From Thermodesulfobacteriota bacterium (lineage in GTDB: Bacteria > Desulfobacterota_D > UBA1144 > Nemesobacterales > CSP1-2): DNA of 64,000 nt. A program made the position numbers and the translations under genes. The stretch is from NCBI GenBank assembly GCA_035559815.1, contig DATMAT010000076.1, positions 1 through 64,000 of the forward strand, written 5' to 3'. The notes under the pieces were generated by a model. It searched no databases. It was not told the origin of the DNA and worked only from the letters and a program-made list of their open reading frames with translations. Below are positions 1 through 64,000 of the stretch, piece by piece; within the stretch, counting starts at the first letter, position 1; every line of letters starts with the position of its first letter.

Positions 1-1
1 G

Positions 2-142
2 GTGCCCCGGTTCATAGAGGTATATGCGGAGGGATTTCCGGTGACGGCTACTCAGAAGATCAAGATGGGAGAATTGAAGGAAATAACGGACAAGACCTGG
101 GACCGGGTTAAGGCCGGCCTCAAATTCAGCGCCAGAAAGTAA
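2..142 (+). CDS. Acyl-CoA synthetase (AMP-binding), C-terminal end only
   Basis: An open frame runs in from the window edge and stops at TAA 140-142, leaving 46 residues. They read VPRFIEVYAEGFPVTATQKI followed by KMGELKEIT, which matches the small C-terminal domain of ANL-superfamily acyl-CoA ligases. The lysine after the PVTAT segment sits where these enzymes keep the catalytic A10 lysine. The closing TWDR segment resembles crotonobetaine/carnitine-CoA ligase-like members. The reaction would be ATP-dependent thioesterification of a carboxylic acid with CoA; the substrate cannot be read from this fragment. The gene is partial only because the window begins inside it. Confidence 0.75.
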   Translation: MPRFIEVYAEGFPVTATQKIKMGELKEITDKTWDRVKAGLKFSARK

Positions 143-325
143 AAAAGCGTTCAGGGGGCGAGCAGGTGTTCGCCCCTAGTCTTCGATTCGAATCCAACAT
201 TCTGAAGTTTTGTTCTATCATAACAGACCCTACTCAATCCCGCTCCATCTGAATTAGTTGCTGCACCAATAACACAACCTAAATGTTCATTTTTTAAGCC
301 TGGTTGCTTAAGCATTAGGCATTAA

Positions 326-775
<450 letters not shown>

Positions 776-871
776 AATTTTAATTAAAATAACACTATAC
801 CAGGAGGACAAAGGAAAATGCCCACAAAAAGGAGCAATCCAAGCAACAAGAATAAAGGAGGAACAAATTCA

Positions 872-2293
872 ATGTTTCCTCAGAAAGTAGGCGATGTTTT
901 GAAATTGATCAAGGAAAAGGACGTTGGGATAGTGGACCTGCGATTTCTCGACTTTCTAGGAACCTGGCAGCACTTCAGCGTTCCTTCGCATCAGTTGGAC
1001 GAGAAGTCATTCGAGGAAGGACTCGGTTTTGACGGGTCGAGTATACGCGGATGGCAGTCAATCCATGCTAGCGACATGCTGGTCGTGCCAGACCCAAGAA
1101 CGGCTCGAATAGACCCGTTTACTGCTGCTCCGACTTTGGCGGTAATATGCGATGTGGTAGACCCGATAACCCGTGAGCCATACTCACGAGACCCCAGAAA
1201 CATCGCTAAAAAGGCCGCCGCTTACATGAAAGGGACCAAAATAGCCGATACCGCTTATTTTGGGCCAGAGCTCGAATTCTTCATCCTAGACGATGTCAGA
1301 TACGACCAAACCTCCAGCTGCGCTTACTACTTCGTGGATTCGGTAGAGGGAGCCTGGAACACCGGCAGAGACGAAAAGCCAAACCTTGGATACAAGCCCA
1401 GGTACAAAGAAGGATACTTCCCCGTGCCCCCTTCAGACACCCTACAGGATATAAGGTCGGAAATGGTAAAGGTGCTGGAGGAACTGGGCATTACGGTCGA
1501 AGCGCATCATCACGAAGTATCAACGGCCGGCCAGGCCGAAATTGACATGAAATTTGCCCCGATCGTGGATATGGGCGACAGGATGAAGTGGTATAAATAC
1601 GTATGTAGAAACGTGGCCAAGAAGTACGGCAAGACGGTCACTTTCATGCCCAAGCCGATCTTCGGAGACAACGGCTCCGGAATGCACACACATCAATCAC
1701 TATGGAAGAACGGTGAACCTCTCTTTGCCGGAAACGGATACGCCGGTTTAAGCGACATGGCCCTACATTATATTGGCGGACTTTTAAAGCACGCAGCGGC
1801 CATATGTGCAATTACTAACCCGACTACAAACTCATATAGAAGACTGGTACCCGGGTTTGAAGCACCGGTCAACCTTGCATATTCCGCACGAAATAGAAGC
1901 GCGGCAATAAGGATCCCTATGTATTCGCCGAGCCCCAAGGCAAAGAGAATAGAGTGTAGATTTCCAGACCCATCCTGTAATGGTTATTTAGCCTTTGCCG
2001 CCATGCTGATGGCCGGGCTTGACGGGATTGAAAAGAAGTTGAACCCAGGGGAGCCCCTGGATAAGGACATTTACGCCCTGGGGCCGGAAGAGCTGGCTGG
2101 AATTCCATCGGTTCCCGGTTCTTTGGAAGATGCACTAAAAGCCCTGGAGAATGACCACGAATTCCTGCTCAAGGGAGATGTATTCACCGAGGACGTTATC
2201 GAGACATGGATAAACTACAAGATAGAGCACGATGTCAATCCGGTAAGACTCCGCCCGGTGCCTTACGAGTTCATGCTTTATTTTGACGCCTAA
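872..2293 (+). CDS. glnA: Glutamine synthetase type I (GSI-beta)
   Basis: From ATG 872 the protein has 473 residues, the usual GSI length. It makes glutamine from glutamate, ammonia and ATP and is the main ammonia-assimilating enzyme. Visible motifs include the N-terminal [14 protein letters not shown] beta-grasp segment, FDGSSIRGW, the ATP-binding [16 protein letters not shown] and [21 protein letters not shown] places the adenylylation tyrosine at about residue 401, so the enzyme is probably covalently regulated as in proteobacteria. An alternative ATG lies at 818, adding 18 residues rich in Lys, Ser and Asn. Both starts have a good ribosome site (AGGAGG at 802-807 and GGAGG at 857-861). 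The shorter form matches the family; which is used is unresolved. Confidence 0.95.
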
Positions 2294-2311
2294 AACTAGG
2301 AAACCACATCA

Positions 2312-2340
2312 TGTAGGGAATGCTTAGTGCATTCCCTACA
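2312..2340 (+). terminator. Hairpin after glnA, likely terminator
   Basis: A perfect 12-bp stem, TGTAGGGAATGC (2312-2323) pairing with GCATTCCCTACA (2329-2340), closes a five-base loop 18 bases after the glnA stop. The following sequence is pyrimidine-rich but has no clean U-tract, so termination may be inefficient. It could also be a dispersed palindrome. Confidence 0.6.
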
Positions 2341-2755
2341 TAAGCTCTCAACTCTTTTATAAAACCGAATGAAAATCTTTACGACAACTGTAAGATAGCT
2401 ATACCTCCGTAAGCGGTCTAGCATGGTATTCTGGACTGCCCTTCGACTCCTCAAGATAGACTCCGCGACAAAGTGATTTATGGCAGGAAAGATTAAGAGA
2501 CTAATCCGGCCGCAAAGGACGGGTCCTTCTTGAATGCACCGCTGGTTGAGAGAACCGGTATAGTTCTTCACGTTCTTAAATCAAACTTTCGGCTGAAGAT
2601 ATAAACTTACTAAGTAAAAAGTCTTACCCTCTTTTAAGACTAGACAATCTATACCACTCCTTGCTACAATTGCATTTACGCCCCTGTTGTGAAATGAATG
2701 AGCCCGATTCCTGATTCCACAACAAGAGGTCAGGTCAGAGAAGGAGGGTATAGAG
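2341..2755. other. Intergenic region with nothing recognised
   Basis: About 415 bases between the glnA hairpin and the next gene. Short open frames on the minus strand lack ribosome sites and protein-like composition. The promoter of the downstream gene should be here, but I could not identify a clear one. The only definite element is the ribosome site AAGGAGGG at 2741-2748. Confidence 0.5.
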
Positions 2756-3544
2756 ATGACGTGTAACATGGGAAAGACAGTTTATTGTGTTGCTTTATTA
2801 GTATTTATAGCGGCATTAATTAGCCCAATTAGGGCTATGGGAGTAGTGGTTAAGATCAACCAGTCAAAGGCTAATAATGGTAACGTCACTCCCGGCGACG
2901 CCCCCGGTTTTCCGGTGACCATTAGCCGGCCCGGGAGCTACCGTCTAACCAGCAACCTAACCGTACCTAATGAAAACACCTCTGCAGTTGAGATTACAAC
3001 TGATGATGTAACCTTGGACCTTGGTGGTTTTCTGATCAAGGGGCCTACAGTGTGCTCATCGGGTAACCCTGTGAACTGTAGCCCTATAGGCACTGGTGAT
3101 GGAGTGAATGCAAATGGTAGGACAAACATCACTGTTGTGAATGGAACTGTGCGGGGAATGGGGGATGACGGAATTGTTGGTGGAAAGGCATACCGTATTG
3201 AAGACGTACATGTCATTAGCAACGGCGATGATGGCATCGTCGGCGGTTATGGAATCGTAAAAGAAAATACGGCGACATTGAACGGCGGTAATGGTATCTC
3301 CGCCGGGGGTGTAATAACCGGAAACACGGTATTAGATAACGGCCAGGACGGCATATCCGCCGCTGAAGGCCTGGTGCTAGGAAACACGGCAATCGATAAT
3401 GCCGGCTTTGGCCTAAATCAGCCCAATAATGGCGGCTATGCTAACAACGTATTCACCTTTAACAACAGTAATGGCAACCAGGTAGATGGTAGCAGCAATG
3501 AAATTGGCTTCAATGTGTGCGGTGCTGATACAATCTGTCCATAA
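2756..3544 (+). CDS. Secreted right-handed beta-helix (PbH1-type) protein
   Basis: 262 residues. A short basic N-terminus and a hydrophobic stretch (YCVALLVFIAALISPIRAMG) form a signal peptide. The mature part is rich in Gly, Asn and Asp and repeats rungs of the form GNTVLDNGQDGISA, ENTATLNGGNGISAG and HVISNGDDGIVGG. These are typical of parallel beta-helix (PbH1/NosD-like) folds seen in carbohydrate-binding or carbohydrate-cleaving secreted proteins. ATG 2756 has AAGGAGGG seven bases upstream. No catalytic residues can be assigned, so enzyme versus surface protein is open. It is monocistronic and convergent with nuoL, with a gap of only 47 bases and no obvious terminator. Confidence 0.75.
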   Translation: MTCNMGKTVYCVALLVFIAALISPIRAMGVVVKINQSKANNGNVTPGDAPGFPVTISRPGSYRLTSNLTVPNENTSAVEITTDDVTLDLGGFLIKGPTVCSSGNPVNCSPIGTGDGVNANGRTNITVVNGTVRGMGDDGIVGGKAYRIEDVHVISNGDDGIVGGYGIVKENTATLNGGNGISAGGVITGNTVLDNGQDGISAAEGLVLGNTAIDNAGFGLNQPNNGGYANNVFTFNNSNGNQVDGSSNEIGFNVCGADTICP

Positions 3545-3591
3545 ATAGGGACAATTGCCCGTGACTTACTATAAACACAATCGTATTGAAA

Positions 3592-5568
3592 CTAAAATCT
3601 TGCCGATAGGACAATATAAATCAGAATCGCCGTAGCACCGATAGCCATGAGCGCCGCATAGAATCTTAAAATACCAGTCTGCGCCGTACGCAAGAAAATT
3701 GCTCCCTGCCTCACCAAACGTGCAACCCCGTTAACTGCGCCGTCAATTATTTTATTATCAAAGAGCGCGGCCATAAGCGATAAATTTATGAAAGGTCTTA
3801 CAAAACTCCAGTCATAGAATTCATCTACAAACCATTTGCCGGAGGAACCTCGATATAAAGGGGCTACAGTCCGATTTTCTACGAGTGACCGAGGTAAGGA
3901 AGGCTTGATCTTGTACATATAAAACGCTGTACCCACCCCTAAAAAGGCAGCTACTATAGAAAACACCACGAGAGTCCAATGCCCAAAGACATAGTGTTCA
4001 AACTGTGCCGCTTCTTCTACAAAAATTGAAGATGATAAAAACTTTCCAAAAATATCAGAGCCGTGGATCCCTACAACTTTTGCCATAAACTCCGGGACGC
4101 CTATATACCCGCCGATAACGGAAAGTACAGTGAGAATTATAAGAGGGATAGTCATAGTACCGGGAGATTCATGTATATGGTGTTTTAATTCCGCAGATGT
4201 CCTGGTTTCTCCCTCAAAGGTCAGGAAATAAAGCCTCATCATGTATAACGCAGTAAGCACGGCAGTGATTAGTCCAACGAGCCAAGAAATCAAGTATCCC
4301 CTCTCGTAAAGAGCGGCGAGGATTTCGTCTTTGCTGAAGAAACCGGAAAGAAGCGGAATACCAGAGATGGCTAGAGTCCCCGCAAGAAAGGTTATGGACG
4401 TTATAGGAAGAAATTTTCTTAATCCTCCCATCTTCCTTATATCTTGCTCTCCGCTCAAAGCATGGATAACGCTCCCCGAGCCCAGAAATAAAAGCGCCTT
4501 AAAAAAAGCATGGGTCACCAGATGAAACATACCGGCGGCATAGGCCCCAGAGCCTACCCCCATGAACATGTATCCAAGCTGGCTCACGGTTGAATAGGCC
4601 AGTACCTTCTTGATATCATTTTGAGTTAGCGCAATGGTCGCCGCAAAAAAGGCGGTAAAAGCAGCCACTCCAACAACAACCGTTTGAGCCGTGGGAGACT
4701 GGGAGTAAAAAGCATTACACCTCGCTACCATGTATACTCCCGCTGTGACCATGGTAGCAGCATGGATCAGGGCGCTTACCGGAGTGGGACCGGCCATAGC
4801 ATCGGGAAGCCAGACGTAAAGCGGAAACTGTGCGGACTTTCCTACTGCTCCCACAAAAAGAAGTAGTGCTATGACCGTTACAACTACTCCCGGAACCGCG
4901 CTCATGAAATTCGAATCCATAGCTTTCTCAAAGACTTCCGCGTAACCCGTAGAGCCAAACACGAAGAATATCAGGAATATGCCCAGTATAAAGCCGAAGT
5001 CGCCTACCCGGTTCACTATGAATGCCTTTCTCCCGGCATAGGCCTTTTCCGGGTCCTCATACCAAAAGCCGATAAGAAGGTAAGAGGCGAGACCGACCCC
5101 TTCCCAACCGACGAACATAAGAGGAAAGCTGTTTCCGAGGACCAAAATAAGCATGAAAAAAACAAAGAGGTTGAGATAGGTGAAATACCTGGAATAGGAA
5201 TGGTCCTCGTGCATATAGCCAATTGAGTAGACATGTATGAGAAAACTAACCCAAGTGACCACGAGAGCCATGACACAGGAAAGCGAGTCAAACAGTAACT
5301 CGAACGATACTTGGAACTCACCAGAGGGTATCCAAACAAACAACTCTTGAATTAATTGTCTCTCCGATGGGTCGAGCGAACGGAGTTTAAAAAACAGGAT
5401 TGATGATATTATTGCCGAAACCAAAATCACACCACATCCGACAACACTGACGATTCTTTTCTCCGTATGCTCATCCCCACCGAGGACTTTCTTCCAAAGG
5501 CCTGTGGCAAAAACTAGACCGTTTATCAGGGTCCCTACCAGAGGAGCAAATATTATCCAGGCAAGCAT
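3592..5568 (-). CDS. nuoL: NADH-quinone oxidoreductase subunit L
   Basis: A 658-residue polytopic membrane protein, the normal size of NuoL, the distal antiporter-like proton-pumping subunit of complex I in the inner membrane. Motifs seen are FVGWEGVGLASYLLIGFWYE, carrying the key glutamate at about residue 156, and VGAVGKSAQFPLYVWLPDAM, carrying the half-channel lysine at about residue 244, followed by GPTPVSALIHAATMVTAGVY. The C-terminus has the extended segment with late transmembrane helices typical of NuoL rather than NuoM or NuoN. It is the last gene of a J-K-L block. The usual nuoM and nuoN do not follow; a convergent unrelated gene does. The start is ATG at 5568. Confidence 0.96.
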   Translation of the reverse strand: MLAWIIFAPLVGTLINGLVFATGLWKKVLGGDEHTEKRIVSVVGCGVILVSAIISSILFFKLRSLDPSERQLIQELFVWIPSGEFQVSFELLFDSLSCVMALVVTWVSFLIHVYSIGYMHEDHSYSRYFTYLNLFVFFMLILVLGNSFPLMFVGWEGVGLASYLLIGFWYEDPEKAYAGRKAFIVNRVGDFGFILGIFLIFFVFGSTGYAEVFEKAMDSNFMSAVPGVVVTVIALLLFVGAVGKSAQFPLYVWLPDAMAGPTPVSALIHAATMVTAGVYMVARCNAFYSQSPTAQTVVVGVAAFTAFFAATIALTQNDIKKVLAYSTVSQLGYMFMGVGSGAYAAGMFHLVTHAFFKALLFLGSGSVIHALSGEQDIRKMGGLRKFLPITSITFLAGTLAISGIPLLSGFFSKDEILAALYERGYLISWLVGLITAVLTALYMMRLYFLTFEGETRTSAELKHHIHESPGTMTIPLIILTVLSVIGGYIGVPEFMAKVVGIHGSDIFGKFLSSSIFVEEAAQFEHYVFGHWTLVVFSIVAAFLGVGTAFYMYKIKPSLPRSLVENRTVAPLYRGSSGKWFVDEFYDWSFVRPFINLSLMAALFDNKIIDGAVNGVARLVRQGAIFLRTAQTGILRFYAALMAIGATAILIYIVLSARF

Positions 5569-5606
5569 CTGTTTATCCCTTTTTAACCTCTAATGAGCAC
5601 GAGTCA

Positions 5607-5664
5607 GATGATGCACGATACATGATTTATCTTAACCTTTTGCATCCTGTATCATGAATCTTGA
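5607..5664. repeat. Intergenic ATCCTGTATC-type repeat, copy 1
   Basis: The 97-bp nuoK-nuoL gap contains GATGCACGATACATGATT and, further on, TGCATCCTGTATCATGAATC. These are imperfect inverted units of one motif, and closely similar sequence appears at 38627-38707 and 40820-40878. The dispersed intergenic placement marks it as a small repeat family with no coding content. Confidence 0.65.
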
Positions 5665-5665
5665 A

Positions 5666-5971
5666 TTATCCCTTGAGCATTTTTATAACATCTATATTAA
5701 GGGTCTCGCGATGGGAATAAATCGTAACAACCAGAGCCAGTCCTATTGCTACCTCAGCCGCGGCCAGTGTGAGCGCCATAATCATGAATACGTGCCCGGT
5801 CATATCCCCTAAGGCTCTCGAAAATGCCACGAAAGCCAGGTTTGCCGAATTGAGCATAAGCTCGAGCGACATGAGGACAACGATAAGATTTTTCCTTATT
5901 ATTACGCCGTAAGCCCCGGTAACAAATAGAAGTGCACTCAGCACTAGGTAATGTTCTATCGTGACGCTCAA
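5666..5971 (-). CDS. nuoK: NADH-quinone oxidoreductase subunit K
   Basis: 101 residues with three transmembrane helices, the standard NuoK size. It lines the proton path of complex I between the antiporter-like subunits. The two conserved membrane glutamates are visible: SLELMLNSANL (about Glu37) and AAAEVAIGLALV (about Glu73). The start appears to be TTG at 5971-5969, one base after the nuoJ stop, so translation is probably coupled. The 97 bp between it and nuoL are filled by a dispersed repeat, which suggests that the repeat entered a formerly tighter operon. Confidence 0.95.
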   Translation of the reverse strand: MSVTIEHYLVLSALLFVTGAYGVIIRKNLIVVLMSLELMLNSANLAFVAFSRALGDMTGHVFMIMALTLAAAEVAIGLALVVTIYSHRETLNIDVIKMLKG

Positions 5972-5972
5972 T

Positions 5973-6479
5973 TCAATCGCTCCCCCTTTTGGCTATTACC
6001 ACAACGCCTATAATAGCGACGACAATCAAGACCGATGTGAGCTCAAAAGGAAGTAAGTAATCCTTAAAAAGTATCTCCCCGACCCCTTGCACGGTGCCGA
6101 AGTTTTCCTCAATAGCAACGGCTTCGACCATGGAAAGACCTTTCTTAAAACCAATACCGGCAAGAAAACCGAAAATTATAAGAACTACAAACAATATGAC
6201 TAGCTTAAGCGGGATATTCTGGTCATCAAACCTGAGCGACTCTTCTCGCAGGTTGAGAAACATAACCGTAAACAAAAATAAAACCATAATTGCGCCAGCG
6301 TAAACAAGGACCTGTATTGCCGCCACAAAATGGGCTAAAAGAAGAATAAAAAGAACAGCGGTCGAAAAAAGAGTGAGGACGAGAGCAAGTGCCCCGGCTA
6401 CCGGATTCTTGTTACTAACAACCACGATAGCCCCGGCCAAAGCGGCAGCGGCAAAAATGTAGAAGAGAAGTGATTGCAA
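5973..6479 (-). CDS. nuoJ: NADH-quinone oxidoreductase subunit J
   Basis: 168 residues, five predicted membrane helices. The segment AAIQVLVYAGAIMVLFLFTVMFLNL is the conserved NuoJ core, containing the pi-bulge helix near the quinone end of complex I. Translation probably begins at TTG 6479, because the frame has no upstream ATG and a GGAGG lies ten bases before it. It is the first gene of the nuoJKL block; nuoA-I are not in the window. Directly upstream, after about 190 bp, is an unrelated nuclease gene, so this block must have its own promoter, which I could not pin down. Confidence 0.93.
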   Translation of the reverse strand: MQSLLFYIFAAAALAGAIVVVSNKNPVAGALALVLTLFSTAVLFILLLAHFVAAIQVLVYAGAIMVLFLFTVMFLNLREESLRFDDQNIPLKLVILFVVLIIFGFLAGIGFKKGLSMVEAVAIEENFGTVQGVGEILFKDYLLPFELTSVLIVVAIIGVVVIAKRGSD

Positions 6480-6668
6480 AGTGTTTTAACCTCCATCCTG
6501 CGTTTCAGCTAAAAAAATTGACCTATTAGATTATATTTGGAAAGGGAAGGTAGTCAACTTCATGAGTAGCGCAAAAAGGGTCAATGTAGAAAAGGTCATT
6601 AAGGCGTCTATGCTCTATAATAGGTCGATTGATAAAAAAGAACTCCCAATAGACTGCACGCAATCACC

Positions 6669-7325
6669 TTATCTACTTTTCTCAACCCCGATTTTATTAC
6701 AATATGACTCTATAACGCACTGGCTACACTTCGGAGAAATAGGTCTGCACAAATGTTGCCCAAACGCTACCAGAAGGCTGTTATACTCCACCCAATATTC
6801 TTGGGGAAGCTTATCTCTTAGAGCCATTTCGGTCTCAAAAGGGTTTTTTGTTCTTATGTATCCCCATCTATTTGATATTCGGTGAACGTGGGTATCAACG
6901 CATATTCCTGGCTTTCCGTACCCCATAGTAACAACCAGATTCGCTGTCTTTCGTCCCACCCCTTTTAGCTCAAGAAGCTCATCTATATCATCGGGCACCT
7001 TTGACCCGTATTTTTCTATCAGTTCACGGCAGATTAAAAGAATGGTCTTTGCTTTCCTCTTGTGGAAGCCGACAGGGTAAATGGCCTGCTCAATCTCTTT
7101 CACGCTCAGTTTCAGCATGTCTTCAGGGTTCTCAGCAAGCCTAAATAACCTGTTTGATGCCTTTGCCGTAGTGGAATCCTGGGTACGGAGGCTTAAAATA
7201 GTTGATATTAAAACCTTGAATGGATCATGCGAGGACTGGGCAGTAAGGGTGACAATCGGCACATCCCATTTATGAGCCTCCTTTCTTAGTATTCGGATAA
7301 TTCTATGAATATCGCTCTTTTTCAA
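6669..7325 (-). CDS. nth: Endonuclease III, DNA glycosylase/AP lyase
   Basis: 218 residues, standard for Nth, a base-excision repair enzyme that removes oxidised pyrimidines and nicks the abasic site. The helix-hairpin-helix LELKGVGRKTANLVV carries the catalytic lysine (about Lys126), and VDTHVHRI carries the conserved aspartate (about Asp144). The C-terminal cluster CRPISPKCSQCVIESYC has the exact C-x6-C-x2-C-x5-C spacing for the [4Fe-4S] cluster (residues 193, 200, 203, 209). The start codon seems to be TTG at 7325 with only a weak ribosome site. It stands alone between nuoJ and a sigma-factor gene on the same strand. Confidence 0.95.
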   Translation of the reverse strand: MKKSDIHRIIRILRKEAHKWDVPIVTLTAQSSHDPFKVLISTILSLRTQDSTTAKASNRLFRLAENPEDMLKLSVKEIEQAIYPVGFHKRKAKTILLICRELIEKYGSKVPDDIDELLELKGVGRKTANLVVTMGYGKPGICVDTHVHRISNRWGYIRTKNPFETEMALRDKLPQEYWVEYNSLLVAFGQHLCRPISPKCSQCVIESYCNKIGVEKSR

Positions 7326-7460
7326 TTCCCTTAACCTTAATGGTGTTAAATAATACCATTAAAGTTAGTGAATTCGGGTGCGCTCATCGGCCCATGGTTA
7401 ATTTCTATCGGGGATAAGCCTTAGGATGGATGAATCAAACCCCAAGCAACCTACTTAATC

Positions 7461-8663
7461 CTACTGGTATAGCTCCAATAGGCTTTTCAGAGCTGGCGCC
7501 AGCCTCGATTTTTTCAGTCTTTCAAGAGCCCGCCTCTCTATTTGTCTGATTCTCTCCCTAGTCAGTCCGAACCTCTTGCCAACATCGTCCAGGGTATAGG
7601 TGTTCTCATACCCTATTCCAAACCGCATCTTTATAACCTCCCTCTCTTTAGGGGTGAGTATCAGGAGAGCCTCATCAAGATTCTTGGGCAAGGAAGACGC
7701 CGCTATAACCGAGTCGGGCGGAAGAAAGTTTGTATCCGGAATAAAGTCCATGTATGTCATCTTCTCACCACTCCGGGCGGAAGAGTCAAGGCTAATAACC
7801 TTCTCTCCACTCTCCAATATACGGTTTACGCTCTCGACCGGCATATTTACCTCCTTGGCAATATCCTCGGCACGGGGTGTCCTTCCGGTCTTTTCCCGGA
7901 GAAATAAGCGAGCGTAATGCACCTTCCCGGTCTTTTCGAGCAGGTAAGACGGGACCCTTATAGTCCTGGTCTGATTGTGGATGGCCCTAGTCATGGCCTG
8001 GTTTATCCACCAGCAGGCGTAGGTAGAGAACTTATATCCTTTGGTATGGTCGAACCTTTCTACCGCCTTAATTAGCCCGAGATTGCCTTCTTGAATCAAA
8101 TCCAAAAAAGGGACTCCTCGTCCCAGATACTTCTTTGCCATGCTGGCCACGAGTCTCAAGTTCGCCTTGATGAACCTATTTCTAAACTGAGCCGCTTTTC
8201 CGGAATAGGCTTCGAGGAGATTGAGTAATCTCTTGACCCGCTCCTTATTTACCTTTCCGTCGATTTTGCCCTTCCCCACTATATCCATCAGCTCCGTAGG
8301 GTTTTTCCTGCTAATGCGCCGGAATCTTCCACTCAAGATTCTCTCCACCACCTTTTGCATCTCTTTAGCTCGTATTTCGCATTTCTTAATCTTTGCTGCA
8401 ACCTCAATCTCCTCCCTCGGCGTTAGAAGAGGCTCTGTGCTAACCTCTCTGAAGTAGGCATTTATTAGCCTCAAATCATGATTGGGAATTTCTTCCTCTC
8501 CCTCTCTTACCTTAACCTCCTCCGGAGAAGGCTCGACCTGGAGGTCGAAATCTAACTCATCATATTCCTGGGCCTCCTGAACGGAATAAGACTCATCTAG
8601 AGAATTGACCGGGTAGGTATCATCCGTGCTTAAAAATTCATCAAACTCTTTATATTTAAACAT
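7461..8663 (-). CDS. RNA polymerase sigma factor, sigma-70 group 1/2 (RpoD/RpoS type)
   Basis: 400 residues. An acidic N-terminal stretch (to about residue 60) is followed by region 1.2 (INAYFREVSTEPLLTPREE). Next comes a short non-conserved insert, then region 2 with FIKANLRLVASMAKKY, FLDLIQEGNLGLIKAVERFD and YACWWINQAMTRAIHNQTRT (2.3-2.4). Region 3 follows, then region 4.2, DDVGKRFGLTRERIRQIERR. Regions 2.4 and 4.2 are those of primary-type sigma factors, so it should recognise ordinary -10/-35 promoters. It is shorter than typical RpoD and lacks region 1.1, so a group 2 (RpoS-like) role is possible; the primary factor cannot be excluded. ATG at 8663. It is divergent from aguB across about 280 bp and appears monocistronic. 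Confidence 0.9.
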   Translation of the reverse strand: MFKYKEFDEFLSTDDTYPVNSLDESYSVQEAQEYDELDFDLQVEPSPEEVKVREGEEEIPNHDLRLINAYFREVSTEPLLTPREEIEVAAKIKKCEIRAKEMQKVVERILSGRFRRISRKNPTELMDIVGKGKIDGKVNKERVKRLLNLLEAYSGKAAQFRNRFIKANLRLVASMAKKYLGRGVPFLDLIQEGNLGLIKAVERFDHTKGYKFSTYACWWINQAMTRAIHNQTRTIRVPSYLLEKTGKVHYARLFLREKTGRTPRAEDIAKEVNMPVESVNRILESGEKVISLDSSARSGEKMTYMDFIPDTNFLPPDSVIAASSLPKNLDEALLILTPKEREVIKMRFGIGYENTYTLDDVGKRFGLTRERIRQIERRALERLKKSRLAPALKSLLELYQ

Positions 8664-8944
8664 TATGCTTTCTCCCTGAATTTATGATGTAATTTCGTTT
8701 CCGATGGATTCCGGAAAAGGGCATTTTCTCCGTTCCATCTTATTTAAACTCCCGGGAAGTATCTTGGTTTCAGGTTTTTTTCAGGTTATTCGATTGTCCG
8801 AGCTGTCAATATATATAGGTGAAAATTTAAAAATTACCTCTCTATACCTTATTCGATTAATTTTCGATTGTCTTCCAATAATTCCTTAATCTTGTCGCGA
8901 TCTTATTAAATCTATTTTAAAATTCGTGTAGATTTAATACTGTC

Positions 8945-9862
8945 ATGAAAATTCAGAAAAAATTTAATGTTGCACTTATACAAATGGCTTGTGGCCCTAA
9001 CCCGAGAGAAAACCTCAAAAGAGCAATAGCCCGAATCGAGGAAGCAGCGACAGCTAGAGCTAAGGTAATTTGCCTGCCGGAACTCTTCCGGTCGCAATAC
9101 TTCTGTCAGCAGGAGGATACCTCTTTTTTCGACCTGGCAGAGCCCTTGCCCGGCCCCACTACCAAGGCCCTAGTAAAAATAGCAAAGAAGTTGGAAGTAG
9201 TAATAATAGCTCCGGTCTTCGAGCATCGCGCTCCCGGCCTATATCATAACAGCGCCGTTGTGATAAACTCCGATGGCAATATACTGGGACTATATCGAAA
9301 GATGCATATCCCGGACGACCCGGCCTATTACGAAAAATTCTATTTTACACCCGGCGACCTGGGGTTCAAGACCTTCGATACAAGCGCCGGAAGAATTAGC
9401 ACACTGGTCTGCTGGGATCAATGGTATCCGGAAGCGGCAAGAATAGTATCGCTTCAGGGAGCATCCATAATTTTTTATCCGACGGCAATTGGTTGGCACC
9501 CTAAAGAGAAAGAAGAATTTGGGCCAGCCCAGCTCGACGCCTGGCGCACGGTCCAGCGAGCACATGCAATTTCGAACGGGGTCTACGTGGCCGCCGTCAA
9601 CAGAGTCGGTCATGAGATACCATCGGATGGAGGAGCAGGAATCGAGTTCTGGGGTTCTTCATTTATCTGCGACCCGTCGGGGGTTATTCTAGTGGAAGCC
9701 AGTATCGATAAAGAGGAAATACTCTTAGCCGAGGTGGACTTGGAGCACGTCGAAGATGTAAGACGCAACTGGCCGTTCCTACGCGACCGTCGTATAGACG
9801 CATATTCAGACATCCATCTTCGTTACATCGGCGACGATAAACCGCAAAATAAAAAAAGTTAA
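8945..9862 (+). CDS. aguB: N-carbamoylputrescine amidase (nitrilase superfamily)
   Basis: 305 residues of the carbon-nitrogen hydrolase fold. The catalytic triad is readable: Glu46 in LPELF, Lys119 in LYRKMHIPD and Cys156 in LVCWDQWYPEAAR. The family hydrolyses N-carbamoylputrescine to putrescine, CO2 and ammonia. The WYPEAAR context and the immediate neighbour agmatine deiminase, only five bases downstream, support AguB over a generic nitrilase. Together the two genes make putrescine from agmatine. No arginine decarboxylase gene is present in the window. The ATG at 8945 lacks a strong ribosome site. Upstream is about 280 bp of AT-rich sequence shared with the divergent sigma-factor gene. Confidence 0.93.
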   Translation: MKIQKKFNVALIQMACGPNPRENLKRAIARIEEAATARAKVICLPELFRSQYFCQQEDTSFFDLAEPLPGPTTKALVKIAKKLEVVIIAPVFEHRAPGLYHNSAVVINSDGNILGLYRKMHIPDDPAYYEKFYFTPGDLGFKTFDTSAGRISTLVCWDQWYPEAARIVSLQGASIIFYPTAIGWHPKEKEEFGPAQLDAWRTVQRAHAISNGVYVAAVNRVGHEIPSDGGAGIEFWGSSFICDPSGVILVEASIDKEEILLAEVDLEHVEDVRRNWPFLRDRRIDAYSDIHLRYIGDDKPQNKKS

Positions 9863-9867
9863 GTTAT

Positions 9868-10935
9868 ATGCAAAAAACCCCAAAAGAGCTCGGGTTCCAT
9901 ATGCCCGCCGAGTGGGAAACTCACGAAGCCACATGGATAGCCTGGCCGCACAACCGGACGGACTGGCCAGGAAAACTGGCCACAATTCACTGGGCTTATG
10001 GTGAAATCGTGAGGAAAATTGCACCTGGTGAGGTTGTTCGAATCCTGGTTAATTCAAAGGAGCATGAGTTATTAGCCAGACGCATCCTCGGCCGTGTCGG
10101 GGTCAACCTTTCAAGTGTTGAATTCTTTAGGTTCCAGACAAACCGAAGCTGGACTAGAGATTATGGCCCGATTTTCCTGCTCCGTTCAGCGGAGCGTCCA
10201 GAACTGGCTATTGCTCGTTTCCGGTTTAACGCTTGGGCTCGCTATGAAGACTGGAAGAATGATGACGCTATACCGGAGCTTATCGCCAAAAAGCTCGGGT
10301 ATCGTGTTTTCCCAGTAAGGTTCAAAAAACAGGATGTTGTACTGGAAGGAGGGAGCATAGACGTTAACGGCCGAGGAACGGTCATGACTACTGAAGAATG
10401 CCTTCTTGACCCGACTACTCAGACCCGAAATCCCGGCCTAAATCGGGAAGAGACGGAAAAGGTTCTTTGTGATTATCTAGGTGTAAACAATGTGTTATGG
10501 CTGGGAAAGGGGATTTCCGGGGATGACACCCACGGCCACATAGATGATATATGTCGCTTTGTCCAGCCAGACACGGTAGTACTCTGCCGGGAGGAAAACC
10601 CCAAAGATGCGAATTATAAACCGCTTGAGGAAAACCGCGAACGACTGGAAGGAATGCGTCTCCAAGGTGGCCACAAAATTAACGTAGTTTACCTGCCCAT
10701 GCCCGGACCGCTTTACCTCGACGGACAGAGACTTCCGGCAAGCTACGCCAACTTCTACATCTCAAACTCCGCCGTGCTTGTTCCAACCTTTAACGACCGG
10801 AAGGACCGCATTGCTCTCGGTATACTTGGAGAGCTTTTTTCCGACCGCCCGGTGTTGGGAATTCACGCAGTTGATTTGGTATGGGGATTAGGAACACTCC
10901 ACTGTTTAACCCGCGAACAACCTAAGCTACCGTGA
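9868..10935 (+). CDS. aguA: Agmatine deiminase
   Basis: 355 residues, the usual size for AguA of the guanidino-group-modifying superfamily. It hydrolyses agmatine to N-carbamoylputrescine plus ammonia, the substrate of the preceding gene. Motifs: MPAEWETHEATWIAWP at the N-terminus, TRDYGPIF, EGGSIDVNGRGT, GDDTHGHIDDICRF, and near the end GTLHCLTREQP with the nucleophilic cysteine at residue 346. The five-base gap to aguB implies one transcript. A convergent pseudopilin gene begins 35 bp after its stop with no recognisable terminator between them. Confidence 0.95.
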   Translation: MQKTPKELGFHMPAEWETHEATWIAWPHNRTDWPGKLATIHWAYGEIVRKIAPGEVVRILVNSKEHELLARRILGRVGVNLSSVEFFRFQTNRSWTRDYGPIFLLRSAERPELAIARFRFNAWARYEDWKNDDAIPELIAKKLGYRVFPVRFKKQDVVLEGGSIDVNGRGTVMTTEECLLDPTTQTRNPGLNREETEKVLCDYLGVNNVLWLGKGISGDDTHGHIDDICRFVQPDTVVLCREENPKDANYKPLEENRERLEGMRLQGGHKINVVYLPMPGPLYLDGQRLPASYANFYISNSAVLVPTFNDRKDRIALGILGELFSDRPVLGIHAVDLVWGLGTLHCLTREQPKLP

Positions 10936-10969
10936 TCCGATAGGAGTAAAAAAAGAACTTCGAATCTCG

Positions 10970-11503
10970 CTAGTTTATGGGTTGGCACACTGAATTCCCC
11001 TTATTCCAGTTTCCCTGAATAACCCTGATTCTTCCGAACGGACTTACAGTTATTCTGCCGCACCTATTAATTCTTGCACCATCCTCAGGTCTTATGGTTA
11101 CGGTTCCACTAGAGCCTCCCAGGGTACCGTTTGGGTTAAAGTTGTAGGTTTTGTTCAAAGGGGTTACAGTAATGCCCTGCCTGACTTTTATCGTCTGAGA
11201 GGTCAGTTCGACATAATTATTTGATTTCTTGTTGCTATCTCCTCTTTGAGTAACTATAGCTAGAGTTCTTCCTACAGGATCATAGGTTAAAATAGTTTGA
11301 TATTCCAACCCTTGTCGCATAGCCCTAAGCTTTGATATATAAAGCGTCGAAGAAATGGCCGTCGTCACCCTATCAACCGACCGTCGCTCCGCAAACTCTC
11401 CGGATATGCTTCCGGCTATGGCAATCACAACACCCATAACCGCTACTACAGCCAAGATTTCAACGAGGGTGAGCCCTTCTTCCCTGTTCCTGATTAAATT
11501 CAC
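10970..11503 (-). CDS. GspH/FimT-type minor pseudopilin, copy 2
   Basis: 177 residues starting with a type III prepilin signal, NREEG followed by LTLVEILAVVAVMGVV. Cleavage is expected after Gly10 and a conserved Glu is at mature position 5. The C-terminal half matches the GspH/FimT/FimU family: INRCGRITVSPFGRIRVI and a final GNSVCQPI. The two cysteines are in the same positions as in the related protein at 12216-12848, so the pair looks like a duplication. The start is GTG at 11503 with no clear ribosome site. It lies at the 3' end of the pilus operon, separated from it by a 400-bp non-coding stretch, so it may be transcribed separately. Confidence 0.85.
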   Translation of the reverse strand: MNLIRNREEGLTLVEILAVVAVMGVVIAIAGSISGEFAERRSVDRVTTAISSTLYISKLRAMRQGLEYQTILTYDPVGRTLAIVTQRGDSNKKSNNYVELTSQTIKVRQGITVTPLNKTYNFNPNGTLGGSSGTVTIRPEDGARINRCGRITVSPFGRIRVIQGNWNKGNSVCQPIN

Positions 11504-11911
11504 TTAAACACGTTGCCTTAAAACCGTTGTTTAAGCATTGAAGTTCTTTTTACTTTTTAAACCCAATGCTCTGACCATGATTATTAAGACAACTTAGTGA
11601 AACTAAATATCGCATTTTACGACTATTTTGGGCTTAGAGACCCCTTGCTACTTTGCTTCTACATTCCAGAGCAAACTTAGGAAGCATTATTTTTAGAGCT
11701 AAAGCATTGGTTAAAGTAGGAAAGGATTCATCCTTAATAGGCAATAATTAATTGGTAAGCAACCAGTAAAAATTTAGGAGAGAATGCCAAAATTCATTCA
11801 AGTCTTGAAGACTAAATAGAGTCGAGGTAAATAGTCCCCAAGCTTAGAAAGCGGGTTTAAGCATTACTTTAGCATGAGGGTTAATAAGATTTAGATTATC
11901 GACCCGGCTGA
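11504..11911. other. AT-rich intergenic stretch inside the pilus locus
   Basis: About 400 bases between the second pseudopilin and the small secreted protein. No credible open frame, terminator or RNA structure was recognised. TTAAGCATT occurs twice (11531-11539 and 11857-11865), which could be chance in AT-rich DNA. Confidence 0.5.
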
Positions 11912-12169
11912 TTATTTGCCGGTTTGGGACCCGGAGTCCGGTTCGGATTCGGAACCGTCTTTAGGTTCCTCCTCAGTGTTCCCAGTCTCATCACCTTCTC
12001 CACCTTCCCCACCGTCAACGGGCAAAGCCAACCCACAATAGAGTTCCGGTTTATCCTTTACCGTTATTAAACTAGGCTCACTCTCGGCATTCAAACTAGC
12101 TGAGGCTAAATTACTAAACGAAAAAACAAAAACCAGAACCAGGATTGAACAAGCAATACTTTTAATCAT
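11912..12169 (-). CDS. Small secreted acidic protein, function unknown
   Basis: 85 residues. A clear signal peptide (IKSIACSILVLVFVFSFSNLASA) precedes a short mature chain with one cysteine (ELYCGLALP). The last 35 residues are almost entirely Gly, Glu, Asp, Ser and Thr. AGGAGG lies nine bases upstream of the ATG, so it is very probably translated. It sits 46 bp downstream of the first fimU-like gene and is likely the last gene of the pilV-W-X-Y1-H transcript. No known family is recognised. The acidic, disordered tail could bind calcium or coat the cell, but that is a guess. Confidence 0.7.
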   Translation of the reverse strand: MIKSIACSILVLVFVFSFSNLASASLNAESEPSLITVKDKPELYCGLALPVDGGEGGEGDETGNTEEEPKDGSESEPDSGSQTGK

Positions 12170-12215
12170 TTCTTCCTCCTTGAATTAGCACAAACAAACT
12201 AAAAACTTGAACATT

Positions 12216-12848
12216 CTATTTTGTGATAGGCTTACATTCTGAGGCGCCTTGATCCCAGTTACCTTCCACTATTCCTATCCTGCCCAGCGGAGTGACCGTG
12301 ACTCTGCCACATCTTCTTACCTTAGCGCCGGCGGCTGGCTCCACTCCAATATCTATTTGCTGAGCCAAAATTGCCCCTGTCTGGTCAACAAGTGTGCCGT
12401 TAGGATTGAAGTTGAAGCGACGTGGAGCAGTTTCTGGAATGTTCGTCAAATCTAAGGCCATTCCCTGTTGAACCCTCCTGGTCTGGGTAGATACGACGCA
12501 CCAGTTGGTTGATCCCCGATTGCTGTCCCCCCGCTCAATAGTAATGGTTATGGTATCATCACCGGGGGCATAGTCATCATAAGCATCACAAACCGGGCAA
12601 TCGGGGTCGGCATTATCCAATTGTGTGCAGCTTGCCAAGACTGCTCTATATTCCACGCCTTGTCTCACAGCGTTAAGCTTGGCCAGTTGAAGTGTAGAGG
12701 AAAGGTTTCTGGTCATATTATCTACCGAACGCCGGGCGGCAAACCGGCCTGACATCGAACCAGCTATCACAATTATGGCCATCATAACCCCAGCTACCAT
12801 CAGAATTTCAACTATGTTGAAGCCTTCTTCTCTTTTCATGAATCCCAT
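12216..12848 (-). CDS. fimU: GspH/FimU-type minor pilin, copy 1
   Basis: 210 residues with a prepilin leader MGFMKREEG cut before FNIVEILMVAGVMMAI, giving a mature N-terminal Phe and Glu5. The GspH/FimT domain ends in RRCGRVTVTPLGRIGIVEGN and a C-terminal Cys-x-Pro-Ile, probably forming a disulfide loop. In Pseudomonas the equivalent FimU primes assembly of type IV pili together with PilV, W, X and PilY1. Here it occupies the 3' side of the same operon, 14 bp after pilY1, with a G-rich ribosome site before ATG 12848. The protein has an extra cysteine-containing insert (SCTQLDNADPDCPVCDAYDD) absent from copy 2. The symbol is by context. Confidence 0.8.
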   Translation of the reverse strand: MGFMKREEGFNIVEILMVAGVMMAIIVIAGSMSGRFAARRSVDNMTRNLSSTLQLAKLNAVRQGVEYRAVLASCTQLDNADPDCPVCDAYDDYAPGDDTITITIERGDSNRGSTNWCVVSTQTRRVQQGMALDLTNIPETAPRRFNFNPNGTLVDQTGAILAQQIDIGVEPAAGAKVRRCGRVTVTPLGRIGIVEGNWDQGASECKPITK

Positions 12849-12862
12849 CCGGTTTTCCCCCT

Positions 12863-15800
12863 TTACAGAATCTCTTCCCAGAAAAGGGTTTGCGTCCTGG
12901 CCGGGAATGGCGGGAGTTCCATGACCAAGAATTGTGCTCCACCTACCGTTGAACTTCCGCTAAAGGCAACAGTCAACACCACGGAACCGCGTGCCCCGAA
13001 GGTAAGCTGTGCCGGCGTAGGCATACCCTGTGCCACTGTCAATCCTGCAGCCGCTTGTTGCTGGCTGGAACTTCCCTGAATAATGTTTTCAGCGCCGGGT
13101 ATTCGAGCCATTGCCGGTTCTCCAGATAAGTAATCCAAGGCAAAAATCCTCCCTACCCCTGTGCTTTCAGAGCACGGGTCTTCTGACTGTTGCCCGCTAG
13201 CCGGGGCAAAGGTCGTAAAAACCAGTACCCTATTTATCACTGCCGGTGACCCGAATCCTTTCTCGCCATTCGGAGTAGTTACATTATCGGGGAAACGAAC
13301 TATAAACTCACCCTGGTTATTTATCGTGGTCCCGCCGGAAGTGGTAAACTGATCGCTCACTCCGGATTGAGGAACAAGGTTTATAAATTGCCCGGAAGTA
13401 AAATTACCTTCTGTTTTCATTGCCGCCGTTACCGCAGTTCCTCCGGTAAGAAAAGCTGGGATAAAAGTATCGATAAAATTATACAGTTTTCCGAACTCGT
13501 TAACATTACTTGGGTCTCTCCTGTTTCCAGTTAGGAATATTACGTGCCTCCGGCCTAGATCGTCTAATACAGTGGTCGGGGCGAAGAAAATCGGCTGTAC
13601 GTTGTTAGTAGGTACGTTATTAGCCTTATTACACTCAGACGAAGTGTTTGCGCAAAAGGCGATATCCCCGGTCCAGTCAGGGGCGATAATAGTTGCCGAC
13701 CCTCCGATACCGGTTTCGGTGACATCGTTGCCATTATCCACAATCGGCATGGAAACATCGAACCTCCATAACCTGCCACAGGTATCCCCTGTATAAACCA
13801 GGTCTATATATCCATCCGCATTCAGGTCGAACGCACCCACCTTGGAGGGCATGTCGCATCTCATCCTGGAATCGGTAAGAGTAGCATTTGGAGCGGAGGT
13901 CGAGTTTCTAGCATATTTAAAGATTATTTTTCCAGTGGCTATATCAATTACATAGAATGCATTACCCAGGTCGTTGCTTACCCCGTCTGTAGGATTAATG
14001 TCCGTAGGATGCAAGCCCCCTCCGACAAACATCACCCATCTGTCCACCAAAATTTGATTCCCGTCTTTCACCGTTTGCATCCTCACCCGGCCAATGGTGG
14101 GGTCAGACCAGACGTTCCCAAAATTCTTGTCAAAAAGCGTCCATAGATGGGTCGGATAATCGGCGCCGTTATTAAGGTGTTTCCTGCTTACGTTACACTC
14201 GTCCTCTCCATTGGTACTAGAATCGCATTTTGCGTTGGTGACATCTAAAGCCACATAAGCCCCGCCGCCGTTTCTATAACCGGAAAGCAGAATTGAGTTC
14301 CACTCCCTCCCGCAAAGGTCTATATCACCGTCCGGGGTGTCAACCGGCCCACTACAAAGATCAGGGTCAGCCTGAATTCCGTTGTCTTTACCGTCAATAA
14401 ACACATCCGCAACCAGTGGGGAGCCATCAAAGAACGACCTCTCCACTTGAATCTCGTTGGTGACAAATGTTTTAAAATCCCCGAATCTGTAGTCCGGAGT
14501 GAATCCGGAAGGGGCCTCGGGATCTTGTGAGGAAAGGGAGTCGAAGAGAAATGATGGCGGAGCAAACCCGAAAAGCTCTCTCCCATCCCCCTGATTGAAG
14601 AATGGGACGGTGACCTCCTGGTCAGTAAAGGGATTCGTCTCCGGGTCGCTCGGAGTAGCCAGCACCAATTTACCGCCGGCATTAAACGCATGCAAGAACC
14701 CGTCGTTGGCGCCAACGTACACTACTGCCGTTCTGTCCCTGAAATTTATAGCGAAGTTCTGAAAACCTATATCGAAAAATAGCGGTGAAGGCGAACCAAC
14801 GACAAGAGGCGATGAATGAAATATATCTCCGAGACGAAGCGAACAAGTGGCAAAGCTACCTGTCGATTGGTTACCCGGATCTGGGCAATTTGTACCCATA
14901 GAACCAAGTGGATCTCCTCGGGGCAGAATCTCAGTGTTTCCACTCATAAAGTCTACGATTTTATCCTTTATACACTCTTTAACACAAGTTCTGCAAGCCG
15001 CGTTGGTAATTACGGTACAATCTGATGTGCAGTTGTCTATGCCATCAGGTGGGTCTTGTGTACAGAAATCTGGTATAGGGGCGACAACGTCCGCATCGCT
15101 TATGCCGAAGAAATCGGGCGTAAGCGAATCGTCAAAAGCGGTCTGGCCGGCGGTGAACCTTATTGCTGCGCCCGTAGAATCCTGAGCTTGTGTAGCCGGA
15201 TTGACTGTCAGCAAATTACGAGGGTCACTGGCCAGGTCTCTTTCTGCCAACTTTTTACCAGCTTCCCAGTGAAAATTCTTTGCATTTTCATTTAAAGTGC
15301 CGTCTTCCGAGTCAAATATATCCTGCTGGTTGACATCCACCACTATTTTGGCGCCGGGATTATCCGGGTCATCTATGAAACCATAAAGCCCTAGTCTTCC
15401 CTGCCAAAGACGCTCTGCGGTGAGAGGAGTGAGAATGGAAAGGAATATTCGGTCTCTTAGGGCAACGCTTGTTGACGATTGCGGGGCGGCAGGTGAAACG
15501 CCGGCGGTGGTGAAGGTCTTTATTTGATTGAGTATGGTTTCTAGGGCAGCGGACAGCTCCTCAGCGTTATTTGCAAAAAAAGCAAATCCATCTAGTGTTG
15601 CTCCAGCGGATGTAAACGGCTCTCCACTATCAAAGAAGGCATTATCAAAAATATTTGTTGCCTGAAAACTACAAACACCGGTTTCATTTGGGCTCAAACA
15701 ATTTTGCAGACGAGCAGAAGCCGGATTTGTATCTAAGTTTTTAGTTGACCCCAGGTCTTTGAAAACTTGAAATACACTGTCGCTAGGAAGCACCGTGTCT

Positions 15801-17413
15801 AAATCTACTGTTCCAACTTCGTCCCCAGTAGGGTCAATGTGTTTTATTATTCCGGTAGTATGCGTTCCTCCGGCGAGAGCCATAGCGTTCAGTGTCCTTC
15901 TCGCTTCGGGTTCATTAACCCCAAGCCCAATCACAAACGTGAGAACTTCCTTCTTGAACTGCTGACCTCGATTCTGTACCGGATTTCTTGCGTAGTAGGT
16001 TCTAAGATTGCTCACTGCCTGAATCGAGCTTCTTCTGTTTGCATTAGTAGTTGTACCACCGTTGCAGGAACTGCTCGTTACGCTACATTGCCCTGAACAT
16101 GTATCCTCACCGTCGGTGATCACAATCACAAACTCTGGTCTGCAGGCAATAGAGGGGTCTGTTTGCAGCTCTACCCTATATGCACCAAGGGCGTCATTGG
16201 GAATAGTGCTGTTACTACGGTCATTATCATCCAAACCAAGAACATAGGCTAAAGGAGTACCACCATTAGCGGTCTGTGCCCTATAAAACTTCCATACATT
16301 CTCGAGGTCGGCCTTGCTGGCGCCGGCAAATCCACCTTGGGGTAATTGAAATGTATTACCTGCCGTACAACCAGCCCACCCAGGTCCTGAATAGGCCATG
16401 GGACGGAACCTTATACCTAGTACATCCGCATCCTGGTCTGTTAATTCGTCAATCAGAGGAACATCCGACCCATTGGCTATCGGTAGCCTGAAACCCGACC
16501 CGGTTCCCCTTACTTTTACGCTAACGTCCCTGAAAGGAGTTTCCATATAATCCTGGCAACTGATATCATTGGTTGAGGAACCGCTGAATAAACCGCCCTC
16601 ATCATCACACATTTTGCTGGCAAGAGAATTATCTGAGTCTAGGAAGCTAAAAAAGACATCAAGCGCTATATCCAGGCGTGAGCTACCAAACCGTGGAGTA
16701 CCCCGGCAATCTGCTGTTTCACCAGTACATGCTGCTTGTTTATTTGCAGTAATGTTTTGCAGGTTCTGCATGCAGCTTTTGAACCTGCTGTAATCATTGC
16801 TGGTGTCGCAAGCCGGGTTATTATCACTTCCCACTCTACAATTTGATGCAGCCATGCACTGAGTGAGACCTCCGGCTGCTTCTAGAGCAGCGGAGGCGTT
16901 GATGCGCTCAGTATTGGTATTGCAATCGGATGCACTCGGACCTCCACAAATGTTAGAAAAAATCGTTGACATAACCAGGCTAGGCGCATTAGTTTGAACG
17001 CAAGCCACAAGACCGTCAAACTCATTTTGGTCATCGCATCTGCCATCCTGTCCGCAATTCTCCGTGCCGCAGACTGTGGTTCCGGCCATATTTTCAGCAC
17101 AGTGCGAGGCAAGTGTCCTTTCAGTGGCGGTACCGGTTCCGGTATCTTCGCACCTGAAAAACGCATCGGAGTTATCCCAGTTCCCTACCTGTGTTCCGCC
17201 ATGATTCCTCCCCATCGAACCGGAGAGGTCTAAAATGGTGAGAACATTTGGCTGGCCTCCCACAAATTGAGAGCTTATGATCTTGAGGTCTTCAACCTCG
17301 TTTTGTATAATGGGGTCTCCATGAGCACCGGTCACAAATGTCAAGACTAGCAGAGTTAGAACAACCTTAAACCTGTAAGTTCCACTTCGAAATATATTCA
17401 ACTTAGTAAACAT
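12863..17413 (-). CDS. pilY1: PilY1-type pilus tip adhesin/assembly factor
   Basis: 1516 residues from ATG 17413, chosen because CCTCC on the plus strand (17422-17426) gives a GGAGG eight bases before it. A signal peptide (FKVVLTLLVLTFVTGAHG) leads to a von Willebrand A domain with MIDAS motif DLSGSMGRN near residue 60 and many cysteines. The C-terminal half is the PilY1/PilC beta-propeller. FDLNADGYIDLVYTGD at about residue 1195 matches the EF-hand-like calcium site of PilY1. In Pseudomonas this protein caps type IV pili and links surface sensing, adhesion and twitching. It overlaps the pilX end by 11 bases, so translation is coupled. It is longer than Pseudomonas PilY1 (about 1160 residues), mostly because of a larger N-terminal region. 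Confidence 0.92.
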   Translation of the reverse strand: MFTKLNIFRSGTYRFKVVLTLLVLTFVTGAHGDPIIQNEVEDLKIISSQFVGGQPNVLTILDLSGSMGRNHGGTQVGNWDNSDAFFRCEDTGTGTATERTLASHCAENMAGTTVCGTENCGQDGRCDDQNEFDGLVACVQTNAPSLVMSTIFSNICGGPSASDCNTNTERINASAALEAAGGLTQCMAASNCRVGSDNNPACDTSNDYSRFKSCMQNLQNITANKQAACTGETADCRGTPRFGSSRLDIALDVFFSFLDSDNSLASKMCDDEGGLFSGSSTNDISCQDYMETPFRDVSVKVRGTGSGFRLPIANGSDVPLIDELTDQDADVLGIRFRPMAYSGPGWAGCTAGNTFQLPQGGFAGASKADLENVWKFYRAQTANGGTPLAYVLGLDDNDRSNSTIPNDALGAYRVELQTDPSIACRPEFVIVITDGEDTCSGQCSVTSSSCNGGTTTNANRRSSIQAVSNLRTYYARNPVQNRGQQFKKEVLTFVIGLGVNEPEARRTLNAMALAGGTHTTGIIKHIDPTGDEVGTVDLDTVLPSDSVFQVFKDLGSTKNLDTNPASARLQNCLSPNETGVCSFQATNIFDNAFFDSGEPFTSAGATLDGFAFFANNAEELSAALETILNQIKTFTTAGVSPAAPQSSTSVALRDRIFLSILTPLTAERLWQGRLGLYGFIDDPDNPGAKIVVDVNQQDIFDSEDGTLNENAKNFHWEAGKKLAERDLASDPRNLLTVNPATQAQDSTGAAIRFTAGQTAFDDSLTPDFFGISDADVVAPIPDFCTQDPPDGIDNCTSDCTVITNAACRTCVKECIKDKIVDFMSGNTEILPRGDPLGSMGTNCPDPGNQSTGSFATCSLRLGDIFHSSPLVVGSPSPLFFDIGFQNFAINFRDRTAVVYVGANDGFLHAFNAGGKLVLATPSDPETNPFTDQEVTVPFFNQGDGRELFGFAPPSFLFDSLSSQDPEAPSGFTPDYRFGDFKTFVTNEIQVERSFFDGSPLVADVFIDGKDNGIQADPDLCSGPVDTPDGDIDLCGREWNSILLSGYRNGGGAYVALDVTNAKCDSSTNGEDECNVSRKHLNNGADYPTHLWTLFDKNFGNVWSDPTIGRVRMQTVKDGNQILVDRWVMFVGGGLHPTDINPTDGVSNDLGNAFYVIDIATGKIIFKYARNSTSAPNATLTDSRMRCDMPSKVGAFDLNADGYIDLVYTGDTCGRLWRFDVSMPIVDNGNDVTETGIGGSATIIAPDWTGDIAFCANTSSECNKANNVPTNNVQPIFFAPTTVLDDLGRRHVIFLTGNRRDPSNVNEFGKLYNFIDTFIPAFLTGGTAVTAAMKTEGNFTSGQFINLVPQSGVSDQFTTSGGTTINNQGEFIVRFPDNVTTPNGEKGFGSPAVINRVLVFTTFAPASGQQSEDPCSESTGVGRIFALDYLSGEPAMARIPGAENIIQGSSSQQQAAAGLTVAQGMPTPAQLTFGARGSVVLTVAFSGSSTVGGAQFLVMELPPFPARTQTLFWEEIL

Positions 17414-17978
17414 TGCTTGCACCTCCAGGTATAAACGTCTCAAACCCCACCGCTATCTCCGACCCTGTATTTATATCTGTTTTTAGATCAGTTATATCTT
17501 CATCATCGGAGTCCTTCCCAGTCACCAAAAAGGTTGTAGGAACAAGAGCCGCGCCGCCCAGCCCCCCCGAGGGAAGACTCACGTGCTTAATCGGCCTTCC
17601 AAGCGTTTTAGTAGGAGGTGGAATTTCTATGAACGGGGGAGGATCATCAGGATTAACCCTATTAAAGTATCTTGAGCCTGTCCTGCATCGCGCCCCGTTT
17701 GGAAAGTCATCAACCTCTACCACAAGCTCATTAGTAGGAACAGCGCTTTGAAGAAGAAAATAAAGCGTCTCGATCCCCACTATTTCAAACCTCATCCTTC
17801 CCTCCTCGACACACCTTTCAGCGGCTAGGAAAGCCTCTTGCCCTCTCTTGTAACTAGACATGGTCTGAAAATCTATGTTTGATGTAAATGAAACAGTTAT
17901 TGCCAAAGTAGTCAGCACCAGGAGCATTATCAAGGATAAGAGTAATGCTATACCGTCTTCCTTTTTTAGCTTTTTCAT
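17403..17978 (-). CDS. pilX: PilX-type minor pilin
   Basis: 191 residues. The leader MKKLKKEDG precedes IALLLSLIMLLVLTTLAITVSF. As in other PilX N-terminal domains, the usual Glu5 of major pilins is absent, and SSYKRGQEAFLAAERCVEEG follows. PilX enters the tip complex of type IV pili with PilV, PilW and PilY1. AGGAGG lies ten bases before the ATG. It is immediately upstream of pilY1 and overlaps it. A 160-bp gap holding a MITE-like repeat separates it from pilW, so the mobile repeat appears to sit inside the operon. Confidence 0.85.
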   Translation of the reverse strand: MKKLKKEDGIALLLSLIMLLVLTTLAITVSFTSNIDFQTMSSYKRGQEAFLAAERCVEEGRMRFEIVGIETLYFLLQSAVPTNELVVEVDDFPNGARCRTGSRYFNRVNPDDPPPFIEIPPPTKTLGRPIKHVSLPSGGLGGAALVPTTFLVTGKDSDDEDITDLKTDINTGSEIAVGFETFIPGGASNVY

Positions 17979-18020
17979 CTTTTAATTCCTCCTAGTATGT
18001 CTAAAATCATGCGAATTCAA

Positions 18021-18134
18021 TTTAGCCAGGAATGAGCTCGAATTTACGATAATAAAATTCCTTAATAATTCTGTATTCATTCTTTTTTGTGATTTTCTTC
18101 TCATTCGTGTTATTCGTGTCAATTCGCGGCTAAT
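18021..18134. repeat. MITE-like inverted repeat, GCCACGAA family, copy 1
   Basis: The left arm TTTAGCCAGGAATGAGCTCG and the right arm ending TCGTGTCAATTCGCGGCTAA are imperfect inverted repeats of a TTAGCCACGAATnnacaCGAAT motif. They enclose AT-rich DNA. The element fills the pilW-pilX gap and ends three bases from the pilW stop. Related arms occur at 40779-40931 and 42531-42702. No transposase is encoded. Confidence 0.65.
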
Positions 18135-18137
18135 AAA

Positions 18138-19343
18138 TCAACCAAATTCCTCCCTTGCCATATTTCTTACATAAACAGTGGTGGAAAATGTCCTGTACAT
18201 AAATCCAACCCCTGTTGAGTTTTCTCCGAAAGAAGCGTGGTCGGTAGTCCTTTCAAGGACATCCCCAACCTGGGGTATTGTCTGAACCGGTAGCGTTCCC
18301 CCCCTTATTAATTGAGGTATTACTTTAGACCTGGTAATTAGATATATCTCGACGCTTCTTATATCTTTCTCTCTACCAACCAGACTCGGGTCAGACTCAA
18401 AATCGGGATACATCCTGTTAGCCGCATCGAGAGGAACTCCCACTTTGGTAATCCCGCCGTCCGGGTCTTGAAGATTGAAAACATATTGGATATCCACTAT
18501 TCCCGGAGCATCAACACCTCCGGCTATAGGTTGAAATGGACCCCCATTCAGAGACATTTCCAGTTCTCTATTGGCCGGGTCAACCCTCAAAGCCTTTGAT
18601 TGGACTATGGTCATTTCAGAGACCTGAGTAGATATTCCTGGTATGAAAGCGTTATTTATGAAATCATCAAGGCTGGTATAAGGGGTATTTCGAAAATTCT
18701 GTGCTATTATGGAATTTGGGCTATCCGCTATTGTTGCCTGCTTCGTAGCTCCGTTGACTGTGGCCCTCAATATAGCGGCACATTCAGTACAAAGCTCGGG
18801 GTTAGTTCCACATACACCTGGATTGGTTGGATTGCAGAGATTGATTCGTGACCTGAATCCAAGGTTCACATTGACATTCTCTTGTGTCTCCCCGATTAGA
18901 ATATTCCCGTTGAACCATTCCAAAGGAAGCTGCAAAACTAAGGGCGGAGTTGGAGATACGGTTTGAACATTAGCCGCAATTGATGGCAGATTTTCGCCAT
19001 CCTGTCCTTTTGTAATATCCCACGTGTATATGGTGAGACAATCCGGCGGAGAATCTTCAGTCCCTCCGTCCGCAGTATTATCCGCACACGGATTGGCCAC
19101 CGTGCTTCCACCATTTACGAATGACAATGAAAAGGTTTTTCCTTGTCTTGAGACTGCATTTCTAATCTCAGTCGATAAATAGTCTAAAGTAGCTCTTGCC
19201 GTCTGGTCTAAATCCACCGCTTCCTGAGTCACATTATTCTGTTTCTGCTGCTGCGTAAGTGCCAAAGTTAACCCGCCTATGACCAAAGCAAAAATAGCTA
19301 CCGATATCATAAGCTCAATCATAGTAAAGCCTTTATCGTTCAT
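18138..19343 (-). CDS. pilW: PilW-type minor pilin
   Basis: 401 residues starting MNDKG then FTMIELMISVAIFALVIGGL, a short type III prepilin leader with Glu5. The rest is a large PilW-like domain with cysteine clusters (INLCNPTNPGVCGTNPELC) and a C-terminal IRSVEIYLITRSK segment common to PilW proteins. PilW is part of the minor-pilin initiation complex. GGAGGG is placed correctly before the ATG. It is 18 bp downstream of pilV on the same transcript. At 401 residues it is longer than Pseudomonas PilW (about 270), as seen in many environmental deltaproteobacterial homologues. Confidence 0.87.
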   Translation of the reverse strand: MNDKGFTMIELMISVAIFALVIGGLTLALTQQQKQNNVTQEAVDLDQTARATLDYLSTEIRNAVSRQGKTFSLSFVNGGSTVANPCADNTADGGTEDSPPDCLTIYTWDITKGQDGENLPSIAANVQTVSPTPPLVLQLPLEWFNGNILIGETQENVNVNLGFRSRINLCNPTNPGVCGTNPELCTECAAILRATVNGATKQATIADSPNSIIAQNFRNTPYTSLDDFINNAFIPGISTQVSEMTIVQSKALRVDPANRELEMSLNGGPFQPIAGGVDAPGIVDIQYVFNLQDPDGGITKVGVPLDAANRMYPDFESDPSLVGREKDIRSVEIYLITRSKVIPQLIRGGTLPVQTIPQVGDVLERTTDHASFGENSTGVGFMYRTFSTTVYVRNMAREEFG

Positions 19344-19361
19344 AGAAACCCTCCCTGGTGT

Positions 19362-20069
19362 CTAAGGTACATGCGGAACATTAACCGCGTTCCAGCCGGG
19401 AATAAAATTAGAAAAATCTGCCCTGTTTGCAGTGATTTCGTATGTCTGGCTCACAAGAGAATCACTCAAACTGACACTGGTTATGCCGGTCTCATCAAAT
19501 TGCGCCGGGGTCTTCACCGCATAGGTGACAGCTACCACAAATGTTGTGACCCCGTTCAGTACATCTTGTGTGGTTGTAACTTGCTTCACGGCATAGAGTG
19601 GCGTGCTGCCAGTCCCGGAAATTACCGCACCATCCGCTTTACACTGTGTTACCGTTGTCCTGAAATTCAGGTTGTTGGGATTAAAGTTATTTATATCGAC
19701 GGCCGCACATGTGGTTTCTGTGATTCCATTGGCAGGATTTGGTGTTATAGCTTCTAATGGGTCGCATGGACATTCACCGCAGGCAGAGTTGGTCGAGCCG
19801 CTGCAGTAATCGGTATTAGGAATTTTTCCGGCCTGAGCTTGTACATATGCGTTAGCATTATACAAATATAGTCGCTTCGCCTCCGCCATATCCGTATCAC
19901 TCACAAACTGTATGACGTTGGTAGCAACGGTTCCCTGTTCCGCCAGTTGCTTTTGCCTTAGCGAGAGGAATTGCATCTGGGCCGCAGCCAAAAACCCTAG
20001 TGCCATTATGAAAACTGCGACCAGAATCTCCAGAAGGGTAAATCCATTTTGGTTCTTGATCCTTGACAT
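19362..20069 (-). CDS. pilV: PilV-type minor pilin
   Basis: 235 residues from ATG 20069. The leader MSRIKNQNG is followed by FTLLEILVAVFIMALGFLAAAQ, the classic N-methylated prepilin start with Glu5. A longer frame starts at ATG 20084, but 20069 has GAGGT six bases upstream and leaves about 23 bases of leader after the sigma-54 promoter. The body contains a cysteine-rich loop (SGSTNSACGECPCDP). It is the first gene of the minor pilin operon pilV-W-X-Y1-fimU. No major pilin or pilus motor gene is present in the window. Confidence 0.87.
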   Translation of the reverse strand: MSRIKNQNGFTLLEILVAVFIMALGFLAAAQMQFLSLRQKQLAEQGTVATNVIQFVSDTDMAEAKRLYLYNANAYVQAQAGKIPNTDYCSGSTNSACGECPCDPLEAITPNPANGITETTCAAVDINNFNPNNLNFRTTVTQCKADGAVISGTGSTPLYAVKQVTTTQDVLNGVTTFVVAVTYAVKTPAQFDETGITSVSLSDSLVSQTYEITANRADFSNFIPGWNAVNVPHVP

Positions 20070-20102
20070 TATCCTACCTCGCATGGATTTTTTGTTATTT
20101 TT

Positions 20103-20118
20103 TGCAATGCCTGTGCCA
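20103..20118 (-). promoter_or_regulatory. Sigma-54 promoter of the minor-pilin operon
   Basis: Read on the minus strand this is TGGCACAGGCATTGCA, a full match to TGGYAYRNNNNTTGCW. GG (complement of 20116-20117) and GC (complement of 20104-20105) are separated by exactly ten bases. Transcription would start near 20092, about 23 bases before the pilV ATG. Sigma-54 with PilR-type activators is well known for the major pilin gene; its use for minor pilins is less usual. Confidence 0.8.
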
Positions 20119-20234
20119 ACAAGTTAAGAAGTCTAACCATCGGCCAATACAGAAGATTTTTTGGTTATATCTGGATTGCTCTAAATAATGGCGCAAATAG
20201 TTTCATGAAGTGTGCAATTATTTGCGCAGATGGG

Positions 20235-21770
20235 TCATTTATCATCGAACCTGGGAAATAGGCTGGCTCCTTTTTCTATGAGCCATCCCGACTTAACTAC
20301 ACCCCATTCTTTAGCCTTTGTAAAACTCTGAGATTCGATCGGCTCAGGGAATCCAATCTTATTCCAGATCGTTTCAGCAGACTTGGGCATGAAAGGGGAT
20401 ATCAAAATAGCGATTACTCTGATCGATTCAACCAGTGTCCAGAGAACAGACCCGAGCCTTTCTTTATTCCCGGATTTTCCAAGAGCCCAAGGTGCGGACT
20501 CGTCTACATATTTGTTCACAAAGGCTATAAAATCCCATATGGCGCCAAGAGCTTTATGGAAAGCCACCTCATTCATAGCTTCGTCCACCTGCTCCGAGGT
20601 GGCAAGGGCTTTTTTCTGAATCCTTGCATCGATAGGTTCTAAGGAAGAGGGAGCAGGAATTTTGCCCTGGAAGTATTTCTCTATCAAGCCTAGGGAGCGG
20701 CTGACCAAATTACCTAGCCCGTTGGCCAGGTCGCCATTTATCCTGCCGACCAGTGCACCCCTCGAAAAATCCCCATCAAGACCGAATGGAACTTCTCTTA
20801 AAAGGAAATATCTGAGGGCATCAGCACCAAATTCGTCCACAACCGCATAGGGGTCCACGACGTTTCCTTTTGATTTAGACATCTTTTCCCCCTCCACAGT
20901 CCACCAGCCATGGGCAAACACCTTTCGCGGCGGAGTCAATCCCGCAGACATAAGAAAGGCGGGCCAGTAAACTGCGTGAAAGCGGAGTATGTCCTTTCCC
21001 ACAAGATGTACATCCGCTGGCCAAATTTCTTCGAACCTTCCCCCATCTTCGGGGAACCCAGCCGCAGTTATGTAGTTCGTAAGCGCATCAAACCACACAT
21101 AGATTACATGCTTTGGCTTATCGGGAATGGGGATCCCCCAGGAGAAGGATGTACGGCTTATGCTGAGGTCGCGAAGCCCTCCTCTCACGAAGCTGACGAC
21201 CTCGTTTTTTCTGAAAGACGGCTGGACAAAATCAGGATTGTTCTCATAGAATTCCAAAAGAGGCTTTTCGTATTTGGATAATCTAAAGAAATAACTTTCC
21301 TCCTTCAGCCTCTCCACCGGACGGCCACAGTCGGGGCATGTCCTTGAACCACCGAGCTGAGTTTCCGTCCAGAATGTTTCGTCGAATACGCAGTACCAGT
21401 CCTCGTATTCCCCCAGATATATATCACCACGACTGTTTACCCTACGGAACAGTTCAAGCACAGCTTTCTTATGTCTTTCCTCAGTAGTCCTGATGAAGTC
21501 ATCGTTCTGTATATTCAGCTTCTCCCATAAACCTTTGAATCTCTGCACCACCCTGTCGGCAAGCTCAATCGGTTTCTCGCCGGATGCTAAGGCCACTCTT
21601 TCTATCTTCTGCCCGTGTTCATCCGTGCCGGTAAGGAAAAAAACCCGGTCGCCGACGAGCCTTCTAAACCGGGCTATCACGTCGGCAGCAACGGTAGTGT
21701 AGGCATGGCCGATATGTGGAACGTCGTTTACGTAATAAATTGGGGTTGTAACGTAGAAGGTTTTAGACAT
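20235..21770 (-). CDS. metG: Methionyl-tRNA synthetase
   Basis: 511 residues of a class I aminoacyl-tRNA synthetase charging tRNA-Met. PHIGHAYTTVAADV contains the HIGH signature (residues 19-22), and EKMSKSKGNVVDP, near residue 297, contains KMSKS. A zinc knuckle reduced to RTCPDCGRPVERL is visible in the connective peptide. The anticodon-binding helical domain ends the protein; there is no C-terminal EMAP/tRNA-binding extension, so this is the short, MetG2-like form. It is the last gene of pyrE-holB-metG, with a 69-bp gap after holB. Confidence 0.96.
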   Translation of the reverse strand: MSKTFYVTTPIYYVNDVPHIGHAYTTVAADVIARFRRLVGDRVFFLTGTDEHGQKIERVALASGEKPIELADRVVQRFKGLWEKLNIQNDDFIRTTEERHKKAVLELFRRVNSRGDIYLGEYEDWYCVFDETFWTETQLGGSRTCPDCGRPVERLKEESYFFRLSKYEKPLLEFYENNPDFVQPSFRKNEVVSFVRGGLRDLSISRTSFSWGIPIPDKPKHVIYVWFDALTNYITAAGFPEDGGRFEEIWPADVHLVGKDILRFHAVYWPAFLMSAGLTPPRKVFAHGWWTVEGEKMSKSKGNVVDPYAVVDEFGADALRYFLLREVPFGLDGDFSRGALVGRINGDLANGLGNLVSRSLGLIEKYFQGKIPAPSSLEPIDARIQKKALATSEQVDEAMNEVAFHKALGAIWDFIAFVNKYVDESAPWALGKSGNKERLGSVLWTLVESIRVIAILISPFMPKSAETIWNKIGFPEPIESQSFTKAKEWGVVKSGWLIEKGASLFPRFDDK

Positions 21771-21839
21771 AAAGGCTTATCTCCTTATTCGTGGATAGTG
21801 TTTCGTGATCCGATACACGAAATACGAGCCACCGGATAC

Positions 21840-22853
21840 CTACTCCGCGATCTTCATAACCAGATTTTCGAGCGCTATCTGTTTATTTGCATTACCTCGA
21901 AATATAGCGTAACGAGCATCCTGAAGAAACTTCATTTTATCCAATATATTATCCACGCTCCACCTGCCGGCAAGGTTAGAAGCCAATGAACTCAAATCTC
22001 GGTTTGTCAAAGAGTCCCGTTCAAACCCCAATTTTACTAAAGCTAAATCGCGAAGCCAGAGTGAAATAACCTCGAGTAAAAACGAAACCTTTTCCATATC
22101 TTCCCAAGACGAGTCCTTTTGTATTGACTCTAAAAATCCGAGGACATGGGAGGCACAGAGCGGGTTTATATTCGAGAGTCTGACCAGCATCTCTTTCCTC
22201 TCTGCAAGTGCTTCTTTATCAAAGCCAAGCGCTCTACCGAGACTTCCCGACGAGAGCTTTGCTGAAACCCAGGCTTCTTCGGTAGATAAGTCTGTCCTTT
22301 TTTTTATCTCGTCAACCATTATTTCATCAGGGATACCAGTAAATTCAAGCAACTGACACCTAGAACGTATAGTCGGAAGGAGTAACTCGGGCTGGGAGGC
22401 GATGAGGATGATGATTGAATCGGATGGCGGCTCTTCCAGGGTTTTAAGAAAGGCGTTCTGGGCATTCGGGTTCATCCTCTCGGCTTCGTCTACGATGGCA
22501 ACCTTAAACCTCCCTTCAAACGGTTTAAGAAAAAGCCTCTCTTCGACTTCCTCGCGTATCTGGTCAACCTTTATATCTTTGACTCCCTTGTACTCTACGA
22601 GAAATACATCCGGGTGCATTCCTTTATCAATTTTTTTGCATGAATTGCAACCGCAAGGTTCCCCTGCTGACTCCAATTCTTCCTCTAATGTCTTAATACA
22701 ATTTAAAACCTTTGCGAATTCAATCGCCACTAGCTTTTTGCCAACCCCTTCCGGCCCAAAAAAGAGGTAGGAATGAGCAATCCGGCTATGGCGGACTGCA
22801 CGGAGTAGCGATCTTTTCTGAAATTCGTGGCCCAGGATATTCTTGAAAAACAT
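21840..22853 (-). CDS. holB: DNA polymerase III delta-prime subunit
   Basis: 337 residues of the clamp-loader AAA+ fold. FFGPEGVGKKLVAIEFAK is the P-loop region. The zinc-binding module has one cysteine in VLNCIK and three in EPCGCNSCKK. VDEAERMNPNAQNAFLKTLEEP is the Walker B segment, and TIRSRCQLLEF holds the SRC sensor motif. Delta-prime helps load the beta clamp during replication. The order holB-metG is common in bacteria and supports the call over DnaX, which would be longer and carry tau domains. The start is ATG 22853. Confidence 0.92.
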   Translation of the reverse strand: MFFKNILGHEFQKRSLLRAVRHSRIAHSYLFFGPEGVGKKLVAIEFAKVLNCIKTLEEELESAGEPCGCNSCKKIDKGMHPDVFLVEYKGVKDIKVDQIREEVEERLFLKPFEGRFKVAIVDEAERMNPNAQNAFLKTLEEPPSDSIIILIASQPELLLPTIRSRCQLLEFTGIPDEIMVDEIKKRTDLSTEEAWVSAKLSSGSLGRALGFDKEALAERKEMLVRLSNINPLCASHVLGFLESIQKDSSWEDMEKVSFLLEVISLWLRDLALVKLGFERDSLTNRDLSSLASNLAGRWSVDNILDKMKFLQDARYAIFRGNANKQIALENLVMKIAE

Positions 22854-22885
22854 GTGACCTACATAAACATTCGTTTATTCAACAC

Positions 22886-23437
22886 CTAAAGTAGTTCCTC
22901 AATCCGAAATATCGAAAAGAATTCATATCCCATATCTTCAAATACCTTCCTTGCTCCTTCATCCCTATCCACTATAACCAAGACTTTTTTTACACCGGCG
23001 CCGAAACTTCTCACCGCTTCAATTGCCTTAAGTATAGAACCCCCGGTGGTTGAAACGTCCTCGACGATTGCCGTTTTATCCCCGGGTTTTAGATTACCCT
23101 CGATTAATTTCCCGGTCCCGTGTTGTTTCTCCTCTTTTCTGACCAGAAATCCCCGAACGGGATAGCCGTCCTGGTAGCTTTGGGAAATGATAGAACCAAC
23201 TATAGGGTCTGCTCCCACCGTTGGTCCGCCTACAGCTTGAATTTGGGAATCCCTGCGAATGACTTCGAGGAAAATTTTCCCCACCAAATAAACACCTTCC
23301 GGATGAAGGGTGGTAAGCCGTGCATCGATGTAGTAATCGCTTTCTTTGCCAGAGGAGAGCCTGAACTTGCCCCGGAGAATAGAATTTTCCTTGAGAATTA
23401 CTTTGAGCCTTTCCCGATTTGCATCCGTTTCTGGCAT
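22886..23437 (-). CDS. pyrE: Orotate phosphoribosyltransferase
   Basis: 183 residues from ATG 23437. It converts orotate and PRPP to OMP in pyrimidine synthesis. The PRPP-binding motif AIVEDVSTTGGSILKAIEAV is clear, and GKFRLSSGKESDYYIDARL is the conserved N-terminal segment. The frame continues upstream to a TTG at 23506, but the extra 23 residues are Arg/Gly/Ser-rich and unlike the family. ATG 23437 has GGGAG close upstream. It lies 32 bp before holB on the same strand. Confidence 0.93.
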   Translation of the reverse strand: MPETDANRERLKVILKENSILRGKFRLSSGKESDYYIDARLTTLHPEGVYLVGKIFLEVIRRDSQIQAVGGPTVGADPIVGSIISQSYQDGYPVRGFLVRKEEKQHGTGKLIEGNLKPGDKTAIVEDVSTTGGSILKAIEAVRSFGAGVKKVLVIVDRDEGARKVFEDMGYEFFSIFRIEELL

Positions 23438-23608
23438 GTGACTCCCTGAAGAACTACCCCTCCTGTTCCCACGGGCCCGGATTACCTGAGACCCTATGTG
23501 CTCCAAATAACGCCCTTTGCAGTGTGAGAAAATCTAACCGTAGTTGGGTTTTGTTGTCAATCACATTAGATAGTCAAGTTTACTGTTTAACCCGACACGA
23601 GGCTTTTG

Positions 23609-25189
23609 TTATCTTCGCAAGCGAAAGCTAGCCCAATTGATGCCGAGCTTTCTCATCCGCGCCCTAAGGGTATGTGGGTTGATTTTAAGGAGCGTTGCTG
23701 CTCCATGCAATCCTTCTATACGGCCATGTGTAGCTGCAAGAACCGTCTCGATGTACCGCTTTGTTGCTGTATCCAAAGGGACAATCGTTGTTGTGGCCTT
23801 CGTTTCTAGTGATTCTTTTAACGAGTTAGTTGGCTTAGTTGCTATACCCAAATCTGTAGCAACACCCAAGGCTTTTGCTACTTCTAGTCTCTCTCCATCC
23901 CCGAGTATCACGGCTCGGTCTATCACTGAGCTAAATTCACGCACGTTCCCCGGCCAATGGTAGGAGAGTAGGAGGGCGATGTCTTCAGATGATGGCATCT
24001 GCAGCTTTAGTCCAAAACGCATGGCTGCCCGGCGGGAAAAATGCTCTGCTAAGATAGGAATATCTTCACGACGTTCCCGCAGCGGCGGAAGGACAATTGG
24101 AAACACAGCAATCCGATACCACAAGTCTTCCCGGAAACTGCCGCCTTGCACCATAGCTGCTAGGTCTCGGTGGGTGGCGGCCACAATCCGGACATCTACT
24201 TTGATTGATTTTTCTCCGCCTACCCGTTCGAATGAACCATCCTGAAGAACTCGAAGGAGTCTGACCTGAGCAGCTCGTGGTAGTTCCCCAATCTCGTCGA
24301 GGAATAACGTTCCTCCATCGGCGCGTTCAAACCAGCCCTGATGGGTAGTCACAGCCCCCGTGAAGCTGCCTTTCTCATGCCCGAAGAGTTCGGAATCAAT
24401 CAGACCAGGGGAAATCGCCCCGCAATTGACCCGGATGAACGGCCCTTGAGCGTGCCGGGAGCGGTTATGAATAGCACGGGCTACAACCTCTTTGCCCGAG
24501 CCGGTTTCGCCGAAAATGAGTACTGGCACATCGGATGGTGCCACAAGTCTAACGCGCTCCATTACCGAGCTCAATCCTCCATCGGCTCCAATTATTGTTT
24601 CTGACAGGTCTTCCCGACCGAGACGAGCGAGCAGGGAACGTTTGTCTGCCTCGGCTGCTTCTCGAAGCGCATTGAGTTCACGAAGGCGACGGTCGTTCTC
24701 GAGTGCAACAGCAAAGGGCTCAAGAAGGGACTTACAGATTCTTTCGTCCTCAGCGCTAAAGCGATGAGGAGACTTCGCTACTAGGAGCAAAAGTCCAAAT
24801 GTACCGTGTTCGCTGGCGAGCGGCCCGACCAGGACATCGCCCCGAATAGAGGGGGGTATTGCTGTAAAGGAAACATGATTTGTCCTGTCCTCGTCTTTAC
24901 GGAGTTTTATTTCTCCACGCGAGCACCAATGAAGTAGCTGTTTCATGTCATTTGCTGTCCACTCCGTCTGATGGCTTGTGAGCTTTTCGCCGATTCGTGG
25001 AGGACCAACCGCTACTGCTTCCATGCGAGACTGTTTTTTGTCAATTCTGCAAACAATTAAGCGGTCGATCAGCATCCGGACTGCCAGTATCTTTGCTATA
25101 TTCGTGGCGCACTCGGTGATTTCTATGTGGCGACAGGCCTCACGCCACACGCCTAACATAAGCTCTTTGAACTTTTCCACAATAATCAC
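23609..25189 (-). CDS. Sigma-54-dependent transcriptional activator with GAF-like sensor region
   Basis: 526 residues. An N-terminal region of about 185 residues, GAF-like in pattern, leads to the AAA+ domain. Walker A FGETGSGKEVVARAI lies near residue 228, the sigma-54 contact loop reads EKGSFTGAV near 274, Walker B GGTLFLDEIGEL lies near 294, and the arginine-finger segment is SFREDLWYRIAVFP. The protein ends in a Fis-type helix-turn-helix (GRIEGLHGAATLLKINPHTL). The contact loop is GSFTGA rather than GAFTGA, a tolerated variant. It is divergent from an ABC transporter operon with a sigma-54 promoter, so it most likely activates that operon; its ligand is unknown. The start seems to be GTG 25189. 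Its base composition looks richer in GC than its neighbours, which may mean transfer. Confidence 0.9.
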   Translation of the reverse strand: MIIVEKFKELMLGVWREACRHIEITECATNIAKILAVRMLIDRLIVCRIDKKQSRMEAVAVGPPRIGEKLTSHQTEWTANDMKQLLHWCSRGEIKLRKDEDRTNHVSFTAIPPSIRGDVLVGPLASEHGTFGLLLLVAKSPHRFSAEDERICKSLLEPFAVALENDRRLRELNALREAAEADKRSLLARLGREDLSETIIGADGGLSSVMERVRLVAPSDVPVLIFGETGSGKEVVARAIHNRSRHAQGPFIRVNCGAISPGLIDSELFGHEKGSFTGAVTTHQGWFERADGGTLFLDEIGELPRAAQVRLLRVLQDGSFERVGGEKSIKVDVRIVAATHRDLAAMVQGGSFREDLWYRIAVFPIVLPPLRERREDIPILAEHFSRRAAMRFGLKLQMPSSEDIALLLSYHWPGNVREFSSVIDRAVILGDGERLEVAKALGVATDLGIATKPTNSLKESLETKATTTIVPLDTATKRYIETVLAATHGRIEGLHGAATLLKINPHTLRARMRKLGINWASFRLRR

Positions 25190-25450
25190 CGTGATATATA
25201 CTGGATTTTAATTGTAAATATGACGGCTAATTTATCATATTTCATGACATCGAGTCAACTCTATGGATTTGATGATATTATCAGGCATTCTGAATGGACG
25301 CCAATAAATACAATCTTAGGTTATAATACGGAAAAAATGTTGCAAAAGTATACAAGATGCTTTAAACATGAACAGCAAATTGGTGAGTTATGCAGCACTA
25401 AGGCTTCTTCTTTTCATAAAATTCCCAGGGAAATATATAAAATTTTAATT
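25190..25450. other. Divergent control region between activator and transporter operon
   Basis: AT-rich, about 260 bp before the sigma-54 promoter. This is where upstream activator sites should be. A weak dyad TGATGATATTATCA lies around 25269-25282, and GTATAC occurs near 25348. Neither is strong enough to call an operator. No open frame here looks coding. Confidence 0.4.
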
Positions 25451-25466
25451 TGGCATTACCCTTGCT
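25451..25466 (+). promoter_or_regulatory. Sigma-54 promoter of the sulfonate-type ABC operon
   Basis: TGGCATTACCCTTGCT fits the sigma-54 consensus except for T in place of R at one position. GG is at 25452-25453 and GC at 25464-25465, with ten bases between. Transcription would start near 25477, about 40 bases before the ATG of the binding-protein gene. It faces away from the gene of a sigma-54 activator, the classical arrangement. Confidence 0.8.
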
Positions 25467-25518
25467 TGTTGTAGAAACCCAATAAAACAAAAGTAAACAA
25501 ATGTGGAGGCAGAAAACA

Positions 25519-26577
25519 ATGAGATATCCATCATGGATGTTATTTTTGGGTTTAGCCTTGGGGATGCTAATTTTGAGCCTGGCACTGTTCGCAAGGGGAG
25601 AAGAAGTGACCATTCGCGCCGGTCATTTCCCAAACATAACCCACGCTCAGGGGATAATCGGACAGGCAAACGGGTGGTTTGAAAAAGCATTAGGGAAAAA
25701 TACAAAAGTCGATTGGAAAATCTTCAATGCCGGCCCCTCAGCAATCGAGGCACTATTTGCCGGCCAGCTTGACATTACCTACATAGGTCCCAATCCCGCT
25801 ATCAACGGCTACGTGAAATCTAAAGGCGAGGCTCTGCGCATCATTGCCGGTGGGGCAAGCGGCGGAGCCGGTCTTGTAGTAAGAACGGACTCGGGCATAA
25901 ATACCGTGAAGGATTTCGATGGTAAAAAGATAGCATCCCCACAACTGGGAAATACTCAAGATGTTGCGCTCCGGGCTTGGCTCATTGAGAACGGTTTTAA
26001 TCTTAAGGAAAAGGGTGGAACCGTTCAAGTTATCCCTCTAGCAAACCCGGACCAATTAACTCTCTTCCTAAGAAAGGAAATCGACGGGGCATGGACTGTG
26101 GAACCCTGGGTTACGCGACTGATACTAGAGGGCAACGGAAGGCTTTTTCTCGATGAGAGAGAAATCTGGCCCGACGGGAAATTTGTTACAACTCACCTTA
26201 TTGTGAGCACCAAGTTTCTTAAAGAGCATCCGGATTTAGTTAAAAAATGGTTAGCCGCCCACGTGGAACTAACGGAATGGATAAACAAAAATCCTGTGGA
26301 AGCTAAAACCCTGCTAAACGAGGAAATAAAAAGAGAAACGGGGAAAGCCATTCCTCAAAACGTTTTAGATGAATCACTCAAAAGGCTCGACATCACCTAT
26401 GACCCGATTGCAAGTTCACTCTTTAAATCGGCGAAATCGGCATACGAACTAGGATTCCTGGGCAGCGAACAGCCAGACCTATCGAACATCTACGACCTCA
26501 CTTTATTAAACGAGGTTCTAGCTGAAAAGGGACTTCAACCCGTAAAACACGACATCACAAAAGCAAGCAGCAAATGA
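25519..26577 (+). CDS. Sulfonate/taurine-type ABC transporter substrate-binding protein
   Basis: 352 residues from ATG 25519, preferred because GGAGG (25505-25509) is nine bases upstream; an earlier ATG at 25501 precedes that site. A signal peptide (MLFLGLALGMLILSLALFARG) leads to the SsuA/TauA/NMT1-like fold: RAGHFPNITHAQGIIGQANG, DITYIGPNPAINGYV and GKKIASPQLGNTQDVALRAW. It acts in the periplasm. The family imports sulfonates, taurine, nitrate or pyrimidine precursors, and the exact ligand cannot be read. The TusA domain on the partner ATPase points to a sulfur compound. It is first in the operon, 60 bp before the ATPase gene. Confidence 0.88.
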   Translation: MRYPSWMLFLGLALGMLILSLALFARGEEVTIRAGHFPNITHAQGIIGQANGWFEKALGKNTKVDWKIFNAGPSAIEALFAGQLDITYIGPNPAINGYVKSKGEALRIIAGGASGGAGLVVRTDSGINTVKDFDGKKIASPQLGNTQDVALRAWLIENGFNLKEKGGTVQVIPLANPDQLTLFLRKEIDGAWTVEPWVTRLILEGNGRLFLDEREIWPDGKFVTTHLIVSTKFLKEHPDLVKKWLAAHVELTEWINKNPVEAKTLLNEEIKRETGKAIPQNVLDESLKRLDITYDPIASSLFKSAKSAYELGFLGSEQPDLSNIYDLTLLNEVLAEKGLQPVKHDITKASSK

Positions 26578-26637
26578 GCTTTTCATATCTAGATACACAC
26601 TGGCAATAACGTCAATCATAATCAGGAGAAAGAAGAA

Positions 26638-27732
26638 ATGAACAAAACAGGACAAGAACCAGGACAAACCGCAGGCTTAACAAACCTTGCCGAATCAAAA
26701 CACCATGTGGTGATCGACATAAGGGGAGCGATTTGCCCCCACCCACTTAATGTAATAAGAGACACCATAAGGGAGCTCAATGTCGACGAAATCCTGGAGG
26801 CTATTTGCGACCACGAGCCTACGGCTAGAGAGAACGCTCCCAGGTTCTGTGCGCGGAGGAACTATCGTTTTCAGGTTATCGAAAAAGACGGCGGGTGGAG
26901 GATTCTCATCCAGAAGACTGAAGAAAAAGAGCCAAGGCTGCAAGTAGAAAATGTATCAAAGGTGTTCAAGACCAATCACGAAAACTTTACCGCTCTTGAA
27001 AATATCAACTTGACCATTCGCCAGGGAGAATTCGTTTGCCTCCTGGGTCCTTCGGGATGTGGCAAGTCCACGCTTTTAAATTTAATCGCCGGGCTCGACA
27101 AACCTACCAAGGGTGAAATCAGGTCAAACGGGAAGCTTATAACCGGCCCGGGCTCGGACCGAGTGGTTGTATTTCAGGAGGGCGCGCTTTTTCCCTGGCT
27201 TACGGTGATTGAGAACGTCGAATTTGGCCTAAAAATTCTCAAGATTGAAAACAAAATAAGAAAAACTCTGGCACTCGATTATCTCAAACTGGTCGGACTT
27301 GATGAAAAATTTTATGATTCCTATATTCACCAACTATCCGGAGGAATGAAACAGCGTGTAGCAATAGCCAGAGCATTGGCTATGGAGCCCGCTGTCCTCC
27401 TCATGGATGAACCGTTTGCGGCACTAGATGTTTATACCAGGGAAACGCTACAGGAAGAACTGCAAAACATCTGGACTGAATCGCACAAGACCATCGTCTT
27501 TGTTACACATAATGTCCAGGAGGCCGTTTTACTTGGGGACAGGGTGATAGTTTTTGCCAAAAATCCGGGAAGGATAAAGGAAGAATACGAGATTGATATC
27601 GCCAGGCCGAGGAAACTGGATGACCCGGAGGTGTTTTTGAACACCAAGTGGATCACGGACGATCTCAGAGAAGAATTAGGAGAGCCCAATGGTAACAGGA
27701 TTAATTCAAAGAAAGAGGTAGCTTACAGATGA
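26638..27732 (+). CDS. TusA/SirA domain fused to sulfonate-type ABC ATPase
   Basis: 364 residues in one uninterrupted frame. Residues 22-93 match TusA/SirA sulfur-carrier proteins: VVIDIRGAICPHPLNVIRDT holds the CPxP motif with the persulfide-type cysteine at 33, and extra cysteines are at 57 and 71. Residues 101-350 are an SsuB/TauB-like ATPase with Walker A GPSGCGKST (137-145), Q-loop VVFQEGALFPW, signature QLSGGMKQR (232-240), Walker B LLMDEP and switch VTHNVQEA. No internal start with a ribosome site lies between the domains, so they are made as one protein. It overlaps the permease gene by ATGA. In known systems TusA is a separate cytosolic protein that relays sulfur. The fusion suggests coupling of import to sulfur handling or sensing, which is an inference. 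Confidence 0.9.
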   Translation: MNKTGQEPGQTAGLTNLAESKHHVVIDIRGAICPHPLNVIRDTIRELNVDEILEAICDHEPTARENAPRFCARRNYRFQVIEKDGGWRILIQKTEEKEPRLQVENVSKVFKTNHENFTALENINLTIRQGEFVCLLGPSGCGKSTLLNLIAGLDKPTKGEIRSNGKLITGPGSDRVVVFQEGALFPWLTVIENVEFGLKILKIENKIRKTLALDYLKLVGLDEKFYDSYIHQLSGGMKQRVAIARALAMEPAVLLMDEPFAALDVYTRETLQEELQNIWTESHKTIVFVTHNVQEAVLLGDRVIVFAKNPGRIKEEYEIDIARPRKLDDPEVFLNTKWITDDLREELGEPNGNRINSKKEVAYR

Positions 27733-28487
27733 CTAAACATTTAACCAAATTAATTATCTTCTATCTTATTATTATAGGAGCATGGCAGGGTTTGGCTTTC
27801 CTGAAAATTTGGCCCGAATATATCTTCCCCTCTCCACTCGGAGTTCTCAAAACGCTCATAACCGGGTTTGAAGATAAGACATTCATAATCGGTATTCTAG
27901 TAAGCATGAAGCGTATTCTCATAGGTTATGGCATCTCTATTGTGTTCGGATTGTTGATAGGCCTTCTCATAGGAAGAATAAAGACTCTCGACGAAACACT
28001 GGGCACTTTAGTTCTGGGGCTTCAAGCGCTCCCGAGCATCTGCTGGCTTCCCATTGCTCTGCTATGGTTTGGACTAAGCGAGACAGCTATGCAGGCAATA
28101 GTAATTCTGGGGTCGCTCTTCTCGATTATTATTGGCGCTGATACCGGAGTGAAAAACGTCCCTCCCATTTACGTAAGAGCGGCTAAAACAATGGGGGCTA
28201 GAGGAATTCAATTATACACAAAAGTCATCATACCGGCAGCGCTCCCATCCGTCATTAGCGGATTCAAACAGGGCTGGTCTTTTGCGTGGCGCTCGCTGAT
28301 GGCCGCAGAGCTTCTTTATGTCGGCCTTGGCCTCGGCCATCTACTGATGATGGGCCGCGAACTAAACGACATGAATCAGGTCATAGCCGTGATGATCGTA
28401 ATAATCATAATCGGTGTGGTGGTGGATAGATTTATTTTTGCGAAAATAGAAAACAAGGTAAGAGAGAGATGGGGATTGGCCGGATGA
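27729..28487 (+). CDS. Sulfonate-type ABC transporter permease
   Basis: 252 residues, about six transmembrane helices. The cytoplasmic coupling loop reads RAAKTMGARGIQLYTKVIIP followed by AALPSVISG, the EAA motif of binding-protein-dependent permeases (SsuC/TauC). It carries substrate across the inner membrane with the preceding ATPase and binding protein. ATG 27729 overlaps the ATPase stop by four bases, and its own stop overlaps the next ATG in the same way, so translation is coupled through the operon. Confidence 0.92.
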   Translation: MTKHLTKLIIFYLIIIGAWQGLAFLKIWPEYIFPSPLGVLKTLITGFEDKTFIIGILVSMKRILIGYGISIVFGLLIGLLIGRIKTLDETLGTLVLGLQALPSICWLPIALLWFGLSETAMQAIVILGSLFSIIIGADTGVKNVPPIYVRAAKTMGARGIQLYTKVIIPAALPSVISGFKQGWSFAWRSLMAAELLYVGLGLGHLLMMGRELNDMNQVIAVMIVIIIIGVVVDRFIFAKIENKVRERWGLAG

Positions 28488-29017
28488 AAAATAAGATAAT
28501 GAGAGGAGCAAGGCAAAATAACCCCATGAGTCTACATAAATCCAAAAATGGCGAAGAAATTCGGAATGAAGCGGGAGTCCTTTCATTAATCCTGGCGCCG
28601 ATTTTAATGATAGCATTATTCTTAGCTGGACTTTTATTCCAGTATTTAAGCTTTTCCACTCCGGCCCATATTAAGGAACTAAAGGGGCGAGGTAAAGCAC
28701 AAACCTACAATACTCCTTATGATGAAGTTTTCCAGGCCGCTATAGAGATTATTAACGAGAATGGTCTGGCAATAGTTGAATCCGATGAAGAGAAAGCGTA
28801 TATAATCGCAACTGAGGGACCAGACTTTCTAAACGAAGGAAGAGTAGTAGCTCTATTTTTTTCAACTAAACCTGAAAGAAGCGGTACGCACGTAGAGGTT
28901 ATAAGCAAATATATGGCCCTGCCCCCTTTAAAAGAATTGTTGTTTTCTAGAAATGATGCCTCGCAAATTCTAACTGACCTGGATAAGAAACTGGAGATTA
29001 GTAATGGATACAAGTAA
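28484..29017 (+). CDS. Membrane-anchored protein of unknown function in the transporter operon
   Basis: 177 residues if it starts at ATG 28484, which overlaps the permease stop (ATGA). Other starts at 28499 and 28526 are possible; the last has GAGGAGC at a longer distance. One hydrophobic segment (VLSLILAPILMIALFLAGLLFQYL) is followed by a soluble part with TPYDEVFQAAIEIINENGL and EKAYIIATEGPDFL. This resembles small alpha-beta domains of periplasmic or lipoprotein-like proteins (DUF3568/DUF4410 style), but no family can be assigned with confidence. Its coupling to the permease argues for a role in transport, such as an accessory or sensor subunit. Confidence 0.7.
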   Translation: MKNKIMRGARQNNPMSLHKSKNGEEIRNEAGVLSLILAPILMIALFLAGLLFQYLSFSTPAHIKELKGRGKAQTYNTPYDEVFQAAIEIINENGLAIVESDEEKAYIIATEGPDFLNEGRVVALFFSTKPERSGTHVEVISKYMALPPLKELLFSRNDASQILTDLDKKLEISNGYK

Positions 29018-29218
29018 ATTTGTTCTCAAATTAAATAGAGTGGAAAGACGTCCAGCTAATAATAGTCTCCTTAAAGGATATTACCAATCAAGAAGTACAT
29101 ACTATTGTAGCCTCTAAATCAGTAATTCATACGTAATAGCCCACAAATTTTTATCAGGCACAAGTAGTTAAAGGTTGTGTTCACAGGATAACTCTAACCT
29201 TTTTAGGAGGCGACAAAA

Positions 29219-30676
29219 ATGAAAATAGAAAGAGCACTTCAAATTGCAAAAAGAGAGTGGCGGAATATAAGGGTTTTCCTCCAGAAAATTAGTTTTTGGA
29301 GAAGCGGGGTAACAGTAGTTATTGCGGTATTTGTTATACAGTTCTGTGAATTAAACTCGCACGCACAATCTACTAGTGCTCAGATACAAGAGCTCAAGAA
29401 GCAGATTGAGGCAATCCAGCAGCAAAACCAGCAGCAAATCGAGGAGCTCAGGAAAAAGATAGAGGAGCTAGAGGCTCAAAAAGCGGCCGACCAAGAGAAG
29501 ATAGAGGAACTGGCTACCAAGAAAGAAGAAGAGGACAAGGATGCCTGGTGGAAGAAAGTAGAGGTAGGATATAAAAAACTGGGAGACGGTTTTACCATTA
29601 AGTCCAAGGATGGACTCTTTTCATTAAGGACGAGGCTCCGCACCCAGTTCCAATTTTCTATAAATGATACGGACGATGAAGATGTAGCTACGGATTTTAA
29701 TGTAAGAAGGTTTAGGCTCTTATTCGATGGTAACGCCTTTACACCCTGGTTACTTTATTACCTTCAAATAAGCGCCGATAACAATGGGTCATTTTCACTC
29801 CTGGATGCCTATTTTGACTTCGCTTACAATACCATGTTCGTTCCAAGACCAGGTCAATACAAGGTTCCATTTAACAGAGAGTTCTTGAATTCTACATCCG
29901 AACTTCAGCTCGTGGAAAGGTCGATTGTGAACGATGAGTTTTCATACAGCCGTAGCAGAGGTGCCTCGATTTACGGAGTGCTGGGGAATTTTATCACATA
30001 CGGTGCAGGAGTGTTTAACGGAAATGGAACAAATGGGGCTAGTGTCGATTCCAACATGCTCTATGCGGGAAGGATAATGCTCACCCCTTGCTGCGGAGAG
30101 CTGAAGTATGCTAATTCTTCTTTCCCCTCAGGCGGAGATTACAAGATAGAGCCAAACTTTGGTGGGAATAAGCCCCTTTTCGCTATTGGTGTTGCTGCGG
30201 CGGGTATACCCGGGCTCAATATTGCGCGAAAAGTACCGAGTGGAGCCATAGAGGATAGGTTCGAGAATATATTCGGCGCTGAGGATACGGGAACAGCCGA
30301 TGTGTTTTCACTTACTGCGGATGCTAACTTCAAGTGGTCCATTTTCAGCATAGAGGGAGAATTTGACTATAGAAATATATCTCCTGATGAATCTGGTTTT
30401 GACGATGTAAACGACTATGGTGTTAGGGTACAGTCGGGTATTTTTTTAATTCCTGACTTTATAGAGATCGCCGGCAGATACGCCCAGATTTGGTATGACA
30501 CCGACGTGGAGGGACCAGATACATCATGGCAGCTAACCCCGGGGATAAATTTTTATTTGTCTAAGAGCCACAAGTATAAAGTACAACTAGACTACTCGTT
30601 CATCAGGAATGAATTTACGGACAGCGATGATATAGATGAGAATATATTCAGGGCTCAGCTTCAACTTTATTTTTAG
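29219..30676 (+). CDS. OprP/OprO-type outer-membrane porin with N-terminal coiled coil
   Basis: 485 residues. An N-terminal hydrophobic segment (TVVIAVFVIQFCELNSHAQS) acts as signal sequence. Residues 51-110 form a Gln/Glu/Lys heptad coiled coil (QIQELKKQIEAIQQQ onward). The barrel then begins with FTIKSKDGLFSLRTRLRTQF, typical of phosphate-selective porin O/P. It ends in the terminal Phe (RAQLQLYF) needed for outer-membrane insertion. The ATG has AGGAGG upstream. It is 200 bp after the transporter operon and ends at a strong terminator. It may be the outer-membrane entry for the same solute, but it could have its own promoter. Substrate specificity cannot be judged. Confidence 0.85.
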   Translation: MKIERALQIAKREWRNIRVFLQKISFWRSGVTVVIAVFVIQFCELNSHAQSTSAQIQELKKQIEAIQQQNQQQIEELRKKIEELEAQKAADQEKIEELATKKEEEDKDAWWKKVEVGYKKLGDGFTIKSKDGLFSLRTRLRTQFQFSINDTDDEDVATDFNVRRFRLLFDGNAFTPWLLYYLQISADNNGSFSLLDAYFDFAYNTMFVPRPGQYKVPFNREFLNSTSELQLVERSIVNDEFSYSRSRGASIYGVLGNFITYGAGVFNGNGTNGASVDSNMLYAGRIMLTPCCGELKYANSSFPSGGDYKIEPNFGGNKPLFAIGVAAAGIPGLNIARKVPSGAIEDRFENIFGAEDTGTADVFSLTADANFKWSIFSIEGEFDYRNISPDESGFDDVNDYGVRVQSGIFLIPDFIEIAGRYAQIWYDTDVEGPDTSWQLTPGINFYLSKSHKYKVQLDYSFIRNEFTDSDDIDENIFRAQLQLYF

Positions 30677-30725
30677 TAGTTGAGAGGAGCTAATCCCATC
30701 TCCTTACCTTCCTTATATCGGCAGC

Positions 30726-30765
30726 CCCGACACTAGTAATCTCTAGTGTCGGGCTTGTCTTTTTT
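30726..30765 (+). terminator. Rho-independent terminator after the porin gene
   Basis: An 11-bp perfect stem CCCGACACTAG / CTAGTGTCGGG with a six-base loop, followed by CTTGTCTTTTTT. It ends the porin transcript and possibly the whole transporter operon. Confidence 0.85.
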
Positions 30766-31079
30766 CAATACCGGAGACAATTGGCGCTCCGAGTTTTTTT
30801 AGTTGGCAAAGAATTATTCTGGGGGAACTATAGGCTCGAAGACGAATCGCTTGCTATAAAGCAAGTTTTATTAAGACCTGAACTAAAGATTACAACTTAA
30901 AATCAGATTAAGCAGTCAAGCAAGCCACAACAAAACTTCAACCCGCCGAAATCATAAATCCCCTCACCAAAACTAGGTAGCAGAGAATATCTGAGCCTAA
31001 ATTAGCAAAAAAGTGGTATTGATTCAGCGCATCGAAAGACAGCATAAATTTAAACAAAAATAATAAGGAGGTGAACGAG
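30766..31079. other. Intergenic region before the ComEA-like gene
   Basis: About 310 bases between the porin terminator and the next start. Nothing coding was seen. The only clear element is the ribosome site AAGGAGGTG at 31065-31073 in front of the comEA-like ATG. Confidence 0.5.
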
Positions 31080-31388
31080 ATGAAAACTTTTAAAGTGCTT
31101 TTAGCTTTTGCCTTAGCTGTTTTCATTTTTTCGTCCTATGGCTTCGCCCAGGAAGCTCAGGAAGTGAAAAAAATAAACATCAATACAGCCACGGTTGAAG
31201 AGCTGGCCACATTGCCGGGCATAGGAGACTCGATGGCCAAAAACATAGTAGAGTACCGGAACAACAACGGCAATTTCCAAACTGTCGAGGACCTGATGAA
31301 CGTCAAGGGGATAGGGGAAAAGAAATTTGAAAAGATAAAAGATATGATAACCGTGGGACAGGCAGACAGTTCAACTGCGTCTAACTAG
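31080..31388 (+). CDS. ComEA-like secreted helix-hairpin-helix DNA-binding protein
   Basis: 102 residues from ATG 31080, seven bases after AAGGAGGTG. A signal peptide (MKTFKVLLAFALAVFIFSSYGFA) precedes a ComEA domain beginning KKININTATVEELATLPGIG and closing with LMNVKGIGEKKFEKIKDMIT. These two helix-hairpin-helix motifs bind double-stranded DNA without sequence specificity. ComEA-type proteins pull incoming DNA into the periplasm during natural transformation, together with type IV pili, and pilus genes are present in this window. No comEC is present here, so competence is only suggested. Confidence 0.85.
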   Translation: MKTFKVLLAFALAVFIFSSYGFAQEAQEVKKININTATVEELATLPGIGDSMAKNIVEYRNNNGNFQTVEDLMNVKGIGEKKFEKIKDMITVGQADSSTASN

Positions 31389-31410
31389 TCTACCTATAAA
31401 CAAGCCTAAA

Positions 31411-31460
31411 AAAGTGGGCAAGCATTCTAAGGGCCGACTATGCTTGTCCACTTTTGTATA
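31411..31460 (+). terminator. Terminator after the ComEA-like gene
   Basis: A long stem AAAGTGGGCAAGCA (31411-31424) / TGCTTGTCCACTTT (31441-31454) with one mismatch and a 16-base loop, then a T-rich run (TTGTATAATAATT). Its position 22 bases after the stop fits an intrinsic terminator. Confidence 0.75.
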
Positions 31461-31695
31461 ATAATTGACATGCCAGTGCCAGAGTCAAACGCTCTTGGTT
31501 TCTTGAAAAATCCCTGAAGAAATACGTAACCAATTTAAATTAATCAGAGCTCTTCCGGATTAAGCATCCCTTTTTATTATCGCAATTTACCACTATTTTA
31601 AGCCATTTTTCTATTTAACTGTTGGAAAAGTATAATGCCTTCAGTGGCTTGAGGGCATGAATTTAAACTAATTCTAGTTATTTTTACAAAACCTA

Positions 31696-31723
31696 TTGAT
31701 TTTTTTAGTAATTTCTGTAATAC
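31696..31723 (+). promoter_or_regulatory. Candidate sigma-70 promoter of the HU gene
   Basis: TTGATT (31696-31701), a 16-base spacer and TAATAC (31718-31723) resemble a sigma-70 promoter. The start site would be near 31730, some 28 bases before the HU ATG. The whole 370-bp gap is AT-rich, so chance matches are likely. Confidence 0.4.
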
Positions 31724-31757
31724 TCACACATAATTCTAGCATCTTAAAGGAGGAGAT

Positions 31758-32045
31758 ATGGCCAAAAAAGCAATGACAAAATCTCAAATAGCGGACCACC
31801 TGGCTAGCAAGGCTGGGATAACAAAAAAGACCGCCAACCAAATTCTGGAAGAGATTGCGAAGCTCGCTTACAAAGAAGCTAAAAATACGTTTACCCTCCC
31901 TGGAATTGGCAAACTGGTCCTAGTCAGACGAAAGGCTCGTAAGGGAAGAAACCCCCAGACCGGTGCGGAGATCACCATACCGGCTAAGAGGGTAGTTAAA
32001 TTCAGGGTAGCAAAAGCCTGTAAGGATGCAGTCCTGGGTGGTTAA
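31758..32045 (+). CDS. HU/IHF-family DNA-binding protein
   Basis: 95 residues, the size of HU and IHF subunits. The N-terminal helices (MTKSQIADHLASKAGITKKT) and the DNA-binding arm (KARKGRNPQTGAEITIPAKR then VVKFRVAKACKDAV) are those of the family; NPQTG holds the intercalating proline. It bends and compacts DNA. It stands alone with a strong ribosome site (AAAGGAGGAG). Assignment to HU or IHF cannot be made from this alone. IHF-like bending often helps sigma-54 promoters, of which there are several nearby. Confidence 0.93.
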   Translation: MAKKAMTKSQIADHLASKAGITKKTANQILEEIAKLAYKEAKNTFTLPGIGKLVLVRRKARKGRNPQTGAEITIPAKRVVKFRVAKACKDAVLGG

Positions 32046-32066
32046 TAAAAACCATTATTAAGCGTT

Positions 32067-32090
32067 GAATTACTACAGGTAATTCATTTT
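32067..32090 (+). terminator. Possible weak terminator after HU
   Basis: GAATTAC / GTAATTC form a 7-bp AT-rich stem with a TACAG loop, followed by ATTTT. The stem is weak, so this is a candidate only. Confidence 0.35.
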
Positions 32091-32157
32091 AAAATCCTGT
32101 CACCTTTTTATCTTGACCCATTTAAGCAAGGGGATGGGTGTTATATTTCTTGAATCA

Positions 32158-33399
32158 TCACGCTTTTTCTACGGGTAGATATCCGTTTTCTCTGAGGAGT
32201 TTAATAATCTCTTTTTGATGTTCGAAACTCTTTGTTTCCAGGCTTATTTCTACATCCGCTCTATCAATCGGCAGGTCACTCGAAGCCCTGTCGTGATAAA
32301 TCTGGACAATATTTGCTTTTACCGCGCCCAGTAAAGATGCTAACCTTCCCAGGGACCCTGGGATATCCGGTAGCTCTACCACGAGTCTTAAGAATCTGCC
32401 GTTTTTTATAAGCCCCCTATCTATGATTTTAGCCAGTATATTTATATCTATATTTCCCCCACTTACCACAATCAACACACTCTTTTTGTGAAACTTCTTT
32501 TTGTTTTTCAAAAGCCCGGCCAGGCCGACAGCCCCCGCGCCTTCTACCACTATTCTCTTCTTTTCGGTCAGCAAAAGAAGCGCATCCTCGATTTCGTCGT
32601 CATCCACTGTCAGCACATCATCGACGTATTTCTTCGCTATTTCAAGAGTAAGAACTCCGACCTTCTTGATGGCAATTCCATCGGCCAGAGTATGTGCGGA
32701 GATGGTCTCAACCACCGTCCCCTTTTTGATCGAAAGAGACATAGAAGGTGCGCTCTTTGACTGAACCCCTATAATCCTGGCTCGGGGATGCATTTCTTTA
32801 ATCGCTATAGCTACTCCAGAAATTAACCCCCCGCCACCAACCGGGACGAATACCACTTCTACATTCTTCAGGGACTCGCTGACTTCGAGCCCTATAGTCC
32901 CCTGGCCGGCGATTATATCCGGGTCGTCAAAGGGATGAATAAAAACATCTCCCGATTCTTCCCCGAGCTGTTTAGCATAGTTATAAGCGTCATCGAAAGT
33001 TTTTCCATAAAGGAACACCTCCGCACCATGGCGTTTAACCGCCAGTATTTTATTGATCGGGGTTCCTTCGGGCATCACCACACTTGCCTTCATCCCCAGT
33101 AGCTTTGCGGCGAGCGCCACTCCCTGGGCGTGATTACCCGCCGAAGCCGCAATCACCTTTCGTGTGCTTCCGTATAGCTTCTGAAGCTTGTTATATGCAC
33201 CCCTGATCTTGAACGAGCCGGTCCTCTGAAGGTTTTCCAATTTTAGAAATACACTAGCTCCCGAAAGCTCACTCAGGGAATAGGAATAGGTAATGGGGGT
33301 TTTGTATACTACATTTTTTAACCTTTTTAGCGCTCGTCGGATGTCTCTTATCGTAACCATCGATTTATTGTTGGAATCCGCACGCATATCTTTACTCAA
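32158..33399 (-). CDS. ilvA: Threonine ammonia-lyase with C-terminal ACT domain
   Basis: 413 residues of the fold-type II PLP family. TGSFKIRGAYNKL carries the PLP lysine (about 64), SAGNHAQGVALAA is the substrate loop and PVGGGGLISG the phosphate-binding glycine loop. The last 75 residues (VVELPDIPGSLGRLASLLGA) form one ACT-like domain. It deaminates threonine to 2-oxobutyrate, the first step to isoleucine; ilvD lies 2 kb away on the same strand. The single short ACT domain is like the TdcB/IlvA2 type rather than the long E. coli IlvA with two ACT modules. The start is uncertain among TTG 33399, ATG 33387 and ATG 33360; none has a clear ribosome site. Confidence 0.92.
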   Translation of the reverse strand: MSKDMRADSNNKSMVTIRDIRRALKRLKNVVYKTPITYSYSLSELSGASVFLKLENLQRTGSFKIRGAYNKLQKLYGSTRKVIAASAGNHAQGVALAAKLLGMKASVVMPEGTPINKILAVKRHGAEVFLYGKTFDDAYNYAKQLGEESGDVFIHPFDDPDIIAGQGTIGLEVSESLKNVEVVFVPVGGGGLISGVAIAIKEMHPRARIIGVQSKSAPSMSLSIKKGTVVETISAHTLADGIAIKKVGVLTLEIAKKYVDDVLTVDDDEIEDALLLLTEKKRIVVEGAGAVGLAGLLKNKKKFHKKSVLIVVSGGNIDINILAKIIDRGLIKNGRFLRLVVELPDIPGSLGRLASLLGAVKANIVQIYHDRASSDLPIDRADVEISLETKSFEHQKEIIKLLRENGYLPVEKA

Positions 33400-33586
33400 T
33401 TATCAAATATGATATATAATTCGAGAAAGCATAACTCGAAGTTAACGCGTAATTCGTACTACAAGGCCAAAGATAAGGCTAGATTAAACCGAAAGAAGAG
33501 GATACGCAACAAGTCAGGAAGCCGGACTTAATTGTAATTATGTTTTTTCTACAAAATGTACTAAAATTAGCTGTGGGAGGTACGAG

Positions 33587-33958
33587 ATGGCCAAGGTATT
33601 AGTCGTTGAAGATGATGAGTCCCTGAGAAATCTTTACAGTAAAAGTCTAAGACTCAAAAATTTCAAGGTTGAGACTGCTAATGACGGCGCAGATGCCTTG
33701 GTAAAAGTAGGCCTTTTCCGGCCCGATGTTATTATTCTCGATATCTTCATGCCCGAATTAGACGGAATAGAAGTCCTCAAGATTCTTAAGGCAGACCCGG
33801 AATTCAAAAAGATCCCTATATTGATGTTGACGACCGCTTCCGAGATAAGAACAATTAAAGAGTGCCTGGAAAGAGGGGCTACCGGTTATATCGTAAAGGG
33901 AGGTTCCCCGGAAGATATAGTAAAGAAGATCAACAACATTATCGGCCCCCCTGAATAG
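33587..33958 (+). CDS. Single-domain response regulator receiver (CheY-like)
   Basis: 123 residues, a receiver domain without an output domain. The acidic pair is in VVEDDES, the phospho-acceptor is Asp52 in LDIFMPELDG, the switch Thr is in MLTTASE and the lysine is Lys104 in YIVKGG. It is probably phosphorylated by a histidine kinase encoded elsewhere and acts by protein contact. GGGAGG stands before the ATG. Its last 20 bases overlap the convergent coaBC gene, so both 3' ends share DNA. Confidence 0.93.
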   Translation: MAKVLVVEDDESLRNLYSKSLRLKNFKVETANDGADALVKVGLFRPDVIILDIFMPELDGIEVLKILKADPEFKKIPILMLTTASEIRTIKECLERGATGYIVKGGSPEDIVKKINNIIGPPE

Positions 33959-35159
33959 GGTTTCCCTTCCTGAACTCCAGTATTTTATCGAATATCTTAT
34001 CCGCTATCTCCGCCTTGGTCATAAGAGGAAGCTCTTCAACCTTCCCCCATCTGTCAACAAAGCATACTATGTTTGTATCCTGGCCAAACCCGGCCCCCGG
34101 TCTATGTATGTCGTTTGCCACAATCAGGTCCGCATTCTTTTTTCTCAGTTTCCCCAAGGCATTTTCTACCACGTTTTCTCCTTCCGCGGCGAATCCAACA
34201 ACGATTCGGCCATTCTTATTTTTACCGACGTCGAGGAGAATATCCAGTGTACGCTCCAATTTAAGATGGATTTCCTTAGAATTTTTCTTAAGCTTGCCCG
34301 GAAAAGTTTCTACGGGCCTGTAATCCCCCACGGCTGCTGCTTTTATTACTACGCTTGACCAACCGAGGTTACTCATCACTGCTTCGTGCATCTCTGACAC
34401 CGTGACTACATTGATTAAACTTACCCCGGATGGTGGTTCCACATCGGTTTTTGCCGATATCAACAACACATCCGCCCCTCTCATCCATCCAGCCCGGGCT
34501 AGGGCATATCCCATTTTTCCACTCGAGGGGTTTGATATGAATCTGATAGAATCAATAAACTCTCTGGTTGCCCCGGCCGTTACCAGTACTCTTTCACCGC
34601 TCAGATCCTTGGGAGACAATAGCCTCTCTATTTCCTCCATAATTCGGCCTACTTCCGGAAGCCTACCCTTACCTTCCCACCCACAGGCAAGGTCACCCTC
34701 ATCCGGTTCCACCAACACGAACCCGCGTCTTTTCAACTTCTCCATATTCTCTTGGACGACAGGATTGCTGTACATGTTTACATTCATAGCCGGGCAAATC
34801 ATCACAGTTGCCCGCGTGGCCAGAAGGACCGTTGTGAGAAGATTATCTGCCATACCGGATGCGGCTTTTCCGATGAAGGCCGCAGTAGCCGGAGCGATTA
34901 CTACTAAGTCCGCTCTATCTGCAAGGCTAATATGGCCTATCTCCGATTCCCACTCCAGGTCGAAGGTTTTCATGGCCACGCGCTTCCCGGAAAGCGTCTG
35001 AAAAGTGAGGGGTGAAACAAACTGAGCAGCGTTCTTGGTCATAACTACCTGTACCGAGGCGCCTTCTCTCATCAGTCTCCTAACCAACTCACATGCCTTA
35101 TACGCGGCAATTCCGCCGGTAACACCAAGAACTATATTTTTTCCTGAGATTCTAGACAT
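33939..35159 (-). CDS. coaBC: Bifunctional phosphopantothenoylcysteine decarboxylase/synthetase
   Basis: 406 residues. The N-terminal flavoprotein CoaC half shows GVTGGIAAYKACELVRRL, APATAAFIGKAASGMADNLL and PAMNVNMYSNP, with the substrate cysteine loop LACGWEGKGRLPE. The C-terminal CoaB half shows VTAGATREFIDSIRFISNPS and SGKMGYALA. It joins cysteine to phosphopantothenate using CTP and then decarboxylates it on the way to coenzyme A. The length is normal. Its 3' end overlaps the convergent receiver gene by 20 bases. Confidence 0.96.
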   Translation of the reverse strand: MSRISGKNIVLGVTGGIAAYKACELVRRLMREGASVQVVMTKNAAQFVSPLTFQTLSGKRVAMKTFDLEWESEIGHISLADRADLVVIAPATAAFIGKAASGMADNLLTTVLLATRATVMICPAMNVNMYSNPVVQENMEKLKRRGFVLVEPDEGDLACGWEGKGRLPEVGRIMEEIERLLSPKDLSGERVLVTAGATREFIDSIRFISNPSSGKMGYALARAGWMRGADVLLISAKTDVEPPSGVSLINVVTVSEMHEAVMSNLGWSSVVIKAAAVGDYRPVETFPGKLKKNSKEIHLKLERTLDILLDVGKNKNGRIVVGFAAEGENVVENALGKLRKKNADLIVANDIHRPGAGFGQDTNIVCFVDRWGKVEELPLMTKAEIADKIFDKILEFRKGNPIQGGR

Positions 35160-35188
35160 GGCCTATTAGTCCACTTTCAGCCAACCAT

Positions 35189-35213
35189 AGAGGCGACCCA
35201 CCGAGTCGCCTCT
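35189..35213. repeat. AGAGGCGAC palindrome
   Basis: AGAGGCGAC (35189-35197) and GTCGCCTCT (35205-35213) form a perfect 9-bp stem with a seven-base loop in the ilvD-coaBC gap. It has no U-tract. Palindromes of this kind recur as dispersed repeats in environmental genomes; only one copy is in this window. It could also act as a processing or attenuation hairpin. Confidence 0.6.
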
Positions 35214-35424
35214 ACTAAGTATAGAGGAGGACAGGAAACCAGGCAAATAAAGCTTTTGGTCCATACCAGTAACGGATACCTTGCACGGTTTATCCGGGGA
35301 TCCCATAAGCTTCCGTGTGAACCCTGTCCAAGGATATCAGCTCCTTGGAAGACGACGGTCTCCGCGGTAAAATTGCTAGCCCCCCTGCTTAAAATCCGTT
35401 AGAAGCACTTGGGATTAAGACCCT

Positions 35425-37134
35425 TCAGAGATTCTTATCCGTCACCGCACCCTCCGAAGCCGAGGCCACAAGCTTTGCATATTTGGCCAGGACACCTCGA
35501 GTAGCTTTAGGCCAGGGTCTCTTCCAAGCGGCGAGCCTTTTTTTAATCTCGTTTCTCGATACTTCCAAGTTAATCTCTCTCTTCCGGGCATCTATGGTTA
35601 TGGTATCGCCGTTATTGACAACGGCAATAACACCGCCGTCCCAGGCCTCCGGAGTAATGTGCCCTACGACAAATCCGTGGGTTCCTCCGGAAAATCTTCC
35701 ATCAGTAATCAGGGCAACATCATTACCCAAGCCCCTACCCATTATTGCTGAGGTCGGACTCAGCATTTCCCGCATTCCCGGGCCCCCCTTAGGTCCTTCA
35801 TAACGTATCACGATGACGTGACCCTTTTTAACCTTTCCTTCCAGGATGGCCTTTAGTGATGCCTCTTCGGAATCAAAAACTATCGCCTTTCCGGTGAAGG
35901 TGAGTCCTTCTTTGCCGGTTATTTTTGCCACTGCCCCCTCCGGAGCTAGGTTTCCTCGAAGTATCACAATATGGCTGTCCTTTTTTATGGGATTATCAAA
36001 AGAGGAAACAATCTCCTGTCCTCTAGGGTAAGGTCCGGCATGTTTTAGATTTTCTTCCACATTCCTTCCAGTAACGGTCAGGCAATCCCCGTGGAGTAAC
36101 CCCTTGTCCAGAAGCCTTTTCATCAACGGTGTCAGCCCGCCGATCTCGCAAAATTGAGACATGAAGTACTTCCCGCTCGGTTTGAGATCAGCCAGCACCG
36201 GCGTCCTTTTTCCGATTCGGGTAAAATCGTCAAGCGTAATCTTCACGCCCGCTGTATGAGCCATGGCCAGAAGATGAAGAACCGCATTTGTCGAACCGCC
36301 CAAAGAAATAACGACGGTTATAGCATTCTCGAACGCCTTCTTGGTCATTATATCCAGTGGTCTGATACCCCTCTGTATTAGATTGACCACAGTGGAGCCA
36401 GCGTTCAGACAATCCATATTTTTTTCATGGGATATAGCCGCCTGAGCCGAGCTATTGGGGAGACTCATGCCCAGCGCCTCGATTGCCGATGCCATGGTAT
36501 TTGCGGTATACATACCGCCACAGGACCCCGGCCCGGGAATAGCGCATGTCTCTATGGACCTAAGCTCCTCGTCATTGATCGTTTTACTGGCATGAGCACC
36601 CACAGCCTCGAAAACGGATACGACGTCAACCGGTCTTCCGCAATAAATGCCCGGCATAATGGTACCGCCGTAGACAAAGACAGAGGGACGGTTGAGACGG
36701 GCCATAGCCATAACACAACCCGGCATGTTTTTATCACAGCCGCCTATGGCTACGATTCCATCAAAACCCTCCGCGCCGGCCACCGTCTCGATTGAATCGG
36801 CGATTACTTCCCGGGAAACAAGCGAATAACGCATACCCGGGGTTCCCATGGAGATTCCGTCAGAAACAGTGATGGTGTTGAAAATAATCGATTTACCGCC
36901 GGAGTTGTCTACCCCTCGCCCCGCCTCGAGCGCCAGCTTGTCTATGTGCATATTGCAAGGTGTGACCATACTCCAGGTGGAGGCAATCCCTACAACCGGT
37001 TTCTTGAAATCCTCGTCTTTGAAACCGACCGCTCTCAACATTGCCCGACTTGGAGCACGATCAGGCCCCTCCACAACTATCGCCGAATGCTCTCTCCGGC
37101 TATCTTCTCTTTTTAGTTGGAGCTTCTTTCTCAA
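35425..37134 (-). CDS. ilvD: Dihydroxy-acid dehydratase
   Basis: 569 residues, standard IlvD length. It dehydrates dihydroxy acids in valine, leucine and isoleucine synthesis using an iron-sulfur cluster. Three cluster cysteines are seen: Cys60 in MVTPCNMH, Cys133 in [10 protein letters not shown] and Cys205 in [14 protein letters not shown]. Three cysteines indicate the [2Fe-2S] type. [20 protein letters not shown] is the conserved C-terminal segment with the catalytic serine. The start is TTG 37134 with AGGAG nine bases upstream. ilvA is 2 kb downstream on the same strand, separated by coaBC. Confidence 0.96.
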
Positions 37135-37419
37135 GGCTCATTCTCCTGTATAGCTAGGGAATTTGGGTGGAATTATTATTAATTGACCGAGTTTTAATGT
37201 CAATTCTGGTATTTTTAACTTTATATACGTGGTATTCCAAAAGTAGATGTGAGAAATTTTCGTCACGACCGATATGCCGGAGTACACCGGTACGAGCCTA
37301 GGTCTAGTTGTCTTGTAAAATATATAAAATCTTTCAAAACCGGTGAGAGCGAAGGTCTTAAAAGTTCTATTGATTTAAATTTCAGAATAATATAAAAGAA
37401 TAGAGAGGAGGTAGGGATC

Positions 37420-37872
37420 ATGGATCAAGTAGTTAAGACTATTTTTGCGGGACTACTGGGAACAGGTGGAATGAGTTTTGCAATGTGGCTTATTACCCGT
37501 TCCGGAGTGGCAAACGCAGATATGATAAGAGCTATAGGAAGCATATTCACCCATTCCTATGAGAACTCTTTTAAGCCAGGATTAATCATACATCTGGTTA
37601 CCGGAACCCTTATCGCTTTCATCTACATTTTGCTTATTAATCTTTTATCCCCTACCTCCATAGCCTATTTTATTCTCACCGGGGCAATGATCGGGCTCTT
37701 TCACGGTGTTGCTTTCAGCTTTCTCTTGGTAGTTTCCGTGGCCGAACATCATCCCCTGGAAAGATTTCGTGAGGCTGGCTCGGAAGTAGCCGTTGCTCAT
37801 CTGGTAGGACACATAATATACGGTCTTATAGTGGGCACGGTGGTGGGGCTTTTGAACATCAAATTCTTCTAA
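37420..37872 (+). CDS. Four-helix inner-membrane protein of unknown function
   Basis: 150 residues with about four hydrophobic helices (TIFAGLLGTGGMSFAMWLI, LIIHLVTGTLIAFIYILLI, AYFILTGAMIGLFHGVAFSF, and a last one VGHIIYGLIVGTVVGLLNI). Between helices 3 and 4 lies a conserved-looking polar loop AEHHPLERFREAGSEVAVAH with several histidines, which could bind a metal or heme. AGGAGGT precedes the ATG. I do not recognise the family. It is 121 bp upstream of the metallo-beta-lactamase-fold gene on the same strand and could share a transcript with it. Confidence 0.75.
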   Translation: MDQVVKTIFAGLLGTGGMSFAMWLITRSGVANADMIRAIGSIFTHSYENSFKPGLIIHLVTGTLIAFIYILLINLLSPTSIAYFILTGAMIGLFHGVAFSFLLVVSVAEHHPLERFREAGSEVAVAHLVGHIIYGLIVGTVVGLLNIKFF

Positions 37873-37993
37873 CATTTAATCATGCCCGCTTCGGTTACCC
37901 TGCTTCTATTTACTAATTTGAACGTAAACAGTTAAAATCTAATTGGGCGATCAAGAAGAGCATTAATTTCTATCCCGTTACTGAGGTGATTTT

Positions 37994-38620
37994 GTGAGGG
38001 AAATCATTCCAGGCATCTATACATGGTCGTGGCTCTCCCCGAGGCACGGTTATAACTTCAATGGATATAGCTTTAAAAGCGCCGAAGGCTTGATTGTGAT
38101 CGACCCGGCAATTATGGAAGATGCTGACCGGGTCGAGCTGGAAAAACTGGGAACCCCTGCTCGTATCATTCTAACCAACAAAGACCACGAGCGTATAGCT
38201 TACGATTTGCGGGACCGTTTCGGTGGAGAGATTTACATCAACAAGAACGATGCTCCTCTTCTAAAGCAATTACCGGATCACACCTTCGATGACGGCGATA
38301 TACTGTCGGGAAATCTCCGGGCTATAAACGTTCCCAACAACAAATCCCCGGGTGAAACTGCTCTTCTTTTAGCGCAAGGAGATGGAATTCTATTTATTGG
38401 CGATGCAATCATCGGGTGGCCTGAAGGCGAATTTTCCCTTCTCCCCGCTGATAAATACAAAGACCCGCAAGGAGCTAAGCAAGGAGTCAGAAAACTGCTC
38501 GAGCATGAGTATGACACCGTGCTCGTTGGCGACGGCGAATCCGTCTTACAGGGAGGTAAAGAGGCGATCAGCAGGTTCTTAAAACGAGAAAACGTACACC
38601 TGAGCTTGCCTGTGAAATAA
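37994..38620 (+). CDS. Metallo-beta-lactamase-fold protein lacking metal ligands
   Basis: 208 residues with the MBL backbone: GYSFKSAEGLIVIDPAIME at strand 2, IILTNKDHERIAYDL where active members have THxHxDH, GETALLL in place of the third His motif and ILFIGDAIIG with the bridging Asp. The canonical HxHxDH histidines are replaced by Asn and Lys, so a classic dinuclear zinc site is unlikely. Function is unknown; such members may be lyase-like or non-enzymatic. The start is GTG 37994 with GAGGTG upstream. A Rieske protein follows after an 87-bp repeat. Confidence 0.75.
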   Translation: MREIIPGIYTWSWLSPRHGYNFNGYSFKSAEGLIVIDPAIMEDADRVELEKLGTPARIILTNKDHERIAYDLRDRFGGEIYINKNDAPLLKQLPDHTFDDGDILSGNLRAINVPNNKSPGETALLLAQGDGILFIGDAIIGWPEGEFSLLPADKYKDPQGAKQGVRKLLEHEYDTVLVGDGESVLQGGKEAISRFLKRENVHLSLPVK

Positions 38621-38626
38621 AGATTT

Positions 38627-38707
38627 AGGATGCAAGATGCATGATACAAGATAAAAAGACCAATCATACATCGTGCATTATGTATCCCGTATCCTGCATC
38701 ATATATC
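38627..38707. repeat. Intergenic ATCCTGTATC-type repeat, copy 2
   Basis: GGATGCAAGATGCATGATAC on the left and CCCGTATCCTGCATCATATA on the right are imperfect inverted arms. The sequence fills the whole gap between the MBL-fold and Rieske genes and touches the Rieske ATG, replacing any recognisable ribosome site. Related copies lie at 5607-5664 and 40820-40878. Confidence 0.65.
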
Positions 38708-39040
38708 ATGTCCAAACCAAGCTTCAGAAAAGTAGCAACAATTGACGAAATCCCTTTGGGGCAAGGGAAATTGGTAATGGGCCCCTTCGATAAACCCATT
38801 GCGCTCTTTAACGTTAGCGGGGAATTCTATGCAATCAATTACATCTGCCCGCACATGGGCGGTCCACTAGGAGAGGGAAAACTGACCGGATATGTTGTCG
38901 CTTGCCCCTGGCACGGGTGGACCTTTGATGTGAGAACAGGCCTTCCCGACCATCCCGGCGGCCATTCGGTATCGGCCTACCAGGTTAAGGTTGAGGGTAA
39001 TGACGTCTATGTAGGATGGTTGAAGAGGGTAAAGGACTGA
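38708..39040 (+). CDS. Rieske-type [2Fe-2S] ferredoxin
   Basis: 110 residues. The cluster ligands are CPHMGG (Cys47, His49) and CPWHGW (Cys66, His69), spaced as in soluble Rieske ferredoxins and the small subunit of nitrite reductase (NirD). A dioxygenase catalytic domain is absent, so it is an electron carrier. The preceding repeat leaves no ribosome binding site, so it may be translated poorly or depend on upstream translation. The nearest gene on the same strand encodes a degenerate MBL-fold protein; a functional link is not evident. Its redox partner is not in this window. Confidence 0.92.
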   Translation: MSKPSFRKVATIDEIPLGQGKLVMGPFDKPIALFNVSGEFYAINYICPHMGGPLGEGKLTGYVVACPWHGWTFDVRTGLPDHPGGHSVSAYQVKVEGNDVYVGWLKRVKD

Positions 39041-39052
39041 ACCTACAAATTA

Positions 39053-39784
39053 CTACCTGAGTATGAAAGTGACTTTTATCTCCGTGTAAAACAGGTTTGT
39101 GGTCCCTTCGAATCCTGAATCAGTGCCCACAATGAGCCAGACTGACCCGGTTTCATCAGCAACAACTTCAAAGAGGCTACCGGGATCACTCTCAATCTTT
39201 TTTATCTGAAACACCGGGTTAGCACAATCAGTATCCACTCCAATATCACCGAGAACCTGAGCATCCTCGCCGCCCTCAGTCTGATTCCCCTTATCGATGT
39301 TCATCATCAAAAAACCGGTATCATCCGGCTCGGCAACAGGCTCGATTATCGACGCCCCTGCCTTGAGCTTAATAGCCGGAGAACCGCCTATGCCGGAACA
39401 GTCCTTCCCCGCCTCGGAGGCAATTTCAACCTCAAAATCGACCAGATAAGCAGTGTCCGGCTTCAGCCCGGTAATTTCACGCTTTAAAAACATGAATAGG
39501 TCATCGCTGTGGTTGTTGCCCGACAGGAAAAGAGCCTTCCTACTCCGGTCTAAGTTTTCCGGTAATTCACGATGGTCGAAGATCAATTCAAAGAAATCTT
39601 CCTCCCCTTGGGGATAGTCTGCAAATCCTCCGACCCAACCGTGGGTTTCGTTACTGAAATCAAAGCTAAAAACTGTCCCCTCATTATCTGCTGTGTTATT
39701 ACTATCATTGCATCCAACGAGTGCCGTGCTTACAACAATCAGGCTCGATATAAACCATTTATGAAAGAGCTTTACCTGAAGCAT
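39053..39784 (-). CDS. Lipoprotein of unknown function
   Basis: 243 residues. The signal ends in a lipobox, STALVGC, with the lipidated cysteine near residue 25. The mature domain reads FSFDFSNETHGWVGGFADYP and FDHRELPENLDRSRKALFLS, with two further cysteines (KDCSGIG, TDCANP). The pattern of alternating hydrophobic residues suggests a beta-sandwich carbohydrate-binding-type domain. GGAGG stands before the ATG. No family is assigned. It is convergent with the Rieske gene, with a 12-bp gap. Confidence 0.75.
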   Translation of the reverse strand: MLQVKLFHKWFISSLIVVSTALVGCNDSNNTADNEGTVFSFDFSNETHGWVGGFADYPQGEEDFFELIFDHRELPENLDRSRKALFLSGNNHSDDLFMFLKREITGLKPDTAYLVDFEVEIASEAGKDCSGIGGSPAIKLKAGASIIEPVAEPDDTGFLMMNIDKGNQTEGGEDAQVLGDIGVDTDCANPVFQIKKIESDPGSLFEVVADETGSVWLIVGTDSGFEGTTNLFYTEIKVTFILR

Positions 39785-39912
39785 TGTTTAGCCTCCTGGA
39801 GAAAATTGAACCCATAAAGTCTAACTTAAATCGATAGTGAAAGAATAAGTAAAACTGGGTTGAAGATGGGGAATTATTCTAAAATTACTGTTTAGGTAAC
39901 AACTATTGAGAT

Positions 39913-39986
39913 TGGCTGGGGGACTAGGATTCGAACCTAGATTAATGGGTCCAGAGCCCATCGTCCTGCCGTTAGACGATCCCCCA
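39913..39986 (-). tRNA. tRNA-Gln(CTG)
   Basis: On the minus strand the sequence folds as a cloverleaf. The acceptor is TGGGGGA/TCCCCCA, the anticodon stem ATGGG/CCCAT with loop CTCTGGA gives anticodon CTG, and the T arm is CTAGG-TTCGAAT-CCTAG. The discriminator is G, and the 3' CCA is encoded. It reads CAG codons. It is transcribed alone, between a lipoprotein gene and trpG. Confidence 0.95.
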
Positions 39987-40184
39987 GCAAGATCTTTTTA
40001 TTATTTATAAAAATCGCTTGTGAGTCAATGGCTTATTCTTCCTTAAGGTAAACAGAATACTCAGGTTACTAATTGCTTTAATGTACTTAAGAATCTACAT
40101 TTGAATTTGATTCTGCATAAACATCAATTAACTAAAGATCATTTGGCAATGCATTAGAACTGCTTAAATATTGACACAGCTAGT

Positions 40185-40760
40185 TTACTTTCTTTTTACC
40201 ATCCTGATAAAATTCCTGAGCAGGTCTTTCCCGTGTTTCGTGAGAATGGATTCGGGATGGAATTGAACGCCCTCGATTAAGTGCTCTTTATGTCTTATTC
40301 CCATTATCTCATCCTTATCCGTCCAGGCGGTGACCTCCAATTCATCGGGGAGCGATTCTCTCTCCACCAAGAGTGAATGGTACCTGGTTGCCTCGAAGGG
40401 ATTGGGCACGCCCTCATAAATCCCTTTGCCGTCATGGTATATCATGGAGGTTTTGCCGTGAAGGAGTCTCTCCGCCCTTACAATATTCCCGCCAAAGGCA
40501 TAACCGATCGACTGATGCCCAAGGCACACTCCCAGGATAGGAAGCCTTCCCGAAAACTCCTTTATTAAGTCCACCGATATACCGGCTTCCTTTGGAGTGC
40601 AGGGGCCGGGTGAGACCACTACCATATCCGGATTGAGTTTCCCTACCTCTTCGAGCGTAATCTTATCATTCCTAAAGACCAGGACCTTCTCCCCAAGCTC
40701 GCCCAGGTAATGGACGAGATTATAGGTGAAGGAATCGTAGTTATCTATCATCAAAATCAC
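40185..40760 (-). CDS. trpG: Anthranilate/aminodeoxychorismate synthase glutaminase subunit
   Basis: 191 residues of the class I glutamine amidotransferase fold. [20 protein letters not shown] starts it, [13 protein letters not shown] forms the oxyanion region, GVCLGHQS holds the nucleophile Cys79, and VQFHPES holds the catalytic His and Glu. It supplies ammonia to TrpE, or to PabB as an amphibolic subunit. The start is GTG 40760 with AAGGTG upstream. trpE is on the same strand, 190 bp upstream; the gap is filled by a repeat element. No other trp genes are in the window. Confidence 0.93.
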
Positions 40761-40778
40761 TTTATAACACCTTCCATA

Positions 40779-40931
40779 TTTTAGCCACGAATGAACTCGA
40801 ATTTACTCGAATACAATATGATACATGATTCATATCTTTTAAATCCTGTATCTTGTATCATGCATCCTGTATCTTGATTTATCCCCCATCTTTTTCATCT
40901 GTGCCAATTAGTGTTGATTCGTGGCCAAATA
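40779..40931. repeat. Composite repeat: GCCACGAA-family arms around an ATCCTGTATC repeat
   Basis: Outer arms TTTTAGCCACGAATGAACTC and GTTGATTCGTGGCCAAATAT are inverted repeats of the family also at 18021-18134. Inside, 40820-40878 carries GATACATGATTCATATC and TGCATCCTGTATCTTGAT, closely matching the repeat at 5607-5664. One repeat family has therefore landed within, or combined with, another. The element separates trpE from trpG. Confidence 0.7.
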
Positions 40932-40951
40932 TGTCTTTCAATTCGCATCCT

Positions 40952-42445
40952 TTAGAGTCCTTTCTTCACCATCTCCACCGCCCTGATTAGAGCCTTCACC
41001 TTGTTTACCGTCTCTTCATACTCTCTTTTGGGGTCCGAATCGGCCACAATTCCCGCACCTGCTTGAATATAAACCTCGCCGTCCTTTATGACAAACGTCC
41101 TGATGGTAATGCATGTATCCATGTTGCCCGAGAAGCTAAAGTATCCGACTGCGCCGCCATAAGCTCCCCTTCTGCTCGGTTCCATCTCTTCGATTATCTC
41201 CATAGCCCTGACCTTTGGAGCGCCGGAAAGCGTCCCGGCGGGAAAGGTAGCCTTTATGACATCAAAGGCGTCCTTTCCTTGAGCCAGCTCGGCAATCACA
41301 TTCGAGACTATATGCATGACATGCGAATATCTCTCGACGATCATAAGTTCATCCACCTTTACCGTTCCGACCTCCGCCACTCTACCTAAGTCGTTCCTGG
41401 CCAGGTCAACTAACATGATGTGCTCCGCTCTTTCTTTTGGGTCGGAAAGCAGCTCCTTTTCCAGCTCTTCATCTTCCTTTTCGTTTCTCCCTCTCGGCCT
41501 GGTCCCGGCGATGGGGCGGTTTTCTACCCTTTTCCCTTCAACCCTGACCATGACCTCCGGAGATGACCCTACCAGAAAATCATCGCCCATCTTGAGGTAA
41601 AACATGTAGGGCGACGGGTTCAGCACCCTTAGCGCCCGGTATAAGTCAAAAGGTGAGACATCCAGCTTCGTTTTCCATCTCTGCGAGATTACAGCCTGAA
41701 TAATATCGCCTGCCTGTATATACTCCTTTGTTTTCTTCACCGCCTCCATAAACTTTTTAGGCTCGAAGTTTGACTTAAAATTTGAGGGAATTACCTTCTC
41801 CGTTGTTCTCTTACCCTTAGCTTTATTCTCTCTATACGGTGAAACTGGAGTGCGAAGCTTCTGAATAATTCCTTCTATCTTTTCGAGTGCCTGGTTGTAA
41901 GCGCTCTTTGCATCGGAGGTGCCGGGAACGTAGGCGTTTGATATTATTTTTATCTTGTGGTTTATGTTGTCGAACACCAATACCGAGTCGGTTACTAGAA
42001 AGACCGAATCCCAAAGATTGAGCTCATCCTTGCCGATTTCCGGAAGCCTCTCCACAAACCTTACTACGTCATATCCAAAATATCCCACCGCCCCGCCATG
42101 AAACCGGGGCAGGTCCGAGGAAACCACCGGACGATACCGGGAGAGAAGCTCCCTCAGAGAATCGATTGGGTTACCTTCCTTACCCTCCTTCTTTCCATCT
42201 TGTATTATCTCTATGAGTTTTCCCTTAGACCGGAATACTACCGACGGCTCAGTTCCAATAAAGCTATACCGTCCCCACTTCTCACCACCCTCGACGCTCT
42301 CCAGCAGAAATGCATAGTCCCCGCTCTCGATCTTCTTCAAAGCCGACACCGGAGTATCAAAATCGGCCAGTATTTCGGCCCAGACCGGCACCAGATTTCC
42401 ATGCTTCAGTTTCTCTTTGAATTCAGGAAACGTAGGGTAAATCAT
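40952..42445 (-). CDS. trpE: Anthranilate synthase component I
   Basis: 497 residues. The N-terminal domain has [20 protein letters not shown], containing the LLES tryptophan-feedback motif that separates TrpE from PabB. The chorismate-binding core shows [31 protein letters not shown] and [20 protein letters not shown]. It turns chorismate and ammonia into anthranilate. ATG 42445 has only a weak ribosome site. trpG follows after the composite repeat. Confidence 0.95.
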
Positions 42446-42530
42446 GAGAAGGAAAGGATAAAAGGCAGGGATTTAAAGTCAAGAAAGGCTTTTTTTCGAG
42501 GCCTTTAGCATGTAGTATTATCAATACATT

Positions 42531-42702
42531 TTTAGCCACGAGGAATAAAGCAAAATTACAGTGACCAAATCACAATCACCAAACAAATTCCAAGCACTAA
42601 AAACAAAAAGTTTCAATTTTAGAATTTAGATATTGCTTGTGATTTGTGATTTAGAACTTGCTATTTGTTTTCACTTAGTGTCTTAGTGCCTTTGTGGCTA
42701 AT
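42531..42702. repeat. GCCACGAA/GCCACAAA-family inverted repeat, copy 3
   Basis: The left end TTTAGCCACGAGGAATAAAG and the right end AGTGCCTTTGTGGCTAATAT are inverted outer arms. The interior holds CCAAATCACAATCACCAAAC opposed to TTGTGATTTGTGATTTAGAA, a second inverted pair. It lies between the divergent trpE and phosphohexomutase genes and probably covers their promoter region. Confidence 0.6.
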
Positions 42703-42727
42703 ATGTTTAATTCTAGAGGAGGAGTTT

Positions 42728-44092
42728 ATGACCAGAATCAACCCGCAGATATTCAGGGAATACGATATAAGGGGAATTGTGGATAAAGACCTTAGCGAAG
42801 AGGTCATCGAGACAATCGGAAAAGCCTACGGCACCTATATGAGAAAATTGGGGAAAAAGAAGGTATCTCTGGGGCGAGATTGCCGGTCTAGCTCCCCGGC
42901 CTACGCTAAGGCAATAAGTCGTGGAATTAATTCGGCCGGGCTTGATGTAATCGACATCGGTATGGTTTCTACCCCGATACTTTATTTTTCTCTATTTAAT
43001 CTCGACGTGGACGGCGGCGTAATGATCACCGCCAGCCACAATCCCGGAGAATACAACGGAATTAAACTCTGCGTGGAAAAGGATTCCCTCTTTGGTGATG
43101 GAATCCAGAACATAAGGAAGATCGCCGAGAGCGGAGACTTCGCACTAGGAAAAGGCACGGTCGAGACGAGGGATGTGATAGAAAGCTACTTAAAATTTCT
43201 CAGAGAAAACGTGCAAATAAAGCCGGGGATCAAGGTGGGGATTGATTACGGAAACGGAATGGTGGGAATAGCCGGCCCTCAGATTTTAAAAGCATTTCGT
43301 TGTGACGCCACCGAGCTTTACGCTACCCCTGATGGGGCATTTCCCAACCATCATCCGGACCCGACCGTAGTGGAAAACCTTGAAGACTTAATAAATACGG
43401 TTAGAGAGAAAAAACTCCAACTGGGCATCGGTTTTGACGGAGACGGAGACAGGGTCGGCGTCGTCGACGAAGGAGGAAACATAATCTGGGGCGATATGTT
43501 GGTGGTTATTCTATCCAGGGACATTCTTTCCAGGACTCCCGGAGCCAAAGTAATCGGCGACGTTAAGTGCTCGGGCCGGCTGTTCAAAGACATCGAGAGA
43601 AATGGCGGATACCCAATCATGTGGAAGACCGGACATTCCTTAATCAAGAACAAGATGAAGGTGGAAAAGGCCGCCCTTGCCGGTGAGATGAGCGGGCACA
43701 TATTTTTTGCCGATAAGTATTTCGGGTATGACGATGCACTATATGCCGGGCTCAGGCTTCTTGAAATAATTTCTAACACGGGTAAAAAGGTGTCTGAATT
43801 ACTGGAAGGGATTCCGCCGGCTATATCCACGCCGGAAATTCGGGTTGAATGCCCTGAGGAGATAAAATTCAGGGTAGTGGAAGAGGTGAAAGAAAAGCTA
43901 AAGAAAAATTACGAAGTCATTGACATAGATGGTGTTCGAATCGAATTCCCCGACGGTTGGGGACTGATAAGGGCATCCAACACCCAGCCTGCCCTGGTCC
44001 TTCGGTTTGAAGCGGAGACGAAAGAAAGGCTCGAAGAAATTCGCTCGCTCATCGAAGGAAAATTGGAAGAGGCGAAGAAGAAATTGAATTAA
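42728..44092 (+). CDS. Phosphomannomutase/phosphoglucomutase
   Basis: 454 residues from ATG 42728, where AGGAGGAG is correctly spaced; the frame upstream of this is repeat DNA. Motifs: FREYDIRGIVDKDL, ITASHNPGEYNG with the phosphoserine at Ser103, GFDGDGDRVGVVDE for magnesium, and AGEMSGHIFF for sugar binding. The C-terminus has the phosphate-binding RASNTQPALVLRFEA loop. It interconverts hexose-1- and hexose-6-phosphates for GDP-mannose and other cell-surface sugars (ManB/AlgC type). The family does not let one fix mannose versus glucose preference. Confidence 0.94.
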   Translation: MTRINPQIFREYDIRGIVDKDLSEEVIETIGKAYGTYMRKLGKKKVSLGRDCRSSSPAYAKAISRGINSAGLDVIDIGMVSTPILYFSLFNLDVDGGVMITASHNPGEYNGIKLCVEKDSLFGDGIQNIRKIAESGDFALGKGTVETRDVIESYLKFLRENVQIKPGIKVGIDYGNGMVGIAGPQILKAFRCDATELYATPDGAFPNHHPDPTVVENLEDLINTVREKKLQLGIGFDGDGDRVGVVDEGGNIIWGDMLVVILSRDILSRTPGAKVIGDVKCSGRLFKDIERNGGYPIMWKTGHSLIKNKMKVEKAALAGEMSGHIFFADKYFGYDDALYAGLRLLEIISNTGKKVSELLEGIPPAISTPEIRVECPEEIKFRVVEEVKEKLKKNYEVIDIDGVRIEFPDGWGLIRASNTQPALVLRFEAETKERLEEIRSLIEGKLEEAKKKLN

Positions 44093-44117
44093 CAAGATTA
44101 CGAATTACACCCTTTCC

Positions 44118-44188
44118 GTAGGGGCGACCCTTGTGATCGCCCTTAATTTCATATCATCGTTAGGGCGAATACAAGATTCGCCCCTACG
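44118..44188. repeat. TAGGGGCGA inverted repeat pair
   Basis: GTAGGGGCGACCCTTGTGAT followed later by CAAGATTCGCCCCTAC form two arms of one palindromic family, separated by about 20 AT-rich bases. It lies between the convergent phosphohexomutase and ydbL genes. Nothing coding is present. The transcript could fold into a long hairpin and might serve as a bidirectional terminator. Confidence 0.65.
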
Positions 44189-44261
44189 AATGTTGCCTTT
44201 ATTTAGCCGACACAGCAGTCTTGGACCTAAATTACCCATCGATCGATTCTGGTTAAATATA

Positions 44262-44966
44262 CTACTTCTTGGTCCACCTTCCATCGGGCAATTGAATTTC
44301 CCATCCGGATTGGGCCTCTTCCCTTCTTACCTCGGCATACTGCTCGGCCGCTTGAGGAAGGACGCGGTTTACATTCTCAGGAGTCGGGTCAAGATTATTT
44401 ATCTTCACTATTGCCTTAGCCATTCCCTTGATGATGATTTGTCTATCGGCATTCTCCGCGCTGAAATCTGCGGTTTCTGGTGGTGATAAATTTCCTCTAC
44501 GAACCAGGAGCCCTTTATTCCCCTCCCCCACTTTCCCCTGTGCCAGCAAATTGTTTATACTGGCAAGCCGCTTACTTCTGCTCCGAAAAGCCTGCATTAC
44601 CTCGGGCATCTTGCGAATTTCGCTGGTAATCTGCTGAGCCAGGTTTCCCTGCGCCCAGGCCATAGTGCCTATATTCAGGTCAAACTTCCTCCGAAGTAAT
44701 ATAATTCTTCTCGATTCTAACTGGGGCTTCTCCGGATAGGTTTTGAGACTTTGAGGCTGTCCCTGCGGTTTAGGTTTGTCCGGGGTTTTTGGAGACTCCG
44801 GAGCTTCTTCAGGGGCTTGCAGCAGCTCTTCTTCGAGACTTCTATACGCCTCCCTCACCTCTTCCGCCGGAAAGTAAATATTGACCGTGACGATCGCACA
44901 TGACGTTAAAGAAGTAAACATCGTCAGAAAAACCGCTGTAAAAACTACTCTTGCTATTATCTCCAT
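44262..44966 (-). CDS. ydbL: YdbL-family (DUF1318) lipoprotein
   Basis: 234 residues from ATG 44966, with GAGGTGAAG upstream. A signal ends in a lipobox, SLTSC, near residue 24, then AIVTVNIYFPAEEVREAYRS. A Pro/Gln-rich linker follows. The DUF1318 core reads LLAQGKVGEGNKGLLVRRGN and ENADRQIIIKGMAKAI, and the chain ends WEIQLPDGRWTKK. E. coli ydbH-ynbE-ydbL act together in lipid transport to the outer membrane, with YdbL helping the YdbH-YnbE bridge. Here the lipoprotein anchor is on YdbL itself and no separate ynbE is seen. It is 19 bp after ydbH. Confidence 0.83.
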   Translation of the reverse strand: MEIIARVVFTAVFLTMFTSLTSCAIVTVNIYFPAEEVREAYRSLEEELLQAPEEAPESPKTPDKPKPQGQPQSLKTYPEKPQLESRRIILLRRKFDLNIGTMAWAQGNLAQQITSEIRKMPEVMQAFRSRSKRLASINNLLAQGKVGEGNKGLLVRRGNLSPPETADFSAENADRQIIIKGMAKAIVKINNLDPTPENVNRVLPQAAEQYAEVRREEAQSGWEIQLPDGRWTKK

Positions 44967-44985
44967 CGCTTCTTCACCTCTAAAC

Positions 44986-47900
44986 TTATTTTCCGTACTC
45001 AATTTTAAGCTCACCTTTACTGGCCCTTCTTGCCGTTTCCCGGATCACAGAGAGAAAATGAGCCAGAGATATAGAATTTCTTCTTTCATCTACTTTTATG
45101 GATAAATCCTGTACCACAAGCATTCGGTGTGATATCTCCAATTCTTTGAACGTAATAACGCCGTCTTTGATGTAACCACTCATCTCTCCCTTATCGTATT
45201 TCCGGGATTCCCGGAGGAAGAATTTCTCCTTCACCCCCAGCTTCTGCAGTAGCGCCTTGGCAATCCTACTGGGTTCTTCTTCCGATTTTATAGTCCAGAA
45301 ATTAAAGAGGCCGTCGAGGGTGTTTAATTTTTTCCCCTCTCCGCTCATCCAGAAGAGACCGTTGGTTATTCCGGATATGTAATCCTTGGCGGAGGGGATG
45401 CTGTCCGAAATGTTTGCCAGGCTGACCTTCCTGAATAGGAATGACAGGTCATATTTATTGGCTTTACCACTGAAGTCAAATTGCCCGGTGCCAAAAGCTT
45501 GGCCTTCATACAACCGAGACTCTAGTCGTCTCAGGTTGATTCCTTTGCTACTCAACTCAATTGCACATTCTATATCCTCAAACCTCAAAAATCCATATGC
45601 TATTTCTTCAATACTCAGAGTGCTCTCATCGTTTTTGAGACTATTCGCTTTCAATGTGTCGAGAAAGGCGCTAAATACCTTTTCATCGAGAAGCTTTTGG
45701 TCACCTTTTTTCTTGTAATTCCTTATGAGAGACGGCAAGGATGTAAATGGATTGACCTCATTCTTAATAGGGATGGCTCCGTTTATACCTTTAACATAAA
45801 AAGCTGTGCCGTTAACCCATCCTCCAAACGACACTTCATCGACCGAAAATTCTCCCTGAAGCGAGCCATTCTCATCCAAGAACCGGTCGTAGATGAGAGT
45901 CAAACTGACGCCACCCTGAAATTCTCCTTCACTCAAAAACTGGGGAAGAAGAGGAGATACGGTTTTCTGGATAAAAACCAAAGGAATTTTGGGTACATCG
46001 ACCCAAAGACGGCCCGTTCCGTTACGGATATTTTCCACACCCGCTCTCAAGCTGATTTTGTTGCCCTCTTCATTCTGTATAAACCCCTGTTTAAGATATA
46101 TGGTTTCACCGGTCATTTCTACCTGCATCTCCCCACTCAAATTTGAAAATACCCCGTCTCTTTCCATGCTTAGATTACTGAATCTGATTTCCCCTTTTCC
46201 CTCCGGTATTGAGGAATTTTCGATGCTACCATCAAAACTCGTACTCAGGTTCCCAATCGCCAGCTTGAGTCCTCCTAAAGAGAAAATAGGGTTTTTTAAT
46301 TCCAAGCGGGAGGAAATGAAAGGAACGGAGGAAGAGGTCTCAACGAGGATATTTCCTCCGAGGTCTCCTCCAGAAAAACGGCCAGAGATTATCTTTAACG
46401 TGATTCCATCCGGGGAAGACCGGATTAGGAATGATAAATCCTCGAGAGGCTGTGATACGATATCCGCCCCACCGACATGCAGGTTTCCATTCAGCTTTGT
46501 TTTTTGATCCCCCATAGTTTGAATCAATAATTCCGCTTCTATTCCCTCTGATTTTATTTTGCCGCCGAAGCCGGAGAAACTGCCTTCTCTGAATTTGATT
46601 TGGTATGGCGTGCTTTCTTTGTCGTCACCAAAGACAATGTTAAGTTCCTCGGCATGTAAGTCCCCATAGCTCCCCAACTGAGATTTTAAGGCTGTGAGCC
46701 GCAATAGATTGTTACTGAAATCAAAGTTGGTGGAGAGCTTAGGGAATGAAGCCTCCCCGTATCTCCCTTCCGAGCCTTCCAAGCCGCCCGAAATAACCAG
46801 CTCTGCATCTTTTTCGGCGCTGATATCCAACCTGAACTCATTAAGATGGACGTCCCTCTCGGTTATTTGAAACCGGGAGCCGATTGAATACAAACTCAAT
46901 CCCCAATGGCTATTTTCATACAAATTAAAACGAAGCTCGGTTATATTTCCTCTAGTTATGAGGAACTCACCGTATGAAAGATTTTCGTAGGATATACCCT
47001 TGCCTTCGATGTAAATTCGACTGTTTTCATTTCCCGATACCATCTCTCTACTTTCCTTCTCCCTTCCTCTATGTACCTGGTCATGAGACTCATTGCTTAG
47101 AGATTCCGAAACTAGTTTAAACCGGAGAGGCTCTAGAGATTCGACCCTCGACGCCTCGATTCCGCCACCTTCACCTCCCGCCGCTAATTTAAAATCCCGA
47201 AGGGAAAATGAGAGCGCGGTGTCAAATCCCTTCATATCTTCACTCATAAATCTGGCATTCACCCTTTCCAGCTTCCCCTCTAAGCCGCCAGAGATGAAAC
47301 TCTCCTGAACCTTTTCCAGGCTCATGCCCGAAGCCGCTAAATTCCCGGAGACCAGATTCTTACCATCTAAAAATTCAAACCGGGCATCGCCAGATATCAC
47401 CCCGTCAAGAAACGAACCCTTTAAGGAGGAAAATTCAAGCCTTTTATTCTTTAAGCCCTTATCGGCTATAAACTCGACCTTTCCTTTACCCCCATTAAAC
47501 TTTCCGATTTTGGTGAAAGCGTTTTTGAATGAGAAAACCCCGGAAGCGGAAAACCCCGCTTTCGCGCTATCTTGAAAGGTATTTTTAGAATGGACCTCCC
47601 CGTTTATTCCCCTGATCTCAAAGCCTCTATTCTTATCCCTAACGTTTAATTGATCCAGAAGAACATTTCCATACAAGGAGAAATTTTTACCAGCCTTCGA
47701 GCCGATAAGCTTAATATCGTCTGCCCTGGCTGCCCCGGAAAATTCAAGACCGGAAAGGGCAGTAACCAACCTGGGAATTTCCTCTATTTCTATATCCCCG
47801 GTCTCCCCTACGAGGCTGATAATGCATTCTTTGGTAACTTTCTCGATGCTCCCGGTAAATGAAGAACGGAACAAATTATCCATACTGAAATTTACTGACT

Positions 47901-48756
47901 TGAAAAAAGCGCTATCGGTTGATTTCCGATAGGTTAAATCGTATTCCAGTTTCCCGGAGAAGTTCGACTCTTCGGTCAAGGTCGTAAAGTTGACCAGGCC
48001 ATGAGATGTTATATTTTCAGAAACCTCAAACTTTATGTCCGATGATATGGCTAGATTAACCTGCGGAGAAATATCCGTGAGAAAAGAGCTTGTGTCTAAC
48101 TCCGGCAGGTTTATCCTTAACTCCCCGGCCGGTTTGTCCAAAAATGGGTTAATCCTACCTTTAATCTCAACTTCGTTTTCCTCGATATCTAAATTGCCGG
48201 AAAGTAGAAACGTTCTTTGCTCTGCCCGCTCCGCGTCTTCGAAATCAACCTCCATCTTTTTTGAATTCAGAAATACGCCCGGCAGAACTTCAATTCGGGC
48301 ATCGTGTATTTCCAGATGTTTGACCTCCACCGAAAGCGGTTTTTCTTTTTGTTCTCCTTGCGTGAACAGATTCACTAATCTATTTAATTCCTCCCCGGTC
48401 AGAGAAAAAACCGGTTTGTCGATTATTATTCCTCTAAGCTTGACCCTCCAATTGAAAAGTGAGGAGAGAATCTCGGGCTTGACGGCTATCTTGCCGATTT
48501 TCAGTATAGGCTTTACCACGCTGACCGGGTCGGAGATTTCTATCTCGCTTCCCCTGAGACCGGAAAGGAAATCAAACTCTATATCTTTAATCTCTATTTT
48601 GTATCCTTTGTCCCTAGAAACCTCTTCTATGAAACCGCGTATCTGTCCCGGAATAATTACCTCGGTTACGTAAATGTAGGAGATGACAAAGAGAAGAAAA
48701 AGAATAGCTAGTATAGCTAGAGAGAGCTTGGCTGGAGTAATCTGCCCAAAGGACAT
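44986..48756 (-). CDS. ydbH: YdbH-like AsmA-superfamily lipid-transfer bridge protein
   Basis: 1256 residues. One N-terminal membrane anchor (LSLAILAILFLLFVISYIYVT) is followed by a very long chain of amphipathic beta-strands with repeated GGLEG and SGNL type turns, typical of the AsmA/YhdP/TamB/YdbH superfamily that forms hydrophobic grooves spanning the periplasm. The C-terminal region FNFWTIKSEEEPSRIAKALL and DGVITFKELEISHRMLVVQD matches the conserved YdbH/AsmA-like end. With YdbL next to it, a YdbH role in phospholipid transport to the outer membrane is likely. It is longer than E. coli YdbH (about 880). ATG 48756 lacks a ribosome site, and a TATAAT lies only 12 bases upstream. Confidence 0.8.
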   Translation of the reverse strand: MSFGQITPAKLSLAILAILFLLFVISYIYVTEVIIPGQIRGFIEEVSRDKGYKIEIKDIEFDFLSGLRGSEIEISDPVSVVKPILKIGKIAVKPEILSSLFNWRVKLRGIIIDKPVFSLTGEELNRLVNLFTQGEQKEKPLSVEVKHLEIHDARIEVLPGVFLNSKKMEVDFEDAERAEQRTFLLSGNLDIEENEVEIKGRINPFLDKPAGELRINLPELDTSSFLTDISPQVNLAISSDIKFEVSENITSHGLVNFTTLTEESNFSGKLEYDLTYRKSTDSAFFKSVNFSMDNLFRSSFTGSIEKVTKECIISLVGETGDIEIEEIPRLVTALSGLEFSGAARADDIKLIGSKAGKNFSLYGNVLLDQLNVRDKNRGFEIRGINGEVHSKNTFQDSAKAGFSASGVFSFKNAFTKIGKFNGGKGKVEFIADKGLKNKRLEFSSLKGSFLDGVISGDARFEFLDGKNLVSGNLAASGMSLEKVQESFISGGLEGKLERVNARFMSEDMKGFDTALSFSLRDFKLAAGGEGGGIEASRVESLEPLRFKLVSESLSNESHDQVHRGREKESREMVSGNENSRIYIEGKGISYENLSYGEFLITRGNITELRFNLYENSHWGLSLYSIGSRFQITERDVHLNEFRLDISAEKDAELVISGGLEGSEGRYGEASFPKLSTNFDFSNNLLRLTALKSQLGSYGDLHAEELNIVFGDDKESTPYQIKFREGSFSGFGGKIKSEGIEAELLIQTMGDQKTKLNGNLHVGGADIVSQPLEDLSFLIRSSPDGITLKIISGRFSGGDLGGNILVETSSSVPFISSRLELKNPIFSLGGLKLAIGNLSTSFDGSIENSSIPEGKGEIRFSNLSMERDGVFSNLSGEMQVEMTGETIYLKQGFIQNEEGNKISLRAGVENIRNGTGRLWVDVPKIPLVFIQKTVSPLLPQFLSEGEFQGGVSLTLIYDRFLDENGSLQGEFSVDEVSFGGWVNGTAFYVKGINGAIPIKNEVNPFTSLPSLIRNYKKKGDQKLLDEKVFSAFLDTLKANSLKNDESTLSIEEIAYGFLRFEDIECAIELSSKGINLRRLESRLYEGQAFGTGQFDFSGKANKYDLSFLFRKVSLANISDSIPSAKDYISGITNGLFWMSGEGKKLNTLDGLFNFWTIKSEEEPSRIAKALLQKLGVKEKFFLRESRKYDKGEMSGYIKDGVITFKELEISHRMLVVQDLSIKVDERRNSISLAHFLSVIRETARRASKGELKIEYGK

Positions 48757-48864
48757 GGTATAGGGATATTATAAACAGGAATTGGTTGATTTAAACAAAT
48801 AATCCAGAGCTTAGTTAAAAATATGTAACGTTCCCCCAAATTCTGTTGCTTACAGTCTGCCTTT

Positions 48865-48892
48865 TTGATATATTCAAAAATCATGATATCTT
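48865..48892 (+). promoter_or_regulatory. Promoter of the first paralogous lipoprotein gene
   Basis: TTGATA (48865-48870), 16 bases, then TATCTT (48887-48892). The same arrangement, with the same flanking CTTTTTGATATA and CAT-ATATC blocks, precedes the second paralogue at the same distance from its ATG. Conservation in a duplicated pair supports it. Confidence 0.6.
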
Positions 48893-48928
48893 AGAGCCTA
48901 TTCTGAGGCCATTCCAAGGAGGATGATC

Positions 48929-49483
48929 ATGAGACAATTGCTAAATAGGTGTTGTTATGGCGTGATAACTTTGGCTTTCTCTTTGAGCTTACTTAGTTGT
49001 GAAGATGACCTTGATCCCAAGACATTCATAGAGCCTATCTTTTGTGATAGCGGCATTGTAGATATAGACGAGGAAGGAAATAACGTGGTTATTAACGGAG
49101 CAAACCAGGTTGAATGTATCAGGGCCGAGGGAAGCTGTACCGTCAACATGCTGGCAAATGATATCGTCTTGCAGGGCTGTCTAGAGTGTATAGAAGCCAG
49201 CGATGAAGCCGAGGTTAATTTGACCACTGAGTCCAGAGATATAAGGTGCATTACTGAAGGAGACGGAGTTCTGGCCACGGATAATGCCATTGTTACCCTG
49301 GTCTCAGGTAACGTCATAGACATATTTTCGAATCAGGCCAACGGCATCAGAGCAGAGGGTGCATCTTTTGTAGAACTGGTAGCTCCGAATCAATGCATTA
49401 TCGAAGCAGACCAGGAGGCCATTCTAGCGGACGACACTGCAGAAGTCGATACCAGTGGCTGCAACGAGCTGATAATTCAATGA
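48929..49483 (+). CDS. Cysteine-containing lipoprotein, tandem paralogue 1
   Basis: 184 residues from ATG 48929, six bases after AAGGAGG. An N-terminal signal ends in the lipobox SLLSC, then EDDLDPKTFIEPIFCDSGIV. The body is built from short repeating rungs such as CIRAEGSCTVNML, CIEASDEAEVNLT and GIRAEGASFVELV, suggesting a small parallel beta-helix, with cysteines at regular places. It ends in TAEVDTSGCNELII. The next gene encodes a clear paralogue. No family name is recognised; a surface or periplasmic adhesin-like role is a guess. Confidence 0.78.
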   Translation: MRQLLNRCCYGVITLAFSLSLLSCEDDLDPKTFIEPIFCDSGIVDIDEEGNNVVINGANQVECIRAEGSCTVNMLANDIVLQGCLECIEASDEAEVNLTTESRDIRCITEGDGVLATDNAIVTLVSGNVIDIFSNQANGIRAEGASFVELVAPNQCIIEADQEAILADDTAEVDTSGCNELIIQ

Positions 49484-49670
49484 AAAGTAAATCAGGCCAA
49501 AAATGATTGGCGGGTCGACATAATTTCCTTGAAGCCAAAGGCTCCCGATTTTTATTTGGATTTGCTAAATATAAGATTCCGCATGATTCAGGGAAATATT
49601 CCGATTCATTGGAACGATACCAAAAAAACAGGCCCCCCATAATCGAATCTAGCATATTCATTCCCGCTTT

Positions 49671-49699
49671 TTGATATACTTAGTGAAGCATAATATCAC
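49671..49699 (+). promoter_or_regulatory. Promoter of the second paralogous lipoprotein gene
   Basis: TTGATA (49671-49676), 17 bases, then TATCAC (49694-49699). It matches the element before paralogue 1, including flanking bases, and lies about 35 bases before the ATG at 49735, as in the first copy. Confidence 0.6.
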
Positions 49700-49734
49700 G
49701 CAATTTATAAAGACTGTATGGTGAGGTAATAGCC

Positions 49735-50292
49735 ATGGGAAAATTAAAAATAAAATTACATTGCCTCAGGGCACTGATTTTAGCCTGCTTCTTGAGCTTA
49801 ATTAGCTGTGATGACGGCCTTGAGCCCTTGATATTTGAAGACCCTATATTTTGTGATAGTGGCGCCATAGATATAAGGGAAGAGGGAGCAAACCTGATTA
49901 TCAATGCCGATAACCAGGGCGATTGCATCAGGGCGGAGGGAACATGCATCGTCACCATAACCGCCGAGGATGTTATCTTAAACGGCTGCATCAAATGTAT
50001 CGATGCCAGCGATGAAGCCGAGGTTGTATTGTCGGGGAAGTTCGAGGATGTAAGATGCACCTCAATCGAGGATGGAATTAGAGCTTCGGGCGATGCCGTT
50101 ATCACACTCGTTGCCGGTGATGATGTTGTTATATCCTCAGGTCAAGGGAACGGCATCGTGGCGGAAAACGCATCTTTGGTTGAACTGATTGCCGCCGATA
50201 AATGCAGGATCGAAGCCGCCGGGAACGCCATTCTCGAGAGCGACACGGCAGAGGTTGATACCAGCGGCTGCAACGAGCCGATAATAGAGTGA
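49735..50292 (+). CDS. Cysteine-containing lipoprotein, tandem paralogue 2
   Basis: 185 residues. The signal ends in the lipobox SLISC, then DDGLEPLIFEDPIFCDSGAI. It aligns along its full length with paralogue 1: CIRAEGTCIVTIT, CIDASDEAEVVLS, GIRASGDAVITLV, GIVAENASLVELI and the identical end TAEVDTSGCNEPII. All the cysteines are shared. GAGGT precedes the ATG. The pair arose by duplication including the promoter and each copy appears intact, which argues that both are used. Confidence 0.8.
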   Translation: MGKLKIKLHCLRALILACFLSLISCDDGLEPLIFEDPIFCDSGAIDIREEGANLIINADNQGDCIRAEGTCIVTITAEDVILNGCIKCIDASDEAEVVLSGKFEDVRCTSIEDGIRASGDAVITLVAGDDVVISSGQGNGIVAENASLVELIAADKCRIEAAGNAILESDTAEVDTSGCNEPIIE

Positions 50293-50382
50293 TGTGCGGG
50301 GAAAATGTGCTCGAATTTGAGTAATGCCATATGCAATACGGTTCTATCTATCTAATACATCTTCCCCGCGATTACTGCTATC

Positions 50383-50913
50383 TTATCCAGGAACCCCGCC
50401 AAACGGATTCCATTTCTCGGTCAGAAGTAGCATTCCGGGAATCAACAGCGTTAGAATAGACTCTATAATAAAGAGCCATCCCACGGTAGTAGCTATTCCC
50501 TTTCCCAGGGAAAGGGCCAGGAAGGCCAGAAGCACGAGGAGCGCCCATGCCAGGCAGAAAATAGCGAACCACAGACCGGCTGCTCCTAATCCGAAGAAAT
50601 GGTAGGCGTACCAGAGGAACACGATAAACGCAAATAAGCAATACCAGCCGAGGCCCTTGGCGTCATATCCCTGCATAAAAATACCAGCTACCATGTAGTA
50701 AATGAGCGCAAAGACACACACCAAAGCTGTAGCAGCAGTCAACCCAAGCGTATGTAGTTTCCATGCCGCTATCGTGATAAGTACGCCTACACCCAGGTTT
50801 AGCACACCTATCTCCTTCGCCCCGGTCTTTCCGAGAAGGGTTACACCATTACCAAAAAACACAAAACCGACTAATAGCAAAACATAACCAAGCAAACCTT
50901 CTACTGGAACCAT
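50383..50913 (-). CDS. UreI/AmiS-type amide or urea channel
   Basis: 176 residues, six to seven membrane helices. GYVLLLVGFVFFGNGVTLLG and KTGAKEIGVLNLGVGVLI start it, and WYAYHFFGLGAAGLWFAIFC follows. These match the AmiS/UreI family of proton-gated urea and short-amide channels. It probably lets urea or an amide cross the inner membrane. No urease or amidase gene is next to it, which is unusual; the nitrilase-family aguB is 40 kb away. AGGAGGAGGT precedes the ATG. It is convergent with the second lipoprotein gene. Confidence 0.85.
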   Translation of the reverse strand: MVPVEGLLGYVLLLVGFVFFGNGVTLLGKTGAKEIGVLNLGVGVLITIAAWKLHTLGLTAATALVCVFALIYYMVAGIFMQGYDAKGLGWYCLFAFIVFLWYAYHFFGLGAAGLWFAIFCLAWALLVLLAFLALSLGKGIATTVGWLFIIESILTLLIPGMLLLTEKWNPFGGVPG

Positions 50914-51246
50914 CTCTCTTACCTCCTCCTATAAGGAATATATTCTAATTACTACTTAATATTAAAACTCCCCATCCAAGCCATAATATATATATCGTCT
51001 AGCACATTTTACATATCGATGTCAAGAGAATTCTTTTTTGTGCTTACAGGGGGGCTTTTCTTTGAAAACAAATTATAGAGGGCAGAATACAGGGAAGATT
51101 AGGGTTTTAATCTATTTCCATATAATCAGAGGAGGTTAAGAACGATTGTTCATGTAATATATGAAACTCCTCAAATTCTGGCTTCAATTGTTAAAAGATG
51201 AGGTAAAATTAAAATATATAAAAACCTAGGCGGTGAGGTGGGGAAA
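50914..51246. other. AT-rich intergenic region
   Basis: About 330 bases between two divergently oriented membrane-protein genes. Promoters for both should lie here but no clear consensus was found. No palindrome or coding frame was recognised. Confidence 0.5.
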
Positions 51247-51606
51247 ATGAAGGGATTAGATATATTTCTTATTCTATTGAGCATAGTAAGTATAACGGCC
51301 GTGATACTGGCACTTAAGACCTCCATTTTTATACAGGATAAAGCAGACCGAGCCCACAAGGCTATATGCTTTCTAATCGCAGTCATCGGAGGATACATAT
51401 TTGCAAGCCCACTGGGAGGGATAATGTTAGGTATAGCCAAGGAGTCGTTTGACACCGCATTAGCCGTCCATCGCAATCTTTTCAATCAAGAAAGAGGGCT
51501 CGATGCAACAAAGAGTCTAATATTTTGGTTCATAGGTGGATTTCTTGGAGCCTACGGGCTGGAAGAATTCCGGTACTGCGTGACTATTCTTTACTCCGCG
51601 GCATAG
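51247..51606 (+). CDS. Small membrane protein of unknown function
   Basis: 119 residues from ATG 51247; a GTG nine bases earlier lies in the ribosome-site region. Three hydrophobic segments: LDIFLILLSIVSITAVILAL, AICFLIAVIGGYIFASPLGG and SLIFWFIGGFLGAYGLEEF. Between the second and third is an amphipathic loop (AKESFDTALAVHRNLFNQER). No family is recognised. It appears monocistronic, followed 108 bp later by a dinB remnant on the other strand. Confidence 0.6.
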   Translation: MKGLDIFLILLSIVSITAVILALKTSIFIQDKADRAHKAICFLIAVIGGYIFASPLGGIMLGIAKESFDTALAVHRNLFNQERGLDATKSLIFWFIGGFLGAYGLEEFRYCVTILYSAA

Positions 51607-51714
51607 AAATAGCAGCTTAAAATTCGAATCGGGTTACCCCTGGATAAAGGTCGTTCCCCTTAGAAATAAACTTCTCACAGGAAATACATCTTCATGATTA
51701 CATTTAACTTATAT

Positions 51715-52541
51715 TCACAGCTTGCAACGGTAGTTACATAATTTTAAGGAAAAAATAATTAATCTTTGTAACTTTTCAATTCGTATCCCGATAAGGCGGA
51801 TAAGTTTTCCTTTTGGATTTTCACGAGCATCGAAGAAAGGACGTAAAAGTTTCATAGCCTCATGCCGAAGCACGACTAGCGAGTTTGCCGGGCTATACAG
51901 AGTGTATGATCGGGTTTTTGTTTCAAAATCGGCAAAACGCACGGTAAGGGCCGCAGTACTAAAACTCGCAACCCTTCTTCTTTAAAATTCTTTATGACAT
52001 CCTCGCACATTATTTCAAGGCGTTTTACAACAAAATTCAGGCTTCTGGTATCATACAAAAAAGTTTCTTCCCTTCCGATCGATTTAATCTCATAACTCTC
52101 GAGGATTGGTGATTCATCTCTGCCCCATATCTTTTCGTATAGCTCGCTGCTCCATTTCCCCATCAGACTTTCCAGTTCCTTTCGAGATAATTTTCTTAAC
52201 TCTTCTATTTTTCTGACCTCCACGGCTAAAAATTTCTGCTCGGTTTTTGGACCGATTCCCGGTATCTTGCGAATCGGGAGGGGCGCCAGAAAAGCCTCAA
52301 CCAGCTCAGTAGACGTTTTTTCGGCATCGGCACCCACAACCGTAAGTCCGTTTGGCTTTTGCATGTACGATGCGATCTTTGCGACAAGTTTATTCGGGCC
52401 GATGTCAATTGACGCTGTCAGATTCTCTTTTTCCTTGATTTCTTTTTTAATTATTTTGGAAATATCCACTACTTTTTGATATGATCCGGAGAAACTAAGA
52501 TCGAAATAAGCTTCATCTATACTCACCTGTTCAATGCTGAC
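51715..52541 (-). pseudogene. dinB: dinB (DNA polymerase IV) remnant, 5'-truncated and frameshifted
   Basis: The reading frame resembles Y-family polymerase IV from IEQVSIDEAYFDLSFSG, the catalytic palm motif, through NKLVAKIASYMQKPNGLTVV and the helix-hairpin-helix IRKIPGIGPKTEQKF, into the little-finger domain. A TAA at 52542-52544 cuts the frame directly before this, and the first 100 or so residues of the polymerase are missing. Near 51955 the frame breaks. The little-finger sequence continues in another frame as VRFADFETKTRSYTLYSPAN, ending at 51715. A MITE-like repeat begins 70 bases beyond the truncation. Sequence assembly error could explain the frameshift but not the missing 5' part. 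Confidence 0.85.
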
Positions 52542-52609
52542 TTAGCTCAATAATACTCAATTTGGCGGTTCCAAATCCTATTTTTCTCTGGCACAGAAGT
52601 AGAGAAAAA

Positions 52610-52690
52610 GGGTCAAGTCCGAATTATAAGGTTTTCTTTTTGTTTATTCCTTTTTCCCGTTACTATGCACAATTCAAGATAACTTGACCC
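52610..52690. repeat. GGGTCAAGT inverted repeat, MITE-like
   Basis: GGGTCAAGT (52610-52618) and ACTTGACCC (52682-52690) are perfect 9-bp inverted ends around 63 AT-rich bases. GGGTCAAG/GGGTCAGA ends are typical of elements linked to IS200-like REP-associated transposases; no transposase is present. A single related half-site AGGGTCAGACCT lies at 60932-60943. It adjoins the truncated dinB. Confidence 0.6.
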
Positions 52691-52812
52691 CTCTTACTTA
52701 GAAAATCGGTCGATATTAGAGCACGATAGCAAAAGTTTAGAGAGCTTGGAACAGGAAGCCAAGACAGATCAAGGAGGTGATGAGGTAACTAATGGAAACA
52801 GCTAAGGTTTTT

Positions 52813-52889
52813 TGGTGGAGATGACGGGAATCGAACCCGCGACCTCTGCGTTGCGAACGCAGCGCTCTCCCAGTCTGAGCTACATCCCC
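52813..52889 (-). tRNA. tRNA-Ala(CGC)
   Basis: The minus strand gives a full cloverleaf. The acceptor is GGGGATG/CATCTCC including the G3-U70 wobble that identifies alanine tRNAs. The D arm starts GCTC, and the anticodon stem CTGCG/CGCAG with loop TTCGCAA gives anticodon CGC. The T arm is CGGGTTCGATTCCCG, the discriminator is A, and CCA is encoded. It reads GCG codons. Confidence 0.95.
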
Positions 52890-53379
52890 ACTAATAGATT
52901 TTCAGTGGTGCTAATGTGCTAATCAGGTAACAGTTATCGGAAAGTGTAAAGACCATAATGTTAGCAGTTATTATAATACACTCCTCAATAAAAACAAATT
53001 TCCAAGTACAAAGCCCTGAGATGATACCGTTGCTTAGCCCTATACCCAAAGTTTATAAATATTTGTACTCCACACCAAATACCACTTATCCGTTCATCTC
53101 GTCTTAACAAAAATTTAATCGGCGATTAATTAAAATCCTATAAGCTTTTTACCGTTTCACCTACCCTTTATCCCTCTTCCTCTCTACATTATGCCATTGG
53201 GAGCGCCTCAGACAGCGGAGGTGCTCCCCTCTTTAGACCAGCGAAAAAAACCCAAGAGCAATAAATTATAAAAGCCCGATTAAACATAGGCGTTTAGGTC
53301 ACCTTGCCATTAGGCCTAACTTTCGGGAAAAAACATTGCGATGTTTGACAGTATTCACCACAAATAAGTATAATCGTAG
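52890..53379. other. Intergenic region with one GC-rich hairpin
   Basis: About 490 AT-rich bases between tRNA-Ala and the sirtuin-like gene. The one structured element is GGGAGCGCCTC (53199-53209) pairing with GAGGTGCTCCC (53218-53228), an 11-bp stem with one G-U pair. A short CTCTTT follows. This may be a terminator or a dispersed palindrome. No coding frame is convincing. Confidence 0.5.
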
Positions 53380-54135
53380 ATGATGGAAAAAGACGTACTG
53401 GAAACCGTGGTTGACTGGATTAAGGAATCACGACAAATCATCGTCCTTACCGGTCCGGAGCTTTCTGCAGAATCCGGGGTGCCCGATTTCTCCGACCCGA
53501 GAATTAATCCTAACATCAGAGAGTTTCGAGCCAGCAGGGACGTGAGGGCACAGTACTGGAGCAAGATAAAAGAAATTTACCCGGTGTTGGTAAAAGCCGA
53601 ACCGAGCCCGGCACATTTGGCCCTGGCCGAACTGGAGATGCTGGGAAAGCTCGACTGCCTTCTAACTCAAACAACAGACGGCCTTCACCACCGTGCCGGA
53701 AGTACCTCGGTAATAGAGCTTCATAGCACAATGCTATGGATTACCTGCACGAGCTGCGGTAAGGACTACACAACTGATAAGATTTTATCCATGCTGGAGC
53801 GAGGAAAAGAAATACCCGAATGTGAGGTATGCGGCAAAGACATTTTGAAGCCCCCGATATCTTTTCCTGGACAACCGCTTCCTCATTGGGAAGTTAGAGA
53901 AGCGTGGATTAGACTTCGAAACTGTGACCTTCTACTAATCGTCGGCGCATCGCTCGATGTCCAACCCATTTCGTCATTCCCTACTCTGGCAAAAGAGACC
54001 GGGACCAAAGTGGTTATAATAAGCGAGAGAGAAGGTCCTTCCGATGATTACGTGGATGCGGTCATTTACGGAAAACCCAGCCAAGTGCTCCCCCACATTT
54101 TAAAGAAAATAAAAGAAGGAATTACTCTAGCCTGA
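53380..54135 (+). CDS. Divergent Sir2-family (sirtuin-like) protein
   Basis: 251 residues with a sirtuin layout: VLTGPELSAESGVPDFSDPR (normally GAGxSAESGIPDFR), TQTTDGLHHRAG (normally TQNIDGLHxxAG), VIELHST holding the catalytic-type histidine, a zinc ribbon in CTSCGKDY and CEVCGKD, and LIVGASLDVQP near the end. Sirtuins use NAD to remove acyl groups from lysine. Here the GAG nucleotide loop is GPE, the QNxD asparagine is Thr, and HG is HS. NAD chemistry may therefore be altered or lost. No ribosome site is evident. The thyX-like gene follows after about 155 bp. Confidence 0.82.
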   Translation: MMEKDVLETVVDWIKESRQIIVLTGPELSAESGVPDFSDPRINPNIREFRASRDVRAQYWSKIKEIYPVLVKAEPSPAHLALAELEMLGKLDCLLTQTTDGLHHRAGSTSVIELHSTMLWITCTSCGKDYTTDKILSMLERGKEIPECEVCGKDILKPPISFPGQPLPHWEVREAWIRLRNCDLLLIVGASLDVQPISSFPTLAKETGTKVVIISEREGPSDDYVDAVIYGKPSQVLPHILKKIKEGITLA

Positions 54136-54292
54136 CTCTTAGCCGTCTATTGTAAACCGTATTGGTCTCTTATATTCTTTAACATAACTTTTATTTTTAG
54201 ATTCAAATCTTGAAGATCATCAAAGATGACATTACGAAGAAAAAAGCCAAAACGCTATCTTACGAACGAATTAGAGCCTATAGGAGCATGTG

Positions 54293-55783
54293 ATGCCCGA
54301 GGAAAAAGGTTTAACCACAAATGTGATTAAAAATTACGTATCCAATTTGGATAGGGATATCTATACCGTGGCCAACCTGCCCGAAGAAGTTATAGCGGTG
54401 ATATTCGCATACGTCAGCAGAAGCCCTAAAAGCTTCAGGGATAACATAGAAACCGTTATAAAGGAGGAGCAGCTTGGACAGGAGAGGGCCGCCAAATTCC
54501 ACGAGAAGTGGGTCCTAAACTACGGCCATGCATCCGTCGCCGAACACGCCGCCGTCCACTTAGGCGTTGAGAGGGTATCTCGTCTTTTTTCATCTCTCCT
54601 GGAGTTATCCAATGAGTATTTATCTTTCACCGAGTATTCCCAGAGATACCAGAAACCGCAGAAAGGGGATTTCTATGTTCCTGAAGAGCTTAAGGATAAA
54701 CCTTCATTGCTCGAAGAGTACATAGAATTAAACAACTACTTGTACGGTACATACGTTCAGATAAACGACAAGCTCTACGATTATCTAAAGCGAAACGTTG
54801 CAGTTCCAAAAGGAGGAGACGAAAAAGCGCACCTTAGAGCTTTGGAGAAAATCGCCTTCGAAGATGCCCGGTATGCCTTAAGTCTTGCCACTTATACCAA
54901 CTTGGGAATGACCGCAAACGCTAGAGCTATCGAAGACTCCCTAACCAAGCTTCTTTCGAACAAGTACCCGGAAGCTAGAAGAAAGGCAGAAGAAATTAAG
55001 AAGGAAGTAACGTTTTCCGTCCCCACCCTGGTCAAATACGCTAATGAAAATAAATATATCAAGGGAACTGGAGAAGAGCTTGAGCGTATAACCCACTCCA
55101 TCTTTACCCCAAAGAATCGGGACCTGTCCAATCAAAACCCCGGGGTAAGGCTCATTGATTGGACCGGTAGTGGCACATCCGACCCGGAGAAATCGGCAAT
55201 AGATAAAATGGTAAATGCAATCCTTTTTGAGTATTCAGACCTGGGATATGATCATATCGAGAAGGAAGCCGGGAACAAAGATTTAGAGAATAAATTGATG
55301 ATAGTCAAAAAAGCGATAGAGAGGCTTGGCAAACATGATAATCCGATAAATGTTTTTAAGCTGATAAACTACGAGGCTGAGTTTGTCATAAGCGAGGCTT
55401 GCTGGCACCAACTTCTGAGGCATCGGAAGGTAAATTGGATTACCCAGGAGCCGAGTGTCTCAAATGGGATTACGGTTCCGCCAAATGTAGAACAGGCAGG
55501 GTCTGAAGAATTGCTTAGAGAAGCAACGCAGAAAAGCGAGTTATTTTATGACAAACTCATGAATGAAAACCTGCCGTTGGTTGCAAGCTATGTTGTTACA
55601 AACGCCCACAACAGGCGGGTTATCGGAAGCTTCGACCTGTGGGAACTATATCACCTTACCAACCTCCGAATGTCCGAAGGCGCACAGTGGGACATCAAAA
55701 ATATAGTGGGAATGCTAGCCAAAGAAATAAGCAAACACCATCCCAACCTCGTCGCCCCGGCGTTGAGGAGGGTTATTGGATAA
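54293..55783 (+). CDS. thyX: Tandem-domain ThyX (flavin-dependent thymidylate synthase) family protein
   Basis: 496 residues, about twice the usual ThyX length. The first half has NYGHASVAEHAAVHLGVERV, FTEYSQRYQKP near residue 116 and LATYTNLGMTANARAIEDSL. The second half has EACWHQLLRHRKVNWITQEP near 376 and WELYHLTNLRMSEGAQWDIK. The ThyX signature RHRxxSxxxxSQRY is split: the first domain keeps the SQRY end but not RHR, and the second keeps RHR but not the rest. ThyX active sites form between subunits, so a fused, asymmetric dimer is plausible. The enzyme makes dTMP from dUMP using FAD and methylene-tetrahydrofolate. AGGAG precedes ATG 54293. Confidence 0.85.
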   Translation: MPEEKGLTTNVIKNYVSNLDRDIYTVANLPEEVIAVIFAYVSRSPKSFRDNIETVIKEEQLGQERAAKFHEKWVLNYGHASVAEHAAVHLGVERVSRLFSSLLELSNEYLSFTEYSQRYQKPQKGDFYVPEELKDKPSLLEEYIELNNYLYGTYVQINDKLYDYLKRNVAVPKGGDEKAHLRALEKIAFEDARYALSLATYTNLGMTANARAIEDSLTKLLSNKYPEARRKAEEIKKEVTFSVPTLVKYANENKYIKGTGEELERITHSIFTPKNRDLSNQNPGVRLIDWTGSGTSDPEKSAIDKMVNAILFEYSDLGYDHIEKEAGNKDLENKLMIVKKAIERLGKHDNPINVFKLINYEAEFVISEACWHQLLRHRKVNWITQEPSVSNGITVPPNVEQAGSEELLREATQKSELFYDKLMNENLPLVASYVVTNAHNRRVIGSFDLWELYHLTNLRMSEGAQWDIKNIVGMLAKEISKHHPNLVAPALRRVIG

Positions 55784-55789
55784 CAAATA

Positions 55790-56407
55790 TTGAAAAAAAG
55801 AAAGAAAAAGATAAGAGGAAAATACTTAAGTTTAGATGAAAAAACAAATGCACTAGATTATTTAAAACGAGCTTATGATTTCATTCGCCAAGTTGAGACA
55901 GATGTTTTCGCCTGGAAATGGGTAATTATTTCCCTACATGGAGCTTTGTACGGCTTTGCAATTCGTGCTTGTGCTGGTAGTAATCCAGATTATGTAGCTC
56001 CTGTGACAAAGAAGGGTAAAAACAAAGGTGAACGTCATCTTATTAGCTTGAATAAAGCCTTGGAGTTATGTCAAAACACTAGATGGATGCGTATGTTCGT
56101 ACACAGTAAGTACCTTCAATTATCAGAACGGCAGAAAGAATCTATTAAATGGCTTAAAGACAAATTCAGAAATGAGTTTGAACATTTTTCACCTAAAGGT
56201 TGGTTTATTGAACTTCATGGTATGCCACAGATAATAATCGATGTTTTAGATGTTGTTCGTTTTCTTGCGTTAGATACTGGAAATTTCTTTCTCATTCCAA
56301 GTCAACAGAAAAAGGTAAAATCCATTATCTTTCAAAGCAAAAGAATTCTAATGCAAAGTAAGCTTTATAAAGAAACTGAAGAGTTAGATCAACGCAGTAA
56401 TATGTAA
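55790..56407 (+). CDS. AT-rich gene with HEPN-like RNxxxH motif, function unknown
   Basis: 205 residues starting at TTG 55790, six bases after the thyX stop. A very basic N-terminus (KKRKKKIRGKY) leads to a helical protein with AWKWVIISLHGALYGFAIRA and a conserved-looking segment DKFRNEFEHFSPKGWFIELH. RNEFEH fits the Rx4-6H (RNxxxH) motif of HEPN ribonucleases, which occur in toxins and defence proteins. That match alone is not proof. Codon use is notably AT-rich compared with thyX, suggesting transfer. A strong terminator follows. Homologues of this kind are usually annotated hypothetical. Confidence 0.65.
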   Translation: MKKRKKKIRGKYLSLDEKTNALDYLKRAYDFIRQVETDVFAWKWVIISLHGALYGFAIRACAGSNPDYVAPVTKKGKNKGERHLISLNKALELCQNTRWMRMFVHSKYLQLSERQKESIKWLKDKFRNEFEHFSPKGWFIELHGMPQIIIDVLDVVRFLALDTGNFFLIPSQQKKVKSIIFQSKRILMQSKLYKETEELDQRSNM

Positions 56408-56446
56408 CACATTGAACTGTACGCCGAAGTTTATAGTATTTTTGAT

Positions 56447-56480
56447 GCATGCTCCTTTGACCCCAAAGGAGCATGCTTTT
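56447..56480. terminator. Bidirectional terminator between convergent genes
   Basis: A perfect 13-bp stem GCATGCTCCTTTG / CAAAGGAGCATGC with a four-base loop is followed by TTTT on the plus strand and preceded by ATTTTTGAT, which gives A/U-rich sequence for the opposite strand. It lies between two convergent stops (56407 and 56485). Confidence 0.85.
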
Positions 56481-56484
56481 GGGA

Positions 56485-56718
56485 TTAATGTTTTGTATGT
56501 TCCGGGATCAGGAGCATTTGCCAGAGGGTTAACATTACTTCCTCGTCTTCGGTGAGGGTCAGTTGTTTGCCAGTTACCACTCTCTCATTAAACTTCTTGA
56601 CAAACCCCTGTAAATCATCGAAGGTTACCTTGATCGGCGCTTTCAGGGAATCAGTAAATTCAATTCTAAATCCGTCCTCTATCTGTGTTGCTACGTAATC
56701 GTTATTTGGTCTGTTCAT
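56485..56718 (-). CDS. Small conserved-looking protein, unknown function
   Basis: 77 residues from ATG 56718, with AGGAGGT correctly placed; a longer frame from 56751 would include the ribosome site. The sequence is MNRPNNDYVATQIEDGFRIE followed by VTFDDLQGFVKKFNERVVTG and TLTEDEEVMLTLWQMLL. It is a compact soluble alpha-beta protein with no signal or membrane segment. It has no recognised family. It is convergent with the HEPN-like gene through a shared terminator. Confidence 0.65.
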   Translation of the reverse strand: MNRPNNDYVATQIEDGFRIEFTDSLKAPIKVTFDDLQGFVKKFNERVVTGKQLTLTEDEEVMLTLWQMLLIPEHTKH

Positions 56719-56823
56719 ATATTTACCTCCTAATAATCCTAAGATAATCACGGGAAGCAGGTTTTAAAGGGGGAAGCTCGCTTCGGCGACAAAATAATTC
56801 TAATCCTAAACGACCAACAGCAG

Positions 56824-56845
56824 GAGACGCAAAATTTTGCGTCTC
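56824..56845. repeat. GAGACGC palindrome
   Basis: GAGACGCAAAATTTTGCGTC followed by TC is a perfect 22-base palindrome. The TGTAGAGACGCAAAATTTTGCGTCTC type is a widespread dispersed repeat in cyanobacterial and other environmental genomes. It lies upstream of marR. Confidence 0.7.
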
Positions 56846-56933
56846 TACACAACGTTAACACCGCCATTGACTCCCTACGGCCATGGAAATGGCGATTTTT
56901 TGGTATTTACACTCAAACATAGATTGAGGCATC

Positions 56934-56963
56934 TTGACAAAATAATTGTCATTATGGTAATTT
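56934..56963 (+). promoter_or_regulatory. marR promoter with overlapping operator
   Basis: TTGACA (56934-56939), an 18-base spacer and TAATTT (56958-56963) form a sigma-70 promoter. A perfect dyad TGACAA-AATAA-TTGTCA (56935-56951) overlaps the -35, and another TTGTCAT follows at 56967-56973. A dyad on the promoter of a MarR gene suggests autorepression. Confidence 0.65.
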
Positions 56964-57020
56964 ACTTGTCATATAGCCGAATAGCAATTCATTTCGATAA
57001 CACCCTTTAGGAGGAAAGAA

Positions 57021-57533
57021 ATGAAGGAAATAGAAACAATCGAGTCCGACACCGGAGTTAATAGACAAGCACTATCAGCCTTATATTCAGTGATTGACGA
57101 GACTAGGGCTTTGTTCCACCGTATGCGTGCAGCAGCGGAAGAGCTTCACGGTCAAGGTGAGTTATCAGGCGGAAGAAGAGGTGTTTTAAGAGACCTCGAC
57201 CGTTTGGGACCCCAGACGGTTCCGCAGATGGCACGTTCTCGCCCGGTTAGCCGCCAGCACATCCAGGGAATTGTCAACCAGCTTGCCGAAGAGGGTTATG
57301 TTGAATTCATCGAAAACCCCGCTCACAAGCGATCCCATCTAGTAACTTTGACCGAAAAGGGGAAAGAACTTGTTAGCGCTATGAACCACAGGGAAGAAAA
57401 AATTCTATCTCAACTGGAAGTAAATATTTCAGAGAGTGACATGAAGATTGCGGCCAATGTTCTAAGATCCCTACGAGAGTTATTCGAAAGCAGTCAATGG
57501 AAACGGCTAATCAAGGGCGTCAACAAAAAGTAA
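57021..57533 (+). CDS. MarR-family transcriptional regulator
   Basis: 170 residues. The winged-helix core reads RLGPQTVPQMARSRPVSRQH and QGIVNQLAEEGYVEFIENPA followed by HKRSHLVTLTEKGKEL, the wing with its conserved Arg and the MarR-type ending. Such proteins bind DNA as dimers and release it on binding small ligands. AGGAGG lies before ATG 57021. The methyltransferase gene follows after 21 bp, so the two are probably one operon and both repressed through the dyad at the promoter. The target could be an antibiotic or another toxic molecule; this is not shown. Confidence 0.92.
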   Translation: MKEIETIESDTGVNRQALSALYSVIDETRALFHRMRAAAEELHGQGELSGGRRGVLRDLDRLGPQTVPQMARSRPVSRQHIQGIVNQLAEEGYVEFIENPAHKRSHLVTLTEKGKELVSAMNHREEKILSQLEVNISESDMKIAANVLRSLRELFESSQWKRLIKGVNKK

Positions 57534-57554
57534 AAGCAAGGAGGTAGAGCTTCC

Positions 57555-58181
57555 ATGAAATGTATGCAAGGTTTTCGTCGACAATTTGGCCAACCCAGAG
57601 GATTTTGGGGAAGCCTGGCCGGAGTGATTATGGCCTACACGAACCGGGAACGAAACCGATGGGTCATCTCATTACTCGACATAAAGCGAAGCAATAGGGT
57701 GCTGGAAATCGGTTTCGGCCCAGGATTGGCGATAGAGCTAATCAGCAAGACTGCACTAGATGGTTTCATTGCCGGAATCGACCATTCCGAGGTGATGATC
57801 AGGCAAGCTTCGAAGCGGAATGCCGAAGCAATAAGAGTGGGAAGAGTAGATTTGCGGCTTGGGTCCGTTTCAAATTTCCCACAGTTCGACGAGCCTTTTG
57901 ATAGGATAATCAGCATCAACTCGATCCAGTTCTGGGATAACCCAGTTGAAAGCTTAAAGGGACTTTGGAATATGCTGAAACCAGGAGGCTTGATCGCCAT
58001 TGCGCTTCAGCCGAGACATCCGGGGGCAACGGAGGAAGACGTCCGGGACGCAGGAAAAGAAATTTCCACATTCTTGGAAAAATCCGGATTCTCAGAGATT
58101 AGATTAGAGACAAAAAAGATGAGGCCCGTGTCTACCGTATGTGTGATTGGTTATAAGGGAACTGGCACGATTATGAATTGA
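57555..58181 (+). CDS. Class I SAM-dependent methyltransferase
   Basis: 208 residues. Motif I is RVLEIGFGPGLAIELIS, followed by AGIDHSEVMIRQASKRNAEA (motif II acidic residue) and a post-motif DRIISINSIQFWDN. LKPGGLIAIALQPR is motif IV/V. It transfers a methyl group from S-adenosylmethionine to a small molecule of unknown kind (UbiE/type 11 group). AGGAGG precedes ATG 57555. It is linked to marR, which suggests modification or detoxification of the inducer. Confidence 0.9.
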   Translation: MKCMQGFRRQFGQPRGFWGSLAGVIMAYTNRERNRWVISLLDIKRSNRVLEIGFGPGLAIELISKTALDGFIAGIDHSEVMIRQASKRNAEAIRVGRVDLRLGSVSNFPQFDEPFDRIISINSIQFWDNPVESLKGLWNMLKPGGLIAIALQPRHPGATEEDVRDAGKEISTFLEKSGFSEIRLETKKMRPVSTVCVIGYKGTGTIMN

Positions 58182-58225
58182 TGAGGTTAGTATAGGTTTA
58201 AACCTTCACCCACATTAAAGACTGG

Positions 58226-58245
58226 ATTCCCGCTCTCGCGGGAAT
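58226..58245. repeat. REP-like palindrome
   Basis: ATTCCCGCTCTCGCGGGAAT, inside CTGGATTCCCGC...GCGGGAATGAC, is a REP-like hairpin found dispersed in many proteobacterial genomes. The 8-bp stem has a TCTC loop. It lies 45 bp after the methyltransferase stop and may act as a transcript end. Confidence 0.7.
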
Positions 58246-58337
58246 GACTTAGTAGTGTATCTCTGAAGTGATTCTGTTTTCTCAAGTCTAAATTTGGTAG
58301 TATGCATATAAACTACATTTGAAGTTTATAGAAGGCT

Positions 58338-58520
58338 ATGTCCCTTACTAAGTGTGAAGAATGCGGATACGAGATTACCCCGAAGACGGATACTTGCCCT
58401 ATGTGCGGAGAGTCTATAAATAGGGGAGGAAGCGCATTAAAGAGGCTAATATTCAGGCTTATTCTTATTTTGCTGATTCTTTATATTTTTCTTACCTCGG
58501 TGAGAATGTTTAATTGGTGA
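58338..58520 (+). CDS. Zinc-ribbon membrane protein, small
   Basis: 60 residues. An N-terminal zinc ribbon, KCEECGYEITP and DTCPMCGE, has two CxxC pairs (residues 6, 9, 20, 23). A single C-terminal transmembrane helix is LIFRLILILLILYIFLTSV. The layout, cytosolic zinc ribbon then membrane anchor, is common in small bacterial proteins of unknown role. The ATG lacks a strong ribosome site. It lies 50 bp before xseA on the same strand and may be cotranscribed. Confidence 0.7.
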   Translation: MSLTKCEECGYEITPKTDTCPMCGESINRGGSALKRLIFRLILILLILYIFLTSVRMFNW

Positions 58521-58569
58521 GGTTTAATTTATCTTGACTATCCCATTCCCATCTAAGATACTTTCCTGA

Positions 58570-59739
58570 ATGAATGATTACCCCTCCTTCTTCAGCCTTA
58601 TCAGAGGTGAAATCTACTCCGTCTTCGAGCTTACGACCAGGATTAAAGAAATAATAGAAGGGGAAATAGGATACGACTATGTCTGGGTGTCAGGAGAGAT
58701 TTCAAACTTTAGGGACGCCTACGCCAGCGGGCACTGGTATTTCTCCCTCAAAGACGATTACAGCCAAATCTCCGCCGTATGCTTTAAAGGGTCAAACCAA
58801 TACATAAAATTCAAGCCGGAAAACGGGATGGAGGTTATATGCTGCGGGCAGATAGGCGTGTACGAAAAGCAGGGAATATATCAGATAAACGTCCGGTACA
58901 TAGAGCCAAAGGGAATCGGCGCACAGGCCCTGGCACTTGAGCAGTTAAAAGAGAAGCTTCTTGCCGAGGGCCTGTTTGACCAGGCGAGAAAACGGTCCAT
59001 ACCTTTTCTCCCTCAAAAGATAGGGGTGGTTACTTCCCCGTCAGGAGCAGCAATAAGAGACATCCTTAAGGTACTAGACCGGAGATTCCCGAACCTGGAG
59101 ATACTTATTTCCCCGACCCGGGTTCAGGGGGAAGAAGCACCGGCTGAGATAGTAAAAGGCCTAAGAAGGCTATATAAAATCGAGGGGCTCGATTTAATCA
59201 TCCTGGCTAGAGGCGGCGGCTCAAAAGAAGACCTCTGGGCTTTCAACGAGGAAGCGGTGGCCCGGGAGATCGTTAAATCTCCTGTCCCGGTAATTTCTGC
59301 CGTGGGGCACGAAATTGATATTACCATTTCTGACCTGGTAGCAGACCTGAGGGTCGCTACACCTTCCATGGCTGCCGAAGTTGCGGTTATGGAAAAAGAT
59401 AAGCTAGCTCAGGAATTGATGGGCCTGAATGAAAGAATGGCTATTGCGTTGAGAAAACTCATGGAACTCCGCAGAAAGGACGTCTCCCAGTTACAGCATG
59501 ATATAACCAGGTCAATAAGAATAAAACTCGACTCCGCAGGCTTAGGTCTTCAGGCGTTATCCGGCAAGTTGGATGCCCTAAGCCCACTCAAGGTGCTCGA
59601 ACGAGGCTACAGCATCACCCAGATGCTCCCTTCTATGAGGGTCATAAGGGAATCAAAGGAACTCCAATCTGGAGATCAGGTTCTCATAAGGTTCCACAGC
59701 GGAAAAGCACGATGCTCCGTAGAAGAAACCGAGGACTAA
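58570..59739 (+). CDS. xseA: Exodeoxyribonuclease VII large subunit
   Basis: 389 residues, shorter than E. coli XseA (456), because the coiled-coil part is reduced. The N-terminal OB-fold begins VWVSGEISNFRDAYASGHWY. The core has KIGVVTSPSGAAIRDILKVL, DLIILARGGGSKEDLWAFNE and ISAVGHEIDITISDLVADLR with the conserved GHE/D residues. It degrades single-stranded DNA to oligonucleotides with the small subunit XseB. No xseB follows here. ATG 58570 is chosen since it gives the family start. Confidence 0.95.
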   Translation: MNDYPSFFSLIRGEIYSVFELTTRIKEIIEGEIGYDYVWVSGEISNFRDAYASGHWYFSLKDDYSQISAVCFKGSNQYIKFKPENGMEVICCGQIGVYEKQGIYQINVRYIEPKGIGAQALALEQLKEKLLAEGLFDQARKRSIPFLPQKIGVVTSPSGAAIRDILKVLDRRFPNLEILISPTRVQGEEAPAEIVKGLRRLYKIEGLDLIILARGGGSKEDLWAFNEEAVAREIVKSPVPVISAVGHEIDITISDLVADLRVATPSMAAEVAVMEKDKLAQELMGLNERMAIALRKLMELRRKDVSQLQHDITRSIRIKLDSAGLGLQALSGKLDALSPLKVLERGYSITQMLPSMRVIRESKELQSGDQVLIRFHSGKARCSVEETED

Positions 59740-59844
59740 ATACTCTCTCTCACTTACGCAGTAAGATGTAAGGACCGCATATATGCGTTCCTTGCAGTTT
59801 AATATAGAGAATAAAACCTAGTGCCTGAGAAAATGCAGCTAGAC

Positions 59845-60873
59845 TTAAAGCTCACCGAGTTTATTCAACTCAGGAACCTCAACAATAGACGCTCCTGATT
59901 TGGAAAAGAGGCTTTTTATTCGGTCTTCGGGTGGAGCATCGGTCAGAACATATTTTATTCTATTTCCCAAATCCCTTCTCAGTTTTTCGCTCCCCGATTT
60001 TTTTCCGGCGTCGGATAAAACCCTTGAACATATATCTTCAAGGCCGTCTCTGGTTTCAAAAAGGACAGTCGGTTTTACTTCAAGAATATCCTCGAAAAAG
60101 TCCTCTCTTGTTTCCGCCATAACTATCCGAGAGCCCATGTAGAGGGCCAGATAATTTATGAATTTCTCGAAGGGGCTGGCCGATGTCAGGCAGGAAAAGG
60201 ATTGGTCTTCTTCCCCGATGAATGGATACGTCTTGGCCATGAGGTGTAACGCTTCAATCAAATCCAAATGGGCAACCTTTTTCTCATTCACTTTCCCATT
60301 CAAGCCGGGATCATAGAAAATTACAGCCGGGGAATCTGGTGAAACGCTTTCTGAGGTTGTGGTCAAACTGTCTTCAAGCTGTCTTCTCTTAAGTAGTCCG
60401 AATTTAAGAACGCTTGCATACGGTATAATCCTATCGTCTTTACCAAGGTCGTTATACGAGAAAACGATAATCTTCCCCAAGTCCGGAAAGCTATTGAAGA
60501 AAGTTATAACCCTATTAGCTATGGCCGCATCCGCAGTGAAGATAAATTTTATCCTCACCCCCTTAGCAAGCTCTTCTATTATTCTTTCTAAAAGCTCATC
60601 CCCCTCCATGGGGATCGCCACCCCGCCCAGGAAACAAACTGCCACCTCGGCAAACAAGCATTCCATCCGGTTGGGTGAAACCATGATGGCCGCATCTCCA
60701 GGCCCAAAACCAAGGTCCAGGAGGAAGGAAGCTATGCTTTTAACATCCCTCTCAAAATCAAGCCAGGTTATCTGTTTCCAGCTCCAGCCGTCCCTTCGTT
60801 GAAAGAGGATCTTGCTCTGGTATTTTTTGATTCGGTTTGTGATAAGAGCCGGTATAGTTTTCTCGATATTCAT
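59845..60873 (-). CDS. Degenerate N-terminal half of an acyl-adenylate (AMP-binding) synthetase
   Basis: 342 residues from ATG 60873. It resembles the first half of long-chain acyl-CoA ligases: TIPALITNRIKKYQSKILFQ, WLDFERDVKSIASFLLDLGF, GPGDAAIMVSPNRMECLFAE and CFLGGVAIPM. Where the ATP loop YTSGTTGxPKG should be, it has YDPGLNGKVNEKKVAHLDLI, and the frame ends before the A5-A10 motifs and C-terminal domain. A normal ligase would have 550-650 residues. It keeps one long undamaged frame, so it may be a repurposed scaffold rather than a dead gene. GTG 60888 is an alternative start. Confidence 0.75.
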   Translation of the reverse strand: MNIEKTIPALITNRIKKYQSKILFQRRDGWSWKQITWLDFERDVKSIASFLLDLGFGPGDAAIMVSPNRMECLFAEVAVCFLGGVAIPMEGDELLERIIEELAKGVRIKFIFTADAAIANRVITFFNSFPDLGKIIVFSYNDLGKDDRIIPYASVLKFGLLKRRQLEDSLTTTSESVSPDSPAVIFYDPGLNGKVNEKKVAHLDLIEALHLMAKTYPFIGEEDQSFSCLTSASPFEKFINYLALYMGSRIVMAETREDFFEDILEVKPTVLFETRDGLEDICSRVLSDAGKKSGSEKLRRDLGNRIKYVLTDAPPEDRIKSLFSKSGASIVEVPELNKLGEL

Positions 60874-61086
60874 ATATAATTCTTCCACTTCGTTAAGTTG
60901 ACTTTAGTCAGGTAAATTATCTCATTAATTTAGGGTCAGACCTGTAGCTTTCTTCTCATTGCCAGGGATAATGAATTAAGTAAAGACACATGGCCTTTGG
61001 GACCGGAGATTAATTCACTCGCCACGGTGTTTATGAAAAGCTATAGATTAAGCAATAATATACATTAAAACGCCTTTTTGAAAACC

Positions 61087-62442
61087 ATGGCTATCGTACA
61101 CAAACTAAAACCTTTTACCGGCGAATTGCTTCTCTCGGCAAAAAGCATAGTCGAACGTCTAAGAGAATCCGGTTATAGAGCGTTCTTCGTCGGGGGGTGT
61201 GTAAGGGATATGGTTATGAAAATTCCGCCTGAGGAATACGATATCACCACAAGCGCCAAGCCCGATGAGATAATGAAGATTTTCCCGAATACGGTGCCGG
61301 TGGGGGCAAATTTCGGTGTCATCTTAGTGCTGGAAGATAAGCATAAATTCGAGGTGGCCACATTCAGGAGGGATGAAAGCTACTCCGACGGCAGGCACCC
61401 CGACCGGGTTATCTACAGCGGCGACGAGCGCGAGGACGTCCTTAGAAGGGATTTCACCATAAACGGTATGCTCTACGACCCGCTGACCGAGGAAGTAATC
61501 GATTACGTCGGGGGCATCGAGGATTTAAGAAATCGAGTGATTAGGACAATTGGAAATCCTAAAGACAGATTCAATGAAGACAAGCTCCGCATGATGCGGG
61601 CAGTGCGATTTGCTGCCAGGTTTAGCTACAAACTAGATGAAGATACGATCAAGGCGATTTATGAATTGGCCCCGTTAATCTCCCAGGTGAGTGCCGAGAG
61701 AGTGAGGGACGAGGTGGTTAAGATCATATCCCAGGAAAACCCCGGTCTTGGACTAAGACTATTGAGAGAAACCGGTCTTTTGAAGCACATTCTTCCGGAA
61801 ATCGACAACATGCACGGGGTACCCCAGCCCCCGGAGTTTCATCCGGAAGGGGATGTATTCACGCACACCTGCTTAGTACTGGACAAGTTATTTGAAATCA
61901 CCAAAGGAAAGCCCTCGCCCGAGCTTGCCCTGGGGGGGCTTTTTCACGACGTGGGGAAGCCGATTACCCTAACGGTCACCGATAGGATCAGGTTTAACGG
62001 GCACGATAAAATCGGTGCGGAAATGACAAAGAAGATTTGCAAAAAACTCCGGTTTTCTAACAAGCAAATCGAGAGGATAGTTTCCCTGGTGAGAGAGCAT
62101 CTGAGATTTAAGGACGTTTTTAGGATGAGGGAAAGCACACTAAAACGTTTTCTGGGCATTCCATGCTTTGAAGACCATCTTACGCTTCACCTGGCAGACT
62201 GCCTGGCCAGCCACGGCTCCACCGATGTGTATGATTTCATGAAGAAAAAGCTCGAAGAATTAAAACAAGAAGAGATCAAACCAAGACCGATTCTGAACGG
62301 GTACGACCTGATCGAAATGGGATACGCACCCGGTCCTATCTTCTCCAGCATCCTAGACTCATTGGAGGAAGCTCAGTTGGAAGGTACGGTCAAAGATAAA
62401 GAGCAGGCAAAAAGATTTGTACAGGAAAGATTCCCAATTTAA
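61087..62442 (+). CDS. cca: CCA tRNA nucleotidyltransferase / poly(A) polymerase family protein with HD domain
   Basis: 451 residues from ATG 61087; TTG 61078 is also possible. The class II nucleotidyltransferase head has AFFVGGCVRDMVM, EEYDITTSAKPDEI and DFTINGML. The body (RMMRAVRFAARF) is followed by a C-terminal HD domain LALGGLFHDVGKPI. The family adds CCA to tRNA 3' ends or poly(A) to RNA. Both tRNA genes in this window already encode CCA, so repair or tailing may be the main job. The metal motif reads EYD in place of the usual DxD, a conservative change. Confidence 0.9.
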   Translation: MAIVHKLKPFTGELLLSAKSIVERLRESGYRAFFVGGCVRDMVMKIPPEEYDITTSAKPDEIMKIFPNTVPVGANFGVILVLEDKHKFEVATFRRDESYSDGRHPDRVIYSGDEREDVLRRDFTINGMLYDPLTEEVIDYVGGIEDLRNRVIRTIGNPKDRFNEDKLRMMRAVRFAARFSYKLDEDTIKAIYELAPLISQVSAERVRDEVVKIISQENPGLGLRLLRETGLLKHILPEIDNMHGVPQPPEFHPEGDVFTHTCLVLDKLFEITKGKPSPELALGGLFHDVGKPITLTVTDRIRFNGHDKIGAEMTKKICKKLRFSNKQIERIVSLVREHLRFKDVFRMRESTLKRFLGIPCFEDHLTLHLADCLASHGSTDVYDFMKKKLEELKQEEIKPRPILNGYDLIEMGYAPGPIFSSILDSLEEAQLEGTVKDKEQAKRFVQERFPI

Positions 62443-62569
62443 TGCAGAAGCTGGCCCGAACACAAAACGCTTTATTCGGGTCAATACTGAGCCATTCTGG
62501 ATTAGATACCAGATAAGAGTAGCCCACCAAGAGCTTTGACTTATAACTCCAGTCCTAACCAATTTAAAG

Positions 62570-63217
62570 TTACCTGATTGCCAGATAACTTATCCCCGCT
62601 AGAACCAATACCCAAGTCGACAACAAAGAAGCTACAAAGGACGAAGTCTCTAGTTCCCTATTGTAAGCTTGTATAGCTAAGCGGTTGCCGATAACCCAAT
62701 AAAAAGCAGAAAGCACTATATTCAAGAATAGGATTAAGGATTCGTTGAACCTTCCTATGCTGGCGTGGGACGCCTTGGCCAGAGCAGGGATATTAAAGAG
62801 GACGCTGTAGAGAAGGGTAGAAAATACAAATAACGTAACTATGGACCTCAAAAGGTTTGACAATTTAGAATTCGCGGCCTCGCTCAATTTGAAAGCAACT
62901 ATCTGAACGCCCGTGAATAAAGCTATGGGCAGATAGAGAATCCCTGAGATTATAAAATCCCTCGAAGAATAGTTGGCCAAATTATTAAGCCCTATGACTA
63001 GCCCAATCGAAGTTATCAAACTGGCCAATAAGCCAATACCAAAACCAAACTTTAGAGAGCTTACTCTTAATGCAGTAAGCCTTTCTTTATTTTCTTCTAA
63101 AACCAGCGTGCTGCAGTCGGCACAGTTTTGCATATGTTCTTCAAAAAAGGCCTGTTCAATCCTGGTCAGCTTTCTGCTTAGCCATCTGCTATAAAGTTCT
63201 TCTGTATACTCACACAT
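62570..63217 (-). CDS. Membrane protein with N-terminal anti-sigma zinc finger
   Basis: 215 residues from ATG 63217, which has the better ribosome-site spacing than the ATG six bases earlier. Residues 1-40 hold CEYTEELYSRWLSRKL and HMQNCADC, the HxxxCxxC zinc finger of anti-sigma factors (zf-HC2). Five hydrophobic segments follow, including FGFGIGLLASLITSIGLVIG and IVTLFVFSTLLYSVLFNIPA. Such proteins hold an ECF sigma factor at the membrane, but no ECF gene is next to it. The role is therefore inferred only from the motif. Confidence 0.75.
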   Translation of the reverse strand: MCEYTEELYSRWLSRKLTRIEQAFFEEHMQNCADCSTLVLEENKERLTALRVSSLKFGFGIGLLASLITSIGLVIGLNNLANYSSRDFIISGILYLPIALFTGVQIVAFKLSEAANSKLSNLLRSIVTLFVFSTLLYSVLFNIPALAKASHASIGRFNESLILFLNIVLSAFYWVIGNRLAIQAYNRELETSSFVASLLSTWVLVLAGISYLAIR

Positions 63218-63388
63218 TTGCATCTCTCCTTTTCAAGTTGTACTATCTGCAATCCAGATGCCAATAGTATTTGTAATCTTTACAGTATATTATGGACGTG
63301 GCTAGGATATAGCCAGTGTAGGATGCCTTATTTCCTGACAACCCTTAAAACTCGCGGTATTTATTTCGGTAAGCTTAATCATAACTTA

Positions 63389-63736
63389 TTATTGCTCCTC
63401 GACTATTCTGAAAACATCCTTCTTTATATTCCAGGGGTCTTTGCTGAAACGTCTAATGACCAGCCTTGTGTTATCCGCCTTTTCGACGAAATCTCCCATG
63501 TGAATGTTTAACATTCCGAATGAAGTCCATATTCTGAGTAAAAGACTGTTCCCTTCCTCGAACAGCTCAGCACCGCCAAAGACATGTGTACCCTCTTCCC
63601 GGATCATGCCATTAGGCAGGACACTTAGCTTTTTTATAGTCTTGTTTTCCCATTCCATCATTAAAGTTTTCAACCGGATGAAATCGTCTTTTTGTGACAA
63701 CCGAAGATTTCTTATCTCAACCTTTTCCTCATTCAT
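63389..63736 (-). CDS. Hypothetical protein
   Basis: 115 residues. MNEEKVEIRNLRLSQKDDFI opens it, followed by MMEWENKTIKKLSVLPNGMI and RLVIRRFSKDPWNIKKDVFR. It is soluble, charged and without signal or membrane segment. AGGGAAG is placed before ATG 63736. The family is not recognised. It is on the same strand as, and 170 bp upstream of, the zinc-finger membrane protein gene, so cotranscription is possible. Confidence 0.6.
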   Translation of the reverse strand: MNEEKVEIRNLRLSQKDDFIRLKTLMMEWENKTIKKLSVLPNGMIREEGTHVFGGAELFEEGNSLLLRIWTSFGMLNIHMGDFVEKADNTRLVIRRFSKDPWNIKKDVFRIVEEQ

Positions 63737-64000
63737 ATCTTCCCTGAGGAATTTTACATTACACCATATTCTTTATTTTCAGGCCCTCGGCTAATCGACT
63801 CCGGATTCAAAAGGTTTATTGCTAATTAAGCTAAAACCCAATAGGCAGAATAAATATAAACGGGTTCCTCACTTTTTCAATCCCTAATGTGTAAGGTTAC
63901 TCGTAATCAGATTCAAAACTCAAGTGATCTCGGCGGATTATAAGCATTTTAGACAATAAAAAAATTTCTATTGCAATGGACAGCCAGTCTTTGATATAAT

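Follow-up and report, generated by a model that had tools for sequence, protein, structure and literature searches.

What kind of protein do two adjacent lipoprotein genes without a Pfam match encode, and what might such proteins do at the cell envelope? The genes in question, A and B, lie in a window of 64,000 nucleotides (the whole stretch of DNA that was analysed), and both frames are located where a sequence-only reading of this DNA had placed them. Gene A (48929-49483, + strand) encodes 184 residues: a signal peptide, a lipobox (LLSC, Cys24) and a short beta-helix with eight Cys residues. Gene B (49735-50292, + strand) encodes 185 residues with the lipobox LISC (Cys25) and a beta-helix that spans approximately residues 32-185 in the model described below. 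The earlier description of two 185-residue proteins is thus correct for B and off by one for A. Reading gene A from an alternative ATG at 48923 would give 186 residues; the ATG at 48929 is favoured because an AAGGAGG sequence (48916-48922) lies 6 nt 5' of it and because its spacing from an upstream TTGATA motif equals that seen for gene B. The two proteins align without gaps and are identical at 98/176 positions (56%). All nine Cys residues of the mature proteins, the lipid Cys and eight in the helix, are common to both, so that the proposal of fully shared cysteines holds for the mature chains and only in part for the signal peptides. The sequence TAEVDTSGCNE, described as their shared ending, is present near both C-termini and is followed by four further residues. 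Each protein has an N-terminal signal peptide and a lipobox ending in Cys, a residue that is invariant across an 18-row alignment of the family, and A and B are most likely exported, lipid-anchored envelope proteins, with lipidation and membrane side as predictions.

A and B are sisters in the family tree (support 100/100), as expected for the tandem paralogues that had been proposed. Identity by codon position is 73/77/50%, and the divergence amounts to a dN of 0.31 and a dS of 1.29 by NG86 and to 0.37 and 0.72, respectively, by YN00. Together, these values point to an old duplication under purifying selection; the discordance between the two dS estimates is a point against the explanation favoured here. 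Relatives of A and B were absent from viral contigs in two scans and from the plasmids searched, and a phage- or plasmid-borne pair was set aside as far as these collections show.

Each gene is preceded by a conserved block on the + strand. The block of gene A (48861-48890) runs from CTTTTTGATATA to TGATATC and contains TTGATA (48865-48870) and TATC (48887-48890) separated by 16 nt, and that of gene B (49667-49697) runs from the same sequence to TAATATC, with TTGATA (49671-49676) and TATC (49694-49697) separated by 17 nt. The flanking sequence CTTTTTGATATA is exact in both copies (48861-48872 and 49667-49678), and TTGATA is found 64 nt before the ATG in each case (48929 and 49735). Motifs, flank and spacing therefore agree with the sequence-only reading. 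Of 5000 Markov shuffles, none yielded 12 consecutive identical nt at equal distance from the ATG, and 2 did so when any offset within 20 nt was allowed. Across the whole 3.97 Mb genome, the pattern CTTTTTGATATAN{9,14}ATATC has two sites, both at A and B, and a reversed control pattern has none. A sigma-70 scan of the region returned 5 matches versus 4.6 expected by chance; the gene A copy passes (9/12) and the gene B copy fails with a poor -10. The scan thus gives no support for a sigma-70 promoter, and of the "duplicated promoters" of the earlier reading there remains a conserved, genome-unique block that is a putative promoter or regulator site, with a weak sigma-70 match. Since the block has outlasted divergence at third codon positions, it is probably functional, possibly as a promoter.

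To describe the fold, an AlphaFold2 model of mature B was built from nine sequences (the window and named loci). The model has beta structure only (pLDDT 93.0, pTM 0.88) and predicts the minimal beta-helix that had been suggested from the letters of the DNA. A full-length model of a longer relative (L025, JACPIY010000022.1) has a pLDDT of 81. Both models have the right-handed parallel beta-helix that characterizes PF14262. A Foldseek search of the PDB with the B model gave no match at E<=0.001, and a search against viral models likewise gave none at this threshold. Upon VIA re-alignment of the B model to PDB chains, the autotransporter passenger Vag8 ranks first (Z 13.4), followed by the PF14262 protein Cthe_2159 (PDB ID: 4peu; Z 12.3, rmsd 2.6 over 141 residues, 18% identity); the adhesin EtpA (Z 12.1), PL3 pectate lyases (Z ~11) and the Lactobacillus reuteri SRRP binding region (PDB ID: 5nxk; Z 10.7) score lower. 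For the L025 model, 4peu ranks first (Z 13.2, rmsd 2.8 over 151 residues, 20% identity; next row 11.7), and its N-terminal domain is matched by TTR-like chains. A and B thus share a beta-solenoid class with SRRP and the PL3 lyases and differ from them in having no sequence relative among PDB chains: searches with B, with a profile of 29 helices and with the relative L010 each returned none. Two other candidates were discarded. VgrG solenoids gave best profile matches of E 0.016, taken as chance likeness, and ice-binding proteins, present in the weak Foldseek list, are absent from the 50 re-aligned rows.

Sequence profiles give a similar picture for the relatives. Among Pfam families, PF14262 shares first place in the number of helix domains that hit it (5/29 at E<=1, best 5e-6), and the helix of L010 taken alone scores 26.4 bits against a gathering cut-off of 25.8; the family is not listed in a scan of the whole L010 protein. 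Because a Pfam scan of A and B yields no hit at E<=10 and PF14262 exceeds its cut-off in 0/57 genomes of the phylum in a genome search, A and B are not filed as PF14262 members. Judged by model and profile likeness, the helix of this family is a remote relative of Cthe_2159 and PF14262 and would work like it. A and B differ from Cthe_2159 in falling below Pfam detection, in their lipobox anchor and in their four conserved Cys pairs. At the level of family and fold, the pair is thereby explained as a variant of the Cthe_2159-like helix that is stripped down, duplicated and specific to its lineage.

The lineage to which this variant belongs is defined by its homologues. Two longer ones are encoded in the window genome itself, on contigs C30 (359 residues) and C35 (305 residues). 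Family matches were found in 23/40 genomes searched, with the window's own genome counted, and a helix profile has matches in 25/57 genomes of the phylum and none in family f8 (0/14 genomes) or genus g11, both small-genome groups. A scan of 84,980 species' genomes confirmed 7 loci out of 29 pattern matches; it used a single degenerate peptide pattern, so the family may be more widely spread. For six proteins that were compared (L025-L030), DNA is shared with loci whose genomes belong to the same family or order as that of the window, and the helix of B is 36-43% identical to those of L025-L029. Candidatus Dadabacteria is the label on two records of near kin; among the matches listed, the titles and abstract openings of the Dadabacteria literature on lipoproteins or polysaccharides make no mention of the family. 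With Dadabacteria-lineage members such as L025 and L026 (Bacterium HR37), A and B have in common the lipobox, the rung pattern and a homologous beta-helix with eight Cys residues in register, and by this homology they are members of a lineage-specific envelope lipoprotein family. The earlier statement that no known family came to mind therefore stands as regards Pfam and the lack of a confident known-domain match for A and B themselves, and gives way to relatives within the phylum and a remote kinship with Cthe_2159.

In contrast to A and B, the complete relatives carry a TTR/CarboxypepD_reg-like domain between the lipobox and the helix. PF13620 is detected in 12/18 family members at E<=0.1 and lies above its cut-off in L004 and L019. 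Each of the 25 complete relatives placed in the tree has 138-171 residues before the helix, versus 41-45 in A and B (stop to stop), and the N-terminal domain is missing from both A and B; three rows cut by contig ends (L014, L031 and L063) lie outside the count of complete relatives. A whole-family profile (A2) matches SusC N-terminal extensions with E 0.00065, a likeness that lies in the TTR-like domain, outside the helix. A and B fall within a clade of 13 rows (100/99), each of which retains all eight Cys, and the row nearest to the pair by path is L006, of the same family. This tree omits L018 (cut by a contig end) and L056, which both have short helix matches, as well as L060, which repeats the second gene of L009; alignment A5 omits the same three and L031. 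The simplest reading of these sequences is that the N-terminal domain would have been lost once, before the A/B duplication. Two further arrangements were observed in the family. Locus L009 of another genome holds a second tandem pair (1003-2013 and 2290-3345), made up of full-length members, and in L007/L027 (L027:6004-7239) a long Pro-Ser linker leads to a C-terminal cytochrome c domain (PF13442).

The sequence-only reading had also suggested that the short rungs are stabilized by disulfides, and the distribution of Cys residues is consistent with such bracing. Among 33 family helices, which are open frames and count one protein twice (L060 is a piece of the second gene of L009), Cys64 and Cys85 are conserved throughout (33/33; B numbering); Cys157 is found in 31/32 aligned rows and Cys179 in 31/31. 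Cys40 co-occurs with Cys71 and Cys88 with Cys108, and in L011 and L012 the 40/71 pair is kept and the 88/108 pair is gone. Helix totals are eight Cys in 14 proteins, seven in 2, six in 2 and four in 15; of the seven-Cys rows, L018 is cut by a contig end, and in L056 a further Cys lies immediately beyond the domain boundary. This variation in pairs implies four inter-rung disulfides, 40-71, 64-85, 88-108 and 157-179, whose partners are 20-22 residues apart, approximately one rung, or 31 residues for Cys40-Cys71. Few change events are evident on the tree, and the covariation thus reflects few independent events. The Cys157 equivalent follows Cys64 by 64, 90-97, 115-116 or 141 residues among the relatives, and extra rungs in L010, L061 and L003 shift the last Cys pair by ~24, 24 and 50 residues, respectively. 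The window genome encodes VKOR and Thioredoxin_4 (DsbA-type) proteins, and DsbB was not found in it. We infer that four disulfides link adjacent rungs and so brace the helix of A and B.

What these proteins do is a more tentative matter. The reading that we prefer, to which we give about an even chance, is that A and B are lipid-anchored, disulfide-braced short beta-helices, duplicated in tandem after domain loss, that hold acidic polysaccharide non-enzymatically at the envelope. An ancestral gene would have lost its transthyretin/CarboxypepD-like domain, and the domain-less gene would then have duplicated in tandem with its upstream control block copied along. The mature proteins would consist almost solely of a short right-handed parallel beta-helix of the Cthe_2159/pectate-lyase-like type and would act as binders, and the acidic polysaccharide could be an exopolysaccharide made by the cell itself or a uronate polymer from its environment. 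Cthe_2159 proteins are described as binding cellulose and acid sugars, including polygalacturonic acid (PMC6712302), and L. reuteri SRRP as binding polygalacturonic acid (PMC6973325). The candidate binding face is an outward row of basic residues, rung on rung, at positions 66, 116 and 142 (B numbering), where K, R or H occurs in 25/29, 26/29 and 25/29 rows. The strand pattern suggests that these positions face outward in register with the rungs. The residues are R, R and V in B and R, L and R in A; each copy would have lost a different member of the ladder, which would fit a divided specificity. An extended version is doubtful: here the family would be a lineage-specific kind of envelope lectin that gains or loses whole rungs and whole inter-rung disulfides at a time and has the basic ladder as its anionic-glycan site, and A, having lost the R116 equivalent, and B, having lost 142, would read different charge spacings along acidic polysaccharide under one duplicated, genome-unique control element.

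Several observations weigh against sugar binding. With a pI of 4.05, mature A and mature B are strongly acidic, which disfavours polyanions as ligands unless binding is mediated by Ca2+ or by the basic ladder; calcium is named in the title of PDB entry 4peu. An aromatic platform is missing, with 0 Trp and 0 Tyr in mature A and B, and no carbohydrate-utilisation genes adjoin the pair. Nor is the fold alone a pointer to sugars, because Vag8 outranks Cthe_2159 for B. That same ranking, with EtpA among the further rows, favours a structural or adhesive scaffold, in which the helix would be a stiff, protease-resistant element for cell-cell or surface adhesion or an envelope spacer, with no specific sugar binding. 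Rung number changes by whole units among relatives, as in a spacer, and predicted fibrillar adhesins include a cluster of solenoids with a distant relationship to PF14262 (PMC9210967). We nevertheless consider a scaffold rather unlikely: A and B are the shortest form of the protein and lack the additional domain, which is the reverse of what a stalk would require, and conservation of the three basic positions in 25-26 of 29 rows goes beyond the need of bare scaffolding.

A role in envelope redox chemistry or electron-transfer structures, with the Cys residues taking part or the helix as a scaffold beside cytochromes, is improbable. The cytochrome c domain of L007/L027 does lie above its Pfam cut-off (31.1 bits), and L025 adjoins genes for a MauG-type cytochrome c peroxidase and ApbE/FMN_bind proteins; against this, a cytochrome is seen in 1/9 relatives scanned, A and B have no CxxCH haem motif and no adjoining redox genes, and the Cys residues covary pairwise at rung spacing, like structural disulfides. 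Polysaccharide lyases of the PL1, PL3 and PL9 types need a catalytic Lys or Arg base, and an active lyase of the pectate-lyase superfamily is very improbable here in spite of Z scores of ~9 to 11.7 for PL3- and PL9-type lyases with the B and L025 models, since the 33 helices have 0 columns of invariant Lys/Arg (the best shared column, position 66, is K/R in 28/33), a difference from the PL3 enzymes that counts against a lyase, and mature A and B have no His and just 5 (A) and 8 (B) Lys and Arg residues.

The analysis places proteins without a Pfam hit, from a lineage known chiefly through metagenomes, in a fold and a family and suggests a ligand class that can be tested. The family is also a natural series for the study of beta-solenoid stabilization (eight, six and four Cys; varied rung counts), in which disulfides and rungs change as whole units. 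Beyond that, it is an expansion of envelope lipoproteins of the ordinary, lineage-specific sort.

The surroundings of the pair include several further features. Upstream, on the - strand at 44265-48756, lie a 1256-residue AsmA/YhdP/DUF748-like protein and then a lipoprotein with a C-terminal DUF1318 (YdbL), presumably a lipid bridge of the YdbH type in which YnbE and YdbL are fused. Relatives of the AsmA/YhdP-like gene occur in 7/7 genomes of the family; in two of them (G005 and G001) they are on contigs other than those with the helix matches, so the placement of A and B beside this gene appears peculiar to the window genome. Convergent with gene B is an AmiS/UreI-type channel gene (50383-50913, - strand; PF02293, 103.7 bits). 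A DNA polymerase IV (DinB) gene at 51715-52526 (- strand), near a tRNA-Ala, is fragmented, with PF00817 matched only from profile position 94 and the C-terminal part (PF11799) in another frame, and is either a decayed gene or an assembly frameshift. At 54290-55783 (+ strand), a 497-residue protein has two ThyX (Thy1) stretches and resembles a double-length thymidylate synthase. Elsewhere in the family, the full-length gene is divergent to a conserved gene cluster in three genomes (L026, L027 and L028), whose members, named from their N-terminal sequences, we take to be rsmD-like and coaD-like genes, an aminotransferase and a substrate-binding protein. In L026, a polysaccharide-export gene lies downstream of the family member.
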